From a virus: 59,803 nucleotides of DNA. The translations under genes and the position numbers were made by a program. The DNA is taken from positions 1-59,803 of the IMG/VR virus record IMGVR_UViG_3300032285_002123; one strand, given 5' to 3'. Below the pieces are notes generated by a model that had not been told where the DNA came from, did not search any database, and saw only the letters and a list, made by a program, of their open reading frames with translations. Of this stretch, positions 1 to 59,803 are shown piece after piece (the first letter of the stretch is position 1; each line of letters begins with the position of its first letter).

Positions 1-112
1 ATTGTGGGAAATCGTCACCTTCGACGTTCCAGTGATAACCGTGACCCTTAAACTTTAGAGCTACGGTGTCGGCTGTAAGAGCCTTTAGCATTTCAACAAG
101 TTGTTCATTCAT
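1..112 (-). CDS. Dps-like ferritin protein (partial, N-terminus only)
   Basis: The 37 N-terminal codons read in from ATG at 112 and run off the left edge without a stop. The helix followed by Y26-H-W-N-V30 and the nearby D33-D34 match the start of Dps (DNA-binding protein from starved cells). In that family the HWN histidine and a following Asp are ferroxidase ligands that oxidise Fe(II) with peroxide. A phage copy could protect DNA or iron balance in the infected cell; this role is inferred. There is no Shine-Dalgarno sequence. A TATACT box ends six bases before the ATG, so the mRNA is probably leaderless. The rest of the fold lies outside the window. Confidence 0.75.
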   Translation of the reverse strand, partial: MNEQLVEMLKALTADTVALKFKGHGYHWNVEGDDFPQ

Positions 113-118
113 AATAAA

Positions 119-127
119 AGTATACCA
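119..127 (-). promoter_or_regulatory. extended -10 promoter for the Dps-like gene
   Basis: Reading on the minus strand, TGG precedes TATACT (119-124), and six bases separate the hexamer from the ATG at 112. Transcription would start at or next to the A of ATG. No -35 box is evident. Confidence 0.55.
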
Positions 128-169
128 CATGTTTGATGGACAGTTTAAAGTCGTGTCCAGGACTATTTC

Positions 170-535
170 TTATTCTTTTTCTGGTAAGAAGCTTATTAGC
201 ATCTCATAGGCAAGCTCTACATCAGCTTCAGTATCATCAGAATCTATTGCAATTCTTAGTGTCTCAATTGCTTCCTGAACATCTTCGATATACTTAAATG
301 CCCAGTCACGAGACTCTGAAACAAACTTTAGGAATCCCTCAGTTTTTTCAACATTGCTGTTCTGAGATTCTTTTTCCATCTTATCAACTAAAGCAATAAC
401 TTGAAGTTTTGCTGTTAGCATTTCAGACTGATATCTCTTAGCCTTTACAGAAAAAACTATTACCAACACAATTAGTGTTGCAACGGTAATCCCATAAACT
501 AAAAATGCAATTAGGTTAGTTAGATTCGTCATCAT
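170..535 (-). CDS. single-pass membrane protein, unknown function
   Basis: This 121-aa protein has one N-terminal transmembrane segment (about residues 7-29, rich in Ile, Val and Leu). A charged, probably helical cytoplasmic region follows and ends in an acidic tail. The start lies inside the end of the preceding gene (about 20 nt overlap), so it is probably translated by coupling. I do not recognise the family. Phage proteins of this shape include lysis accessory (Rz-like) and superinfection-exclusion proteins, but nothing in the sequence decides between these. Confidence 0.7.
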   Translation of the reverse strand: MMTNLTNLIAFLVYGITVATLIVLVIVFSVKAKRYQSEMLTAKLQVIALVDKMEKESQNSNVEKTEGFLKFVSESRDWAFKYIEDVQEAIETLRIAIDSDDTEADVELAYEMLISFLPEKE

Positions 536-770
536 TTTCTATAGCCTCTCTAGAGACATTTACAATAATGTCAAAAGACTCAAGCATCTTTTTTACTGCA
601 TTAATGTAGTCTACAATCTCAATGGCACGTTCATCAGAAATGTCAACAAGATCATATGGGTTTACTTCAATTGTGATGTAGCTCTCAAACTCAATTAAAG
701 TTACCGCAAAGTCTTGAGGTGCTTTGATAGCGTGAAATGATTTTGCTATTTCTTCTGTATATTTACTCAT
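516..770 (-). CDS. small acidic hypothetical protein
   Basis: This 84-aa acidic protein has no recognised motif. Its ATG lies one base after the WhiB-like gene's TAA, so the two belong to one transcript and are likely translationally coupled. The pattern of alternating hydrophobic residues at positions 25-50 suggests a small alpha/beta fold. Function unknown. Confidence 0.7.
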   Translation of the reverse strand: MSKYTEEIAKSFHAIKAPQDFAVTLIEFESYITIEVNPYDLVDISDERAIEIVDYINAVKKMLESFDIIVNVSREAIENDDESN

Positions 771-771
771 T

Positions 772-1059
772 TTATTTATCCATGGTTAGTGAAGACCAAG
801 TTTTTCCCCAGTCTTCTTTCGATCTGTGATTATTAAACTCTCGTGAAACTTTACCATTTTCTAGATAAACTCCACCCCATACACCATATTCTTTTTGTGA
901 AATTCCTACAGCAAAACATTGTTTTGCAATTGGACATTCAGAACAAAATTCATCTATGGCTGGTCTTAAGTCGACATCGTTTTCATATTTGTCAAAGAAG
1001 AGTTCTGTGTCCCAATCTTTACAGGCTGCTTCTTCTTTCCACTCATCCTTTTTGCTCAT
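772..1059 (-). CDS. WhiB-like Fe-S transcription factor
   Basis: Counting from MSKK, the protein (95 aa) has C13, C39-x2-C42-x5-C48, the four-cysteine [4Fe-4S] ligand set of WhiB proteins. The GVWGG turn follows at residues 59-63. WhiB proteins bind the primary sigma factor of Actinobacteria and modulate transcription, often in response to redox; phage copies can interfere with host WhiB regulation. This is the strongest evidence for the host group. The ATG at 1059 is chosen over a TTG four codons upstream, because GAGAAAT sits just before it. The gene overlaps the 3' end of the preceding gene by 17 nt. The direction of its effect on host genes cannot be read from sequence. Confidence 0.93.
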   Translation of the reverse strand: MSKKDEWKEEAACKDWDTELFFDKYENDVDLRPAIDEFCSECPIAKQCFAVGISQKEYGVWGGVYLENGKVSREFNNHRSKEDWGKTWSSLTMDK

Positions 1060-1273
1060 TATTTCTCGCAAACTTATTAGGAATGTCCCAACCGTCAGAT
1101 GATGGAGTGAAACGTTTTTGTTCTACCCATTGTCCGTTAACATAAGCTGCATTAACGGATGTGTAGGCAGTTGGTGATGGCTTAGACTCAATTACAGTCC
1201 ATCCATCCCAAGAAAGAGACTTGTTGTTTTTTACAATAGTCTCCATTACATCTAGAGAATTAATCTTCATCAT
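1043..1273 (-). CDS. hypothetical protein
   Basis: This 76-aa protein is rich in Ser, Asn and Trp (motifs SWDGWTVIES and SSDGWDIP), with no recognised domain. It overlaps the deaminase gene upstream (14 nt) and the WhiB gene downstream, so it is part of the same accessory operon. Confidence 0.65.
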   Translation of the reverse strand: MMKINSLDVMETIVKNNKSLSWDGWTVIESKPSPTAYTSVNAAYVNGQWVEQKRFTPSSDGWDIPNKFARNNEQKG

Positions 1274-1631
1274 TCTCGCCTTCTGTATAGATTACCTTTT
1301 TTATTTGTGTTTCTTCAATTACTACCTGGCAACGAGTGCAAGGTTTGCTGTTCTGATCTTCACCTTGGCGATTTACCCTGGCAACATAAAGCACAGCACC
1401 CTTAACATTCCACTTTGCATCTCTTATAGCCTCTACCTCTGCATGAACAGAGCAGTGACTTTTAATATGCTCAGGGGAAACAAAGTAAGGATTGTTTCTA
1501 GTCTTGTTGTAACCAGTACCAATTACGCTACCGCCCTTAACAAGAATTGCTCCGTGTCGCTGCCGAGACTTTGACTTTTGTGCAAAGTATCTAGCAACAG
1601 ACAGGAAAGACTTTTCACGCTGACTCAACAT
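1260..1631 (-). CDS. zinc-dependent cytidine/deoxycytidylate deaminase family protein
   Basis: H63-A-E65 and P97-C-T-R-C101 form the HAE...PCxxC zinc and catalytic signature of cytidine/dCMP deaminases; E65 would be the proton shuttle. The protein is short (123 aa). In phages this family commonly deaminates dCMP to dUMP to feed dTMP synthesis, which would complement the ribonucleotide reductase encoded at 5-8.7 kb. Substrate (nucleoside, nucleotide or other) is inferred. The ATG overlaps the stop of the preceding gene (TAATG), indicating coupling. Confidence 0.85.
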   Translation of the reverse strand: MLSQREKSFLSVARYFAQKSKSRQRHGAILVKGGSVIGTGYNKTRNNPYFVSPEHIKSHCSVHAEVEAIRDAKWNVKGAVLYVARVNRQGEDQNSKPCTRCQVVIEETQIKKVIYTEGENDED

Positions 1632-1981
1632 TAGTATCGATAAACCCCTACCTCAATATCTTTGCCTTCCGCAAGATCTACAATTGCTGGAATTGTTTCT
1701 TTTGGCTTGCTAAAATACAGGAGGTAGTCGATTGACGAAACATTGTTTGTTAGCCAACTTGGTGGAACTTTAATAAACTTAGTTTTAATGCCATAACCTT
1801 TAAGGCTACGCTCATTAATATTAAGGAATTCCAAGATGTAGTTATTGATCTGCTTTGGACCTGCAGAATAAACGATAAATTCTTTATCACCATCTGCAAG
1901 ACTTCTCATAGCTGTACCAATACCACGAAGAAAGATAGAGTAGTCATCAAAGTTTCTACTACCCTGGATTGCCACTATCAT
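1631..1981 (-). CDS. SLOG-like nucleotide-binding protein (tentative)
   Basis: The N-terminus (IVAIQGSRNFDD) fits the beta-strand then G-[ST]-R phosphate-binding turn of SLOG/DUF2493 Rossmann-like proteins. The rest (116 aa total) alternates strands and helices as expected for a compact Rossmann fold. SLOG domains bind nucleotides or derivatives and occur in phage and defence contexts. The assignment rests on one motif and overall shape. The gene overlaps its neighbours by 23 nt upstream and by a TAATG junction downstream. Confidence 0.5.
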   Translation of the reverse strand: MIVAIQGSRNFDDYSIFLRGIGTAMRSLADGDKEFIVYSAGPKQINNYILEFLNINERSLKGYGIKTKFIKVPPSWLTNNVSSIDYLLYFSKPKETIPAIVDLAEGKDIEVGVYRY

Positions 1982-2372
1982 TGTTCATACCTTCTCTAAG
2001 CTTTTCAACAATAAAAATTGTCTTTTCCAATTGTACCTTGTTCATGTTCATTGTGTCAACTTCTGTTGTGGTGTCATTATCTATTTCACCCTCTACAACA
2101 TCAGCCATAAACAAAGTGTTATCTTTGATCCAAAATGCCTGTTCATCAACAAATAAAATCTTTGTGCTTATTTTATCAAAATGTTTTGAAGATTGTGTTA
2201 CTGGACTATCTTCTGCTACTGAGGCTTTTTGAATTATGTGTTTAATTAGTTCAAATGAACTTGACTGATAATATTTTATTGGAAAGCTTTGTTGTTTAAC
2301 ATGGTTTGAGACAAACCTGTTTGTTGCTATCATCAAAATAACAGCAACGACGGCTCCAATCAAATACTCCAT
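1959..2372 (-). CDS. membrane-anchored hypothetical protein
   Basis: An N-terminal hydrophobic segment (about residues 3-18) anchors a 137-aa protein. A soluble region follows, with a Thr/Asp-rich linker and a C-terminal amphipathic helix. AGGATTT lies before the ATG. Family not recognised. It sits at the head of the SLOG-deaminase-WhiB run. Confidence 0.65.
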   Translation of the reverse strand: MEYLIGAVVAVILMIATNRFVSNHVKQQSFPIKYYQSSSFELIKHIIQKASVAEDSPVTQSSKHFDKISTKILFVDEQAFWIKDNTLFMADVVEGEIDNDTTTEVDTMNMNKVQLEKTIFIVEKLREGMNNDSGNPG

Positions 2373-2379
2373 TTAAATC

Positions 2380-2718
2380 CTAATTGTTTTTAAAAATATT
2401 AATCATGTTAGAAACAACTTGCTGTTGTTCTTTTGTAAGATCTAAAGACTCAAGTGAGTCCTCGTCAAAACCTTCTGCAAAAGTAACCATAAAATCATCT
2501 TCATCTGCAGTTATTTCAAGAATTCCTTTTTCCCATAGAGATGTTACTACAGAATAAAAGTGTTGAGTAACATGGTCATAAAGTCCTGGGCTTACTTCTT
2601 TGAGATCTGGACTAAAGCTGTAAAGCATTTCACCATCTTCAGACATTCCAGCAGGTTCTACAGCACCTTCAAGAATAAGTGCTTCGATGATTGCATCTTC
2701 ATCTAGATTATCATTCAT
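2380..2718 (-). CDS. acidic hypothetical protein
   Basis: This 112-aa, strongly acidic protein has no recognised motif. Its ATG is fused to the stop of the upstream gene (TAATG), so it is coupled to the zinc-binding protein. The high acidity could mean a protein-binding or DNA-mimic role, but that is speculation. Confidence 0.65.
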   Translation of the reverse strand: MNDNLDEDAIIEALILEGAVEPAGMSEDGEMLYSFSPDLKEVSPGLYDHVTQHFYSVVTSLWEKGILEITADEDDFMVTFAEGFDEDSLESLDLTKEQQQVVSNMINIFKNN

Positions 2719-2972
2719 TAGTTGTTCGCTCCTTTAAGGCGATTCTCGCTTTCCATTGTCCATCGTTCATCTACGATATCGAATGCAAAAGCCATTAGTT
2801 TTTCATAAGCTTTAGGGTTGTCTACAATTTTATTGTAGTGATGTCCACAAAAGAAAAGATCTCCAGTTACACCAGTAACTTTTGTTAGTGCAGCTGCTCC
2901 ACAGTCTGCAGAATCACAACGATCATTTAGAGTTAAGGTTCGTTCTTTTTGTTTTTCTTCCACTGTGTTCAC
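2718..2972 (-). CDS. small zinc-binding protein (DUF7455-like)
   Basis: CDSADCGAAAL near residue 19 and FFCGHHY near residue 41 form a C-x4-C...C-x2-H zinc-site pattern. It resembles small actinobacterial proteins that carry CDRCGA and LLFCGHH motifs. The start is a GTG, preceded by AAGGAG at a 5-nt spacing; this ribosome site overlaps the FmdB-like gene's stop. Function unknown; such proteins are frequent in actinophages. Confidence 0.75.
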   Translation of the reverse strand: MNTVEEKQKERTLTLNDRCDSADCGAAALTKVTGVTGDLFFCGHHYNKIVDNPKAYEKLMAFAFDIVDERWTMESENRLKGANN

Positions 2973-2981
2973 AACAACTCC

Positions 2982-3158
2982 TTACTTATCTGTTGAATAA
3001 AATCCGCTTCCTTTAAAAGAAACGCTTATATTAGAGTATAACCGTTTTGTTAAAGAATTGCAAGTTTTGCAAAGAACTTCTTGCTCTGGATCATTAATTC
3101 CTCTATTAACAATTGTTATTTCATTACATGTTTTACATAGATATTCATATATTGCCAT
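2982..3158 (-). CDS. FmdB-family zinc-ribbon protein
   Basis: This 58-aa ORF starts with ATG at 3158 (AAGG six bases upstream). It has C8-x2-C11 and C30-x2-C33 and ends with VSFKGSGFYSTDK. These are the two halves of the FmdB zinc ribbon and its typical KGSGFYSTD tail. FmdB-like proteins are proposed transcriptional regulators, but the phage role is unknown. The gene directly follows the endolysin terminator hairpin. Confidence 0.88.
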   Translation of the reverse strand: MAIYEYLCKTCNEITIVNRGINDPEQEVLCKTCNSLTKRLYSNISVSFKGSGFYSTDK

Positions 3159-3174
3159 AATAATCCTTAACTAA

Positions 3175-3202
3175 GTATGCCCCCCAATTAAGGAGGGCAT
3201 AC
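3175..3202 (-). terminator. hairpin after endolysin gene
   Basis: An 11-bp stem (GTATGCCCTCC against GGGGGGCATAC on the minus strand, one wobble) closes on the loop TTAATT, just past the endolysin stop. Only a weak T-rich tail follows, so termination may be partial and allow some read-through into the FmdB-like gene. Confidence 0.7.
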
Positions 3203-3209
3203 CTATTTG

Positions 3210-3869
3210 TTAAATATGAGGTAGTGCCTTTGCAAGAGCAGCATATGTCTGAGGACCAGGAACACCGTCAATTCCTCCAGTGTAACCATATCCAGCCTTA
3301 AGCCACTTTTGAGTAGCAGTCCAAGTTAGCTGTCCTGGAACTCCGTCAATAGCCCCTGTGTAACCATAGTGAGCCTTTAGAAGTGTCTGAATCTTCTTCC
3401 ACTGATCTGCAGTTACAGCTGTTGGTGCAGCTGATGGTGAAGATGCTCCACCGTGAAGCGAACAGTGCCAAACCTCTGAGCTGATATCAAAAATTAGACC
3501 GTGATTAGAAAAGATGGCTTGAACAGTTGAATTCTGACGGCCTGGGCTAACATCAGCAGCCTGTCCCCAACCGTGAATACTAGTTCCTGGAACACCTGCA
3601 GTAGGAGTTTCACCACGCTTCATGCGTCCATACTGGAACCACTGGTTAGAAGTTCCTGTAGATGTCTTGTGTTCATCCTTAATGTACTGATCGGCTGGTA
3701 CACCAAGTGGACGATATCCTTCGTTAATTCCAATGTGAATACCGTGAGCACGAACTTCTGCAAGTGCTGCAACAATTGCTTTTGCCATGGTTGGCTCAAA
3801 ATAATTGCCTTCTACATTTACCATGTCTTTGAGTGGAATTTCACCATTCTTATAATTACCCCATGCCAT
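3210..3869 (-). CDS. endolysin: M15-type peptidase with C-terminal peptidoglycan-binding domain
   Basis: Residues 20-140 match the D-Ala-D-Ala carboxypeptidase/VanY-like M15 fold: H99 and D106 in SIHGWGQAAD and H135 in EVWHC would hold the zinc, with E132 as catalytic base. Residues 153-219 form a PG_binding_1-like domain with two GYTGxIDGVPG repeats. It would cut peptide cross-links in host peptidoglycan at lysis. There is no signal peptide, so it needs the holin (56.4 kb) for release. GGAGGT lies about 12 nt before the ATG. The ATG also overlaps the stop of a 13-codon leader ORF (TAATG), so translation may be coupled to it. Confidence 0.93.
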   Translation of the reverse strand: MAWGNYKNGEIPLKDMVNVEGNYFEPTMAKAIVAALAEVRAHGIHIGINEGYRPLGVPADQYIKDEHKTSTGTSNQWFQYGRMKRGETPTAGVPGTSIHGWGQAADVSPGRQNSTVQAIFSNHGLIFDISSEVWHCSLHGGASSPSAAPTAVTADQWKKIQTLLKAHYGYTGAIDGVPGQLTWTATQKWLKAGYGYTGGIDGVPGPQTYAALAKALPHI

Positions 3870-3910
3870 TATCCAAGCACCTCCGAGTTATTGTTTGTAT
3901 AAAATGTCAT
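3869..3910 (-). CDS. 13-aa leader ORF coupled to endolysin
   Basis: The sequence MTFYTNNNSEVLG is encoded from ATG at 3910. It is preceded by a perfect AGGAGG at 6-nt spacing, the strongest ribosome site of the locus, and ends in TAATG shared with the endolysin start. The endolysin's own GGAGG lies inside this mini-ORF. Placement suggests timing or level control of lysin by translational coupling. Whether the peptide itself matters is unknown. Confidence 0.55.
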   Translation of the reverse strand: MTFYTNNNSEVLG

Positions 3911-3927
3911 TTCATACCTCCTGTTAT

Positions 3928-4131
3928 TTATAGTTTATCAGAGGAAGGATCTTTTGCCTTTTGTCTCTCATATACCACTACTTTTCCTGGAGCTACATCG
4001 TCAAAATAGTATCTCCAGTCATTCATGTGCCACCTTTTCTTAGTTGCATAATTTGCAGCCATTGCATAAGTATCACAATAAATAATGTATTTAGCTCTAG
4101 TATCCATCCCATGAAAACCACGTTCTGTCAT
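3928..4131 (-). CDS. small conserved phage protein
   Basis: This 67-aa basic/aromatic protein contains YIIYCDTYAMAANYA and ends with a Lys/Asp tail. I read the start as the ATG at 4131, not the upstream GTG at 4146, because the GTG lies against a TATAAT box six bases before this ATG. Small proteins with a similar DTYA...W..Y pattern are common in actinophages; function unknown. Confidence 0.65.
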   Translation of the reverse strand: MTERGFHGMDTRAKYIIYCDTYAMAANYATKKRWHMNDWRYYFDDVAPGKVVVYERQKAKDPSSDKL

Positions 4132-4137
4132 AGTTCT

Positions 4138-4146
4138 ATTATACAC
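4138..4146 (-). promoter_or_regulatory. -10 promoter immediately after tRNA-Tyr
   Basis: TATAAT (4138-4143) ends six bases before the ATG at 4131 and begins a few bases past the tRNA-Tyr 3' end. It would give a leaderless message. Confidence 0.55.
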
Positions 4147-4148
4147 CG

Positions 4149-4225
4149 TGGCATGTCTGAGAATCGAACTCAGCTAACCGAAGGTACAGGATTTACAGTC
4201 CCGTGTCTGTCCCAGCAGCCATGCC
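4149..4225 (-). tRNA. tRNA-Tyr (GUA)
   Basis: The acceptor stem pairs GGCATG with CATGCC. The anticodon stem CGGGA/TCCTG encloses the loop CTGTAAA (anticodon GTA). The T arm is CTGAG-TTCGATT-CTCAG. A long variable region fits class II tRNA-Tyr of bacteria. Position 7:66 is a G-A mismatch. CCA is not encoded. Confidence 0.9.
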
Positions 4226-4326
4226 TTATTTTAATAATATTGATCTAAGTTTGGTGAACTATTTCCATTTTTGAGAAGTCTTAAAAATGTTCTATTTTTA
4301 TGACAATTTGATAATACCTCTTTTCG

Positions 4327-4399
4327 GGCCACCTGTCAGAATCGAACTGACGACATCCATATTACAAGTATGGCACTCTACCAACTGAGTTAAGGCGGC
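4327..4399 (-). tRNA. tRNA-Thr (UGU)
   Basis: The acceptor stem GCCGCCT/AGGTGGC is complete (one G-T pair). The anticodon stem CCATA/TATGG encloses CTTGTAA, giving anticodon TGT, which reads ACA. The T arm has the TTCGATT loop. CCA is not encoded. Confidence 0.92.
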
Positions 4400-4418
4400 T
4401 TAGTGTATTTCTACACAG

Positions 4419-4489
4419 AGCGAATGGAGAGAATCGAACTCTCACCGTCAGTTTGGAAGACTGAGGCACTACCATTATGCAACATTCGC
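4419..4489 (-). tRNA. tRNA-Gly (UCC)
   Basis: The acceptor stem GCGAATG/CATTCGC is perfect. The anticodon stem TCAGT/ACTGA encloses CTTCCAA, giving anticodon TCC, which reads GGA. The T arm has the TTCGATT loop. It is the first tRNA after the strong promoter at 4499-4527. Confidence 0.93.
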
Positions 4490-4498
4490 AGATACTCT

Positions 4499-4527
4499 AT
4501 TTTATCGTATCAATGTTTAGTTGTCAA
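4499..4527 (-). promoter_or_regulatory. sigma70-type promoter of the tRNA cluster
   Basis: On the minus strand TTGACA (4522-4527) and TAAAAT (4499-4504) are separated by exactly 17 bases. The tRNA-Gly 5' end lies 9 bases beyond the -10. This is the only near-consensus -35/-10 pair found in the window. The -35 falls beside the end of the DUF1003 gene. Confidence 0.85.
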
Positions 4528-4528
4528 G

Positions 4529-4957
4529 CTAGCTTTCCTCAACATGTTTAATAAATTGTGTTTGAATTTCATGTACATGTTTTGTAAGTTTGTGAACTTC
4601 ATTTGTTAGTTTAAGAATATCTTTTGTCAAAGCTGTTATTTCCTGAAGCTCTTTATATTCAACTTCATATTCATGATCAGCTTTAGCTTCTGCAAATGCA
4701 GATTGTCTATTCTGAGCAATCATAACAAATGTAGACAAGAAAATAGCCTCAAGGCTTACGATCATTGTAAGAAAACCAAATGGGAACTTGTCAAGACCAA
4801 AAAATCCAGACCCCATCCATATACCAAAAACAACAATGTGAATATAAACAAACCCCATTGATCCAGCAAATGCTGTAATTTTATCAGCTATTCGCAAACT
4901 AAATGTATTTTTAGTAGATTCTTTATGCTGTTCTACTACTGGGTGTTTGTTGTCCAT
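4529..4957 (-). CDS. DUF1003 family membrane protein
   Basis: Residues 25-95 match DUF1003: ITAFAGSMGF, then two hydrophobic segments (about 36-52 and 60-80), then LEAIFLSTFVMIAQNRQ. The C-terminal 45 residues form a predicted coiled coil. DUF1003 proteins are bacterial inner-membrane proteins of unknown function, so this may be a host-derived gene. TATGAT ends six bases before the ATG and no ribosome site is seen. Confidence 0.88.
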   Translation of the reverse strand: MDNKHPVVEQHKESTKNTFSLRIADKITAFAGSMGFVYIHIVVFGIWMGSGFFGLDKFPFGFLTMIVSLEAIFLSTFVMIAQNRQSAFAEAKADHEYEVEYKELQEITALTKDILKLTNEVHKLTKHVHEIQTQFIKHVEES

Positions 4958-4963
4958 ACACTA

Positions 4964-4972
4964 ATCATATCA
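4964..4972 (-). promoter_or_regulatory. extended -10 promoter for DUF1003 gene
   Basis: TGA-TATGAT (hexamer 4964-4969) lies six bases before the ATG at 4957 and overlaps the stop codon of the upstream small gene. Confidence 0.5.
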
Positions 4973-5144
4973 GTATTTTGAACACATGACAGCAAGGATC
5001 TCCGCCCTCTTCCCATTCCTGGGCTTCATCATCTGTCATGTAAGGATCTCCATCGTGAGTGTAACAGAATGATTCTGAAATCCATCCTTTGGCTACCCCT
5101 TTTTCAACCCATTCTTGTAGTTCAAGAACGTCTTCATTGGTCAT
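4965..5144 (-). CDS. small conserved hypothetical protein (59 aa)
   Basis: The ORF runs from ATG 5144. It contains SFCYTHDGDPYMTDDE and EEGGDPCCHVF, a Cys/Asp pattern seen in small actinophage proteins. It overlaps the end of the upstream 40-codon gene by 11 nt, extending the nrd operon. Three cysteines and two histidines could bind a metal. Function unknown. Confidence 0.75.
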   Translation of the reverse strand: MTNEDVLELQEWVEKGVAKGWISESFCYTHDGDPYMTDDEAQEWEEGGDPCCHVFKILI

Positions 5145-5255
5145 TATTTTTTACCATTTCTGCTAGCTTTTCCAAGAACATCTCTCTTTTTTCTTTACTT
5201 GACAAAATTGTAGCCATGTGGCTCCAAAATGCTAGTTCTTCATCTTTTTCTGACA

Positions 5256-5256
<1 letters not shown>
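5134..5256 (-). CDS. small hypothetical protein coupled to nrdF (40 aa)
   Basis: GTG at 5256 shares its first base with the nrdF stop (TAGTG), so it would be read by termination-reinitiation. The protein is a helical, Glu/Lys/Met-rich 40-mer that overlaps the next gene. No homolog is recognised. Position suggests a link to nucleotide reduction, as inference only. Confidence 0.6.
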
Positions 5257-8308
<3,052 letters not shown>

Positions 8309-8331
<23 letters not shown>

Positions 8332-8710
8332 TTAATTTCCTTAACCTTTCCTGTATCTCTGATACGTCTTCTGGTGTGCCAAACAGTTCTACCCTGCCTA
8401 AAACTGGCACACCAAATTTTTTAGATATTATGTCTGCAGCTTTGCAGTATGTTTTTCCAAAGTTTGTATTACCAAATCCAACAACTCCGACTAAATGATC
8501 TTGATTTGTTTTGATTGATAAAAAACTTTTGACTGGCTTTGGAACGTGATGTCCTTCGTTGCCAGCCCCATAAGTTGGCACAAGAAGAACATAGTCTCTA
8601 TATGCAACTGGTATTTCACTTACACTATAAGTATTTTCAATGCCAAGTTTATTTGCAAACCGCTTTGTATTTCCGCTACGATTTGAATAATAAACTATGT
8701 CTAATGACAT
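8309..8710 (-). CDS. nrdI: flavodoxin-like NrdI protein
   Basis: The FMN phosphate loop [10 protein letters not shown] (residues 9-18) and the GNTNFG motif are the marks of NrdI. This flavoprotein produces the oxidant that activates the NrdF metal-radical site. At 133 aa it is of normal length. It is first in an nrdI-nrdE-nrdF operon behind a promoter at 8750-8777. Confidence 0.94.
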
Positions 8711-8749
8711 TTACACACTCACAGTCTGTTTTGTAATTGCTAGATTTCA

Positions 8750-8777
8750 ATTGTACCATAGGGTTTATTTTAATCAA
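8750..8777 (-). promoter_or_regulatory. nrd operon promoter
   Basis: TTGATT (8772-8777) and TACAAT (8750-8755, preceded by TGG) are spaced by 16 bases. The ATG of nrdI is about 39 nt downstream, so this is a leadered transcript. Confidence 0.6.
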
Positions 8778-8783
8778 AACCCT
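8760..8783 (-). repeat. inverted repeat between terminase and nrdI
   Basis: AGGGTTT and AAACCCT form a 7-bp stem with a 10-nt loop. It starts in the terminase stop codon and covers the -35 region and most of the spacer of the nrd promoter. There is no T tract, so it may be an operator rather than a terminator. Confidence 0.5.
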
Positions 8784-10567
8784 TAGATGATTCTCATATC
8801 AAATTGATCCAAATATTCTTCAACTGCAGCTTTAGGTGCGTGAATAACATTGGTACGAACCAACTCTTCTTGAGGAAGTTTTGGTTTTTGAGAGAACTCG
8901 TGGATCTCAACTTCCTGGTTGATGTTTCTAGGGGTGTGTGAAATTGCCCCAAAGATTGCTCCACAAACAGCATCCGCCAAGTCCTTAGATGATTTACGAG
9001 GGTGGTCTACACGATTACCCTTCATAATCTTAAGCTCTGTAAGCTCTTCAAACAAAAGATCAATAGATGGCATGACTAGACGCTCTTCATAAACAAGCAT
9101 AGCCATGTCTTCATAGTGCTTCTTGGCAACAGAAACAGTCTCAGTTCTCATTCCTACAGACTTAAGTTCATTCTGAATATCAAAAGACTGCCAACGGTCA
9201 AAGCTAACCATACCAATGTCAAAACCTTGACGACGTAGGTTTTGAATCCATTGCTTAACCTCTGAAAGGTTTACAGGACCTTCTACCTTTGGCTCCCACC
9301 AGACTACAGCATCTACTACTACGATTGGTGCTACCTGTTGATAATCTTTAACTACCTGAATGTTTACCCACTTTTCAACGTGAGCAATAGCAACAGCACA
9401 CTTGTCATGCTTTTGTGCAAGGTCAGCATGGACATAGTATTTCTTATCTGGATCTGGAGTAAATGATTCGTCAAACCTTTTAAAGTTGTCAATAGGGTTT
9501 CTAGCGGTCATACAGGCACGAACTTTTTCTACCTGCTTAAAGAATGCATCTGACATGTATGTTGGGATACAAGCAAAGCGTTGCATCGCATCACCTAGGT
9601 CAGTGTAGAAAGCTAGTTTAAAATCATCTACTTTACGAGTAGGGTTTACCACCCAAGTAGGACGCTTAATTGCAAACATTCCAGGATACTTATAAGAAAG
9701 AATTGTATCCTCATCCCACTCAATCTCAAGGCTGTTGCCCTCAGCATCTTCTGGAAGATCTGGATTCATAATAAACTTGTGACGTTTTGTAACAACTTCC
9801 TTCTCAGCAATGACAGCATCATATCGTTGTGAAATAAAGTCACCAGGATAACGAGGGAATGACAGCAGTGCTACCTTACCAAGATCTGGGAAACGTGAGT
9901 CTACAGAAGCACGGAAGGCCTTGTAGATGTTATCAGCAGTCTTACCTTGATCATTACCAGTTCCAATCTCTGTAGCAAAACCAGAGATCTCATCAAGAAC
10001 GGCTAGGATAAGGTTAAGACCCTCATGACTCTCTCGCTCTGAGTGACCAGAATAAACTGTGATAGCTTTATCAAACTCAATTGATTCAGCTTTAGCATTA
10101 AACTTTCCAGCAAACCAAGGTGACTTCTCAATCTTAGTTTTAAAGCCTTTGAAGAAAACGTTCTTAGCTTGTTGTGCGTTAATAGCGATATTAATAATAT
10201 CAATAGCATCTCCAGAAGGCTTACCAAAATAACGTGCTGGATCTTTTAGGCATAGAAGTTTATATACGATATATGAACATGCTACTGTGGATACGAAGTC
10301 TTTACCGCTACCTTTGCCAAGCTGCAGGATAACTTCATTCTTAGTGTATTTGTTAAAATAACGCCTACCTTCAGTATCCCCTAGAATGTCGATTACATCC
10401 TCAAGCTTATAGATTTGGCTCATAGCTTCTACAATGTCATACTGAATGTCCGACAATGGTGGCTGACCAAGATAATCTTCACCCTCAACAAAAGTGCGAG
10501 CGTCTACTGGCATCTCATCAAAGTTACTATTCTTTAGTACCTCAAAGAACTCATTGAACATTGACAA
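8783..10567 (-). CDS. terL: terminase large subunit
   Basis: This 594-aa packaging ATPase-nuclease has a P-loop at residues 84-90 (GKGSGKD), Walker B at 187-193 (ILAVLDE) and, in the C-terminal half, a DLAQKHDK region typical of the RNase H-like nuclease core. It cuts and pumps DNA into the prohead. The start may be TTG 10567 (GAGG about 9 nt upstream) or ATG 10561; both overlap the small-subunit gene. The gene lies about 34 kb from the portal gene, which is unusual for a tailed phage. Confidence 0.92.
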   Translation of the reverse strand: MSMFNEFFEVLKNSNFDEMPVDARTFVEGEDYLGQPPLSDIQYDIVEAMSQIYKLEDVIDILGDTEGRRYFNKYTKNEVILQLGKGSGKDFVSTVACSYIVYKLLCLKDPARYFGKPSGDAIDIINIAINAQQAKNVFFKGFKTKIEKSPWFAGKFNAKAESIEFDKAITVYSGHSERESHEGLNLILAVLDEISGFATEIGTGNDQGKTADNIYKAFRASVDSRFPDLGKVALLSFPRYPGDFISQRYDAVIAEKEVVTKRHKFIMNPDLPEDAEGNSLEIEWDEDTILSYKYPGMFAIKRPTWVVNPTRKVDDFKLAFYTDLGDAMQRFACIPTYMSDAFFKQVEKVRACMTARNPIDNFKRFDESFTPDPDKKYYVHADLAQKHDKCAVAIAHVEKWVNIQVVKDYQQVAPIVVVDAVVWWEPKVEGPVNLSEVKQWIQNLRRQGFDIGMVSFDRWQSFDIQNELKSVGMRTETVSVAKKHYEDMAMLVYEERLVMPSIDLLFEELTELKIMKGNRVDHPRKSSKDLADAVCGAIFGAISHTPRNINQEVEIHEFSQKPKLPQEELVRTNVIHAPKAAVEEYLDQFDMRII

Positions 10568-11084
10568 TTGTGATTACCTCTTGTTCTTTGGATACCGCAG
10601 AAAGACGCTTCATAATCTCGTCACGGATCTGTGGATACTCAGAAGCAATGTCACGAAGAATGCCAACCAGGATATCCTGCTTACGTTCAATCTCAATCAT
10701 CTCTTCTGCAAGCTCTTTATTTTCTAGTAGACCAGCTTTTTGAAGCATGTCAATACGACGAGTCTCAATGTCAAGAACCAGTTTGATAGCTGCAGTCTTA
10801 GCACTTAAGTTTGCAGTTGTAGTAGCATCATCAATAACTTCATATGATTGCTTGATTAGTTTGTTGTAGTGGGTGTCAGCAGCTACAAGTGCTTCCTTAG
10901 CACGAGCACGAATGGCAGCATTATCTGCAGCCATCATCTTCCACTCATTGATGTGTGCCACAACCTTTGTACGAGGCATAGACAGCTCTTTAGAGATCTG
11001 TGTAGGTTCTGCACCCTGCAGATATTTATCTACAACCTTGTTTACTTCATCAAGGTGCTCAATGGTTTTTTGTTCAATCGACAT
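10551..11084 (-). CDS. terminase small subunit (putative)
   Basis: This 177-aa, mainly helical protein has an N-terminal helix-turn-helix (about residues 18-50, LQGAEPTQISKELSMPRTKV) followed by long coiled-coil helices, the layout of many TerS proteins. It directly precedes and overlaps terL. TerS would recognise the packaging site and load TerL. Assignment rests on fold pattern and position. Confidence 0.75.
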   Translation of the reverse strand: MSIEQKTIEHLDEVNKVVDKYLQGAEPTQISKELSMPRTKVVAHINEWKMMAADNAAIRARAKEALVAADTHYNKLIKQSYEVIDDATTTANLSAKTAAIKLVLDIETRRIDMLQKAGLLENKELAEEMIEIERKQDILVGILRDIASEYPQIRDEIMKRLSAVSKEQEVITIVNVQ

Positions 11085-11379
11085 TTTTCTTCCTCTTCTT
11101 TCTACGAACAGGTTGCTTCTTTACACGATCAATGTAGAATGCACGAAACTGTCCTACCTGGCCTTTGTGAATTTCTTTACAGTCAATCCACGATACACCA
11201 GTTTTAGTATTTGTAGTCAAAGATTCAAACTTAAAGGTTGCACCATACTCACCAGTAATCTTAATAATCTCACCAGAAATAATCTCACGACCACTTGGAA
11301 GTGTTGCTTTGTATTCACGGTCAAAACGTACTGGTGGCTCTGTTGGAGCAGCATAAACAACTTTCCTAGGACGACCCAT
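11074..11379 (-). CDS. hypothetical basic protein
   Basis: This 101-aa protein has basic ends (MGRPRK at the start, PVRRKKRKK at the end) and a beta-rich centre (residues 22-80). The pattern suggests nucleic-acid binding. It overlaps the genes on both sides. Similar MGRPRK proteins precede terminase genes in actinophages; function unknown. Confidence 0.65.
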   Translation of the reverse strand: MGRPRKVVYAAPTEPPVRFDREYKATLPSGREIISGEIIKITGEYGATFKFESLTTNTKTGVSWIDCKEIHKGQVGQFRAFYIDRVKKQPVRRKKRKKNVD

Positions 11380-11672
11380 TAGTATTCTCCTCGCAGTCGT
11401 TTGATTTCATCTTGAATATAAAAGATAGCTTTTTCAAGGTCTTGAATCTGCTTGGACTTATTGTCACCAAGCTTGTCTTCCTTAAGACCATTACGCCAAA
11501 GGTACTTAAATGCATTACCAATATTAAAATTACGGTGACGTGTAATATCAATACACTCAATACCAGAAGGATCTGATGTGTAGTGTGGTGGATGGTTTAC
11601 CATAGAATCTACGTCAGCTTTAATTGCAGCTGCTTGTTCTTCTGTAATCTTTGTGCTAAACTTTTCAATCAT
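11379..11672 (-). CDS. DUF3310 family protein
   Basis: The motif VNHPPHY..., then IECIDITRHRNFNIGNAFKYLWRNGLK and QDLEKAIFYI, matches DUF3310, a small phage family sometimes annotated as nucleotide kinase without proof. The start is set at ATG 11672, where GGGAAG lies 5-6 nt upstream; an open frame runs further upstream but lacks a ribosome site and would overlap the HTH gene. Confidence 0.85.
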   Translation of the reverse strand: MIEKFSTKITEEQAAAIKADVDSMVNHPPHYTSDPSGIECIDITRHRNFNIGNAFKYLWRNGLKEDKLGDNKSKQIQDLEKAIFYIQDEIKRLRGEY

Positions 11673-11695
11673 TTTAACTTCCCAGTCCCTGCCAC

Positions 11696-11848
11696 TCATC
11701 GACGTGATTTCCTTAGTCCGAACTTTGCCAAATAAACATAAATGGTTTCTACCGAAACGCCACATTCTTTAGCAATCTCTTCTGGAGACTTGCGGTCAAC
11801 ATGGAACCTTTTGCGAAGCCACAATTCATTTTGATATAATTTTGCCAT
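11696..11848 (-). CDS. small helix-turn-helix protein (50 aa)
   Basis: The ORF from ATG 11848 encodes a basic 50-mer with SPEEIAKECGVSVETIYVYLAKFG at residues 21-44, a clear helix-turn-helix of the resolvase/HTH_38 type. The first 23 nt overlap the end of the HNH endonuclease gene. It may be a stand-alone DNA-binding module acting with the HNH enzyme, or a phage regulator. A GAGAG sequence precedes the start. Confidence 0.75.
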   Translation of the reverse strand: MAKLYQNELWLRKRFHVDRKSPEEIAKECGVSVETIYVYLAKFGLRKSRR

Positions 11849-12311
11849 ATGCTCTCTTTATCCAATCATAAAATTCTTGTTGGGGCATATCACTTTTTGC
11901 TCTATTACATAGTTTACAGCATGTGACAACATTTGTCAATGAATACCCAAGCGATGAGTCTATTCTATCTAGACCATTATACTTAAACCCATAATTAGCT
12001 ATCATATTATTTGGAGGCGAGTCACAATAATAACAATTTTTTATAGCTAGGTCAACCCATTCTTTTTCTGAAAGATCCCATTTTAAAGATCTTCTGCTGG
12101 CTGTTCTTAATACAAGCAAGTATGTCTTATGCTGTGGAGTTTTGAACATACAACTTCTGCACCCCTGAGATTTATGAGAAGATAAGTTTGACAAGAAGCT
12201 CCAGGCTTCATAACCACAGTCACACCTCATCAAAGCTTTTTTACTTTTTTCTGGATAATCAATAATTGTCCAAAGACCTTGCCTATATCCATTATAAAAT
12301 TTTCTTCCCAT
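11826..12311 (-). CDS. HNH homing endonuclease-like protein
   Basis: This 161-aa protein has an N-terminal zinc module (C30-x-C32, C51-x2-C54) and a C-terminal HNH nuclease. The latter has C93-x2-C96, then GLDRIDSSLGYSLTNVV (residues 113-129), then C132-x2-C135-N with KSDM. It is a free-standing HNH gene in the recombination block, with its own promoter box six bases before the ATG. Its lower coding density of paired motifs and insertion between RuvC and HTH genes suggest a mobile gene. Confidence 0.85.
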   Translation of the reverse strand: MGRKFYNGYRQGLWTIIDYPEKSKKALMRCDCGYEAWSFLSNLSSHKSQGCRSCMFKTPQHKTYLLVLRTASRRSLKWDLSEKEWVDLAIKNCYYCDSPPNNMIANYGFKYNGLDRIDSSLGYSLTNVVTCCKLCNRAKSDMPQQEFYDWIKRAYGKIISK

Positions 12312-12317
12312 AAGAAA

Positions 12318-12326
12318 ATTGTATCA
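12318..12326 (-). promoter_or_regulatory. extended -10 promoter for HNH gene
   Basis: TGA-TACAAT (hexamer 12318-12323) ends six bases before ATG 12311. The sequence TAGTGTGATAYAAT is shared with the promoter at 24050. Confidence 0.55.
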
Positions 12327-12328
12327 CA

Positions 12329-12898
12329 CTATTTTGTTAGTTTTTCCCAGTTATTAACAGCATAATGACCAATGCCAATAGCATCAGCAATATCATTATC
12401 TGTAATTACTTTATCATATTGAACCTCAACAAAATGCATTGTCTTTTTCTTTCTAAGATCACGAACATATGTTTTGATCCACGATTCTGATCTTCCTGGA
12501 TTATCTAGTTTAATCTTTGTTAGCTCTTCTTTACTTGGTTTCTTATTACCAATATAGTTTTGCCAAGTGATTGGTGCTACTGATCTAATTTCTTTTGCTC
12601 CTGATGCCCCCAGCAAAGCCCCCTGAACCAAAGCTAGGTCAGCTGCAGTCTTAGGGCTATTCATAAATACGGTGTGCTCAATTACAATGGCATCAATAGG
12701 ATCTATTGTTTTAAAGAATGGTGCGATCTTACGACCAGCATCTAGAACTTTGTCATAGGTAGTATTACCCTTGAAATTGATTTTACCAAAGTAAACAAGT
12801 TCTTTATTTTTAAATACAGAAAAAGCTAAGCTATTTGTACTTGCATCAATGGCAAATATTGTTTCAGGAATATTAACAAAATTACTCAAATTTACCAT
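12329..12898 (-). CDS. RuvC-like Holliday junction resolvase
   Basis: This RNase H-fold protein (189 aa) shows acidic residues at the expected places: D18 in FAIDAS, E74 in IVIEH, and the C-terminal DNDIADAIGIG (D167-D172). It likely resolves branched recombination or replication intermediates before packaging. It overlaps the zinc-finger gene by 17 nt. Confidence 0.88.
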   Translation of the reverse strand: MVNLSNFVNIPETIFAIDASTNSLAFSVFKNKELVYFGKINFKGNTTYDKVLDAGRKIAPFFKTIDPIDAIVIEHTVFMNSPKTAADLALVQGALLGASGAKEIRSVAPITWQNYIGNKKPSKEELTKIKLDNPGRSESWIKTYVRDLRKKKTMHFVEVQYDKVITDNDIADAIGIGHYAVNNWEKLTK

Positions 12899-13175
12899 TT
12901 TTAAAATCCTTTATTTCTTTAAGAGCAGTTGAAACATCTTTTGGATTTATTAAACACTGTCCACAAATTGGATCATCGTTGTAAATGGAAAGTTTGCCAC
13001 CACAAGACTTGCACCTACGATCTTTACTTAAACGCTTTTTAATGCGTCCAGCAATGTATCGTTGCGTGATCTTTTCTCTTGTCGCAGATTCTCTACATTC
13101 TGCTGAACAATAAATTTGATAAGAAACGTTAGTTTCGAATGCGTTGTCACACCATTCACAGTGCTTCGTTTTCAT
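12882..13175 (-). CDS. double zinc-ribbon protein
   Basis: Two zinc modules are visible in 97 aa: C6-x2-C9 with C23-x3-C27, and CKSCGG with CGQC. A basic helix lies between them. This is probably a nucleic-acid-binding adaptor; it sits between the Cas4-like nuclease and RuvC, overlapping both, so a recombination role is inferred. Confidence 0.75.
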   Translation of the reverse strand: MKTKHCEWCDNAFETNVSYQIYCSAECRESATREKITQRYIAGRIKKRLSKDRRCKSCGGKLSIYNDDPICGQCLINPKDVSTALKEIKDFKNGKFE

Positions 13176-13959
13176 TTAGTGGCTCCAGTGATTTAATTTT
13201 GATCACTCCAGAACCAGCATTGTCACAAGCTTCACGAATGGGACATGTTTTGCAAATCTTTGAATTAGAACGATAATTCTTTTCTGGCAGGGTTTTATCT
13301 TCCCAAGCCTTTCTAGTCTGTCTCATCCAATCAAAAGCGTTCTCTACCCACTCAAAATAGTACTTATTTAATTCTACAGGAAAAACCAATAGTTCGTGAT
13401 TATTCTTGTTTTCATAAATAAGAATAGCCCTTTTGCGATTGAGAATCTTCATATAGATAAGCAACTGGATAACGTGACCAGTCTTTGGCTTACCTGCAGT
13501 TTTACGATATTCAAAACCCTCGTTAGGCATAGTCTTAATTTCACCAAGCAGATCTTCACCAGCCCAGTCAAGGATGACATCTCCGTAACCAAAAATTGGT
13601 GGGTTGTCATATGTAACTTTAAATTCAGCACTCTTAAGAATGCCAGCGTCTTCCATAGCTTGCTGGATACGCTCGTGTGACTTTGTACCAGCAGTCATGT
13701 TAGCTCCACCATATGCGTCTGCATTATCGGTAAACATAGCACCTTCAAATGCTAGATACCAATAACGAGGACATTCACCATGCGAAAACGCAATGGTTGA
13801 TGGTGCAAATGTTTTCTTGGTCTGGAACTTATCTACACGCTTTACCGTGTATCCAGAATTGATCTTTTCAATTAGGGCATCCTTGTCGACAAATGATGGA
13901 GAAGCGTTTAGCTTATCCTCTGTCTTAAGCATTACCTGTTGCAATAAACTTTTAGCCAT
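13156..13959 (-). CDS. Cas4/RecB-like PD-(D/E)XK exonuclease with Fe-S cluster
   Basis: C63 (GECPRYWY) and C236, C239, C245 (KICKTCPIREAC) form the four-cysteine Fe-S set of Cas4/AddB-type nucleases. GYGDVILDW...LGEIKT supplies the D...ExK catalytic core, and a Gln-x-Leu-x-x-Tyr-like HVIQLLIYMK follows. At 267 aa it is a stand-alone phage nuclease; no cas1, cas2 or CRISPR array is present. It probably resects DNA ends in phage recombination with RecA. Confidence 0.9.
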   Translation of the reverse strand: MAKSLLQQVMLKTEDKLNASPSFVDKDALIEKINSGYTVKRVDKFQTKKTFAPSTIAFSHGECPRYWYLAFEGAMFTDNADAYGGANMTAGTKSHERIQQAMEDAGILKSAEFKVTYDNPPIFGYGDVILDWAGEDLLGEIKTMPNEGFEYRKTAGKPKTGHVIQLLIYMKILNRKRAILIYENKNNHELLVFPVELNKYYFEWVENAFDWMRQTRKAWEDKTLPEKNYRSNSKICKTCPIREACDNAGSGVIKIKSLEPLNENEAL

Positions 13960-13966
13960 GATATGT

Positions 13967-14269
13967 TTAGCGAGTAATATACTTCAAAGCTGAAACCAAT
14001 TGGTTAATTGATTCTGCAGCGGTGTAGTAGATATTCTTTTTCGCCCTATCTCCTTTTTCTACGTTGGTAAGCCAGGTTGCCTTAAAAGACATCTTAGCAG
14101 CAATAGCCTGTAGACGTACAATCTCTACAGTTGCCACGTTAAGTGGAACGTCTGGCTTAATGATTAGTTTTGCGATAAATGCTAGGGCAGTTGTTAGTTC
14201 TTCATCTTGCATGAAGTCTGCAATTTCTGCAAGACCATTTACCATTTCAATTGTTGTTGGTTGTTCCAA
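13967..14269 (-). CDS. hypothetical helical protein
   Basis: This 100-aa, all-helical protein is read from TTG 14269 (AAGGA six bases upstream). It carries no motif I recognise. Similar small helical proteins occur next to Cas4-like genes in actinophages. A TATAAT box about 25 nt upstream starts a transcript here. Confidence 0.65.
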   Translation of the reverse strand: MEQPTTIEMVNGLAEIADFMQDEELTTALAFIAKLIIKPDVPLNVATVEIVRLQAIAAKMSFKATWLTNVEKGDRAKKNIYYTAAESINQLVSALKYITR

Positions 14270-14293
14270 TGTTTTTCCTTAGTACTAGTTTCT

Positions 14294-14299
14294 ATTATA
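14294..14299 (-). promoter_or_regulatory. -10 promoter before the Cas4-like operon
   Basis: TATAAT on the minus strand overlaps the stop codon of the PD-(D/E)XK-like gene. The TTG start with its ribosome site lies 24 nt downstream. Confidence 0.45.
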
Positions 14300-14582
14300 C
14301 ACCATCAGATAGTAGTTGTTCAAGTAGGGATAGCTCTATTACTGCTAGCCTTGTCTTGATACCCTCGCTACCAATGACCACAACAATTGCTGGATCATTA
14401 TTATTACGGATTGCATCTGTAGTTGCCTTGGCCCAGACATCTTTGTTAAGTGTGAAAGACTTGCCAACCTCTTTGAAATCTACTGTAAAGTTTTCCCAGG
14501 TTGCATCGCCCTTGTGCGTACCACGACCAGAGTTTTTGTGCTGCTTGGCTCCGATACGCTTAGACTCACTTGCTTCCGTCAT
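14295..14582 (-). CDS. PD-(D/E)XK-like / Holliday junction resolvase-like protein (tentative)
   Basis: NSGRGTHKGDA (residues 17-27), then FTVDFKE (32-38), recalls the S-G-x-G...K-G-D...D-x-K core of small resolvase-like nucleases. K41 and S42 follow, with a hydrophobic strand region near 66-72 (AIVVVIG). At 95 aa it is minimal. It sits between RecA and Cas4-like genes, which supports a role in DNA processing. Catalytic assignment is by motif only. Confidence 0.5.
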   Translation of the reverse strand: MTEASESKRIGAKQHKNSGRGTHKGDATWENFTVDFKEVGKSFTLNKDVWAKATTDAIRNNNDPAIVVVIGSEGIKTRLAVIELSLLEQLLSDGV

Positions 14583-14745
14583 AGTCTGCTTTTGTCTTTC
14601 TTACATTTAGGTCTACTGTGCTTACATGCTTGTCTGGACACATCCAAGTTAGCTGCTTTGCATTTGGATAAGATCTAATTGTCTTAACTTCCATACCGCA
14701 AGTGTGACATTTAAACGAACCTGGATAAACGTTATACTTCGCCAT
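14566..14745 (-). CDS. small zinc-ribbon protein (59 aa)
   Basis: The ORF from ATG 14745 overlaps the end of recA and the start of the next gene. C13-x2-C16 and C36...H40 (MCPDKH) form a zinc knuckle in a basic 59-mer. It is probably a nucleic-acid-binding accessory of the recombination operon. Confidence 0.75.
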   Translation of the reverse strand: MAKYNVYPGSFKCHTCGMEVKTIRSYPNAKQLTWMCPDKHVSTVDLNVRKTKADYDGSK

Positions 14746-15745
14746 TTACAAGCCTCATAATCTCTTCTTGAAGATCAATGTCTTCTCTTACACGATTTAC
14801 ATATGCTTCACGACCTTGAATCTTAGAGCCATCAGGAAGGATGTACCAAGCTCCTGTACGCTCTACAAGACCCATAATCTCTGCAGTATCAACTAAGTCT
14901 CCAATGCTGTCTACGCCTGTTAGAGGACCTCTGAAGTAGAAGTCATATTCTCCAGACTGAAATGCTGGCGATGTCTTTGAGAATTGAACTTCCCAACGTA
15001 CCTTACGACCAACTTTTTCCTCAATAAGCTTATCTCCTACAGCAATCTTCCCCTTGATAGCCTGGTTGTCAGATTCAGATGAGAATAGCTTAATAACAGT
15101 AGATGAGTAAAACTTTGTTGCCTGTCCGCCAGAAGGCTGCTGAGACGTGTACATAGCTGAGATGTTATTTCGTGACTGTGAGATTAGCACAAGCATTGTA
15201 GGCTTGACCTTGTTGTTAGCATAGTTAAGCATCTTCCATGCGTTACTAAAGTCACGAGACTCTGCACCAATCTGCTTAGTGTTTTCAAGTTCCTTAAGAT
15301 CTTCAGTACCCTTTTCAAAATAGATAGCAGGAAGTAGTGATGTAATTGAGTCAACGACAATTAGATCTATACCTGCATTCATTAGGTTAGTGCCTACGTC
15401 CACCATCTCATTGATTGTACGAGCCTGTGATACGATTAGCTGGTCTGTATTTACTCCAAGCTTCTTTGCCCACTCTTCAGAGTATGACATCTCAGCATCA
15501 ATCCATGCACAAACTTTACCCTCTTCCTGGGCCTGTGCGATCATCTGAAGGCATAGCGAAGACTTAGCAGATGACTTGCTACCCCAAATTAAGATTTGAC
15601 GACCATAAGGAAGTCCACCATTCAATGCACGATTTAGTCCAAAACTAGGTGTCTTTTGAAACTCAGTCTTAAAACCTACGCCTGTTGTAAGACGCTTACG
15701 AAGTTTTGGATCTAGTTGTGCTAATACTTCTTCTGCAGTTGTCAT
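14732..15745 (-). CDS. recA: RecA-like recombinase
   Basis: This 337-aa protein has Walker A at residues 55-62 (GSKSSAKS), Walker B at 128-133 (LIVVDS) and the L2-like region near SQSRNNISAMY. It would form ATP-dependent filaments on ssDNA for strand exchange. The P-loop has Ala60 where almost all RecA proteins have Gly (GPESSGKT), an unusual change that still leaves the Lys61 and Ser62. The ATG overlaps the MazG-like stop. Confidence 0.92.
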   Translation of the reverse strand: MTTAEEVLAQLDPKLRKRLTTGVGFKTEFQKTPSFGLNRALNGGLPYGRQILIWGSKSSAKSSLCLQMIAQAQEEGKVCAWIDAEMSYSEEWAKKLGVNTDQLIVSQARTINEMVDVGTNLMNAGIDLIVVDSITSLLPAIYFEKGTEDLKELENTKQIGAESRDFSNAWKMLNYANNKVKPTMLVLISQSRNNISAMYTSQQPSGGQATKFYSSTVIKLFSSESDNQAIKGKIAVGDKLIEEKVGRKVRWEVQFSKTSPAFQSGEYDFYFRGPLTGVDSIGDLVDTAEIMGLVERTGAWYILPDGSKIQGREAYVNRVREDIDLQEEIMRLVNGEV

Positions 15746-16092
15746 TAGAACTTCACCCCATGTTTCTCTGGACGAGACTTATTAAAGCTAGTCTTATTAT
15801 TAAATGCAACCTGAAGATCAGTATTTACATACTCATGCTCACGAAGACCTGCATAGAGATCAAGTGTACGGATGATGATGTCAGCCATCTCATCTGCTAC
15901 TGCCTCTGGTCCATGTGACTTACGGATAGCCTCCATAACTTCTACAGCCTCAGATACAATCATCATTAGCTGCTTTGTCATAAAGATATCAATCTGTTCC
16001 TGTGGTGCGTCCTTAATAACGTCCCAAAAACCTTTCTCTACAGCCACTTCATGCAAGTGGTCAGCAAGTGTGTCAAGCGTTTGACTAAACAT
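15745..16092 (-). CDS. MazG-like nucleotide pyrophosphohydrolase
   Basis: The helical core SEAVEVMEAIR (residues 47-57) and ADEMADIIIRTLDL (70-83) supply the ExxE...ExxD metal set of MazG-like NTP pyrophosphatases. ATG 16092 is chosen because GGAGG lies 9 nt upstream, inside the polymerase gene; 8 nt overlap. Phage MazG proteins clean nucleotide pools or lower ppGpp, and the target here is unknown. Confidence 0.8.
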   Translation of the reverse strand: MFSQTLDTLADHLHEVAVEKGFWDVIKDAPQEQIDIFMTKQLMMIVSEAVEVMEAIRKSHGPEAVADEMADIIIRTLDLYAGLREHEYVNTDLQVAFNNKTSFNKSRPEKHGVKF

Positions 16093-19000
16093 TAAATACA
16101 TCCTCCAAAATAGTTGTTCCGTCCTTGGTCTTACCCAAAGAGAATTTATATGCTTTACCTTCATCGATTTTCATGTATGCCTTAGAGTATGATGTAGGAA
16201 ATACTGTAACGCTGTGTAGGTCACGACTTTCATCAGCCAAAACCAGTGATGCCATCTTCTTGCCAGCCTTTGTCACACGAGACTTGAAAGATACTACAAA
16301 TAGTTCTTCATCCTTGAATGGCAACTGACGGTAATTAAGAAGTCGAATAAGCCCAGAATGGTTATCCTTAATCTCATCCACAGGAATAGCAGTTACGATA
16401 CGGTTATCGCTAGCAAGTAGAATATAGGTACGACCAGCTTCAATTGTTGTTTGCTCTTCATCAAAGATTCCAACACTACCAGTCTTATCTAGGATCTCTA
16501 CTCGTGACCAACCCTTGCCTCGCTTAATACCCTTGACCATTCCCATAAGAACAAATGACCCCTTTTCCTCAAACTCTTCTACGTCATTAATGAATGCATA
16601 GTAGTGGCTAGGAATTGAAACATTGAACTCTGGCAGGTTAAGATACTCATAAAGGTTTTCTCTAATCTCATCATCATTACGAGGATTGTCGTCAAAAGTT
16701 GCACCTCCAACTACCCTCAGTGCTTGAAGAGCACGGCTATTCACACCGCTGCCTTTAGTAAAGGTAAACTCCTCAAGCTCCTTGTATGAATTGAATGGAC
16801 GAGCCTCAATGTACTTATTAGCAATATTGTCACTAATAAACTTGATAGCACTCAAACCAAATCGAATACCCTTGCCCTCAATCTTAAAGTCAACATCAGA
16901 CTCGTTGATGTGTGGCAAACGAACAGGAATGCCCATACGCTTTGCCTCAATTAGGTATTCTGTGCGAGCATCCTTGTCGCCTTCATTCTTGAGAATTGAG
17001 TACATAAACTCTAGTGGGTAGTGGTACTTAAGCCATGCAGTCCAGTAGGAAAGCGTAGAATAAGCCACAGCGTGAGACTTATTAAACGAGTACCCAGCGT
17101 GAGCCTCAAAGTCCGTCCAAAGGGATTCTGCTACCTCTGGGGCTAGGAACTTAGATGCTCCCTTAACGAACTGATCCTTGAACTGATCAAATTCCTTAGC
17201 GTCCTTCTTCTTACCAATAATCTTACGAACCTTATCAGCAGTTGCCATTGACATACCGCCAAGTTCTACACAGGCTTGCATAACCTGTTCCTGGTAAAGA
17301 ATACATCCGTAGGTGTCAGATGTGAATGCCTTCATAACCTGGTGATGGTAAGAAATGTTCTGCTTACCATGCTTACGAGCAATGTAATCTTTACCAATGG
17401 TATTCATAGCACCTGGACGAACTAGAGCATTAGATGCAGCCAACTCGTTAAAGTTCTTGACACCCATCTTAACCAGAAGGTTTGTATAAGGCGTAGCTTC
17501 ACACTGGAATACACCCTTGGTGTGACCATCGGAAAGCATAGAGTAGACATTCTTGTCTTCCATGTCAATCTTGTGAAGATCGATGTCTTTCTTAGAACGC
17601 TCCTTAATAATCTTAAGGGTGTCCTGAATAACGGATAGAGTCTTAAGACCAAGTGCGTCAATCTTAATAAGACCAATACGCTCTGCCTCTGCCATGTCAA
17701 CAGCAACTACAGGGATACGCTCCTTAGTTCCTGGGGCTGTGCGAGTCTCCATTGGAGCATACTTAAAGATAGGCTCCTTTGAGGTCACAACACCTGCAGC
17801 GTGAATACCAGTGCCACGAATACGACCACGGAGTTGCTCACCGTATTTCTCAATCTCAGGATACTTCTCACGGAACTCTGCAGTAGACTTTGATGTGCAG
17901 TATTCATCCCAAGTATCTACAAGCTTCATAACCTTGTTAACGTCTGGGAGTGGAATGTTAAGCACACGAGCAATGTCTCGCACAACACCTTTATCCTTAA
18001 AAGATAGGAATGTAGCAATGGATGCAACGTGACGGTACTGACGAACTAGATAATCCTTTACCTCATCACGGCGAGAGTCTTGGATATCAGTATCAATATC
18101 TGGAAAGTCATTTCGTTCTGGATTAATAAAACGGAAGAATAGCAAACCATGAATAAGTGGATCAATATCTGTGATACCAAGAGCATAACACAATAGAGAA
18201 CCAGCAGCCGAACCACGACCTGGACCAACCATAATCCCTTCTTTTTTAGCCCAGTTAATCATGTTGCGTACAACAAGAAAGTATGGACCAAAATTCTTAT
18301 CTTTAATAATCTGAAGCTCTTCATTTAGACGAGCAATGTAATCTTCATTTGTGTCAAGACCCTTTTCCTTTAATCCTTCCATAGCAAGCTCAAGAAGTTC
18401 ACCGTCTGGATCCTGATACTGTGCAGGAAGTAGGTCAAGGTGGTCTTTGATATTGTAGTCTTCAACCTTGTTTACAATTTCAATAGTTGCTTCATACATG
18501 TCCTCACGGTCAATACCCTGAGCACCCATAGCATTACGCATCTCTTCATCCGACAAAAGGTGAATCTCAAACTTATTAAATGACATCTGACGGTCTTCAC
18601 CATAAAGGTAGTCAAGCTTGTCCATAAGGTTATCGTAATTCTTAGTACCTGCGTAAGTAGCGTCTCCAACAGTCTTGTTAGAATAAGAGTTAAGGATCAG
18701 CTTAAGTTCCTGGATTTCCTTCTGGCTGGTATCAGAGTGGTGGCAGTCAGGTGTTACTACTGGCTTTACCCCGAATTCATCTGCTAGAGCAAGAAGTGTC
18801 TTATTAATCTCTGCAGGGTTGTGAGGCATTACCTCAATGTAATAGTCATCACCAAAGGTCTTCTTGCACCATTGAATGTGCTCTTTGGCATAAGCAAGGT
18901 TGTCAGACTCAATAGCCTTGGCAAGAACTCCTGAAAGACATCCAGAAGTAACAACAAGTCCTTCCTTATATTTCTCAAGAATTTCCCAGTCGATACGAGG

Positions 19001-19363
19001 CTTGCGGAAATAGCCTTCTGTCCAACCAAGTTCGTTAAGCTTATTAAGATTTTCTAGACCCTTTTGATTCTTTGCAAGAATAATAAGGTGATTATAGTTA
19101 AGGTCTAGTGGGTCGTTTTCTGCCTTCTTATCTTCGTGATTAAAACGATCACGGCAGATGTATCCCTCAATACCAAGAATAGGCTTGATACCTGCTTCCT
19201 TAGCAGCACGATACATCTCACGGTGTCCAGACAGTGAACCGTGGTCTGTAATTGCAATTGCTGGCATACCCAGCGAAACGGCACGGTCCACATATTCCTG
19301 TGGTGTGGCAATTCCGTCAAATAGCGAGTAATGTGTGTGAACGTGAAGTCCAGCGTAACTCAT
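16085..19363 (-). CDS. dnaE: DNA polymerase III alpha subunit
   Basis: This 1092-aa C-family replicative polymerase has an N-terminal PHP domain (H7-V-H9, then D40-H-G). The palm has GPGRGSAAGS at 380-389 and the catalytic Asp pair in PDIDTDI at 421-427, followed by fingers, a helix-hairpin-helix region and a C-terminal OB-like domain (about 930-1080). It is slightly shorter than E. coli DnaE. With DnaB, primase and SSB it gives the phage its own replisome core; no sliding clamp is seen, so the host clamp is probably used. GAGAGAG precedes the ATG. The 5' leader contains a 10-bp hairpin. Confidence 0.96.
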   Translation of the reverse strand: MSYAGLHVHTHYSLFDGIATPQEYVDRAVSLGMPAIAITDHGSLSGHREMYRAAKEAGIKPILGIEGYICRDRFNHEDKKAENDPLDLNYNHLIILAKNQKGLENLNKLNELGWTEGYFRKPRIDWEILEKYKEGLVVTSGCLSGVLAKAIESDNLAYAKEHIQWCKKTFGDDYYIEVMPHNPAEINKTLLALADEFGVKPVVTPDCHHSDTSQKEIQELKLILNSYSNKTVGDATYAGTKNYDNLMDKLDYLYGEDRQMSFNKFEIHLLSDEEMRNAMGAQGIDREDMYEATIEIVNKVEDYNIKDHLDLLPAQYQDPDGELLELAMEGLKEKGLDTNEDYIARLNEELQIIKDKNFGPYFLVVRNMINWAKKEGIMVGPGRGSAAGSLLCYALGITDIDPLIHGLLFFRFINPERNDFPDIDTDIQDSRRDEVKDYLVRQYRHVASIATFLSFKDKGVVRDIARVLNIPLPDVNKVMKLVDTWDEYCTSKSTAEFREKYPEIEKYGEQLRGRIRGTGIHAAGVVTSKEPIFKYAPMETRTAPGTKERIPVVAVDMAEAERIGLIKIDALGLKTLSVIQDTLKIIKERSKKDIDLHKIDMEDKNVYSMLSDGHTKGVFQCEATPYTNLLVKMGVKNFNELAASNALVRPGAMNTIGKDYIARKHGKQNISYHHQVMKAFTSDTYGCILYQEQVMQACVELGGMSMATADKVRKIIGKKKDAKEFDQFKDQFVKGASKFLAPEVAESLWTDFEAHAGYSFNKSHAVAYSTLSYWTAWLKYHYPLEFMYSILKNEGDKDARTEYLIEAKRMGIPVRLPHINESDVDFKIEGKGIRFGLSAIKFISDNIANKYIEARPFNSYKELEEFTFTKGSGVNSRALQALRVVGGATFDDNPRNDDEIRENLYEYLNLPEFNVSIPSHYYAFINDVEEFEEKGSFVLMGMVKGIKRGKGWSRVEILDKTGSVGIFDEEQTTIEAGRTYILLASDNRIVTAIPVDEIKDNHSGLIRLLNYRQLPFKDEELFVVSFKSRVTKAGKKMASLVLADESRDLHSVTVFPTSYSKAYMKIDEGKAYKFSLGKTKDGTTILEDVFNV

Positions 19364-19392
19364 ATAAAAATCTCTCTCTTGTAAGGTGCTAT

Positions 19393-19431
19393 GAGGGCCA
19401 CCAATATTTTGGTGACCCCCACGCTATTGTA
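19393..19431 (-). promoter_or_regulatory. dnaE promoter and leader hairpin
   Basis: TACAAT (19426-19431) is followed on the minus strand by a 10-bp stem with two wobble pairs (19411-19420 against 19393-19402, loop AAAATATT). The dnaE ribosome site comes next. No T tract follows, so the hairpin would sit at the mRNA 5' end rather than terminate. Confidence 0.5.
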
Positions 19432-19439
19432 TTTAGTTA

Positions 19440-20093
19440 TTACCAGTCCATGTTGGACGATGTTACAGATGGGGAGTTGAATCCTAGGTAGAATGACTCC
19501 TGCTCTGCATAGGCTACCTCACGAACGACCTTCTCAAGATCGAAAGGTTCAATGTCGTTCCAAGCAAATGGTTCGGCATCTGGCTTCGTAGGCAACAGGG
19601 TGTAGCTGGTTTCCGTTCCCTGACCATTACGCTTAATCTTCCACTCAAGGTTCGATACAGAACCAGTCTCAAGAGCGTACTCACGAATGGTGTTAAAAGC
19701 TGACTGCTTTGAGATACCCTGCGACCATACAGCTACATATGGATCTTCAGTACCATCATCGATAATTACGTTACCGTACCAGCGAAGACGTGAACGCCAT
19801 CCTGACTTTGGCTCCTTGCGAGCAAGCTCACAACCATAGCAACGACCCTCTGAATCGATTGTACAAGCAGCCTTTAGCTTGTAATCCTTTGGATTGGTGT
19901 GCTCTGCGATAACAACCGACAGACCACGGTCTGCCGAATAGTTGGCAGAGTCCTCGTCTAGCTCCTCAATGAAGCGAATCTTTGCGGACTGTCCGTCTGC
20001 CAGCTTTACCCAGCGAACCTTCTGTCCTGTGTTTTCATACTTTGGCTTATCGACTACTGCACCGATATCTTTTAGCCCTCTGATAATTGTCAT
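19440..20093 (-). CDS. single-stranded DNA-binding protein with gp32-like zinc site
   Basis: This 217-aa protein has H65, C77, C85 and C88, almost the spacing of the zinc ligands in T4 gp32 (H-x12-C-x9-C-x2-C). An acidic, aromatic C-terminal tail ends in MDW, typical of SSBs that recruit partner proteins. It lies between primase and DNA polymerase. It would coat ssDNA at the fork. AAGGAG lies 5 nt before the ATG. Confidence 0.8.
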   Translation of the reverse strand: MTIIRGLKDIGAVVDKPKYENTGQKVRWVKLADGQSAKIRFIEELDEDSANYSADRGLSVVIAEHTNPKDYKLKAACTIDSEGRCYGCELARKEPKSGWRSRLRWYGNVIIDDGTEDPYVAVWSQGISKQSAFNTIREYALETGSVSNLEWKIKRNGQGTETSYTLLPTKPDAEPFAWNDIEPFDLEKVVREVAYAEQESFYLGFNSPSVTSSNMDW

Positions 20094-20122
20094 TTTTCTC
20101 CTTAATGTTTCTCTTTGGTATT

Positions 20123-21067
20123 TTAGTTTAGCATAGCCATAATGGTCTTGTCAAATGATTCATCTAAATTCTTAATAGCCTCATCTGACATATCACCAAT
20201 ATCTTTATACTGTTTATCTAGTTGTACTACGGTTACACGAGATCCAAGCCTATCAATAAGCTTTTGTTTCATGTTACCGCCAGCTTCATCGTTATCTGCA
20301 ATAACAATAATGTTATTGAAATACTTTTGAAGTAGGTCTGATTGAATGTTAGATACGTTTGCACCTAACGTTGCTACCGCTGGGAAACCACATTGGTCCA
20401 AGCGAATTGCATCGAATGATGATTCGACTACATAAACTTTACTGGAAGTCTTTACACGATGCAAGTTAAACAGGACTTTACTTTTAGGTAGTCCTGGAGT
20501 GTTCTTAAACTCTTTTCCCTCCACAGATCGTCCCACAAAGCCTACAGGAAGCCCTTCAGGTGAGTGGACAGGGATTGTAACCATGTCCTGCTTTTCTGAA
20601 TATCCTAGATCGAACTTCTTTACAGATGTTTCTGTAATTAATCTTCCATTGTAATAACGCATAGCACGAGGTGATTCTAGTGCTTGTGAGCTAAGACGCT
20701 TAATCTGTAGTTCATCATATGGAACATAGTCTGGCTTAGTGTGCAGCTTTTGATTAATCTGCATTTCAAGATCTTGGTCAGTTTCTTTAGACTTAATATA
20801 ACGTACCGCTTCAAAATAGGTACGACTAGAAGTGTGCATAATCAATGCAGTTAGATCACAGACATGTTGACAAGCAAAACAAAAGAATGTTCCGTTTACC
20901 TTATCTACTTCTCCAGCAGGTGAGCGTGAGTTATTATGGAATGGACAAAAAACGATATAGTCAGAATCTACCTCGGATTCGATTGAGATTCCTGATCCAA
21001 TGATGACTCGTTTAATTTGTTCTGTTGTGTAGGAATTAGCAGTGTGCCGTCTATTCCCTCTATCCAT
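20123..21067 (-). CDS. DnaG-like DNA primase
   Basis: The CHC2 zinc site is C41-x2-H44 and C63-x2-C66, followed by a Toprim domain with E215 (VVESSFDA) and D258-x-D260 (ADNDEAG). At 314 aa it lacks the helicase-binding C-terminal domain of bacterial DnaG. It makes RNA primers at the fork, next to the DnaB-like helicase. The start overlaps the upstream gene by 100 nt in another frame; no later start keeps the zinc domain intact. Confidence 0.92.
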   Translation of the reverse strand: MDRGNRRHTANSYTTEQIKRVIIGSGISIESEVDSDYIVFCPFHNNSRSPAGEVDKVNGTFFCFACQHVCDLTALIMHTSSRTYFEAVRYIKSKETDQDLEMQINQKLHTKPDYVPYDELQIKRLSSQALESPRAMRYYNGRLITETSVKKFDLGYSEKQDMVTIPVHSPEGLPVGFVGRSVEGKEFKNTPGLPKSKVLFNLHRVKTSSKVYVVESSFDAIRLDQCGFPAVATLGANVSNIQSDLLQKYFNNIIVIADNDEAGGNMKQKLIDRLGSRVTVVQLDKQYKDIGDMSDEAIKNLDESFDKTIMAMLN

Positions 21068-21312
21068 TGACTCTTCTTCTTTCCTGTATATGTTCCGTAA
21101 ATTGTTAAGAAAAACTCGTAATATTCTTTTTCTATATTGTATGATATCGTAAAGTCTGGGTCTATGTCAAGACGTGGCACATACCCAGCTAGTCGCATCT
21201 CTGTTTGCAACAACTTTATATATTGTTCTTTTAATCTTCCGATTGCTGAATCACTTTGAATGGTTCCATCTAATGTAAAACCTTTAATTCTTTTGTGATG
21301 TAAATTGTCCAT
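20968..21312 (-). CDS. hypothetical protein between helicase and primase
   Basis: This 114-aa protein has a helical N-terminal half and a beta-rich segment (FTISYNIEKEYYEFFLTIYG). The C-terminal third overlaps the primase start. A TATAAT box lies 7 nt before the ATG. The family is not recognised; similar proteins accompany phage primases. Confidence 0.65.
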   Translation of the reverse strand: MDNLHHKRIKGFTLDGTIQSDSAIGRLKEQYIKLLQTEMRLAGYVPRLDIDPDFTISYNIEKEYYEFFLTIYGTYTGKKKSQWIEGIDGTLLIPTQQNKLNESSLDQESQSNPR

Positions 21313-21319
21313 ATAACAT

Positions 21320-21325
21320 ATTATA
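21320..21325 (-). promoter_or_regulatory. -10 promoter before the primase operon
   Basis: TATAAT lies 7 bases before ATG 21312, overlapping the intergenic space after the helicase gene. It probably gives a leaderless transcript; no TGn extension. Confidence 0.45.
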
Positions 21326-21326
21326 A

Positions 21327-22547
21327 CTACTTATCTTCATAGTCTTTGTACTTATACCAACCTTTGTCGAAATCTACTTGGACTAAGAATTCTCCCATAT
21401 AACCATTACGGTTTTTACGGAATACACATTCAATGATATCAGAGTTTGTGCCTCGTCCAAGTGCCATTACCCAGTCAGCGTCATACGCAATCTGTCGTGA
21501 CCAAGCAGTCTGTCCAAGGGTAGGAACAGTGTCAAGCTTAGTAACATCGTCAGGTGTAGCAGATGAAATAGCAATAATAGGAATCTCTTCACTAATAGCC
21601 ATAAGCTTTAGTTCACGAGATAGGTTTTTCATTCGTACCGTTTCAGAATCAGCCTTTTGGTTTGGTGACATTAGCTGCAGGTAATCTACAATAATAAAGT
21701 CTGGCTTATACTGATCGATCTTACCACGAATGACTGATGGGGTTACTTCTCCACCAGAGTCATTAGAAATAATGTGGAATTCAGGCTTGCCCTGCAACTC
21801 TTTCTTATGCCAGCGACGAAGATCTTCAATCTCTACCTCACCATTTGACAACTTACGGTGTGACCAAAGACCTTCACCCATGATTGCAAATACACGGTTA
21901 CGGACCTCAGTCTCGCTCATCTCAAGTGAGATAACCATTGGTGACTTGCCTTGCTTCCATGCCTGTACAGCAAAATAAAGCGATAGCCAAGACTTACCGA
22001 TACCTGGGTAAGCCAAGAATACACCAAGCTGTCCTGGCATAATACCAGCAGGTAGATAGTTGTCAAACCCTGGAAGACCAGTCTTAATTCCTACAGCACC
22101 AAGTTCCTGCTGACGCTTAACATTCTCAAAGTATGCAACAGCAGACTCAATGTCGGTAGCATCAATATCACGAATGGTTGATGTGTTCTTTTTAAGTTCA
22201 GAAGTCTTTGTAATAATATCTTCTAGAGCTTTTACACCTTGACCAGCCTGTACCTCAGATGCAGTGTTACGAAGAATGTCCTTAAGGCTATCGTTTAGGT
22301 ATTCAGCTTGTAGTTCTTCAAGGTGGTATTTGGTAGCACCAATACCCTCAGCAGGAGTGAAATCACGAAACTTATCAACAACCAATGACACAGGTGGAAC
22401 TGTTCCATTAATTTCAGAATAGTTACGAATAAACTGCCAGATATCATTATGTGTACGAAGAATGTTATCCACATTTGCTTGTAGCAAAACGTGAACTTGC
22501 TTATCTTGTAGTACTGCTGAAATCAGCTTTGATTCTGTATTATTCAT
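21327..22547 (-). CDS. dnaB: DnaB-like replicative helicase
   Basis: This RecA-fold helicase (406 aa) has Walker A at 179-186 (AYPGIGKS), Walker B at 284-292 (FIIVDYLQL) and the arginine-finger region near residue 390 (RKNRNG). The N-terminal helical domain (about 1-110) is the primase-interacting part of DnaB. It unwinds the fork 5'-3'. It overlaps the upstream small gene by 8 nt. Confidence 0.94.
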   Translation of the reverse strand: MNNTESKLISAVLQDKQVHVLLQANVDNILRTHNDIWQFIRNYSEINGTVPPVSLVVDKFRDFTPAEGIGATKYHLEELQAEYLNDSLKDILRNTASEVQAGQGVKALEDIITKTSELKKNTSTIRDIDATDIESAVAYFENVKRQQELGAVGIKTGLPGFDNYLPAGIMPGQLGVFLAYPGIGKSWLSLYFAVQAWKQGKSPMVISLEMSETEVRNRVFAIMGEGLWSHRKLSNGEVEIEDLRRWHKKELQGKPEFHIISNDSGGEVTPSVIRGKIDQYKPDFIIVDYLQLMSPNQKADSETVRMKNLSRELKLMAISEEIPIIAISSATPDDVTKLDTVPTLGQTAWSRQIAYDADWVMALGRGTNSDIIECVFRKNRNGYMGEFLVQVDFDKGWYKYKDYEDK

Positions 22548-22848
22548 TCAACCATTCCTTAGCTTTGCGTCTACGCTCTTCTCGTTCTTTCTGATCCTGC
22601 TTATATTGCTCAATGCTGTCAACAATTTTGTCTGCGTAGTTGGCAAAATATTTCCAGCTTGGATTTGGAGATACCTCAAAGTAATACTCCAGTAGGTCAT
22701 AGCATTGTGCCATGCCATAAGACTCAATGAGTGCGTCTGCAGCCCATTGTTCGACATTTAGGTTAAGAGTGACCCTTTGCTCATACCGTTGGGTATGTAG
22801 CTTGCCATAACGACTGAGCAAAGCCATACGGTCTTTGCGTTCTGCCAT
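22540..22848 (-). CDS. hypothetical charged helical protein upstream of dnaB
   Basis: This 102-aa protein ends in a strongly charged helix (KQDQKEREERRRKAKEW). It overlaps dnaB and could be a helicase loader or adaptor by position only. No motif decides this. Confidence 0.65.
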   Translation of the reverse strand: MAERKDRMALLSRYGKLHTQRYEQRVTLNLNVEQWAADALIESYGMAQCYDLLEYYFEVSPNPSWKYFANYADKIVDSIEQYKQDQKEREERRRKAKEWLNE

Positions 22849-23057
22849 TACTTATTGTCGATCTCTTCCGAACCCTCTTTTACCTTTTCAGCAAGCTTTG
22901 TCTCAACAAATGAGTATACTCGCTCAAAGGCCTCATTAATAGTCTCTCCGTCACGACGTGAGTCTACAATGCCCAGGTCAATACGCAGCGACTGAAAGTT
23001 GCCAAGGTTAAGTGTATAGCCAAGTGCAACGTTAATCTTTGTTTCTTCGTTATTCAT
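22848..23057 (-). CDS. hypothetical protein
   Basis: This protein of about 69 aa has a beta-strand-rich first half (INVALGYTLNLGNFQSLRIDLGIV) and an acidic helical end. ATG 23057 is preferred over the ATG at 23063 because AAGGG lies 7 nt before it. Similar NVALGYTLNLG proteins occur in actinophage replication regions; function unknown. Confidence 0.65.
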   Translation of the reverse strand: MNNEETKINVALGYTLNLGNFQSLRIDLGIVDSRRDGETINEAFERVYSFVETKLAEKVKEGSEEIDNK

Positions 23058-23075
23058 TCTCATACCCTTTCAAGG

Positions 23076-23606
23076 TTAAATGGACTCTGACCAAACAGGT
23101 ATAAACCTGCCGTCTTCGGTCCTCGTATATGTAAGCATACCATCTCCCATGCGTCGTGTCAACTCTTGTTTTGATGGTGTTACATTGTTTGTTATTAGCT
23201 TATCAGCTCTTGGTCTACCAAAATGGTAGGATGCTAGTATATCACGAAGTTCACGAACTTGCGATTCTGAGTAATAGCTTCTTACCTGCCATCCTCGTGC
23301 TCCACCTTTTTGACTTCCTCGTGGCTCTGGAATTACTCCACGCTTTACAAGTTGTGGCATATACTTTTTGTGACGATTTACTAGATCAGCAGTTTGTCCT
23401 ACAGTATATGCTCGTTCTCTATTCTTTTTAAAATCAGACATTAGACAACTTTCAATTTGATCTTTATTAATGTTATAAACAGACATAATGTTATTAGATC
23501 TATTAACATGATGAACTCTAACCAAGTCTCCATTTAAAAACCAAACGTTTTTATTACCTGGAATTATTGGAGCCTGGTTATACTCTTCTCGTGTTCTATA
23601 AGCCAC
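23076..23606 (-). CDS. MerR-like helix-turn-helix protein
   Basis: AYTVGQTADLVNRHKKYMPQ (residues 66-85), with GVIPEPRG and a later RSYYSESQVRELRDIL, matches a winged MerR-type DNA-binding domain that reads the start of a helix-turn-helix and wing. It starts with GTG 23606 after AGGAG. As the first gene after the tail block, it may regulate the replication genes downstream; that is inference. Confidence 0.75.
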   Translation of the reverse strand: MAYRTREEYNQAPIIPGNKNVWFLNGDLVRVHHVNRSNNIMSVYNINKDQIESCLMSDFKKNRERAYTVGQTADLVNRHKKYMPQLVKRGVIPEPRGSQKGGARGWQVRSYYSESQVRELRDILASYHFGRPRADKLITNNVTPSKQELTRRMGDGMLTYTRTEDGRFIPVWSESI

Positions 23607-23614
23607 GATTGCTC

Positions 23615-24043
23615 CTAAATGTTTGGAATACCGATTGCAGTAAAGTTAATTTTTCCAGCAACCTGTGCTGTACCTGCATTTCTAAACCAAACATAATATT
23701 CAAGTGATGAGTTTGAAACATTCTGAATTGTAACCCAACATGCTTGATTTCCTGTTGGATCTGAAATTGTTGCAGTTACAACTGGTGGATACTTAAACAC
23801 CATATTAAAGTCGTGTCTACCCCAAATAGGACCATTGGAATCATTTGCGTGATAATTTTCTGATCCAGCAGAAATACTCATATCACTTAGTCTAACTGTT
23901 GCACTGTTTGAACCATTGTTAAAGTTTGATTCACTAAATTGTGTATACAGTTTTGTTGAGATTTCATTAAGAGTATTTACAATTTGATAAATATATGCAT
24001 AATCAATTGGTTGTCCTGCTTGTGGAATTGGAATATTAGCCAT
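23615..24043 (-). CDS. putative virion/tail protein
   Basis: This 142-aa, Ser/Asn-rich protein has a beta-sandwich-like C-terminal half (KYPPVVTATISD... YYVWFRNAG... INFTAIGI) like H-type lectin or baseplate-wedge modules. The ATG is preceded by TATAAT at six bases, so translation may be leaderless. Being last in the tail block, it is likely a structural or adhesion protein. Confidence 0.6.
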   Translation of the reverse strand: MANIPIPQAGQPIDYAYIYQIVNTLNEISTKLYTQFSESNFNNGSNSATVRLSDMSISAGSENYHANDSNGPIWGRHDFNMVFKYPPVVTATISDPTGNQACWVTIQNVSNSSLEYYVWFRNAGTAQVAGKINFTAIGIPNI

Positions 24044-24049
24044 ACCCCA

Positions 24050-24058
24050 ATTATATCA
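24050..24058 (-). promoter_or_regulatory. extended -10 promoter
   Basis: TGA-TATAAT (hexamer 24050-24055) lies six bases before ATG 24043. A weak GGGG stretch lies between the hexamer and the start codon. Confidence 0.55.
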
Positions 24059-24060
24059 CA

Positions 24061-24627
24061 CTAGACTATTGTGCCAGAATCGTAAATTGCTTGAGTTGAT
24101 ATTGGTCCTGCACCAAAAAGATGTGTATAACTATTGTCAGCTTGAAGTGATTTTGTATTTGTTGACAAGTGAACCATTAATTTAAAATATTTTTTGTTTG
24201 ATGATGAAAAAATTTGTTCTGTTGGAATTGTTACAGAAATGCTTTCAGAGCTTGTTGTTCCTGCGTATTCCCAAGAAGGTGTTGAATTCCAGTTTGTAGA
24301 TTCTGATCCCCACCAAATAAAAATATCAAAGGGGATTCCTTGTAATGCTTCTAGCTTTACAATTTGTCCAGAATTAGTAAACTTCCAGCTGATATCAATT
24401 GAAGTACCGTTTGATTTTATTGATGGAGTTACAGATATTCCGTTTGTTAAAAATGAAGATACTGGATCTTTTTGTATTTTATAAATTGGTGACCAGCTAG
24501 AGTTTTGAGAACCGTCTTCAGATATAACTCTATATCTTAATGCATAGGTTCCATCTGTGTGAATTCCTGGCAAAACATTTTTGGGAACAAATATTTTTTG
24601 TATATTTTTATCTGGAGTAATTGTCAT
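24061..24627 (-). CDS. minor tail protein
   Basis: This 188-aa, beta-rich Ser/Thr/Asn protein has fibronectin-III-like strand spacing (YALRYRVISEDGSQNSSWSPIY). It starts adjacent to the end of the previous tail gene and is coupled to it. Likely a tail-tip component. Confidence 0.7.
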   Translation of the reverse strand: MTITPDKNIQKIFVPKNVLPGIHTDGTYALRYRVISEDGSQNSSWSPIYKIQKDPVSSFLTNGISVTPSIKSNGTSIDISWKFTNSGQIVKLEALQGIPFDIFIWWGSESTNWNSTPSWEYAGTTSSESISVTIPTEQIFSSSNKKYFKLMVHLSTNTKSLQADNSYTHLFGAGPISTQAIYDSGTIV

Positions 24628-26240
24628 TAAATCACGTCCGTGACAAACTTAAACTCAATATAACTTGAAGTGTTTGCTGGTTTTGAAATTGTAAGTGGGT
24701 ATTGTCCAGTCTCATCAGAATTTTTAATAACAGAATATCCTGTTAGTCCATAAAGTGAATTTGTTGATGATACATTTTCTAGCCTAAGTCCGTCAAGTGC
24801 GACATAATATTCTGATGATGTTGGGGGATAGGCATTGTTAACTTGAGTGTCTGGGTTTGTTACATCATAATCAAAAACTGAAACAAATACTCTTAAAACT
24901 TTGGCATCTGCCCAAGTAAAACTTGTTGTAGAAGTATATAGGTCTTTTAAATTTACAGTTCTTACAACATATCTGTTTTTTGAAAAATCTTGTTTGTTTG
25001 GATCTGTTCCTGGATTTGAATCATTTTTTATGTCTAGTGAAATACGAGCATATCTATCTGGTTCTGTTCCAGAAACATGGTCTTCTCCTGCAAACTCAAC
25101 AATAACCCTTACATATGATGGATCATACGCCCTATCTCTTCTAACGTTAATTACTGAAAATGCAATTTTTAATTCGTCTAATGGAGAATTTTTTGTAAGA
25201 TCTAAGTTTGGGGTAAGAATGTGAATGTGCTCAGAATTAGGTTGATAAACAAGCTTACCATTATTCCGACGCAAAATTGAAACATCTCCACGAAGAAATA
25301 GTGAGTTGTCTGAAATTCTTGGTTTTTCAAGTGCATTTACTCTTAGCGTTTCACTAAAAGTAATATTTTCAGATCCTGCAATAAAAAATTTATTTGTATT
25401 ATCAATGTCTTCGCCAACTTGTGCCAACCTTGTTTTTACAAGTGGGATTGTTGATTTTGTTCCATCAACATTGTGATATTCCCATTGTTCATTATCATCA
25501 AATAGATAAAGAATTTTACTGTCAAGTCCTTGTGGTGTTGGATTTGATGCAGCTGGATAAAGACCTATTTCACTAATTTCATAATGTTGTTCTGTTGGTA
25601 ATTGTGCTGTAAGAACTAGTTTAGAAACTTCTGTGTCTCCAACCACCTCATTTACATACCCACGAGAAATTACTGGAATTCTAAACATTTCAAAGTCAAG
25701 AGACTTTTGGTTATTATAATTTTTGGTTACTGTTGAATACCAAGGCATATCGGCATCTACTGTAGCATAATCGTTAAAATCTACAATACCTGGTACTTCA
25801 TACTTAACCCAAGATACATTATATGTTGTTTCAGAGCCTCCTGGTGGAGTTATTGTTACTGTGCTATCTACTTGCTCACCACCATGAATTGGTGGACCTG
25901 ATGGAAAGCCATTTGCAGCATCCAGCGGTAACGTTGGTGCTGTAGTTGGAACCTCACTAACAACAAAATTTCCATCAATTCCATAACCAACACCAGCAAC
26001 AGTTACAGTATCTCCAACAACTATATCGTGTGATCTGGTTGGATAAGTTAGGTTAATTAGACCAAGTGTTACGGTTTGAATTCCAGTTACTGAATCTGGA
26101 TAAACAAACTTTCCAATTACATAATAAGATGAAAATGTCTGTGGCATAGTCCCACAACCAATAGCCATATGTGAAGCATATGAAGGTGCTTGTCCAATTA
26201 AATATTTGGCAATAATAGACTTTCCCTTATTTGTTATCAT
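24627..26240 (-). CDS. minor tail protein
   Basis: This 537-aa, beta-rich structural protein starts with a helical cap (MITNKGKSIIAKYLIG), typical of phage baseplate proteins that anchor fibres. Residues 54-95 form a GDTVTVAGVGYGIDGNFVV module, also present in two other virion genes. The ATG follows TACAAT at six bases. Likely part of the tail tip. Confidence 0.78.
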   Translation of the reverse strand: MITNKGKSIIAKYLIGQAPSYASHMAIGCGTMPQTFSSYYVIGKFVYPDSVTGIQTVTLGLINLTYPTRSHDIVVGDTVTVAGVGYGIDGNFVVSEVPTTAPTLPLDAANGFPSGPPIHGGEQVDSTVTITPPGGSETTYNVSWVKYEVPGIVDFNDYATVDADMPWYSTVTKNYNNQKSLDFEMFRIPVISRGYVNEVVGDTEVSKLVLTAQLPTEQHYEISEIGLYPAASNPTPQGLDSKILYLFDDNEQWEYHNVDGTKSTIPLVKTRLAQVGEDIDNTNKFFIAGSENITFSETLRVNALEKPRISDNSLFLRGDVSILRRNNGKLVYQPNSEHIHILTPNLDLTKNSPLDELKIAFSVINVRRDRAYDPSYVRVIVEFAGEDHVSGTEPDRYARISLDIKNDSNPGTDPNKQDFSKNRYVVRTVNLKDLYTSTTSFTWADAKVLRVFVSVFDYDVTNPDTQVNNAYPPTSSEYYVALDGLRLENVSSTNSLYGLTGYSVIKNSDETGQYPLTISKPANTSSYIEFKFVTDVI

Positions 26241-26242
26241 AT

Positions 26243-26893
26243 TTATATTGTACCATCAATCATAGTTTCATAAGATATGAACTCTATTTCTATTTGTTGA
26301 TTACTTGCTAGGTTTATTGTATCAATAACTACCTGCCCAGTTTGTGGATCAACATAGACTGTTTTACCAGTAAGGTTACCTGAAATGTCTACAGCAGAAC
26401 CTACTTCTGGAACATAATTATTTAAAGAAAATAGGAATGCTGAAAAGTATTTTGCATCAGTTCCTTGCAAAGCAATAAGATTGTTTGGATCAAAGGTTTG
26501 TGCAGTTTCTGCAAGGTTTGCAATAATACTATAGTTTGTAGCCTGACCATTTAAAAGATCATGTCTTGAAATATTTACAATTTCTTGACCACCAATATCT
26601 TGAATAATGGTATCTGCAATTATGTCAGTATTTTGTGGTGGCTCATTTAAAATAAAAAGGTTTGACGTTGCCAGTTTAATTGTTTGGCCTGGTTGAAAAT
26701 TTGGATCTACTGGTGCTGGCTTTGGAACTGCAGGTTTTGTTTTTACAGCAGCCTTCTTTTTCTTTTTTACAGGTGCGCTTTGTTTTTTTGTTATTGGAGG
26801 TGTCGTACTTTTTACTGGTTTAGCTGTTGCTTGATGTCCTGCACTATATCCAGCAGAACTCATAAAAGCACCAGGAGTTGCTTTTTTTGCCAT
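26243..26893 (-). CDS. tail protein with Lys/Pro-rich linker
   Basis: Starting at ATG 26893 (two bases after the upstream TAA, AGGTGG before), this 216-aa protein has an N-terminal disordered tract of Lys, Ala and Pro (about residues 28-60). A LysM-like or beta-rich segment PGQTIKLATSNLFILN follows, with a C-terminal beta domain. Probably a tail-tip linker; exact role unknown. Confidence 0.65.
   Translation of the reverse strand: MAKKATPGAFMSSAGYSAGHQATAKPVKSTTPPITKKQSAPVKKKKKAAVKTKPAVPKPAPVDPNFQPGQTIKLATSNLFILNEPPQNTDIIADTIIQDIGGQEIVNISRHDLLNGQATNYSIIANLAETAQTFDPNNLIALQGTDAKYFSAFLFSLNNYVPEVGSAVDISGNLTGKTVYVDPQTGQVVIDTINLASNQQIEIEFISYETMIDGTI
26247..26255 (-). promoter_or_regulatory. extended -10 promoter
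   Basis: TGG-TACAAT (hexamer 26247-26252) lies six bases before ATG 26240, within the last codons of the upstream gene. Confidence 0.5.
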
Positions 26894-26894
26894 A

Positions 26895-29800
26895 TTAGAC
26901 CACCTCACTTAAGTATAGCGTCATTGTTGGACCAGACTCTGAATTAGAATATTCAATTGAATAAACCACAAACCTAGTATCAGAGGTTAATGCTAGTTGT
27001 TTAATTCCGTGTTCCAAATAATCTATTGTTACAATGTCACCTAGTTGAATCATTGAGTTTGGTAAAATCTCTACCCCGACGGCTTTCTTTGGTTGCATAA
27101 TTTTATTTGTCAACCAAGCCATAAGCTCTTCCGCTGACTGTTGAGTTTGAATATATGGTGCAGCAATTGTAAATGCTTTTTTACCATAAGTTATCCTACT
27201 CTTATTTATGTCTGCATATTGCTGACCAAACTGAACATTGTATACCTTATTGTTAGAACCATATTGTGGATTTGAAAGATCACTCTTTTTTGATAAAAAT
27301 TCATCAACGGTAAGATCGTGCTGTGATTGTTGTGTAAATGATACACCCTGAATTCTAAGATAGTTTCCACTTGTGCTATCAAGGTTTAGAGTTGAGTCTG
27401 TTGCATTAAATACCAAGAATTCTGCACCATAAGCATTAGCAACAAATCCAGAAGTCACATAACCCTTTGTGTTATTAAATGTTGGAGTTATTTTTGCAGA
27501 AAGTGCTGGATAGGCTTTGTCGTATCTAATATTAAAATAAGCCATTTCTCTCATTAGAGTTCCAAACTCTTCAAAATAAAGGTTATAGTCTGGTGAGCCT
27601 TGTGGATTTATTCCTTGTAAGAATGTTTTTTGGATTGCACTGCTAGGAGCATATTTTGCCAAAGCATTGTTATTTAAAACTCCTTCATCAGAAAAAACGG
27701 AAGCAATTGGAGCTTTTGTCATTGATGAATTATTTTGAGAATAATTACTTGCAACAGCGTAAACATTTTCAAACATTACCTTTGAAGATCCTCTTTCAAA
27801 AAGTGCAATCGTTGATGTTTGATTTATTGGTTGATTGTCTACAACTGTTCCCACAAGCTTGTTATTTAAATAAAGATAGAACTTGACTCCACTTCCAGAA
27901 TTTTCATATTCTACTGAAATATCATAAACTGTTGGTGTTTGCTGTGTAGCTGTTCTGTCTTGTCCAACAAACTTTCCATCGTCAACTGTAATTGGAGCAT
28001 ATCCATTCCAAAGAACAATTGGAATTCCCATTTTGTTTGTTGCTTGTGATTCAACTTTATAGAAGAATAAGCTGCTTATCTGACTTCCAGAGGTTGTATA
28101 TGCATTTGCAGTTGCATTTGTAAGTGCCACAATTTCAAAGTAATACCCACAGTTTGTTGCTGGATTTACCCAAATACCAATTCCACCAGAAGATCCACCA
28201 ATATTTACAGCATTATTATTTATATCTGGAACTGTGTAGTATGGCATTGTACCAACTGGTGTTTGATACTTAACTGATTGATCATCTACAGAACCAATAA
28301 TTCTCATTCGTGTTCCAAAATGAACAAACTTGTTATCTAGTGTTTTTGAAACATAGTTAACAAAGTCTTGTGGATTATATTCTTTAGGATAGCTTGGCCC
28401 TTCTAAGGTAAGAGCAGAACTCTGAATTACAGGAACGTTTGAACTGTTTGATTGTGTAGAACTTGTTTCACTAAAATATTTACTGCTCAAAAAGTTTTTA
28501 ATTAATCCAGAAGCTTTTGCTGGTGGAACAGAATTTCTTGCATTTGCATCTGTAATTACATCTTCAAGATTTCCAGCAGCATAATTTTTATATGTGTCAG
28601 GAAGTAGTCCACCGTTAAACATATATTTTGAAGTCATCATAAACCTTTTTTGGTTTGATCCGTCAGTCCAAGATGTTGGCACTCCTGCTGAGTGTGATGT
28701 TATTGTTGTTCCAAATTGTCCACGACCATGTTTTGAAACTGCACCTTCTTTTAATGTTGTTGAATCATAAAATGGTTCTGAATAAATTCTTATTTTTCCT
28801 GTTGGATAAAGTTTTCCACCAAAAGAAAGTTGAGCAAAATAACGCTGATATTCTTCTACGTTTGCAATCCAAACATTTCCAACTGTACCACCGACATTAT
28901 ATTCAACTGCATCAAATCTAATAATTTCTCCATTTGCATAAAAGTATCCATTATAGCGAGACAACCAATAAATAGAGTCGCCAAGATCAATTGTGTTGTT
29001 TATTATTACACCATTTGATACCGTTGGAACTTGATCTGATAAATCTGAATTTAGTGCAATTGCTGACAAAGAATATGCCGTCTGTTTGCTTAATTCGTCA
29101 TTCCAAGATTTTGTAGTGTCTTCTGGAGAAACTTCCCAAAGAAGAACTGGTTTATATATCCAAGTCTTTTCAGAATCTAAAACGTTTGCTTGAGCAAGTG
29201 ACCCATAAGACCTTTGAATGTATTTTGTACTATAAGTAATCTTTCCATCATTATAAACATCATCTTGTTCAGACTTTACCTGCACAATGTTTGCAAGTTT
29301 ATTATTTTCTTCTGAACCATAAAGCGTAATATCAGTTGGTCTGTCTGTTGCTCCTGGAAGCATGTATTCTTTTTCCATAAGGACAAGGTTATTCATCTCA
29401 TCAAAGAACATGGCTGTTTGTGTAGACATTGCCAAATCTTGCAATACCTTAGCAACAGTTGTATCTGGTCCTACAAAGAAGTATGGAATTTGTGGTTCAT
29501 GGTCTGTAATTCTTTTAAAAGTGTAATTTGAAAAACCAATAGAGTCTAGCAAAGAAGATACAGCCATGCTTAATGAACATTCTGGAATAAGGATTTGATT
29601 TGCAATTATTGATTCAAAATAAAAAAGCATGTCTCTTAAAGTAACAGAAACATGTCTGTTTGTGTTTGATATTTGTGGAAATCCATCTGCATACATTGTT
29701 TTAATTGGAACATAATAAACGTGACCACTGTTATCAAAAATTGATTCATAAAATTTAATTTGTAAATTCTTTGTTGAAATAGAGTGTAATATGCTATCAG

Positions 29801-31457
29801 TGTTGTTTTCATTAAATGCCTGATCATAATCAAGCATGTCAATGTTTCCTGTTGATGATAGAAGTTGTCCTACTGGCATACCGCTGCTACCTAGGTCAGA
29901 TAAATGTTTTGTAATAGAAAAGTTTGTTGTTCTATCAGAAAGATCTACAGCAAGTCTTGGGGATAGTTCAATAAGATCAAAGGTGGCATCTGTAATTGTC
30001 ATTTCATCTACAGAAACCCTAAGACCCTTTATGTATTGAAGTTCTCTATAAACTGTTGACGAATTATCTGTAAATGATTTAAGTGCTGATATTGAAAGAT
30101 CTTTTAAAAACCCTTTATTTTTAGGTGCTGTTTCAGAATTTACATACCAGCCATATGTTGGTACAAGTGGTGTGTAATAATTGTCTGATTTTGTTGATGA
30201 TGTACCACCATTTGAAATCCAGTATTCTCCTGGTCCAGATGTACTAGTTACAAGATAAGCATAGCCAAGCGGTGCTTCAATTGGAACTGGTGCTAATGAA
30301 GAATATTCTCCAGCAAACACAATATGTTCTGGATATGAAGACATGTCATTTGTTAAACCATATGCAAGCTCAATATATCCATCTGAATTAATTGTTGTAT
30401 TTTCATCAAAATCTTTTAGCAAATTCCAGTTATTTGAATTATCAAGATATTCTATTTTCCATATTTTTGGAACAGCTTTATTTGAATCTCCATAAAAAGG
30501 ATCATCAATTGAACCATCTACTGTTTGATATGGACCAAGATTAACATCTCCAACCTTGGTTTGCATTTTTAAAATAATTCTATTTGTTGGAATTTGATTT
30601 TTATAAACAATAAATGGTGAAGCATCATCAATATAGTTATATCCAAACTCATAATATGAAATTCCTCTAGGTTGTTCATATTGTCTATTAACCAATGCAG
30701 ATCCATGCCCCGACGGTATTGAAATTGAAGAAATTTCTGGATCTAAATAAACCTTAAATGCGGAAGACGATGCTGCCTTAACAATAAAACTTCCTGTGGT
30801 TACATCATTTGCTCCAGATTTAGAAATTACGACATCTGATATGTTTACAAAATCTCCAGGTTCAAAATCATTGTCTGCTGTCATGAGTGCAACTTTTCCA
30901 ACGTTAGAATTTCTAATAGAAACATTGGTAATATCTGCTGTAAGCTCTATTGTTTTTGCTTCATATCTTAGTGATGTCCAATATTTAAATTTGTCATCTA
31001 CCCCAGGAAAATAAAATCGTGGCTGAAGTGCCATATCTTTTGTAACTCTTGGAAGATATTTGCCATCAAAATATATTGCTTTATTGATTCCTGATCGTGG
31101 TCTAAAACGATTAAAACAATCTTCAAGAGAGAATAGCTTTTTGTATTTTTCTTTTTTAGATGTAAAGATATTTGGTTGACCATCATCTTTGTATCCTCCA
31201 TCAACTACGGTGTCGGAATCTGTAGCACCAAAATAACGAGGATTTAATGTTGCATTTGTTTCTTTAGAAAATGATGTTGGAAGTGTTGCATAAGCAAAAT
31301 CATCATCGCCTTCTTGAGCATTTGGTCTGTAAAAATAATTTCCAATCTCATCAATGTTTTCAGCAATGTTAAGATTCCATTCAGCAGTAATCAAAGACTG
31401 TGATTTAATTGTTGAAGAGTTTTCAATATAATTTTTAAGATCTGTATTCTGCCACAT
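26895..31457 (-). CDS. large tail-tip / minor tail protein
   Basis: At 1520 aa this is the second largest gene. Its central part (about residues 460-960) resembles tail-associated Tal/gp18-like hub proteins in layout. A shared GD-x-V-x-I module lies near residues 185-255, and a concanavalin/LamG-like segment near 1150-1270 (FYLYLNNKLVGTVV...). The C-terminus carries a DIVTIDYLEHGI hub-like region. It follows the distal tail protein gene and probably forms the tail tip and cell-contact hub. Confidence 0.8.
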   Translation of the reverse strand: MWQNTDLKNYIENSSTIKSQSLITAEWNLNIAENIDEIGNYFYRPNAQEGDDDFAYATLPTSFSKETNATLNPRYFGATDSDTVVDGGYKDDGQPNIFTSKKEKYKKLFSLEDCFNRFRPRSGINKAIYFDGKYLPRVTKDMALQPRFYFPGVDDKFKYWTSLRYEAKTIELTADITNVSIRNSNVGKVALMTADNDFEPGDFVNISDVVISKSGANDVTTGSFIVKAASSSAFKVYLDPEISSISIPSGHGSALVNRQYEQPRGISYYEFGYNYIDDASPFIVYKNQIPTNRIILKMQTKVGDVNLGPYQTVDGSIDDPFYGDSNKAVPKIWKIEYLDNSNNWNLLKDFDENTTINSDGYIELAYGLTNDMSSYPEHIVFAGEYSSLAPVPIEAPLGYAYLVTSTSGPGEYWISNGGTSSTKSDNYYTPLVPTYGWYVNSETAPKNKGFLKDLSISALKSFTDNSSTVYRELQYIKGLRVSVDEMTITDATFDLIELSPRLAVDLSDRTTNFSITKHLSDLGSSGMPVGQLLSSTGNIDMLDYDQAFNENNTDSILHSISTKNLQIKFYESIFDNSGHVYYVPIKTMYADGFPQISNTNRHVSVTLRDMLFYFESIIANQILIPECSLSMAVSSLLDSIGFSNYTFKRITDHEPQIPYFFVGPDTTVAKVLQDLAMSTQTAMFFDEMNNLVLMEKEYMLPGATDRPTDITLYGSEENNKLANIVQVKSEQDDVYNDGKITYSTKYIQRSYGSLAQANVLDSEKTWIYKPVLLWEVSPEDTTKSWNDELSKQTAYSLSAIALNSDLSDQVPTVSNGVIINNTIDLGDSIYWLSRYNGYFYANGEIIRFDAVEYNVGGTVGNVWIANVEEYQRYFAQLSFGGKLYPTGKIRIYSEPFYDSTTLKEGAVSKHGRGQFGTTITSHSAGVPTSWTDGSNQKRFMMTSKYMFNGGLLPDTYKNYAAGNLEDVITDANARNSVPPAKASGLIKNFLSSKYFSETSSTQSNSSNVPVIQSSALTLEGPSYPKEYNPQDFVNYVSKTLDNKFVHFGTRMRIIGSVDDQSVKYQTPVGTMPYYTVPDINNNAVNIGGSSGGIGIWVNPATNCGYYFEIVALTNATANAYTTSGSQISSLFFYKVESQATNKMGIPIVLWNGYAPITVDDGKFVGQDRTATQQTPTVYDISVEYENSGSGVKFYLYLNNKLVGTVVDNQPINQTSTIALFERGSSKVMFENVYAVASNYSQNNSSMTKAPIASVFSDEGVLNNNALAKYAPSSAIQKTFLQGINPQGSPDYNLYFEEFGTLMREMAYFNIRYDKAYPALSAKITPTFNNTKGYVTSGFVANAYGAEFLVFNATDSTLNLDSTSGNYLRIQGVSFTQQSQHDLTVDEFLSKKSDLSNPQYGSNNKVYNVQFGQQYADINKSRITYGKKAFTIAAPYIQTQQSAEELMAWLTNKIMQPKKAVGVEILPNSMIQLGDIVTIDYLEHGIKQLALTSDTRFVVYSIEYSNSESGPTMTLYLSEVV

Positions 31458-31458
31458 G

Positions 31459-32067
31459 TTACGCCTCTTCTAGTGTAACATTTATGTTCCATAGATCGAA
31501 GTTAGATCCACCACGCTTTTCAATACTATAGTCAAAACTTGAAATAAACATTTCTAGTACCTGGCTATATTCGCTTAAGTGTCCATATGCTGCACTATCT
31601 TTCCCAAATTCAATATATTTGTCATATGATAAATATACCCAAAAAGATCCAACGTGGTTTTGATACCAGTCAAGAAGCTCGTTACCACCAGCACCACCAT
31701 CTACAGTATTGTAATATTCTGATGATAATCCAGTTGATGAATTAAAGTTTGCAGGAAGATCGAAAGATCTAGAAGGAATCATGTTCCACGATGTTGAAAT
31801 TGTAAGTTTGTCTGCAATGTGGTATGAACGCATACGACCATTAATCATACGCTCTCTGTGTTCTATACGAGTTGTTTTAATATCAATTGGGCCTCTATTG
31901 TGATCTGAAAGAATTATAAAGTCGCTACCCTCTGCTCCTGTTGGAATATAAACAGGTTTATTCTGACTATTGTTTTGAAGAGTTCCAGGACCATTTGCCC
32001 AAAGCATTGCTTCTGGACGTGCATATTTATATCGTCCTTCCATATATGCTGGGGTAACGTCAGTCAC
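31459..32067 (-). CDS. distal tail protein-like
   Basis: This 202-aa protein sits just after the tape measure gene, overlapping it by one base, the usual Dit position. Beta-rich core with RIEHRERMINGRMRSYHIADKL and an FDYSIEKRGG motif near the end. It likely caps the tail tube and binds the hub. Confidence 0.7.
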   Translation of the reverse strand: MTDVTPAYMEGRYKYARPEAMLWANGPGTLQNNSQNKPVYIPTGAEGSDFIILSDHNRGPIDIKTTRIEHRERMINGRMRSYHIADKLTISTSWNMIPSRSFDLPANFNSSTGLSSEYYNTVDGGAGGNELLDWYQNHVGSFWVYLSYDKYIEFGKDSAAYGHLSEYSQVLEMFISSFDYSIEKRGGSNFDLWNINVTLEEA

Positions 32068-35000
32068 TAGAATCTACTTCCTCTCACTTGCTGAGATTCA
32101 ATTCTGTGAATCTTGTCTAAAACAACATTTGCAATTTCATGTGCATCTGCATTAGTCTCAGCATTAACTGTAATACTATAATTATACACTGAATCACCAC
32201 CATGAATATTGGCATTTGATTCGTTGTTTCCAATACCCTCGCCATTGTTAATTGCATTAAGTGTTGCAGTACCAATTTTATCTACAGAAGACTTTTTAAT
32301 AACAAATTCTCCTGGGGTAAGCATAGCAGGAACAATATCTGTACCTTTTGAATATCCACCAGCTGCAAAATATGATGGAACCATTCCACCTGCTGAGAAT
32401 TTAAACTTAGTTCCACCAAGAGTTGCATAATCAGCTGTGTTTGCTGCTGCATTTTGTCTAGCGGTAATTTGATCTCTTGTAAGACCTCCAACGGTAATTG
32501 CATTGATAGCTGCTGTTTGCGCATCTTGCATTGCTTGCTTTTGTGCAGCTAGAGCACTTGATTGTGCATTTGCTTGAGCGGTTTGTGCAGCAGCTGCAGC
32601 AGCAGCAATGTCACCACGAGAAAGGGCATCAGCAATTGTAAGTTGATCTTTCTTTTGTTGATTAATCTTGTCGTTTGCTTGTTGAATCTTATCAAGGGCA
32701 GCGATACGGTCAGAATAGGTTTTATTAATTGCTGTTTCTTCACGACCAATAATGTTTAGTGCTGCAGTATATTTGTCTGCTTGTTTTTGAGCGGCAGATG
32801 TTCCAGCTCCACTAGCTGATGGAAGAGGTGTTGTTCCGTTACCACCAACAACTTTATTTGCAGCTTGCATTGCAGTTGTGGCATCTTTAGCTAATTTGGC
32901 TGCATAAGCCATTCTTTGAGCATCTGTAATCTTTTTTGCACTATTGGCAATTGTTGTTTCTGCAAATGAGCCTTGAGTTGTTGGGTTTATTCCAGCCTTA
33001 CTTGCAAGCCATGCTGCAACATCTGTATCATTAATAGTTGCATTAACATGAGCAAAATATTGAAGTGCAAACTTTTGATCCATTGCTGGAAGAGAATTAA
33101 ACCATGCAGCTTGTGACTTTAGTCCAGCAAAATCACCCTTTGATATGGCTTCAAACGTTATTTGCTTAGTTCCATTATTTGTAAGTTTGTTAATATTATC
33201 AAATTCTGATTTTATTTTATCTTGACCATTAATTGTCATATTAATTGTTGTTTCAAGAACCTTTTTATCTGATATTTTATTATAAAAATCTATTAAGTCT
33301 TTATTTTTGCCAATATTTGAAAGAGCTTGTGTTGTTGCGGTACCAGAAAGTTGTGTATTGTTTGCAATAAATCCAGTTGTTGCAATATCTCCAACACTAG
33401 CTAATGATGATTGATAGGCAGAAATAGAACCCTTTGTTTTTAAAAGATTTGTTACAGAATTTATGTTTGATGAATTTAAAGAATTGTTTGCATATTGTGC
33501 TTGTAAAACAGCAGCTAATTTTGCTCGGTCTAAGATTGATGCAGAAGAATCTATAGTTCCATTAGAAGAAATATCATTTATTGTATTGATGTTTTTATCC
33601 ATTAAATCTTTTGTATTTTGATCTGCAGAAGAATATCTTGAACTTCCTTTAATATATTGAGAAAACTTATCGCCTTGATATGCATTTGCACTTTCTATTG
33701 AGCTTATTTGATCGTTTGTTAAGTTTGCAAATGGCTTAAAAAGTAAATCTCTAGACTTTTTTGCTTGTTCCATTATTTTTTGAAGATCTTGATTTTGTTT
33801 TGAACTATCTTCATTTTTAAATTGATCAGATGCTTTGAGTGCTGTAATTGCTTGATCGGTTAATCCATATGTTGAATAAGCATTTGTTGTTCCAGCAGTT
33901 TGATCTCCAGATTTATAAAATCCTTGTGTTGTTTGTTGGCTTTGTTGAATAAGTTGAATGTTAACATCAAGAGGATTATTTTTAAGGTTTTCACCATTTG
34001 GACCCAAAATTGTATTCATTTGTCCAGTAATTGCAATAGTAATTGCTTGGTCATTAAGCTTATTTCCAATACTAGCAGCAAGTGATTTAGCTTGATCAGT
34101 GGTTAGTACACCCTGTGCAATATATGATGAGAATTGATAAGCAAGGTTTTTACCAATTTCTTGACCAGTTTTTCCAGCTGCAGATTGAGTTGCTATATCG
34201 TCAAGAATTTGCTTACCAATATCTGTAGAAAGAATCTTATTTCCTGCAGCCAAGGCAGCATCAGCTGTTGTTCCTGTGCCAAGACCTGCTGCAGATGTAG
34301 AAGCTTTTGCCCTTGCTGCTTCTATATATGAAACAGTTCCAGTTGCTTGTGACATTGCAACTACCTTGTCAGTAGTAGCAGACATAGAATCTGCTAGCTT
34401 TTGAGAGGCTTTAATCTGATCGTTGTATGCATTTGTTACCAATGTAATTACAGACACAAGTCCACCTAGTGCAGCACCTGCTAATGCTCCTTCTGGACCA
34501 ATCATCATTCCAAGTGACGCAAAGTTTGCTACTGGAGCTAATGCTCCTGCTACCTGGCCCACAGGACCTCCCACGGCACTTAGAGCGTCAATACCAATAG
34601 AAGCACCCATAGCAGCACCCATACCAGCACCGCTACCCATAAACTTACCAAACTTGCTATTACCAAACTTAGAAGCACGACTAGATCCAAACAATCCTCC
34701 ACCAGATGATGCTGTTTGCTCTTCTGTTGCAGTATTTAACATTGCCGAATATCTCTTTTCAGATTCTGAAAGACCTTCATCTGAAAGAGCTTCTCCATTA
34801 GCAATTTCTATTTGCTTTTTTCTTACTCTAGTTAATTGTCCTTTTACCTCTTTTGAAGAATTTTCATAAACTTTCATTTCTTCTGCAGTAAATAGTTCTT
34901 GGGCAAGTATTTTTTTCTTTTGTATTGTATCTGATTGAACAACTTTTGTATTTTCTGAAACAGCAGTTATATTTTCATCTACGGCTTTTGATAACAAAGA

Positions 35001-37688
35001 ATACTTAGCATATCCTTTAGCTCCAGAAATTGGAGATGTTTGTGTTCCACCTGCGCCACTTACAAGATAAACTGTTTCTCCTGCAGAAGAAATAAAGTTT
35101 GTTGTTGATTTTTTATTTCCAGGTTTTTGAATAGTTTCAATTTGAGGATTATTTTCTGGCAATCCACTATTTGATATTCTAATTGAGTTTGCTTGATTTG
35201 CTAATTTTTCTAGTGCTGTTGCAGATTCTTTCATTGCACCAGTTTTTAATTTTGCTGCATTAAGAACTTCTTTTGTTGCATCTGCTAGTAACTGATCATC
35301 TATTAATCCAGATTCTGTGGCTTTAGCCATTTCAATTGCTCTGTCGTGAATTTTTGTTTCAAGAGTTCTTAATGATTCAACAATTTTTTTATCTTCTATA
35401 TTTATTCCAGCAGCTTGTGCAGAACCAAGAAGTTTATCATATCTTGAATTCCATTGTGAAGAAAAAAATTCTTGAGTTGCACCACCAGATTTAAGACGTT
35501 GATTTAAAGCATATGGTGTATCTGCAACTAGTCCTCCAAGAACTTTAACGTTTTGTGGAAATAATTTTGCAAACTCTTGCTGTCCAGGAGACATGCTTGC
35601 TATTGCATTTTCATATTGTGGGGATCCTGGTTCAAAAGGCATTGTGAGGTGTGCTCTTTCAAGTTTTATTTTTGCAGTTTCAGGGAACATCTTTCCTGTA
35701 ACAACATTTGGAACAACGGCTACCTTTTGTGCCTCACGAGCATATCCACCTTGAATATTAACCATTCTTTGAAGTTCATCATTGTATAGTGCTAGAGCTT
35801 CTCTTGTTGCTGTAATTGTTTGCTTATATTTTGCGTGTACCTGCTCAAGTGAAGATGCTGCTGAATATGCCTTAAGCTGTGTTTCAGTCATGTATGCAGT
35901 TTGTGAGCCAAGCTCTTTAGAACTTTTACCAATGTTATTGATGAATGACTTAAAGTTTGCAAAAAGTTTAATTAGGTTAGCAATACCGTTACCGACAAGA
36001 CCAATACCCATAAGAACAACTGGACCAATAACACCGAGGGCAATTACAAGTGTTCCAATTACACTCTTGATTCCTGAATTAAGTCCATTGAACCAATTAA
36101 GTGCTCCGTTTACAAAACCAAGAATTGGACTAAGAACTTGAAGGAATTGTTTACCAATTGGAATAAGTGCTGCTTGTACTTCAGCAAGTGCTTTCTTGTA
36201 TTGGTAAAGAGGTGAATTTTGAATCTGCTTAAGTTCTCGGTCAGCAATAATTTGAGCAGCTGCTGGACCTTGATCTGCAAGTTTCATAACCTGGTATGCT
36301 TGACTATTTGTATCTGTAATGTTCTTAAATAGTGTTGAAATACGAGCAAACTGGAACTTTCCAAACATCTTTTCAATTGCTTGTGCTCTGTTTGTTGGAT
36401 CAAGTTTATCTAGTGCTGATGCAAAGTCTACTACGGTCTTTCTAATGTTACCCTTGTCATCAGCGACAATTTGCTTAATATTAATTCCAAAACCACTAAG
36501 CATTTTAGTAGCAGCAGCGGTAGGATTAATCATTGCTGCTAGACCAGACTTAATTGCGTTAGCACCTTCTGCAGCATTAATTCCACCTTCTTTCATAGCA
36601 GTTAGGAAGAATGTAAGGTCTTCTACACTACCGCCAAGTTGTTTAACAACTGGAGCAGCCTTTGGAATAGCTGTTGTAAGGTCAGAGATGTTTGTTACTG
36701 TTTGGTTTTCTACTGCGTTAAGGAAGTTAATCTTTCCCTTTAGTTGATCTGCAGAAATACCAAAAGCGTTAGTAAGTGATATAGTGGTTTGTAGAGCTTT
36801 CTGTTGGTCTACCCCACCAAGAACAGAAAGAGTTGTTGCTGAATCAATTTGTGCTAGAAGGTCTGCACCTTGCTTACCCATAGCAGCAGCCTCAGCAGCA
36901 AGTTTCATTGTATCTGCTACTTGCACACCATACTTGGTGAATGTCATTGCAAGGTTTTGAACTTGGTCAGCCATCTGGTTTGTTTCAGCCATGCTGGTAT
37001 TTAGATCACCATAAACACGCTTAAAGTCTACGACAGACTGTTCCATTGTTGAGAATGCTTTAACAGCAACTTGACCAAATGCAACAAGTGGAAGGGTGAA
37101 ACCCATCATAAGCTGGCGACCAGCCCACTGTGTATTTTTACCCCAGTTTAGAAGATTTGTAGATCCTTGTGTAAGAAGCTGGTTAAGAATCTGTTGTCTC
37201 TGAGCTGCAATCTGAGTTTTTGTTCCTAGGTCTTGCATGTCAAGAGTTGCTGGTTTAATCTTGATTGCTTGAACAGCACCATTTGCAGTATTACCAAGTT
37301 TAATGTATTGACTTTGTGCTTCCTTAACACGGTCAATAGCAACCTGTTGAATGGTGTCAAACTCACCGCTAAAAGCTTTACCAAAAGACTTTGAGGCTGC
37401 AAGACTATAGCGAAAATACTCTCCCATTGAGAGTTTATTCTTTTCAAGTGCTGTAGTAAATGCTTCTGTTGTTGATGCAACAGTTGTCATTGAAGCGGTA
37501 AAGTTACCAGTACCATTAATACCATTAATTAATGATTGCTGAAGCTTTGAGGCTTCCATCTGGGCAGCAGCACCAGAACGCCCCATTTCCTGCTGGAATA
37601 CTGAAATCTGTCTCTGCAGTGCTTTTAGGCTTTCCAAAGCACTAGTAGTGTCAATATTGACCCTAATATTAGATTGGATTTCAGACAT
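32067..37688 (-). CDS. tape measure protein
   Basis: This 1873-aa protein is the longest in the window. It has the TP901-type core at residues 180-500 (AFSTMEQSVVDFKRVYGD... GVQVADTMKLAAEAAAMGKQG), coiled coils, a hydrophobic segment near 540-580 (IGTLVIALGVIGPVVLMGIG), a second Gly/Ala-rich one near 1010-1070, and a long Ala/Gln C-terminal coiled coil. It sets tail length and helps DNA passage. From its size a tail of about 250-290 nm is expected at 1.5 angstroms per residue. GAGGTG precedes the ATG. Confidence 0.95.
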   Translation of the reverse strand: MSEIQSNIRVNIDTTSALESLKALQRQISVFQQEMGRSGAAAQMEASKLQQSLINGINGTGNFTASMTTVASTTEAFTTALEKNKLSMGEYFRYSLAASKSFGKAFSGEFDTIQQVAIDRVKEAQSQYIKLGNTANGAVQAIKIKPATLDMQDLGTKTQIAAQRQQILNQLLTQGSTNLLNWGKNTQWAGRQLMMGFTLPLVAFGQVAVKAFSTMEQSVVDFKRVYGDLNTSMAETNQMADQVQNLAMTFTKYGVQVADTMKLAAEAAAMGKQGADLLAQIDSATTLSVLGGVDQQKALQTTISLTNAFGISADQLKGKINFLNAVENQTVTNISDLTTAIPKAAPVVKQLGGSVEDLTFFLTAMKEGGINAAEGANAIKSGLAAMINPTAAATKMLSGFGINIKQIVADDKGNIRKTVVDFASALDKLDPTNRAQAIEKMFGKFQFARISTLFKNITDTNSQAYQVMKLADQGPAAAQIIADRELKQIQNSPLYQYKKALAEVQAALIPIGKQFLQVLSPILGFVNGALNWFNGLNSGIKSVIGTLVIALGVIGPVVLMGIGLVGNGIANLIKLFANFKSFINNIGKSSKELGSQTAYMTETQLKAYSAASSLEQVHAKYKQTITATREALALYNDELQRMVNIQGGYAREAQKVAVVPNVVTGKMFPETAKIKLERAHLTMPFEPGSPQYENAIASMSPGQQEFAKLFPQNVKVLGGLVADTPYALNQRLKSGGATQEFFSSQWNSRYDKLLGSAQAAGINIEDKKIVESLRTLETKIHDRAIEMAKATESGLIDDQLLADATKEVLNAAKLKTGAMKESATALEKLANQANSIRISNSGLPENNPQIETIQKPGNKKSTTNFISSAGETVYLVSGAGGTQTSPISGAKGYAKYSLLSKAVDENITAVSENTKVVQSDTIQKKKILAQELFTAEEMKVYENSSKEVKGQLTRVRKKQIEIANGEALSDEGLSESEKRYSAMLNTATEEQTASSGGGLFGSSRASKFGNSKFGKFMGSGAGMGAAMGASIGIDALSAVGGPVGQVAGALAPVANFASLGMMIGPEGALAGAALGGLVSVITLVTNAYNDQIKASQKLADSMSATTDKVVAMSQATGTVSYIEAARAKASTSAAGLGTGTTADAALAAGNKILSTDIGKQILDDIATQSAAGKTGQEIGKNLAYQFSSYIAQGVLTTDQAKSLAASIGNKLNDQAITIAITGQMNTILGPNGENLKNNPLDVNIQLIQQSQQTTQGFYKSGDQTAGTTNAYSTYGLTDQAITALKASDQFKNEDSSKQNQDLQKIMEQAKKSRDLLFKPFANLTNDQISSIESANAYQGDKFSQYIKGSSRYSSADQNTKDLMDKNINTINDISSNGTIDSSASILDRAKLAAVLQAQYANNSLNSSNINSVTNLLKTKGSISAYQSSLASVGDIATTGFIANNTQLSGTATTQALSNIGKNKDLIDFYNKISDKKVLETTINMTINGQDKIKSEFDNINKLTNNGTKQITFEAISKGDFAGLKSQAAWFNSLPAMDQKFALQYFAHVNATINDTDVAAWLASKAGINPTTQGSFAETTIANSAKKITDAQRMAYAAKLAKDATTAMQAANKVVGGNGTTPLPSASGAGTSAAQKQADKYTAALNIIGREETAINKTYSDRIAALDKIQQANDKINQQKKDQLTIADALSRGDIAAAAAAAQTAQANAQSSALAAQKQAMQDAQTAAINAITVGGLTRDQITARQNAAANTADYATLGGTKFKFSAGGMVPSYFAAGGYSKGTDIVPAMLTPGEFVIKKSSVDKIGTATLNAINNGEGIGNNESNANIHGGDSVYNYSITVNAETNADAHEIANVVLDKIHRIESQQVRGSRF

Positions 37689-37706
37689 TCATTTACACCT
37701 CGTTTA

Positions 37707-38018
37707 TTAAGCTGCTAGGTTAGTAAAAGATTCTCCAAGCTTAATGCCTGATGCCTCTTCAACAATAACATATACAGTTGGAAGGTCAAGAATATCTTCA
37801 AGATCCTTTCCTGCAGTCTCTGGAGCGTACTGCTTCATTGCAATTGCAACACATTCAAGAAGAACATCAATTGACTTCTCGTTGTCATCTGCAACCTGAG
37901 AAATTTCATCAAACTTCTTCATAAATTCTTTTAGTAGTGAAATCTTTAGTGGACGTGCTGAGATGGTTGTTCCATCTAGTAGTTCGATTTCTTTTGGTTC
38001 ATTAATAATTGTAGCCAA
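37707..38018 (-). CDS. tail assembly chaperone, short form
   Basis: This 103-aa protein (TTG start, GGAGG five bases upstream) is homologous over almost its whole length to residues 10-95 of the long chaperone upstream. Both contain PLK...LKE.M..F, SIDVL, MKQY.P, DLED and GIK motifs. It fills the place of G-type chaperone that coats the tape measure protein. It has its own extended -10 promoter and lies 18 nt before the tape measure gene. Confidence 0.8.
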   Translation of the reverse strand: MATIINEPKEIELLDGTTISARPLKISLLKEFMKKFDEISQVADDNEKSIDVLLECVAIAMKQYAPETAGKDLEDILDLPTVYVIVEEASGIKLGESFTNLAA

Positions 38019-38045
38019 TGGTTCCTCCTTGTAGGGCTTTATTAA

Positions 38046-38054
38046 ATTATATCA
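38046..38054 (-). promoter_or_regulatory. extended -10 promoter for short chaperone and tape measure
   Basis: TGA-TATAAT (hexamer 38046-38051) lies 27 nt before the TTG start. This gives the short chaperone transcription independent of the long one. Confidence 0.5.
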
Positions 38055-38065
38055 TAATTGATTGT

Positions 38066-38764
38066 TTAAAGATTGCTCTCATATTCCATACCCATGCCAA
38101 TACCAAATCCTGAATTGGCTGCTTTTATACCTTGATATGACAAGATGTCGTTTGGATCACCAGTTGCATTATCGCTAAATACTCTAGCTTTCATGGCTTC
38201 CCATGGATCAGGCTCATTTGAACCTTCACCCATTTCATTGTCTAGATCAATACCTTTAAGTGCAGCTGTAAATTTTTTGTCTTGATATTCAAGATCTCTT
38301 TTTGCATTTAGTGTTATTGTTATTTCTGGCATTGATAGAGATGTTTCAAGTTCTTCGTAATCTTTCCAAATACCCAGCAAAAATAACTCTGATTCAAGTT
38401 TTGCTAAGTCAAGATTTGCCCAAGAGTTTTCACTACTTTTTTCTGCTTGATCTTTTACTGTTTCTTTTTCATTATTTGCATCAATTTTAATACCTGCGCC
38501 AATTTCCAAAATTTTATAAATGTTTGCTAGATTAAAACTATCTTCAAGATCTTCTGTTGTTTTTATTGATGGCATATATTGTTTCATTGTTGCCAATGCA
38601 CACTTTACTAAAACATCTATTGACTCAAGATCATTTTTTGTGTTTGCCATTTCTTCAAATAAAATCATTACTTCTTTTAAATATTTTACTTTTAATGGTG
38701 TTAAATAAACTTCTTCGTCATTGACTGTATAAATGGTTAATGATTCATAAATATCTGTAGGCAC
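38066..38764 (-). CDS. tail assembly chaperone, long form
   Basis: This 232-aa protein (GTG start) has an N-terminal chaperone domain paralogous to the short form and a separate C-terminal domain (about 115-232) that fits the T domain of G-T fusions. In most siphophages G and GT come from one gene by a frameshift. Here a separate gene supplies the long form. A TATACT box ends six bases before the GTG. Confidence 0.78.
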   Translation of the reverse strand: MPTDIYESLTIYTVNDEEVYLTPLKVKYLKEVMILFEEMANTKNDLESIDVLVKCALATMKQYMPSIKTTEDLEDSFNLANIYKILEIGAGIKIDANNEKETVKDQAEKSSENSWANLDLAKLESELFLLGIWKDYEELETSLSMPEITITLNAKRDLEYQDKKFTAALKGIDLDNEMGEGSNEPDPWEAMKARVFSDNATGDPNDILSYQGIKAANSGFGIGMGMEYESNL

Positions 38765-38770
38765 TATATA

Positions 38771-38779
38771 AGTATAGCA
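38771..38779 (-). promoter_or_regulatory. extended -10 promoter for long chaperone
   Basis: TGC-TATACT (hexamer 38771-38776) lies six bases before the GTG at 38764, right after the tail-tube terminator. Confidence 0.55.
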
Positions 38780-38784
38780 AAATG

Positions 38785-38812
38785 AAAAATGCCCAGGGTA
38801 TTAACCTGGGCA
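38785..38812 (-). terminator. intrinsic terminator after tail tube gene
   Basis: A perfect 8-bp stem TGCCCAGG/CCTGGGCA with a 7-nt loop is followed by TTTTT on the minus strand. It ends the highly expressed tail tube transcript before the chaperones. Confidence 0.88.
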
Positions 38813-38836
38813 GATTTCTATTAAATTATAAATTGC

Positions 38837-39463
38837 TTAGGATGTTGTGATAGTCCATGTGCGGTCAACGATCTTTCCGTAGTTAGCGTTGTCGTCTGGA
38901 AGTAGACGGAATGTAACTGCGAACTCAGTAGCTGCGTCACGCTTTGCTGCGACACTAACATTCTGAATTGAAAGAACACGGTAAGCAACGTAAACACGCT
39001 CAGTGTTAGCTGATGCGGTTGCGTCACCTGTTCCTGGACCAACAGCGATAAGACCAGCCTCAACTGGAACCTCACCAATGTCACCTGCAGCTATAGTTAG
39101 CTCCTTCTTGTCATCGGTTAGCTGTGATGCCTTACCTGCAATTGAGAATAGAAGATTCTCAAGTGTAGCTTCAGCAAATGAAGTCTTAAGTTCTACCTTC
39201 ATTCCCTGCTTGTAGAGTCTTGCTGTGTCAAGAATCTGGTCAACAGTTACTTCACCAAAGTTTGGTGTGAACATAAGTTCAAGACCTGTTGATGTATAGC
39301 CAACATTGGTCCAGTTTGAAGCTGCAGTAACAGTATCTTTATAAGACTTTGTTGCCTCAAAAGCTGGTGCTGTAGTGCTACCTGTTAGTGGACCTGACTT
39401 GTGCGTAAAAAGTGCAGCAGCACCGACGATGATCTGTGCTGAATTGCCTCTTGTATATGCCAT
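38837..39463 (-). CDS. major tail (tube) protein
   Basis: This 208-aa beta-rich protein has the compact layout and position of a siphophage tail tube protein, between tail terminator and chaperones. It has a strong ribosome site (AGAGGTG) and a terminator directly after it, fitting high expression. Assigned by position, size and composition; sequence similarity not tested. Confidence 0.8.
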   Translation of the reverse strand: MAYTRGNSAQIIVGAAALFTHKSGPLTGSTTAPAFEATKSYKDTVTAASNWTNVGYTSTGLELMFTPNFGEVTVDQILDTARLYKQGMKVELKTSFAEATLENLLFSIAGKASQLTDDKKELTIAAGDIGEVPVEAGLIAVGPGTGDATASANTERVYVAYRVLSIQNVSVAAKRDAATEFAVTFRLLPDDNANYGKIVDRTWTITTS

Positions 39464-39539
39464 ATTTTTTTCACCTCTTATTTCTATAGAATAATGTGGT
39501 GGTGCGTTTCCTCACTTTAAGTATAATGGGTCTTTTAAA

Positions 39540-40061
39540 CTATTGCTCTGTTGACATGTGATAGTCAAATTCAATAATTAACTTGTTACCGCCATAAGTT
39601 CTGGCTGTGGCAAACTGAATAATGTCTTTAGTTTCTTGAAGTTGAAACAATCTAAACCTGTGAAAAAAGAAATCTGGAGTAAGTTCTTGACCATCAACAA
39701 TAATTGATCCCTTGTTTGCAGCCCATAGGTTTAGTTCTTGTGCAGTTTCATCTTCACGGTCCATAAGCCTTAAAGCTTTTTCAACAATCTTAATCATATT
39801 CATTGTTGAGTTTTCTGCTGTTGCATAAAAGTAATAAATAACCTGCTGTGTCTTAATGTGAGGAAATGGTGACTTTCTAAGTCTAATCATTTTGTCATAT
39901 GTACACATAACTCCACCTGGTGGAAAAAATTCTGTTAAGTCGTTAACTGTAGATGGTGTAGCAGGAAAAAATGGCACAGTTTCAAAACCAAGCTCTTTTA
40001 GACTATCTTGCAAATATGCATTAATCCAAAGAATTGGTGTGTTAGTAATTGGTGTTACCAT
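39540..40061 (-). CDS. tail terminator / completion protein
   Basis: This 173-aa alpha/beta protein lies just before the tail tube gene, the usual position of the tail terminator (gpU-like). It may cap the tube at the head end. A 76-nt gap follows; it holds a TATACT box and the tail tube ribosome site. Confidence 0.65.
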   Translation of the reverse strand: MVTPITNTPILWINAYLQDSLKELGFETVPFFPATPSTVNDLTEFFPPGGVMCTYDKMIRLRKSPFPHIKTQQVIYYFYATAENSTMNMIKIVEKALRLMDREDETAQELNLWAANKGSIIVDGQELTPDFFFHRFRLFQLQETKDIIQFATARTYGGNKLIIEFDYHMSTEQ

Positions 40062-40726
40062 AGAGAATTACCTGCCTTCAATATCCAATTATACCCTACC
40101 TTTACTCCTTCTGATCTTGACCTTCCAAATCCAGCATAAAACTCTTCTGTGCTTTTTATCTGTTGTGCAAAGCCACTAGAATTTAGGAATGATTGAGAAA
40201 AATAGTTGTCAAAAAATTCATTAATAATATCGTGAAATGATCCTTGAACCTGTCTTCCACCAGGGTGATTTATAACAACTGGACCTTTTGTAAATATCAT
40301 ACCGTCTGCTTCGTCAGAAAATGCCAAGACTTTTGCATTTTTAGGTGTAATAGTAACTGGTATTCCAGCTTCCATTATTTGTGCTTTATCATAAAATGGT
40401 ACATTTGATCCATGACTAAAACTTTTTGATTGTGAAAATGTTGAACTAATTGTTAAACCATCTCCAATAACGCTGCATTCAAGATTAAATAATCTTGCTT
40501 CTGGTTGTCCTGCCATATACCATTCGTATACATGGTGAAGTCTTGCTGGATCTACCCTGGCACTTACGTCAATAAACTCTTCAAGCATTTTCTTTATTGA
40601 GTATCCAAGTTCTTTAAGCATTGCTACTTTACCAAGCTGAATTCCTTCAAGATATCCATCAGAATATTGAACGGCAGAATTTATGTCTTTTGTTAGTGCT
40701 GTTAGGTCAAATTTAACATTTATCAT
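40055..40726 (-). CDS. HK97 gp10-like neck/tail completion protein
   Basis: This 223-aa protein has the gp10-like pattern: an N-terminal helix, then PFYDKAQIMEAGIPVTITPKNAKVLAF and GPVVINHPGGRQVQG in the middle. The position between head closure and tail terminator fits a head-tail joining protein. It overlaps both neighbours by 4-7 nt. Confidence 0.72.
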   Translation of the reverse strand: MINVKFDLTALTKDINSAVQYSDGYLEGIQLGKVAMLKELGYSIKKMLEEFIDVSARVDPARLHHVYEWYMAGQPEARLFNLECSVIGDGLTISSTFSQSKSFSHGSNVPFYDKAQIMEAGIPVTITPKNAKVLAFSDEADGMIFTKGPVVINHPGGRQVQGSFHDIINEFFDNYFSQSFLNSSGFAQQIKSTEEFYAGFGRSRSEGVKVGYNWILKAGNSLW

Positions 40727-41169
40727 AGGTCTAACGCCTGATTATCAGAACGTCTGATCACGACCTTATAAAATTCTAGTCCTCCAAATGGACTTAAAAT
40801 TGGATTAAAAGTTGCAATTTCAAAAAGCGTTGACTTTCCAACTCTTGGACCACCAGACTCTGTATAGATTGGGTTTCCCATTGTATCTCTAATATTTGTA
40901 ATAACAATGTTTGTTAATGAATTATAAGATCCTCTGTCAGAAACTGTAATATCATTTTTTGTTCTACCAACCATAGAGTTATCAATAGTAATGTCTGGTT
41001 TAGGCATAACGTCTTCTTTAAACTTTCTACCTGCTGGTCCAAAGAAACATGAGATTGTTTTGTCTAGTACCCACTGTTTTTTGATAGCTCCATATGGATC
41101 TTGCTCAATTATTGGATAATAAACATCTGCAAGAAGCGGATAATACATGTCTGGAGTTTCATTTATCAT
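40723..41169 (-). CDS. head closure (stopper) protein
   Basis: This 148-aa beta-barrel-like protein (ending FYKVVIRRSDNQALDL) lies between the connector and the gp10-like gene, the place of the stopper in siphophages. It overlaps the next gene by 4 nt (ATGA-type coupling). Confidence 0.65.
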   Translation of the reverse strand: MINETPDMYYPLLADVYYPIIEQDPYGAIKKQWVLDKTISCFFGPAGRKFKEDVMPKPDITIDNSMVGRTKNDITVSDRGSYNSLTNIVITNIRDTMGNPIYTESGGPRVGKSTLFEIATFNPILSPFGGLEFYKVVIRRSDNQALDL

Positions 41170-42317
41170 TATAGAATTCCTGGCTTGATAACATCGCCCT
41201 TATATCCATCAAGGATTTTATCTACGATGTTGTTTCCAGTACCCCTTAAGAATGATGATGAGAACTTAACGTCAAACTGATCTGTGCTGTATTCTGTAAC
41301 AAATCTGCGGTAGTAATCATTTCTGCCTTGCTTTAGATCATCAATAAGCATCATTGCAGCTTGCTCTACATCTGGTGGAACAGCTTTATATCCTACGTCA
41401 AGAATAAATGTATAGTCATAGCCTTTAGGGAATCCTACGCTGTCATAACCCCAGTAATTAAGATCTCCAGTGCCAATTGGAAGAGCCATTGGACGTGCTT
41501 CATATCTGTTAAATTCTCCGACTGTATATCTCATAATTGCTGAGTTATTTGGAGTAATTACAAATTGTATAGGCCAAGTTCTTTTTACTGATCCAGCACC
41601 TGTAATTGGAGATGAGTCAGTTACCAAAATAGAAAATTGATTTGATGCAGGAACCGATGCAACAGTGTAAGTACCATTATAACTTTCTGGAGTAACATTT
41701 GAAATTGTTACAGTATCTCCTTGTGAAAATCCGTGATCAGCTCCTGTTGTAATTGTTGCTACATTATTACTTGCTACTGATGGTGTTTGTGCTGCAATAG
41801 CTACCGCAAGATCTTCACCACTGTAAACAAGAACGTTGTTTTCATAAACTCTAAGAATTTTCTTTGGATTGTGCCAGACAGGATAGTAATCTGTTCCATC
41901 TCCAACACCCTGAATAATTAGCTTGTGGTTATAAAAACCCTCACCTGTTCCAGAGTCATTTTGAAGATATGCGTCAATAATTGAACGAGCAATTATTTCA
42001 AGTCTTTTGTATTCGTTAATTTCGCTGGCAGTTGAAGCAAGAATATTTGGATCAACATATGGACGATAAACTGTAAGGTTTGAATCTACAACAATATTGT
42101 CAAGATTATCGTAAATTCTAAAAGCAAAATCACGGTCATACTGAACCTTTGATCTTGGAAGAATGTAATTTACTTGTGAGTTTGAGCTAGAAGTTACAAG
42201 AGTATCTTCGATAGTGTGGTCAACAACATCTTCGACTTCGATACGATATTGAATGTTTGGTTCTGGCACATCCCAAGTTGTTGTGATTGGGTATGGCGGA
42301 ATTCTTAAAACTTCCAT
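41169..42317 (-). CDS. head-tail connector protein with inserted beta module
   Basis: This 382-aa protein has a C-terminal part (VPPDVEQAAMMLIDDLKQGRNDYY) like gp6/gp15-type connector helices. Residues 178-245 look like an insert: ATITTGADHGFSQGDTVTIS, then YNGTYTVASVP, an E1 FCCH-like module also present in two tail proteins. It links portal to tail. The insert is unusual for connectors. Confidence 0.7.
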   Translation of the reverse strand: MEVLRIPPYPITTTWDVPEPNIQYRIEVEDVVDHTIEDTLVTSSSNSQVNYILPRSKVQYDRDFAFRIYDNLDNIVVDSNLTVYRPYVDPNILASTASEINEYKRLEIIARSIIDAYLQNDSGTGEGFYNHKLIIQGVGDGTDYYPVWHNPKKILRVYENNVLVYSGEDLAVAIAAQTPSVASNNVATITTGADHGFSQGDTVTISNVTPESYNGTYTVASVPASNQFSILVTDSSPITGAGSVKRTWPIQFVITPNNSAIMRYTVGEFNRYEARPMALPIGTGDLNYWGYDSVGFPKGYDYTFILDVGYKAVPPDVEQAAMMLIDDLKQGRNDYYRRFVTEYSTDQFDVKFSSSFLRGTGNNIVDKILDGYKGDVIKPGIL

Positions 42318-42320
42318 TTG

Positions 42321-42497
42321 TTAATTAAATCTTGATAGAATTTCTTCTGGTGTTGCTTCTCTAACATCTGCCATTGTTAGCCATTTTTCAGCTTCTTCTC
42401 TTTTGACAATGTTATATCCAGTGAAAATCTGTCCCACTTCTTCCCAAAAAATATTTCTTGGTGAAAAAATAGCAACCTTTTCAATCGAACCTGACAA
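42321..42497 (-). CDS. small conserved protein after the capsid gene (58 aa)
   Basis: The ORF starts with TTG 42497 behind a perfect AAGGAGG. It encodes a 58-mer with NIVKREEAEKWLTMADVREATPEEI, likely a helix-loop-helix. It has its own extended -10 promoter after the capsid terminator, so it heads the connector operon. Function unknown. Confidence 0.75.
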   Translation of the reverse strand: MSGSIEKVAIFSPRNIFWEEVGQIFTGYNIVKREEAEKWLTMADVREATPEEILSRFN

Positions 42498-42513
42498 GAT
42501 TCCTCCTTAGATT

Positions 42514-42522
42514 ATTATATCA
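42514..42522 (-). promoter_or_regulatory. extended -10 promoter for the connector operon
   Basis: TGA-TATAAT (hexamer 42514-42519) lies immediately after the capsid terminator and 16 nt before the TTG start with its ribosome site. Confidence 0.55.
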
Positions 42523-42573
42523 TCCAATTAAAAAGAGGGGCAAGGTTTTTAAGCCCTGCCCCCCTCTAATTGG
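42521..42573 (-). terminator. strong intrinsic terminator after major capsid gene
   Basis: The minus strand folds into AGAGGGG/CCCCTCT extended by CAGGG/CCTTG with a 2-nt bulge, loop CTTAAAAA, then TTTTTAATT. It limits read-through from the capsid transcript. Confidence 0.85.
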
Positions 42574-42587
42574 GTTTCTACTTCGAA

Positions 42588-43679
42588 TTAGGAAGCTGAC
42601 TTTGTTGCATAAGCAACAGCGTCCTGCTCTTCCCAGTTGATTCCGAAACGGACGAATACGGTGTATTCAATTGTGTCCTTCTTTGGAACGTAGAAGCGGT
42701 TGACTGTGATGTCACGCTGGAATCCCCAGATACGGTTCTGTGGGAAGGTGAGGTCAACGTAGTGTGCTGGGTAGTAAGGTACTTCAAGTACATCAATACC
42801 AAGAACACGAGTCTGACGAGCACCACCGACAGTCTGGTCTACACCACCAAGGTATGAACCACGAGCTGCTTCGGTTGAACCAATAGCTGTGAATAGAGTA
42901 CCGTTATTGCGAACAATGTTAGCAAATGTATCGGTGCTTGCGTAGAACTTAAGACCAGTCTGAAGAGCACGGTAACGACGTGGAATTGAGAGAACAAGCT
43001 TCTGCATGTCCGCTGTAGTCCAGTCAGAACCTGATGAAACGACAGCCTGGTGAGCAAAACCATCGTGCTCAACACGGTTGACGAATCCCTTCATGATATT
43101 GAGGAATGCATCTGAGCCTGTACCTGCACCGTTGATAGCGAGATCTTCGATGTCGTTACCAAAAGCAGTAGTCATAAGACGTACTAGGTGGTCCTCAAGA
43201 GCACCTCCTTCAATATTGTCTTCAAGTGCTTCTGATGAGACTTCCCAGTCAAGACGTAGCTTCTTAGTAGTAAGCTCCACCTTTGAGAATGTCGCACCAG
43301 CGTTTTGGAATGTTGCATCGCCCTGGTTAGCAGCACGAACAACACGCTCTCCAACGTTAACCTTTTCAAGTTCCATTGTGTTTGCGCGCATAGTTACACG
43401 ACGACCATCGTTGGCGAGGGTAGTAGCGTCCCAGATGTAATCGATAAAACGACGAGCCTGTTCTGGACGCAGGATACCAGCACCTGGATAGTTAGGGTTT
43501 GCGGTTGATGATGGGTTAACTGCGTTTGGACCAGTTGTGAGTCCGAAATCTGCTGTAGCTGTGTTCCCAACATAAGCAAATCCTGGGTTAGTTACTCCAC
43601 CAATACCACCAGCTGCAAGTCCACCCTCTGAGTTTGGGTAAGATGCACCTGGGTTATTTTTTAGGATTTCTTCCGACAT
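42588..43679 (-). CDS. major capsid protein
   Basis: This 363-aa HK97-fold-like protein has a Gly/Asn-rich N-terminus (about 1-60), an E-loop-like region and a conserved C-terminal strand region (NRFYVPKKDTIEYTVFVRFGINWEEQDAVAYA). It follows the protease/scaffold gene. ATG 43679 is chosen because GGAGG lies 8 nt upstream; an ATG five codons earlier has none. A strong ribosome site and terminator fit high expression. Confidence 0.9.
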   Translation of the reverse strand: MSEEILKNNPGASYPNSEGGLAAGGIGGVTNPGFAYVGNTATADFGLTTGPNAVNPSSTANPNYPGAGILRPEQARRFIDYIWDATTLANDGRRVTMRANTMELEKVNVGERVVRAANQGDATFQNAGATFSKVELTTKKLRLDWEVSSEALEDNIEGGALEDHLVRLMTTAFGNDIEDLAINGAGTGSDAFLNIMKGFVNRVEHDGFAHQAVVSSGSDWTTADMQKLVLSIPRRYRALQTGLKFYASTDTFANIVRNNGTLFTAIGSTEAARGSYLGGVDQTVGGARQTRVLGIDVLEVPYYPAHYVDLTFPQNRIWGFQRDITVNRFYVPKKDTIEYTVFVRFGINWEEQDAVAYATKSAS

Positions 43680-43712
43680 ATATTTCACCTCCATGAAAAT
43701 GTTTTTATTTTA

Positions 43713-45020
43713 TTACTTTAGTAGATCGGATGTAGTGAGGAAACTGCCACCCCATACTGATTTTTCAACCATTGCTGGTTCCTGAACGATCTCACCGAGG
43801 TCGCCAGACTTACGGAAAGCAGTATCAGCTTCTACTGCGTCAATACGCTTTCCAAGATTGTTAAAGCCACCTTCGGCATCTTCTAGCTTTGACTCAACTA
43901 GACCGAGTGACTTCTTTAGTTCTGTAATTTCAGCACTTTGTGCCTTAACTACATCAATGATATCGCTAAAGGCTGATGTAATGGTATTCTTTAGGTCAGC
44001 AACTGCATTAACAGTGGCCTCATCTGACTTAGATACCGCTTCATTTTCAACAGATACGTCAGCTGGAACTTCACCAGTAACTTCTGCAACTTCTTCAGCC
44101 TCTTCAGCTTCAGCCTCAGCTGCATCTTCCTCTGGGGTTTCTGCAACTTCTTCTGTGTCAGCTGTTACGGCTTCGGCATCTGCCTCTGGAGCGATCTCAA
44201 CAACTTCGTTCTCTGCATTTTCTGCAGCAACGTCGTTTACAATTTCGTTTGAATTTGCCATGTTGTTTTCCTCCTGTGTCATCTTAGTCACATTAATGCC
44301 TTTAGCACTATCAACTAAGAACTTAATCATGTCTACCTTCTCAGAATCTGACTTCTCTACGAAACCAATGTTCTGCATAGGCAGTCCACTTGTTGGGCTA
44401 ACGGCTGAATCTTCCTCTGAAAGAGTAACAATTCCAGACTCCTTATCCCAAAAAACATTTTCGATTACTGTATCAACAGCATCTCCCTTTAGTGTGTCCA
44501 CTCCATCAACTTTCTCTACTGAAAGGATGCTTGCGAACTGATTTGCTGGATTGTCAACAAGTGATAGTTCTACAAGGTCATAATCTTTGATAATACGGAT
44601 CTGTGTATCCATCTTCTCATCATAACCATCATCCCACTTATTCATTCTACCACCGATAGAAAAACCTGTGTATGTACCATCTAGAACCTTTTCCCAGCAA
44701 TCCTGAGCACCCTTTGACACATAAGCTGAAACATAAATACCTGAATAGAACTTCTTTGTCTCTGGATCAAAGTACTTATCTTCCTTGAATGAAACCATCT
44801 TTCCTACTGCTGATGGCTGGTGCATTTCACGAATGTTACCACGGAACTTTGAGAATGCAGCAAGTGAAGCTTCTGGAGTAACAATGTCCATCTGCTTATC
44901 AATGTTGTCTAGAGTAGCAAAACCAGATACGATACGACGTTCCTGATCTACCTTGCTGAAAGGCATTGATAGACGAACGTTGTCTCCCTCTGTATCCCAA
45001 TGTGCTTTAGAAATAGTCAT
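43713..45020 (-). CDS. prohead protease fused to scaffold region
   Basis: Residues 1-165 match the S78/XkdF-like prohead protease: H67 (REMHQP) and S121 (GFSIGGR) with ELSLVDNPAN. Residues 260-335 are an Ala/Glu/Val-rich acidic tract, and 345-400 a coiled coil, as in scaffold domains. The enzyme would cut the scaffold during capsid maturation. A TATAAT lies 8 nt before the ATG. Confidence 0.88.
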   Translation of the reverse strand: MTISKAHWDTEGDNVRLSMPFSKVDQERRIVSGFATLDNIDKQMDIVTPEASLAAFSKFRGNIREMHQPSAVGKMVSFKEDKYFDPETKKFYSGIYVSAYVSKGAQDCWEKVLDGTYTGFSIGGRMNKWDDGYDEKMDTQIRIIKDYDLVELSLVDNPANQFASILSVEKVDGVDTLKGDAVDTVIENVFWDKESGIVTLSEEDSAVSPTSGLPMQNIGFVEKSDSEKVDMIKFLVDSAKGINVTKMTQEENNMANSNEIVNDVAAENAENEVVEIAPEADAEAVTADTEEVAETPEEDAAEAEAEEAEEVAEVTGEVPADVSVENEAVSKSDEATVNAVADLKNTITSAFSDIIDVVKAQSAEITELKKSLGLVESKLEDAEGGFNNLGKRIDAVEADTAFRKSGDLGEIVQEPAMVEKSVWGGSFLTTSDLLK

Positions 45021-45028
45021 ACTAATTA

Positions 45029-45034
45029 ATTATA
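45029..45034 (-). promoter_or_regulatory. -10 promoter for protease-scaffold gene
   Basis: TATAAT is 8 bases before ATG 45020, predicting a leader of 1-2 nt at most. No TGn extension. Confidence 0.45.
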
Positions 45035-45065
45035 GAGCCTTTTTTATAGATTATTGTAAAATTAA

Positions 45066-45074
45066 ATTATATCA
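45066..45074 (-). promoter_or_regulatory. second extended -10 promoter after portal gene
   Basis: TGA-TATAAT (hexamer 45066-45071) lies about 45 nt before the protease start. Tandem promoters may drive the capsid operon. Confidence 0.45.
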
Positions 45075-45083
45075 CAATTTTAT

Positions 45084-46685
45084 CTATTTTGAGGCTCTAC
45101 CCTCTCCTTTTGGATTTCTTCCTGAAATTGTTGCTGGTCCATCAGACTGATTGTTTGTACGCTCTGCGTCACGCTGACGAGTTTGCTTTGTGTTTGCTGT
45201 AGCGTCAGCTGCTTGACGAGCAGTTAGCTCTACAACCTTGTCTCCACCTTCAATTTCTGGAAGATTAATGATTCCACGAGCTTCGTTAGGAACCATAATC
45301 TTGTTACGAATGTATCGCTCAAGAATCTGTGATTGTGCAACTTCATCTGTAAGTGTAAGCTCATTAAATTTAAACTCAAGAATGTCTGTCTTTTCACGAA
45401 TAATTCGGTTTAGAATCTTTTCAAGTTTACTTTGTTCTGGACGAGCAACCTGCTCTTTAAATGTACGATCTTGTGCAATTGAGGATGCTACGGCAGCACC
45501 ATCTCCACCACCAAGTTTTGAAAGTGGAACCTGGTGAGCAACAAGGATATCATCTCTATTCTGCTTACGGTAGTTATAGAACGATCCTTCCTGTACCCCA
45601 TTTTCAATTGGCTCCATCTTAAACTCAACCTTGTTTGTGTCTGAGTCTCCTGGAAGTGGAATATAAAGTGTGCGGTGTGACTGTGACTTTAGACCAGTTT
45701 GTAGGAATCTGAAAAGCTTGTCTTCTGATTCTGCAGTAAGCTGTGCTCCCTTAAGAGTTACAATGTAACGTGGCACAGCCTTGTTCTGGAAGTAATCAAT
45801 GTTGTATTGTGATGCAAGTGCGTCACCAAGTAGCGATGGCATTGCAGCAATTACGTCAGGAACACCATAGAATGTGTTTAGTGGTGAATATTCCTTGATG
45901 TGAATAATTTCGTTTGGACGCTGATCGTCAGTAATTGGGTTTAGATTTTTTGCACCAAAGTTACGGAAGTAAACAACCTTGTTTCCAATAATCTGCACAA
46001 AACCATCGTGAAGACGACGTACACGCATTGTGGCTGCAGGAATGTGACCAATATAACCAATGTCACCCTTTACTGTACGACCAATTTCAAGGAATCCGTT
46101 ACCTACTGCATGAACATCAGTAAATACCTTTTCCATGGTGCTTGTAAAACTTTCATCTTGATTAAGACTTTCAATCCAATCACGAAGTTCAATCTTTAGT
46201 CTTTCAATGCGGTTACGAGCACGTTTAAGAGCATCTTCATCTGTTACATTTTCAAGCTTGAGTGTTGTCTTGCTTGATACAACAAAGTCATAGCCAAGAC
46301 CAACAGTATTTTCTACCTTTGCATCAATAGCAGCGTGATTAGCGAATGAAGTATCGTAGTAACTTGCAAGCTCGTTAAGGTTATATGGTGGGGTAATAAT
46401 GTCAAACAGACCATAAGCATTACGGTAGATTACACCAGGGTTAATAGCCTTTGACTTTGCACCCTCACCAGTTTGAACAGCTGCTGCTGAATCTAGGTAG
46501 GCATCCGTAACTGCAGTCTTTTCAATTTTACGAGCTGCACGACGCTTAAAGTTTAGGTCAAGACCGCTGTAGTGCTTTAGCTCATCCCACTCAACATTAA
46601 ATGGATCGGCAAACTTTGTTATTTGCTGCTCTTCTTCTCTATCCCATTTAATTGGAATACTAATTCTTGTTAGATCATCACTCAT
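45084..46685 (-). CDS. portal protein
   Basis: This 533-aa protein fits phage portal proteins: an N-terminal wing, then GNGFLEIGR, then AAMPSLLGDALASQYNIDYFQNKAVP and HQVPLSKLGG (near 395), with a long C-terminal helix and a Thr/Asn/Arg-rich tail. It forms the ring through which DNA is packaged. ATG 46685 overlaps the upstream gene's stop by 8 nt (ATGAGTGA). Confidence 0.9.
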   Translation of the reverse strand: MSDDLTRISIPIKWDREEEQQITKFADPFNVEWDELKHYSGLDLNFKRRAARKIEKTAVTDAYLDSAAAVQTGEGAKSKAINPGVIYRNAYGLFDIITPPYNLNELASYYDTSFANHAAIDAKVENTVGLGYDFVVSSKTTLKLENVTDEDALKRARNRIERLKIELRDWIESLNQDESFTSTMEKVFTDVHAVGNGFLEIGRTVKGDIGYIGHIPAATMRVRRLHDGFVQIIGNKVVYFRNFGAKNLNPITDDQRPNEIIHIKEYSPLNTFYGVPDVIAAMPSLLGDALASQYNIDYFQNKAVPRYIVTLKGAQLTAESEDKLFRFLQTGLKSQSHRTLYIPLPGDSDTNKVEFKMEPIENGVQEGSFYNYRKQNRDDILVAHQVPLSKLGGGDGAAVASSIAQDRTFKEQVARPEQSKLEKILNRIIREKTDILEFKFNELTLTDEVAQSQILERYIRNKIMVPNEARGIINLPEIEGGDKVVELTARQAADATANTKQTRQRDAERTNNQSDGPATISGRNPKGEGRASK

Positions 46686-47046
46686 CGCCGTATAACTCCA
46701 AAGTCTTCTTAGCTGCAATCAAGGCACCAAGGTCATTGTTTGATGGAATAAGTCCTTGGCTCATGCGGTCTTTTTGTTCGCTATATTCTTCATCTGAAAT
46801 CTTACGAACATTTGGAAAAAATACAGCTTTACCATCTGGTTGTCCATTATACTTAGCTGCATCAGCTAGCTCTTTCATCTTCTTAGGGTCATCTTTCATT
46901 GATTCAATACTTAATGCGTTACCCTCGCCGTCAGTAAAGAACTTTCCAGAAGGAAGCTGCCAAACATAAATGCCAGCATTTGAGAATGGTTCTTCAATTA
47001 CCTGAACCCTGGTTTGACCAATTTGGCCCTTCATAATCTTTTCCAT
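46678..47046 (-). CDS. conserved protein preceding portal
   Basis: This 122-aa protein (from ATG 47046) has a short beta domain (VWQLPSGKFFTDGEGN) and then a long helical part. A TATACT box lies 7 bases before this ATG. Homologous-looking proteins precede portal genes in actinophages; the function is unknown. ATG 47034 (GGAAAAG upstream) is an alternative start. Confidence 0.65.
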   Translation of the reverse strand: MEKIMKGQIGQTRVQVIEEPFSNAGIYVWQLPSGKFFTDGEGNALSIESMKDDPKKMKELADAAKYNGQPDGKAVFFPNVRKISDEEYSEQKDRMSQGLIPSNNDLGALIAAKKTLELYGDE

Positions 47047-47053
47047 AACCACA

Positions 47054-47062
47054 AGTATACCA
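47054..47062 (-). promoter_or_regulatory. extended -10 promoter for the portal operon
   Basis: TGG-TATACT (hexamer 47054-47059) lies 7 bases before ATG 47046, with the same TGGTATACTT core as the Dps promoter. Confidence 0.5.
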
Positions 47063-47064
47063 TA

Positions 47065-50000
47065 TTATGCAGATAGTCGTATTGTTGGTGTCGAAGCTAT
47101 GTTTGAATATACAACATTTTGATACTTGTTTATCTTTATTCCACTAACATCGTTTGTTTCTGTTCCAAATATTTTGTTAGTTCCAGTATAAACTTGAAAA
47201 ATTGTTTTTGGAGAGATTTCTGCCTTTGGATCTATTTCAGAAAATTCTAGAATTCTCCAGGTAATTGCGTTTCCATTTGAATCCACTCTATTTTTTACAA
47301 TTCCCCAAGTTTCATTATTTGTTTCAAAAACTTTAGACCAAGATGTAATAGTTAGCTGAACGTCAATTGAACTCTTGTTGATTTGATAATAAGAAAAATT
47401 ATTAAATGTTGCTTGCTGCAAAAGTTTTACACTTCCTGGTTCAGGGAACTGCAAGGTTTTTGTAAAAACTGCTCCGAGCATTACCCACTCATTTAATTTT
47501 AATATTGGAGAGCTTGTATAAACACCATTTATGTAAAACTCTATATCTGTAAATTCTTGTGGTGTGCTTTGTCCTACTGGTGTAATTGTTGGAACAATCT
47601 TATAGTATCCATTAGAAACTTGAAAAACAGTAAATGATATTGTTCCGTTACCATTAGCTACCTCAAACAAAACATTTCCATCTTCTGGTGCATCCAACAA
47701 CAAGGACGTGTTTATGGAGCTTAGGTAAAAGTTTGAAATGACTGATTCATTTATTGGGATGTATATTCCTCTATCAGTAACTTCACTTCCTATTGGCTTT
47801 AAACTCTTAATACCGCTGTGTTTTGAAAGATTTAAATATGGAGATGAGTTTTTTGCAATTCTGTGAGGGTTTCCTTTATATGCAAACTTACCATCATTAT
47901 TTTTTGCATAAGAATAGACTGGAGTATTCAATCTAGTTGTTATTGGCTTTGCAAGAGTTTTATCGAAACTACTAGAGGTTTCTGTTTGGTAGGTTTGAGA
48001 CAAAAAGTTTAGGTGTCTAAGATTTACAAAATCATATTTTGTAGAATTTGACTTTATTTCTACAATAGTTGTCATAATCATTTGTGACAAATCTAATTCA
48101 GTAGGAACGTGAATGATTGTTCCGTCAAAAACCTCATATTTGTTATTAATATGTGTTGAGTCTAAAATCATAGAGCTATTAAGTTGGATAGGATCATAGC
48201 TCAATCCATAATTAGAAATTGTCTCGTTTTTGTTATGAAAAATAATATAAGACTTTACCAGCTCTGCAGAACTATCAATCACATCATTTACGATAATGTG
48301 GTTTTGTGATGGGTAATCAATATTAAATTGAATTGTATCAATTCCTGCTGGAGTTTGTGTTGCAAGTGTTGATAGTGGCAAATAATCTTTCCAATATGAC
48401 TTTGTAGAAGCATCAATTGCAAAGTGGTTAATTGTTGAATTTCCAGAGGAGTCAAAAGTCTTTAACTTCATTCCAAAGGCATATGCATTGTCTTCTGTCA
48501 TAAGACTTGTTGAAGAAACATTTGATGATCCTACAGCTATTGTTCCGTTTGCATTTAGGTTTATCATTCCTGAGTCAAAATATTTTGTCAAATTGCCTTT
48601 TGTATTTATTCCAACTTCATAAAGTTTACCCTGGAACATTGTTGTAATTTCTGAATCATTACCAGCATAATCTCCAATAACATATAGGGATAATGAATTT
48701 ATTTTTCTAATAAAGTTTGAAATTATTTTTTGTTCTGGAGTTGTTGTTAGATTTTTTAATTGTGAAACATTCCATCCGACTGCAAAAGTTAGTTCGTTAG
48801 AACTTAAGGTTGTTTTCTTTATAGTTCCATGAACTCTTCCAATTTTATATTTATAAGATAAATCTTTTCCGTTCAAAACAATTGAAAGATGATCTTTTGT
48901 ATTTTTGTCTTCTAGTTTTAAAATTACTTGTTCATTTGTAATTGAATCATCTTGTTTTTTTACAACACAATAAATTGATTGAAGTTGATCCATTCCTTTT
49001 TGAGAAATTTTATCAAAGTAAACATAGCCATTTATTGTTGACCAAGAACTTCCAGCATTTATCTTTATGTATGGATTTGTATCTGGAGAAGATGCATTTA
49101 AAGAAATAAGGTCAGATTCCCACTTGCTTGTGTCTGTTTTATTTGATAGCAAGGTATCGCTAAGAATTATTTGTGGAAGATCATTTTGTGGTGAGCCAAG
49201 TGTATTTTTACTTATCAGCACGTTGTCATTAATTGAATTTGCCCATCTTTCTTTTACTGGGTATAAGAATGATGATGAATACTTTACTAAAGTATTGTCA
49301 AAGAATATTTGAGATCCTCCATATGCCGTTGAAAGATTCTGTGGTTCTACAACTGCCTGACCATAACCAAATCTTTTTAGTGCAACTACAGCTGGTACTG
49401 AGTATGGATAAATAGCAATACAATCAACTTCTATTGATGGTATATCCGTGTATGCATAAAAACCAATGTAGTCTTGATCATTTCCACTTGAATCTTTTGA
49501 GTCTGGTAGTGACAAGCTTGCGTTGTTTATTTTTAATGATATTACGGTTTCTCCATTTACAAGTACCCTTGCAAATCCGTCACCAACTACAATATGAATC
49601 AACATTGGTCTAAACCAGTCGCCAACAAAATGAGAAGCCAAATAATCATTAATTTTTAATTTTAAAAATGGTCCTTCAACATATAGTCCGTCATATGATC
49701 CTATTGGACCAATGATTCTTTTTGCAGTAGTTGCATGACTATTTATTCTTACCCAGGCTTCGAATGTTAGTGTTTTAAATCTTCCAGAATTATTTAAGAA
49801 TCCTAACCCAGGCACTATCAGTGATGGAAGGTTTATATTTTTATACAATACTGTTGAATTAAGTGCTCCGAATGTCATTGGAAGCGTAGAGTTTTTAGCA
49901 TATAGGGTAGATGTTTCTGGTGAGCTTGAGCTATTTCCAATGTAATACCCTTGATTTTCATTAGAAGCATATGGATTTGCAACTACCCCATATTTTCCAC

Positions 50001-50649
50001 CAACAACAGATATTGTGTTTGGAATCAGTTGTGGGTGAGTTCCTGTAGACTCAGCATTAAAGTTTTCAATGTTTGATCCTATAGAAAAACCATTAATATA
50101 AAAACTGTAAAGCTCTCCTGTTTTGATTTTGTATTTTACTGTTATTTCAAGGTAGTCATAGGTATTGTGGTCACTTGATAATTCACCAAAGTTAAGAAAT
50201 AGCCACTCTTTATATTTAGTAACTGCTATTTCTTTTGATGCTGTTGCTGTTGATGTAGTTGTTGGATGTGCAAAAACCTTTACACTTTCAATAGATGCAG
50301 TATCTGAATAAAAATAAAAACCTACAGAAAAGTTACCATCACCATTGACAGAAAATCCACTTGGACTTTTAAACACAACAGTTTTTTCATCTCCAACAGA
50401 CCCAGACGATGATCCAAAAAATTTTGTAGCTAGTTCATTTGGCAACGGAAGAAATGGAAATGTTTTTCCAGAAAAATAAAATATGTTTGGATCTGTAGAA
50501 GAGTCTAATCCAGTTGCTGTCCAGTTTACAATATCTTTGTTGGTTTCTGAAAAATACGAAACAAAGTCACACTTGTCATCTAGTGACCAAAGTGCTGTAG
50601 GATTTTCTGCATAAATTTTTTCTGCATAAAGATTAGATGGAGTAGACAA
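47065..50649 (-). CDS. large structural protein with LamG/concanavalin-like domains
   Basis: This 1194-aa, beta-rich protein contains LamG-like segments, e.g. residues about 295-375 (FEAWVRINSHATTAKRIIGPIG...) and 845-900. The ALWSLDD start is typical of phage proteins with such domains. It is expected on the virion surface, perhaps binding carbohydrate. Its position upstream of the portal is unusual. The start is TTG with AGGTG upstream. Confidence 0.72.
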   Translation of the reverse strand: MSTPSNLYAEKIYAENPTALWSLDDKCDFVSYFSETNKDIVNWTATGLDSSTDPNIFYFSGKTFPFLPLPNELATKFFGSSSGSVGDEKTVVFKSPSGFSVNGDGNFSVGFYFYSDTASIESVKVFAHPTTTSTATASKEIAVTKYKEWLFLNFGELSSDHNTYDYLEITVKYKIKTGELYSFYINGFSIGSNIENFNAESTGTHPQLIPNTISVVGGKYGVVANPYASNENQGYYIGNSSSSPETSTLYAKNSTLPMTFGALNSTVLYKNINLPSLIVPGLGFLNNSGRFKTLTFEAWVRINSHATTAKRIIGPIGSYDGLYVEGPFLKLKINDYLASHFVGDWFRPMLIHIVVGDGFARVLVNGETVISLKINNASLSLPDSKDSSGNDQDYIGFYAYTDIPSIEVDCIAIYPYSVPAVVALKRFGYGQAVVEPQNLSTAYGGSQIFFDNTLVKYSSSFLYPVKERWANSINDNVLISKNTLGSPQNDLPQIILSDTLLSNKTDTSKWESDLISLNASSPDTNPYIKINAGSSWSTINGYVYFDKISQKGMDQLQSIYCVVKKQDDSITNEQVILKLEDKNTKDHLSIVLNGKDLSYKYKIGRVHGTIKKTTLSSNELTFAVGWNVSQLKNLTTTPEQKIISNFIRKINSLSLYVIGDYAGNDSEITTMFQGKLYEVGINTKGNLTKYFDSGMINLNANGTIAVGSSNVSSTSLMTEDNAYAFGMKLKTFDSSGNSTINHFAIDASTKSYWKDYLPLSTLATQTPAGIDTIQFNIDYPSQNHIIVNDVIDSSAELVKSYIIFHNKNETISNYGLSYDPIQLNSSMILDSTHINNKYEVFDGTIIHVPTELDLSQMIMTTIVEIKSNSTKYDFVNLRHLNFLSQTYQTETSSSFDKTLAKPITTRLNTPVYSYAKNNDGKFAYKGNPHRIAKNSSPYLNLSKHSGIKSLKPIGSEVTDRGIYIPINESVISNFYLSSINTSLLLDAPEDGNVLFEVANGNGTISFTVFQVSNGYYKIVPTITPVGQSTPQEFTDIEFYINGVYTSSPILKLNEWVMLGAVFTKTLQFPEPGSVKLLQQATFNNFSYYQINKSSIDVQLTITSWSKVFETNNETWGIVKNRVDSNGNAITWRILEFSEIDPKAEISPKTIFQVYTGTNKIFGTETNDVSGIKINKYQNVVYSNIASTPTIRLSA

Positions 50650-50697
50650 ATATTTTCACCTACTCCATCTTATCATATTAACTTGTTTTAATACTTA

Positions 50698-50922
50698 TTA
50701 ACCTAGTGCATTAAGTTCGTTCTGATAAATCTCAATTGCTTTCTGGATTGTTTCAATATCCTTATCAATTGATGCTAGGTTATCAGCATTGTCTTCTTGC
50801 TTTTCTGCTACCTGGCGATTAAGCTCAAGCTTGTATCCCTCTGCAGCAAATTGTTGAATAGTATTAGACAGAATAATCTGCTTCTGTTCTGTTGACAGAA
50901 TTTCATTAAAGTCGATTGCCAT
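50698..50922 (-). CDS. small coiled-coil protein
   Basis: This 74-aa protein is almost entirely helical (NADNLASIDKDIETIQKAIEIY). It has a good ribosome site (GAGAGG) and its own promoter facing the plus-strand cassette. Likely a minor structural or chaperone protein; not recognised. Confidence 0.7.
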   Translation of the reverse strand: MAIDFNEILSTEQKQIILSNTIQQFAAEGYKLELNRQVAEKQEDNADNLASIDKDIETIQKAIEIYQNELNALG

Positions 50923-50959
50923 TTACGGATCCTCTCATTTGTTAATTACCGTACAAAAA

Positions 50960-50968
50960 ATTATAGCA
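50960..50968 (-). promoter_or_regulatory. extended -10 promoter, minus side of divergent region
   Basis: TGC-TATAAT (hexamer 50960-50965) faces left and serves the coiled-coil gene and LamG gene. It is back to back with the plus-strand promoter at 50973. Confidence 0.5.
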
Positions 50969-50972
50969 TGAT

Positions 50973-51002
50973 TTGCCTATACTATACAAACGGTGTTATA
51001 AT
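50973..51002 (+). promoter_or_regulatory. promoter of the plus-strand peptidase cassette
   Basis: TTGCCT (50973-50978) and TATAAT (50997-51002, preceded by TGT) are 18 bases apart. It would initiate just before the first leader hairpin. Confidence 0.65.
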
Positions 51003-51008
51003 TGTTAG

Positions 51009-51028
51009 ATACCGTCTTTTGACGGTAT
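51009..51028 (+). promoter_or_regulatory. 5' leader hairpin of the peptidase mRNA
   Basis: A perfect 8-bp stem ATACCGTC/GACGGTAT with a TTTT loop is placed at about +1 to +20 of the transcript. It is followed by TGTTCT, too weak a T run for full termination, so it may be a stabilising or regulatory hairpin. Confidence 0.6.
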
Positions 51029-51046
51029 TGTTCTAAGAGGAACAAA

Positions 51047-51145
51047 GTGACAAACAGAGTAACAACGACGGAACTCACTGGCATACTCAAGGAAATATTC
51101 TACTACCACTGTAAAGAATATTGTCTGCCAGGGTATTTATTTTAA
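51047..51145 (+). CDS. 32-aa leader ORF before NlpC/P60 gene
   Basis: GTG 51047 follows AAGAGGA at 6-nt spacing. The product (32 aa) starts MTNRVTTTELTG and ends YYHCKEYCLPGYLF, with two cysteines (C22, C26) and four tyrosines. Its stop is inside the second hairpin. It could be a regulatory leader peptide for the peptidase. No homolog is recognised. Confidence 0.55.
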   Translation: MTNRVTTTELTGILKEIFYYHCKEYCLPGYLF

Positions 51146-51150
51146 ATACC
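51132..51150 (+). promoter_or_regulatory. second leader hairpin overlapping leader ORF stop
   Basis: GGTATTT/AAATACC is a 7-bp stem with loop ATTTT that includes the leader's TAA. A ribosome finishing the leader ORF would melt it. It is about 20 nt before the AAGGAGG of the peptidase gene. Confidence 0.5.
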
Positions 51151-51181
51151 GCAACAACATAAAAAATAAGGAGGTAGCAAA

Positions 51182-51799
51182 TTGTTTAATAAAAAAATTG
51201 CTGCTGCAAGCATTGGTATTCTTACCTTATCACTTGCAACTTGCTCTAGTACCTTTGCTGGAGCAACACAACTAAATAGTGAACCAAAGACAAGTTATGT
51301 CTTTTCATTAACAGGAAACTCAAATCCTGGCATTGTTGAAACAAAAGCTGCTGAACAAGCAGCTATTATCCAAAAGCAAATTTGGGAAAAAGCTGAGCTA
51401 GAGAATAATACTCTTAATATTAATCAAATGATAAATAAGCTCAAGCATCAAGTTGGCATAACACCATACGTTCCTACAGGTGATTCTACAGATGGATGGG
51501 ACTGTTCTGGAATGGTTAGATGGGGATACCTTGAGATTGGAATAGATCTTTATCATGGTGCTACGCATCAAAGGCATTCTGGAACTATTGTCTCTAATCC
51601 AAAGCCTGGAGATATTGTAGTATTTGGATGGAAGGGTGTTTATGATACTGAACATTCAGCTATTTATATTGGTGATGGTTTAATGATTCAAGCTGGCGGT
51701 AAACCAGGAGATGTTACTAACATTACGTCTGTATATAAATGGGCAAAAGAAAATGATAACACCTATGTTACTTATACAAGAATATTGAATACAAATTAA
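51182..51799 (+). CDS. secreted NlpC/P60 family peptidase
   Basis: A signal peptide (residues 1-27: Lys start, hydrophobic core, cleavage near FAGA) precedes an NlpC/P60 domain with C108 (WDCSGM), H158 (EHSAIYIG) and a third polar position near QAGG (170). These enzymes hydrolyse peptide bonds in peptidoglycan. The signal peptide means it acts outside the membrane, not as the lytic endolysin. It is the only gene on the plus strand, with its own promoter and terminator, like phage morons. TTG start, AAGGAGG 7 nt upstream. Confidence 0.9.
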   Translation: MFNKKIAAASIGILTLSLATCSSTFAGATQLNSEPKTSYVFSLTGNSNPGIVETKAAEQAAIIQKQIWEKAELENNTLNINQMINKLKHQVGITPYVPTGDSTDGWDCSGMVRWGYLEIGIDLYHGATHQRHSGTIVSNPKPGDIVVFGWKGVYDTEHSAIYIGDGLMIQAGGKPGDVTNITSVYKWAKENDNTYVTYTRILNTN

Positions 51800-51804
51800 A
51801 TAAG

Positions 51805-51836
51805 ATACCCCAGGTAAAAAGCCTGGGGTATTTTTT
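51805..51836 (+). terminator. strong terminator of the peptidase cassette
   Basis: A perfect 10-bp stem ATACCCCAGG/CCTGGGGTAT, loop TAAAAAG, then TTTTT. It also folds on the minus strand and may end transcription from the convergent tail gene at 51838. Confidence 0.92.
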
Positions 51837-51837
51837 A

Positions 51838-52323
51838 TTAAGAAGAAATATGTTTATGACCAATACTTGTCCAAGATAAAGATTTTTCATCCCATAAATA
51901 AACATTGTTATCTGATGGCATTGCTGTAGGTGCTTTCCAAATAAATTTTTCATTATCAAATGACCAAGATGGGAATGGTTGTCCTGTATTTCCTACTTGA
52001 AAAACAAAATCTTTTTCAAACGTATCTTTACCATAAATAACAGATATTGAAATTTTATAAGATTTGTTTGGTTCAATTATATTTAAATGTTCAGAAATTA
52101 AATAATCTTGGTCAGTTGAAGCAAAAAAAACATTGTTTTCTGGATAACTGTTTTCTGAAATATTTTTTTCTTCATCAAAAAGTTTATAGCTAAAACTAAA
52201 AGGATTTTCAAATTCTGTATTTTTATTAGCACCAAAAAATATATCTAATATTGGTGCAATTATTTCATCAGGATTTGAAGAAAAATTAATACTTTTATTT
52301 TTAACATCAATAAATATTTTCAT
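51838..52323 (-). CDS. small tail-associated protein
   Basis: This 161-aa protein ends with PFPSWSFDNEKFIWKAPTA and YLWDEKSLSWTS, a Trp-rich motif common in small phage structural or fibre-chaperone proteins. It is coupled to the Gly-rich protein (TAATG) and lies last before the plus-strand cassette. Confidence 0.65.
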   Translation of the reverse strand: MKIFIDVKNKSINFSSNPDEIIAPILDIFFGANKNTEFENPFSFSYKLFDEEKNISENSYPENNVFFASTDQDYLISEHLNIIEPNKSYKISISVIYGKDTFEKDFVFQVGNTGQPFPSWSFDNEKFIWKAPTAMPSDNNVYLWDEKSLSWTSIGHKHISS

Positions 52324-53330
52324 TATAGACTCCTATCTACTGGGTAATAAATAATAACTTGTCCAGATGCTCCACCATAATTATCTGTTTGATAATAATC
52401 CCTGTTTCCGTTGTGACCACCCATACCGCTATTAGCAGATATTGTTGGTAAGCCATATCCAAACCAATATTGAGGACCATTAGTATTGGCATCCCCACCA
52501 CGACCAAAACTACCAAATGTTGTAGATTTAGCGGAACCACCCTGGAGTAGGTATTGTTGAATACCACCACCGAGTCCATAGCTAACAATGGATGGTGAAC
52601 CACCAGCACCACCACCAGCACCACCAGAAGCAACGTTATCATTTCCAGTTGGATTATAGTTATAAGGAGAAATTAGACCTCCTTGTCCAGAATAACCTTG
52701 TCCAGATGTTCCACTTCCTGCACCTCCTATGACATAGGTTGGTACATTATCATTAAGGGCTGCATACCCTCCTCCACCAGAACCACCATTTCCACCAGAT
52801 GTTGCCCATACACCATATCCAGTAGCCCATCCTCCATAGTACTGTCCTCCATGGCCTCCACCACTTACTGAAATAAGTGTCGATCCACCATTTGAAATAG
52901 AACTACTTCCACCATCTTGAGCATATGTGTTTACAATATTACCTTTGTTTCCACCTGCACCAACATTGACAGAGTAAGAAGTGTTGTTGCTAGATGACAA
53001 TATTATTGTTGTTTCTACAACACCCCCACCACCGCCAGCACCACCGTAGAAGTAGTCCTGACCGTCTGAACCATCTCCGTTATAAAATGCAGATAGTCCA
53101 GCTCCTCCACCTCCGCCGACGAGCATTACATTAACTTTTCCACTAGTTGTACCAATAGTATTAACCGTAAAAGTTGTAGTACCAGTATTTGTAAAAACAT
53201 GTTTTATACATGGAATTCCATTTATAGAAACTGGTTGTGCTAAACTTCCATAAACAGTTCCACCAGTGGCAGAAATAGGAACGAATGTCTTATACCCTGA
53301 AGCCAAAAGTGATTGTACAATGCCTGTCAT
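52323..53330 (-). CDS. glycine-rich adhesin-like tail protein
   Basis: This 335-aa protein contains runs of Gly (VMLVGGGGGAG, YGGAGGGGG, GSGGGGY, GGAGGGAGG) separated by variable loops, ending SGQVIIYYPVD. It resembles Gly-rich receptor-binding proteins of phage tails in which loops contact the host. The N-terminal beta part (residues 1-75) is probably the anchoring domain. It is coupled to the fibre gene upstream (TAATG). Confidence 0.75.
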   Translation of the reverse strand: MTGIVQSLLASGYKTFVPISATGGTVYGSLAQPVSINGIPCIKHVFTNTGTTTFTVNTIGTTSGKVNVMLVGGGGGAGLSAFYNGDGSDGQDYFYGGAGGGGGVVETTIILSSSNNTSYSVNVGAGGNKGNIVNTYAQDGGSSSISNGGSTLISVSGGGHGGQYYGGWATGYGVWATSGGNGGSGGGGYAALNDNVPTYVIGGAGSGTSGQGYSGQGGLISPYNYNPTGNDNVASGGAGGGAGGSPSIVSYGLGGGIQQYLLQGGSAKSTTFGSFGRGGDANTNGPQYWFGYGLPTISANSGMGGHNGNRDYYQTDNYGGASGQVIIYYPVDRSL

Positions 53331-55210
53331 TATGATAATCCGTTTCCGCTAATAATCCAAAGTGTGGTGTTAATTTTTATAAGGGTTGCTACACCCCAAG
53401 CAGCTAGTGTTCTTGGTAAAGTTGTTGTTCCAGCTACCGAGAATACTAGTGTATCAGAATTTATGGTAATTGATGTAGAAACACCAGAACCGTTTACAAT
53501 TGTAATTGTAGATCCAATTGGGAAAGCAGTTACAGAGTTTGCTGGAATAGTTATGGTTTGACCAGTTGTTGTCATGTAAATGTGTTTACCAGCATCAGCT
53601 AGGGTGAGTGTATAAGATGCACTCTTTGAGTTTTGTGGAATACCCATGAATCCTACACCAGTTGCTGCTGTTGTTGCTGTTCCGTTTGATACCGTTGAAT
53701 CTGTGGCTAGAAGTGTTTTGTTTGTTGGAATTGTTGTTGAGTTTATAGTTACCCCAGCAATATCACTAATTGTGCTACCGAGTGCTTGTGATGTAGTTCC
53801 AAAAGTTATTGTTGAGTTTGAAAGTTTGTTATTCGCAATAGATCCTGTAAGCATTGCATTTGTAACTTTTCCAGTACCAATAGATGTTGCAAAAGATCCA
53901 GTTCCTGATCCAGTAACATCACCAGTCAAAGTTATTGTCTGATCACCTGTATTTGTTCCAGATGATGATCCTGAGTGTGTTCCAGAAATTGTTGCATCAT
54001 CAGAAACAGTTAAAAGTTTGCTTGTTGTACCACCAGAAATTGTAAACCCAGTTGATGCTGATGTAAGAGATAGTCCGTTATATGTTTTTCCAGTTAGTGC
54101 TGATGGTAAATCAGCATTAGAAATTATGTCCCAAACAGGTGTTTGAGCAGCAGTACCATTTCCTGTTTGTGAAATAAACTTTTTTGTTGATGTTGTATTT
54201 AGAATAAAGCTTGTTGTATCTGTTGCTGACTGATATGGAATTCCATATAATACTGAAGATCCACCAGACAGGTTGTCAGATTTAATTGCGTGATTTACTG
54301 CTGCTAGGGTAGCTGGGTTTGACCAGGTTGGTGCAGAATTTGAATTATAAGTTAAAACATATCCATTTGGAATACCGTCTATACTGACAAAAGATGTTGT
54401 GTTTGTAGCAGACTGATATGGAACAGTTCCAACTACTCCACCAGCAATATTTACTGCACCATTAGAATCAACAACGGTTGATCCATTAACCTTAAAACCT
54501 TTTCCAGATGCTAGATTTATGTTTTCAGATGATGTCCATGAGGAAGTTAGGTTTACCCAGTTAAAGGTTTTATCAGTTGTTCCTCTTAGTGTTATACCTC
54601 CACCATCAGCACCCATGTCTGTTGGTGATACCACAGCACTTAGTTCAATGTTTTTATCTTTTGCAACAATTGTTGTTGAGTTAACAGTTGTTGTTGTTCC
54701 ATTAACAGTAAGGTTTCCACCAACAGTAACATTTCCAGTTGTAGAAACAGATCCAGCTGCTACAGATGTAAGACCTGTTAGATCAGTTGTTGCTGTTGCT
54801 CCAAGGGTAATTGTTTTGTCACCAATTAGAACAGAAGAGTTTGAAAGCTTGCTATTTGCAATTGAGCCAGCAAGCATTGTATTTGTAACGGTTGCAGTAT
54901 CTCCAGAACTTATCAAAGTACCTGCGGTTGTTGGCAGGGTAATGTTTACAGTACCACCCTGAATAAGAGATGTATTTCCAACCTTAGTTGTTCCTGTTGG
55001 AAGTGTTACAGTTCCAGTAAAAGTAGGACTGTCAATATTTGCCTTTAAATTTGTTAATGATGTTAAATAACCAGCAACAGATGATGTGTCTGGACTTAAT
55101 GAATTTTTTGATTGTCCAAAGTGATAAATCAAAAATGCGTCTTGAATATTTGCAGGATCGTCAAGTGATGGATAATATATAGAAAAAGGTGAATTTGACA
55201 GCGTAGGCAT
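53330..55210 (-). CDS. modular tail fibre
   Basis: This 626-aa fibre has beta-helical repeats with the pattern G-T-V-T-L...SGDTATVTNTMLAGSIANSKLSNS, repeated twice (near residues 100 and 430). The C-terminal ~125 residues are homologous to the end of the collagen-like fibre at 58581 ([28 protein letters not shown]). No RBS; TATAAT lies six bases before the ATG, so the mRNA is probably leaderless. Confidence 0.82.
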   Translation of the reverse strand: MPTLSNSPFSIYYPSLDDPANIQDAFLIYHFGQSKNSLSPDTSSVAGYLTSLTNLKANIDSPTFTGTVTLPTGTTKVGNTSLIQGGTVNITLPTTAGTLISSGDTATVTNTMLAGSIANSKLSNSSVLIGDKTITLGATATTDLTGLTSVAAGSVSTTGNVTVGGNLTVNGTTTTVNSTTIVAKDKNIELSAVVSPTDMGADGGGITLRGTTDKTFNWVNLTSSWTSSENINLASGKGFKVNGSTVVDSNGAVNIAGGVVGTVPYQSATNTTSFVSIDGIPNGYVLTYNSNSAPTWSNPATLAAVNHAIKSDNLSGGSSVLYGIPYQSATDTTSFILNTTSTKKFISQTGNGTAAQTPVWDIISNADLPSALTGKTYNGLSLTSASTGFTISGGTTSKLLTVSDDATISGTHSGSSSGTNTGDQTITLTGDVTGSGTGSFATSIGTGKVTNAMLTGSIANNKLSNSTITFGTTSQALGSTISDIAGVTINSTTIPTNKTLLATDSTVSNGTATTAATGVGFMGIPQNSKSASYTLTLADAGKHIYMTTTGQTITIPANSVTAFPIGSTITIVNGSGVSTSITINSDTLVFSVAGTTTLPRTLAAWGVATLIKINTTLWIISGNGLS

Positions 55211-55216
55211 AAATTA

Positions 55217-55225
55217 ATTATAACA
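55217..55225 (-). promoter_or_regulatory. extended -10 promoter for fibre gene
   Basis: TGT-TATAAT (hexamer 55217-55222) lies six bases before ATG 55210. Confidence 0.6.
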
Positions 55226-55228
55226 TAA

Positions 55229-56278
55229 CTACTGTTTTGCTAAGTAAAAGTTTAAATTATTAATAAGTCTTTGATCAGATGGGTTTAGCTCTACCGCTTT
55301 TTTACCATACTTTACCGCTTCTTTATTTTTATTTAAATTAAAAGCTGCAATAGATGCATAGTCATATGGCAAACTTCCCCAAGCAAAATCTTCACAAAGA
55401 TAATCAAGTGGTTTTTCTTTTACTTTAATAGCTTGCTCAGAATATTTAAAACAGTTTTTCCATTCCTCTTTTTCATAGTAATATTGTGCTAATTCTACTA
55501 AGACTTCTCTTCTGTTTCCATCTTCTTTTAATGCCCCCAGCAAATATTCTTCTGCAAGTTCTGGTGTACATTTAGCAAGGTATCTATAAGATGCTGCACG
55601 TTCTGCACTCCAAAGTGCTGTTGGAAGCCCTAGGTGACGTTTAAACTCATTAGCAGCCTGTTCTAGCTGACCATAAAAGAATAGTTCACGAGCATAGTAA
55701 AAAGCATTTCTATCATCATAAGGATCTTCTTTTACAGATGCTTCAAGAAGTGGAAGATATTGTGATCTTGGTTTTGAATTGTCTGGGTGATGATGAATTT
55801 CTAGACCAACCCACTCTTGAACCTCTTCAATTCTGTCTGCTGTGATTACTTCATGAACTGGATGTCTCCAGCGGTATCCATGACGAGCATGAATCTTATC
55901 TCCACCATATTCTAACCCTGGTGTTCCATCTTCATTCCATGACCAAGTATATTTGTATCTTGGACGAGTTGTTTCTTCCTTAATACCTTCAAGTTTTTCA
56001 CGCCATCCGTCAATAAGGATTTCATCCATATCAAGTGCAATACAGATATCAATATCGTTTGGAAGAAGTGCGAGAGCTACATTTCTAGCATCATCAAAAC
56101 GCCAAGGTTTAATAGATACTGGAAAAACTTTGATGCCTAGCTTCTTTGCTACCTCAACAGTCTTGTCTGTTGATCCTGTGTCTGCAATAAGAATGTAATC
56201 AGCATCTTTGGCTGAGTTATACCATCTTTCAACAAACTGTTCTTCATTTAGTGCAATTGTATAAACTGCTATTTTCAT
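55229..56278 (-). CDS. GT2 glycosyltransferase with TPR-like C-terminus
   Basis: Residues 1-200 match the GT2 fold: N11-E-E, D33-T-G-S-T-D, and the metal-binding D83-M-D85. Residues 200-349 form TPR-like helical repeats (YYEKEEWKNCFKYSEQAI, AFNLNKNKEAVKYGKKAVELNPSD). It would transfer a sugar, perhaps to a virion protein or a host surface polymer. It lies between fibre genes, hinting at fibre glycosylation; acceptor unknown. Its leadered promoter follows the holin terminator. Confidence 0.85.
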   Translation of the reverse strand: MKIAVYTIALNEEQFVERWYNSAKDADYILIADTGSTDKTVEVAKKLGIKVFPVSIKPWRFDDARNVALALLPNDIDICIALDMDEILIDGWREKLEGIKEETTRPRYKYTWSWNEDGTPGLEYGGDKIHARHGYRWRHPVHEVITADRIEEVQEWVGLEIHHHPDNSKPRSQYLPLLEASVKEDPYDDRNAFYYARELFFYGQLEQAANEFKRHLGLPTALWSAERAASYRYLAKCTPELAEEYLLGALKEDGNRREVLVELAQYYYEKEEWKNCFKYSEQAIKVKEKPLDYLCEDFAWGSLPYDYASIAAFNLNKNKEAVKYGKKAVELNPSDQRLINNLNFYLAKQ

Positions 56279-56302
56279 TGTTCTCTCTTACTCTAGATTT
56301 CT

Positions 56303-56311
56303 ATTATAGCA
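56303..56311 (-). promoter_or_regulatory. extended -10 promoter for glycosyltransferase
   Basis: TGC-TATAAT (hexamer 56303-56308) directly follows the holin terminator. The GAGAG ribosome site and ATG are about 25 nt downstream. Confidence 0.55.
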
Positions 56312-56312
56312 A

Positions 56313-56343
56313 ATAAAAATACCCCCAGATTTTCTGAGGGTAT
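56313..56343 (-). terminator. intrinsic terminator after holin gene
   Basis: An 11-bp stem ATACCCTCAGA/TCTGGGGGTAT (one wobble) with an AAA loop is followed by TTTTATT on the minus strand. Confidence 0.88.
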
Positions 56344-56359
56344 CTTTAATTAAAAGTTA

Positions 56360-56593
56360 TTAGTCTACTGGTGTTTCAGCAGGAATAACTGGGCTAGCTG
56401 GTAGCACTGCAACAATACTTGTTAGAATTGAAATTACAGCAGCTAGAATTGATGAACTAAGAACTGGAACCCATGAAACATCAAGAATTCCAGCAATACC
56501 TGTTACAGTGATTGCTGAAAGAAGTGTTTGGATAAAAGTTTTAAGTGCTCGCTCTCCAGAATATAGCCAGAATGATTTCTTAAAAATAGTCAT
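56360..56593 (-). CDS. r1t-type holin
   Basis: This 77-aa protein has FWLYSGERALKTFIQTLLS, the W...ERA..TF pattern of r1t-like holins, followed by two hydrophobic segments (about 20-40 and 46-66) split by VSW. It would form membrane lesions that let the endolysin reach peptidoglycan. AGGAGG precedes the ATG. Holin and endolysin are about 52 kb apart. Confidence 0.85.
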   Translation of the reverse strand: MTIFKKSFWLYSGERALKTFIQTLLSAITVTGIAGILDVSWVPVLSSSILAAVISILTSIVAVLPASPVIPAETPVD

Positions 56594-56611
56594 AAGACCT
56601 CCTTTATTTTA

Positions 56612-56620
56612 ATTATAGCA
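56612..56620 (-). promoter_or_regulatory. extended -10 promoter for holin
   Basis: TGC-TATAAT (hexamer 56612-56617) lies 18 nt before the ATG, with AGGAGG in between. It gives the holin its own transcript. Confidence 0.5.
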
Positions 56621-56875
56621 TTAAGATGTTGGTGTGCTAGTATTTGAATCTACTGGTTGATATGATACTGTTGTTTGCTGTGGAAGTTGCTCTACAGGAA
56701 TTCCATTAATTTCATCTGGAACCTCTTCCCAGGTTGCTGATGGTTCTAATTCTGAAATTGCTGAAACATTTTTATCTAAAATTGATTTAAAATGATCAAT
56801 TGAATTTTGTGCCATCCAATTTTCTTGTTCTAGTTTTTGAATGATTTCTGCAATTTGATTTGTTGGTTTTTTCAT
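56621..56875 (-). CDS. hypothetical coiled-coil protein upstream of holin
   Basis: This 84-aa protein has a coiled-coil N-terminal half (NQIAEIIQKLEQENWMAQ) and a Pro/Thr/Ser-rich tail. TTAGGAGG precedes the ATG. It lies between fibre and holin genes and could be a fibre chaperone or a lysis regulator; not decided. Confidence 0.65.
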   Translation of the reverse strand: MKKPTNQIAEIIQKLEQENWMAQNSIDHFKSILDKNVSAISELEPSATWEEVPDEINGIPVEQLPQQTTVSYQPVDSNTSTPTS

Positions 56876-56899
56876 TTTTTCCTCCTAATTAATACTACA

Positions 56900-58528
56900 C
56901 TAAATTTTTATTATGTGGTTTACTACTAGATATGGTGGCAAATTATTTATAGCAGTAGCATTAAGACCAGAACCACCATCTGTAGTAAAGCTGTGAGTGT
57001 GGTTTGCGCTAGCTCCTCCAGATGTTCCACCCCAGTTGTGAGCGTGAGAACCTGCGTTACCAGATGTACGACCAGTAGCACCAGTACGAAGAACACCGTT
57101 ACCGTCTGTGTTGTACTGCGTTGTTCGGTAGTTATCTGTTGTGGTATTAGGGACAGAGTGGTTGTGATCACCTTGAGTATCAGTAGTACCACTTGTATAG
57201 TGAGTGTGATCAGCACTTACAGTTCCTGTTGTACCAGAGTGAGTGTGGCTTGGCAGGTTTGTTGCTGACAAAACTACCGTTTCATCTCCACCGCTACCAG
57301 CTAATGTTTTTGCTGTAACACCATTACCAGAAGGTGCTGTTCCTGCACCCACAGCTACACGACCAGAAAGGTTTGGCAGGTTAAATGTAGTTGATCCATC
57401 ACCAGTACCATAAGTAGTACCAATTACTGCATACAATGCTGCATAAACTGTACGAGAAACAGCATTTCCATTACAAAGAAGCCATCCTGTTGGAGCACCT
57501 GTTGCAGTTGCTGTTCCAGATGTTACTGTTTGTGTAACTGCTCCTGCAAATTGCATCAAACAACCTGTAGGAACAAAAGCATTTGTTGTTGTTTGGTTTG
57601 CTGGTGATCCACCAACATAAGATGATGTTGTTGTTGAAATTGTTGACCACTGTGTATTATAGTTTGTACTATCAATTTTTGTAAGTGCTTGACCAGCAGT
57701 TCCACCAGAAGCAACTCCAGCACCTGTTGCCCCTGTTGCACCAGGAAGACCTGTACCTGTTGTCATCAGAGCAGCTGAGAAGAATGTTCCTTGACCATTA
57801 GTGTTTCCACCCCACTGAAGAGTTTGAGATGTAGTATTTCCTGTATAAGCTGTAAAGTCTATATAGTCAGTTGTACCATTTAGATATGCCAACTTTGTTG
57901 CATTTTGATATGTAGCTTGGCTAGTGGTGGTTGGAATTTGACTAATAGCAATTGTGTTACCGTTTTTACGAATTTGAATGTTAGTTTGATTGTTAGTTAC
58001 CGCAGCAACAGTCCACCAAGTTTGAAGTGTTAAGTTATAGTAACCAGCAATTGTTGGGGTAAACTTTTTAGTTGATGCATTCCACCAACTGTTTGGATCA
58101 AAATCTGATACAAATGGCAAAACAAGGTCAGCTCCACTGGTTACAACTGTATCAGCAGACAAGCGTCCTTGAGATACAGCATTTGTTGAAGAAATATTTG
58201 CACTTGGTCCAGTAGGTCCTGTAGGACCTGTTGGTCCAGTAGGTCCAGTAACTGTAGAAGCTGCACCAGTAGGGCCAGTAGATCCAGTTGAACCTGTTGG
58301 ACCTGTTGGACCAGTAGGTCCAGTAGATCCTGTTGGTCCAGTAACTGTAGAAGCTGCACCAGTAGCACCTGTAGGACCAGTAGGTCCAGTAGATCCTGTT
58401 GGACCAGTAACCATAGAAGCTGCACCTGTAGGACCTGTGGGTCCTGTAGGACCTGTTGGTCCAATTGGTCCATTTATAATAGGCTTCCATGTACCAGAAG
58501 TAGAGTCATAATACTTTGCTACTGACAT
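56900..58528 (-). CDS. collagen-like tail fibre with tail-collar domain
   Basis: This 542-aa fibre has a Gly-Pro-Thr collagen-like stalk (residues 20-108), a C1q/TNF-like beta domain (110-255), and a phage tail collar domain near 330-400 ([23 protein letters not shown], then [10 protein letters not shown]). A His/Gly-rich C-terminal end ([20 protein letters not shown]) follows, typical of trimeric fibre tips with metal-bound His columns. A 5-codon ORF ends two bases before its ATG. Confidence 0.9.
58205..58471 (-). repeat. collagen-like Gly-Pro-Thr repeat tract
   Basis: About 29 Gly-x-x triplets, mostly GPT, are punctuated by a GAAS-[TM]-V-T-G unit three times. The DNA repeats in 9-nt units with GGA/GGT, CCT/CCA and ACA/ACT codons. 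Confidence 0.9.
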
Positions 58529-58530
58529 GA

Positions 58531-58548
58531 TTACTTTTTAAACTCCAT
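58531..58548 (-). CDS. 5-codon leader ORF (MEFKK)
   Basis: ATG 58548 starts MEFKK-stop, ending two bases before the fibre ATG. A TATACT box is 7 bases before this mini-ORF, so the mini-ORF itself would be leaderless. The fibre gene has no well-spaced ribosome site of its own, which suggests reinitiation. Confidence 0.4.
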
Positions 58549-58555
58549 ATAATTA

Positions 58556-58564
58556 AGTATACAC
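58556..58564 (-). promoter_or_regulatory. -10 promoter before collagen-like fibre
   Basis: TATACT (58556-58561), preceded by GTG, lies in the gap between two fibre genes and 7 bases before the MEFKK ORF. Confidence 0.45.
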
Positions 58565-58580
58565 TAATCAAAAGTTTTTA

Positions 58581-59803
58581 TTAAGTTAATCCATTACCGC
58601 CGATAATCCACGAAGTGGATGTAATTTTAACAATGGTAGCCATACCATATGAAGCTAAGTTTCTTGATCCTGTTGAACCAGCTACTGCAAAAATCAAAGT
58701 ATCTCCACAAGCAATTGTTGTAGAAACACTACCTGCATTAATAATTGATATTGTTGTTCCAATTGGAAATGCTACAGATGAGTTTGCAGGAATGGTAATT
58801 GTTTGACCGCTTGCTGTTACATAAATGTGTTTTCCAGCGTCACCAATTCCAAGGGTATATGAAGCACTCTTTGATAATTGTGGCATACCCATAAATCCAA
58901 CACCACTAGCACCAGTAGTAGTATTACCATCAAGTACCGTTGAAGAATTTAGCCATGTTGAACCGTTATATTGAACTACTTGTCCAGAAGCAGGAGATGT
59001 TATTGCTACGTCAGAAAGATCGTCAAAAGCTGTCTGTCCTCCAGTTACAGTTGTGTCCATCCAAATAACAGATGTATTTGTTGGAGCGGTTGTTTGAGAA
59101 ACTATTCCAGCATACCCTGTTGGACCTGTGGTTCCAGTTGGTCCAATTGGTCCTGTTGGACCTGTAGGACCTGTTGCACCATTGTTTCCAGGAATACCTT
59201 GAATACCTTGTGAACCTGTTGGACCTGTAGGTCCTGTTGGACCAGTTGGTCCTGTAGGACCTTGTGATCCAGTAGGACCAGTTACTGTTGATGCTGCACC
59301 TGTTGCTCCAGTTGGTCCAGTAGGACCTGTTGGTCCCTGTGGACCTGTAGGACCTGTATTTCCAATACTTCCTTGAATACCTTGTATACCTTGAATACCT
59401 TGAGAACCTGTAGGACCTGTAGGACCCTGTGGACCTATTGGACCTGTAACTGTTGATGCAGCACCAGTAGCACCAGTTGGTCCCAATGCTCCTGTAGGTC
59501 CTGTAGGTCCAGTTGGTCCTTGTGATCCAGTTGGTCCTGTAACATTACTTGCAGCACCAGTAGCACCTGTAGGTCCAGTTGGTCCTATAGAACCAGTAGG
59601 ACCAGTTGCACCTGTTGGTCCAAGTTGTGTGTACATAACCTGTACTGCTGTTGCAATTACACCAGGAGTACGAGGGGTGATTGGAGTAGTACCAGCAGCA
59701 ATAGTTTCAATAGCAACTGATGTTGATTCTGCTTGCCACCAAAATTCAAGGTAGTCATTAGCAGCAAGAGTCATAACAAAATTAACTGTTTCAATTATTT
59801 GAC
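58581..59803 (-). CDS. collagen-like tail fibre (partial, 5' end outside window)
   Basis: The frame stays open past ATG 59774 to the right edge, reading Q-I-I-E-T-V-N-F-V before it. No ribosome site precedes that ATG, so the true start lies outside. The visible part has a C1q-like edge ([12 protein letters not shown]), a long Gly-x-x stalk, and a C-terminal ~123-aa module shared with the fibre at 53330. Likely a trimeric adsorption fibre. Confidence 0.85.
59106..59621 (-). repeat. long collagen-like repeat tract
   Basis: About 57 Gly-x-x triplets, mainly GPT with [13 protein letters not shown] and GAASTVTG interruptions. The interruptions recur in the neighbouring fibre, suggesting duplication and recombination between the two genes. 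Confidence 0.9.

Follow-up and report, generated by a model that had tools for sequence, protein, structure and literature searches.

Why should a phage carry a standalone gene for a cell-wall peptidase on the strand opposite to its tail genes, and how would such a gene be controlled? The window, a linear virus fragment of 59.8 kb, derives from an actinophage, a bacterial virus of fresh water. At 50973-51836 it holds a predicted exported NlpC/P60 (RipC-like) peptidase gene on the plus strand, antisense to the surrounding tail genes. The earlier note had described this block as a self-contained cassette, and we located each of its parts (promoter, hairpins, leader ORF, peptidase and terminator) as follows.

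50698-50922, minus strand: flanking gene of 74 aa, transcribed away from the cassette; homologues of it identify the site as occupied in L262 and L264 and as empty in L258 and L263
50960-50968, minus strand: outward-facing extended -10 element TGCTATAAT; same arrangement in 21/23 homologous cassettes
50973-51002, plus strand: cassette promoter, TTGCCT-N18-TATAAT, with the extended -10 TGTTATAAT at 50994-51002
51009-51028, plus strand: hairpin H1 at the predicted 5' end of the transcript, from the fold and compensatory changes in A7
51028-51045, plus strand: hairpin HU (TTGTTC TAAGAG GAACAA), enclosing the Shine-Dalgarno (SD) sequence of the upstream ORF; identified from the sequence and kept in relatives
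51047-51145, plus strand: upstream ORF, GTG start, 32 codons, in a frame that differs from the 23-25-aa ORF of relatives
51094-51122, plus strand: hairpin H2, AATATTCT (loop ACTACCACTGTAA) AGAATATT, from the fold and compensatory stems in relatives
51103-51107, plus strand: putative anti-RBS CTACC in the H2 loop, 5' side of the predicted pseudoknot, from RNAalifold and the pair count
51132-51150, plus strand: hairpin H3, GGTATTTA (loop TTT) TAAATACC, from the fold and RNAalifold
51168-51177, plus strand: SD sequence of the peptidase, AAGGAGGTAG, of which GGTAG (51173-51177) is the 3' side of the predicted pseudoknot
51182-51799, plus strand: putative exported NlpC/P60 peptidase, 205 aa, with the codons of Cys108 at 51503-51505 and His158 at 51653-51655
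51182-51259, plus strand: predicted N-terminal signal sequence MFNKKIAAASIGILTLSLATCSSTFA, with a type I site or an atypical lipobox
51805-51837, plus strand: intrinsic terminator, a 10-bp GC-rich stem (51805-51831; ATACCCCAGG to CCTGGGGTAT) followed by T6

All other credible genes of the window, and its three tRNAs, lie on the minus strand; a plus-strand ORF at 5069-5302 was not credible as a gene and has no match in the relative L027. The description of an otherwise minus-strand genome is thus valid for the credible genes and tRNAs of these 59.8 kb but not as a genome-wide statement, because the window is a linear fragment and its portal protein is 48% identical to the portals of ~130-kb Streptomyces phages. 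Elsewhere in the window, a DUF1003 protein (4532-4957, E = 1e-22) adjoins the three tRNA genes, and one of the genes among those for tail fibres (55232-56278) encodes a glycosyltransferase-TPR protein, classed by PHROGs as a moron (phrog_13126). A PADLOC search for anti-phage defence systems gave no match.

The peptidase gene starts with TTG, preceded by AAGGAGGT, and its product matched Pfam NLPC_P60 (PF00877) with E = 2e-14 and 53.8 bits, above the gathering cut-off of 23. The best NCBIfam model, RipC (NF038345), scored 58 bits against a curated cut-off of 425; judged by sequence, the protein would work like RipC without being a member of the RipC equivalog. The best match by sequence among solved structures in the PDB was 'Probable endopeptidase MT2245', which we take to be RipC. 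The AlphaFold model predicts one long helix followed by the NlpC/P60 fold, with confidence beginning near residue 60 and pLDDT >90 for most of the catalytic domain, and it clearly matches solved structures of NlpC/P60 endopeptidases. In neither of the two alignments do Cys108 and His158 vary among relatives. The third catalytic position, His in most relatives, is Gln in the window, a residue tolerated there in NlpC/P60 enzymes; the catalytic Cys and His and the third polar residue of an NlpC/P60 enzyme are all present. A basic and hydrophobic N-terminus was found in 93/93 homologues, about half of which also have a lipobox-like Cys, in keeping with the initial description of an NlpC/P60 gene with a signal peptide. 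Together, the conserved N-terminus, the predicted fold and the catalytic residues indicate an exported wall enzyme rather than the lysin domain of a tail tip.

The closest cellular homologues are actinobacterial, and the peptidase appears to be of the actinobacterial RipA/RipC type. Like RipC and RipA (Rv2190c and Rv1477, actinobacterial NlpC/P60 D,L-endopeptidases), it is predicted to be exported and has its NlpC/P60 domain at the C-terminus, after a helical N-terminal part. However, at 205 aa it is half their size, with a short helix instead of a long coiled coil, and its gene is phage-borne, has an RNA leader of its own and encodes the Gln noted above.

Next, we compared the locus with related viruses. 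Relatives found through the portal and terminase genes comprised 160 loci; none was confirmed through the 1194-aa tail protein at the sensitivity of that search. Besides the window, only two of the 160 loci have a peptidase gene in the flanking DNA, and the cassette is present somewhere in seven of the 21 long relatives. L258 and L263 possess the 74-aa and ~1200-aa flanking genes but no cassette; their site is empty and its flanks are intact. In L262 and L264 the window's site is occupied, and the peptidase and the 74-aa homologue point away from each other as they do in the window. In L027, a window-type cassette is found between TerL and nrdI, a junction that measures 72 bp in the window. 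The two sequences share 80-86% amino acid identity over most of their common 5.3-11.1 kb part, and the L027 genes that flank the cassette are 51-86% identical to those of the window. A gene for an exported 335-aa repetitive coiled-coil protein (L027:11444-12451) accompanies the cassette there. These comparisons suggest that the cassette is an optional, mobile unit.

We also examined the signals that would make it independent. A scan for TTGCCT-N18-TATAAT-type sites is no evidence on its own (9 sites found, 9.8 expected). The extended -10 (TGnTATAAT), by contrast, is kept in 23/23 homologous cassettes, and the -35-like TTGCCT at 50973 is not conserved among them, which points to a promoter of the extended -10 type; of the promoter first described, the site and its -10 element stood and the -35 hexamer did not. 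Back to back with it, ~30-70 bp away, an outward extended -10 occurs in 21/23 cassettes, three short-leader forms included. The two would form a divergent promoter pair, and we infer that its outward half would let minus-strand transcription resume into the tail genes of 74 and ~1200 aa. The 10-bp GC-rich terminator exists in the window but is missing from most relatives: a clear one was seen in three of the 23 cassettes (window, L027 and L428), and none in the other 20.

The earlier note had read the block as a moron, an idea that co-oriented, operonic copies in all relatives would have contradicted. Instead, the cassette is antisense to its upstream neighbour in 19 of the 20 distinct cassettes that have this leader and a known upstream neighbour, the exception being L027. 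The moron reading is further supported, at the level of sequence comparison, by the conserved promoter, the leader, the terminator, the patchy presence between otherwise shared genes and the relocation between close relatives. As in phage morons generally, there are an independent promoter, a terminator, a patchy distribution, an orientation antisense to the flanks and a product that is likely host-directed. Unlike them, the cassette also has a structured leader RNA that is conserved and a divergent promoter from which transcription of the interrupted operon would resume, and most of its relatives lack a terminator.

The leader is ~180 nt long and folds with z = -4.1 against shuffled sequences. 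The two hairpins reported at the outset are present, but there are four in all (H1, HU, H2 and H3). The stems of H1, H2 and H3 are kept through compensatory changes (H3, GC/AU/UA/CG at three pairs; H1, UA/AU/GC). The leader pattern TTGTTCTAAGRRGRACAAA retrieved 13 loci in IMG/VR, and a secreted NlpC/P60 gene follows wherever enough downstream DNA is present; L431 was a chance match. Altogether, 20 of 21 distinct leaders precede a full-length WDCSG peptidase, and the remaining one is cut off by the end of its contig. Three short-leader forms (L262, L264 and L410) retain the promoter, H1 and a single SD and lack H2 and H3; in L262 and L264 the SD of HU serves the peptidase itself. We also noted that in L422 the leader RBS drives an 18-aa ORF ending just before the peptidase start (TAATTATG), possibly a further variant of translational coupling. 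Collectively, these data argue for a conserved structured RNA rather than two incidental hairpins.

No match to the window leader was found in Rfam, no leader lay near the 79 other cellular homologues in host genomes, the type A leader pattern was absent from 300 genomes of the Aquiluna family, and a literature search returned nothing on this gene-leader pair. A large comparative screen has reportedly described an 'NLPC-P60 RNA motif'; should Rfam contain it, these leaders do not match it, and otherwise it bears on their novelty. What appears to be new is a conserved leader that is predicted to occlude the RBS and that, in the sequences searched, accompanies only actinophage genes for exported wall peptidases.

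Upon closer inspection of the leader alignment, RNAalifold, given no hint, paired the H2 loop (UUGCUAUC) with the SD and spacer of the peptidase (GGUAGCAA). On 17 leaders, 97.1% of the cells of this helix are paired and three pairs have changed on both sides, as against 25-85% for slid registers; two of 500 shuffles scored as high, a figure that overstates significance since the sequences are related. Pairs were counted on the alignment because an automatic search for H2 had misassigned L405 and L406, so that the own-versus-mixed comparison built on it gave no difference. L406 changes both partners (loop AAGGCUAUC, spacer GGUAGUCUU), and in the window the helix consists of only five pairs, CUACC (51103-51107) with GGUAG (51173-51177). 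The covariation points to a long-range helix that joins the H2 loop to the ribosome-binding site of the peptidase, a pseudoknot, and the leader seems built to hide the peptidase's own start signal.

In most relatives, an SD in a small hairpin is followed by an ATG and 23-25 codons that end inside H2. The upstream ORF of the window is shifted by one base against these, has 32 codons and runs into H3; a one-base assembly error may be responsible. The 32-aa leader peptide of the earlier note exists as an ORF, but the shifted frame in the window, the variation among the peptides and the lack of any such ORF in L407 led us to reject a conserved regulatory role for it. Since L407 lacks this ORF and the short-leader forms lack H2 and H3, a switch does not appear to be needed by every member.

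We consider it probable that the locus is a moron, an accessory and mobile unit of actinophages, and that its leader RNA controls translation of an exported RipC/RipA-type peptidoglycan endopeptidase. The unit would sit antisense in the late tail region, with the divergent promoter pair providing its own start and a restart of the interrupted late operon. Pairing of the H2 loop with the SD and spacer, with H3 in the connecting strand, would hide the SD from ribosomes. The start signal would be freed once H2 opens, for which the likeliest cause is translation of the upstream ORF and the alternative is loss of a stabilising factor. Once exported, the enzyme would probably trim the host cell wall from its outer side, independently of late lysis, and the gene would be silenced when the opposite strand is transcribed late in infection.

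The same pseudoknot might instead belong to a ligand-sensing riboswitch, in which the helix is stabilised, and the peptidase turned off, by a small molecule such as a wall precursor or a nucleotide second messenger, the upstream ORF being incidental. In preQ1-II riboswitches, the RBS is part of the pseudoknot helix, and the connecting strand includes a stem-loop (PMC10907184). The window leader has the topology of this direct-occlusion, H-type pseudoknot, with the RBS in the 3' pseudoknot helix and H3 in the connecting strand, yet it has no sequence or covariance-model match to preQ1-II in Rfam, is preceded by an upstream ORF and would control a wall peptidase. Conserved unpaired stretches (GUCGCCAAG and GUAACAACGAAAAGAAUAA) that exceed the needs of an SD would also fit a ligand, as would the shifted upstream ORF of the window and its absence from L407. 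We nevertheless regard a riboswitch as unlikely, given that no Rfam riboswitch matches, that the RNA accompanies one phage gene family only, and that an SD, a start and a stop inside H2 in most relatives fit translational coupling better. Quite unlikely, in our view, is a stabilising, high-output 5' UTR, whose hairpins would protect the mRNA and whose strong SD would give constant expression with no switch. The hairpin at the predicted 5' end, a perfect AAGGAGGU with an A-rich unpaired stretch before it, and the relatives that manage with H1 only agree with such a role, but it leaves the covariation between H2 loop and RBS and the conserved loop sequences unexplained.

NlpC/P60 domains also occur in endolysins and tail lysins, and the peptidase could be a lysis component, an auxiliary wall-degrading enzyme for late release that merely lies on the other strand. 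Although the relatives with a type B leader, described below, are co-oriented and adjoin capsid genes, we find this improbable: the cassette has its own promoter antisense to the late operon, its homologues share the secretion signal, the window encodes a separate putative M15 endolysin (3213-3869), from which the peptidase had rightly been set apart, and most relatives, which must still lyse, lack the cassette.

A pattern scan also placed a second leader, type B, directly 5' of ~81 other exported NlpC/P60 genes on further phage contigs (L001, L003, L005-L010, L015-L019, many of L038-L154, and L156). It consists of a 4-7 bp stem, AGUACUAA, a small hairpin, GAAAGGU and a stem; the outer stem covaries (CGACC/GGUCG, UGACC/GGUCA, CAGCC/GGCUG). 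Type B is unrelated to the window leader, has no match in Rfam, and its peptidase genes are mostly co-oriented with their neighbours (49/64). Among 300 Aquiluna-family genomes the type B pattern occurred on only one phage-like MAG contig, which hints at Microbacteriaceae hosts for this class. That contig, binned with an Aquiluna MAG (L156/L420), carries the type B leader, the peptidase and a 727-aa gene that, from its N-terminal sequence, is presumably catalase-peroxidase-like. A more tentative and rather doubtful extension is that actinophages evolved two new and mutually unrelated kinds of cis-regulatory RNA that gate the export of a host-wall peptidase, at least one of them a ligand-sensing riboswitch reporting on the condition of the host wall or of the infection.

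The recurrence of two leader RNAs with exported NlpC/P60 genes across many freshwater actinophages suggests that the timing or dosage of the enzyme matters to a common group of viruses. Both leaders offer new markers for finding such peptidase genes, and they provide a testable case in which structured RNAs absent from Rfam would give phages control over a wall enzyme in the infected cell.
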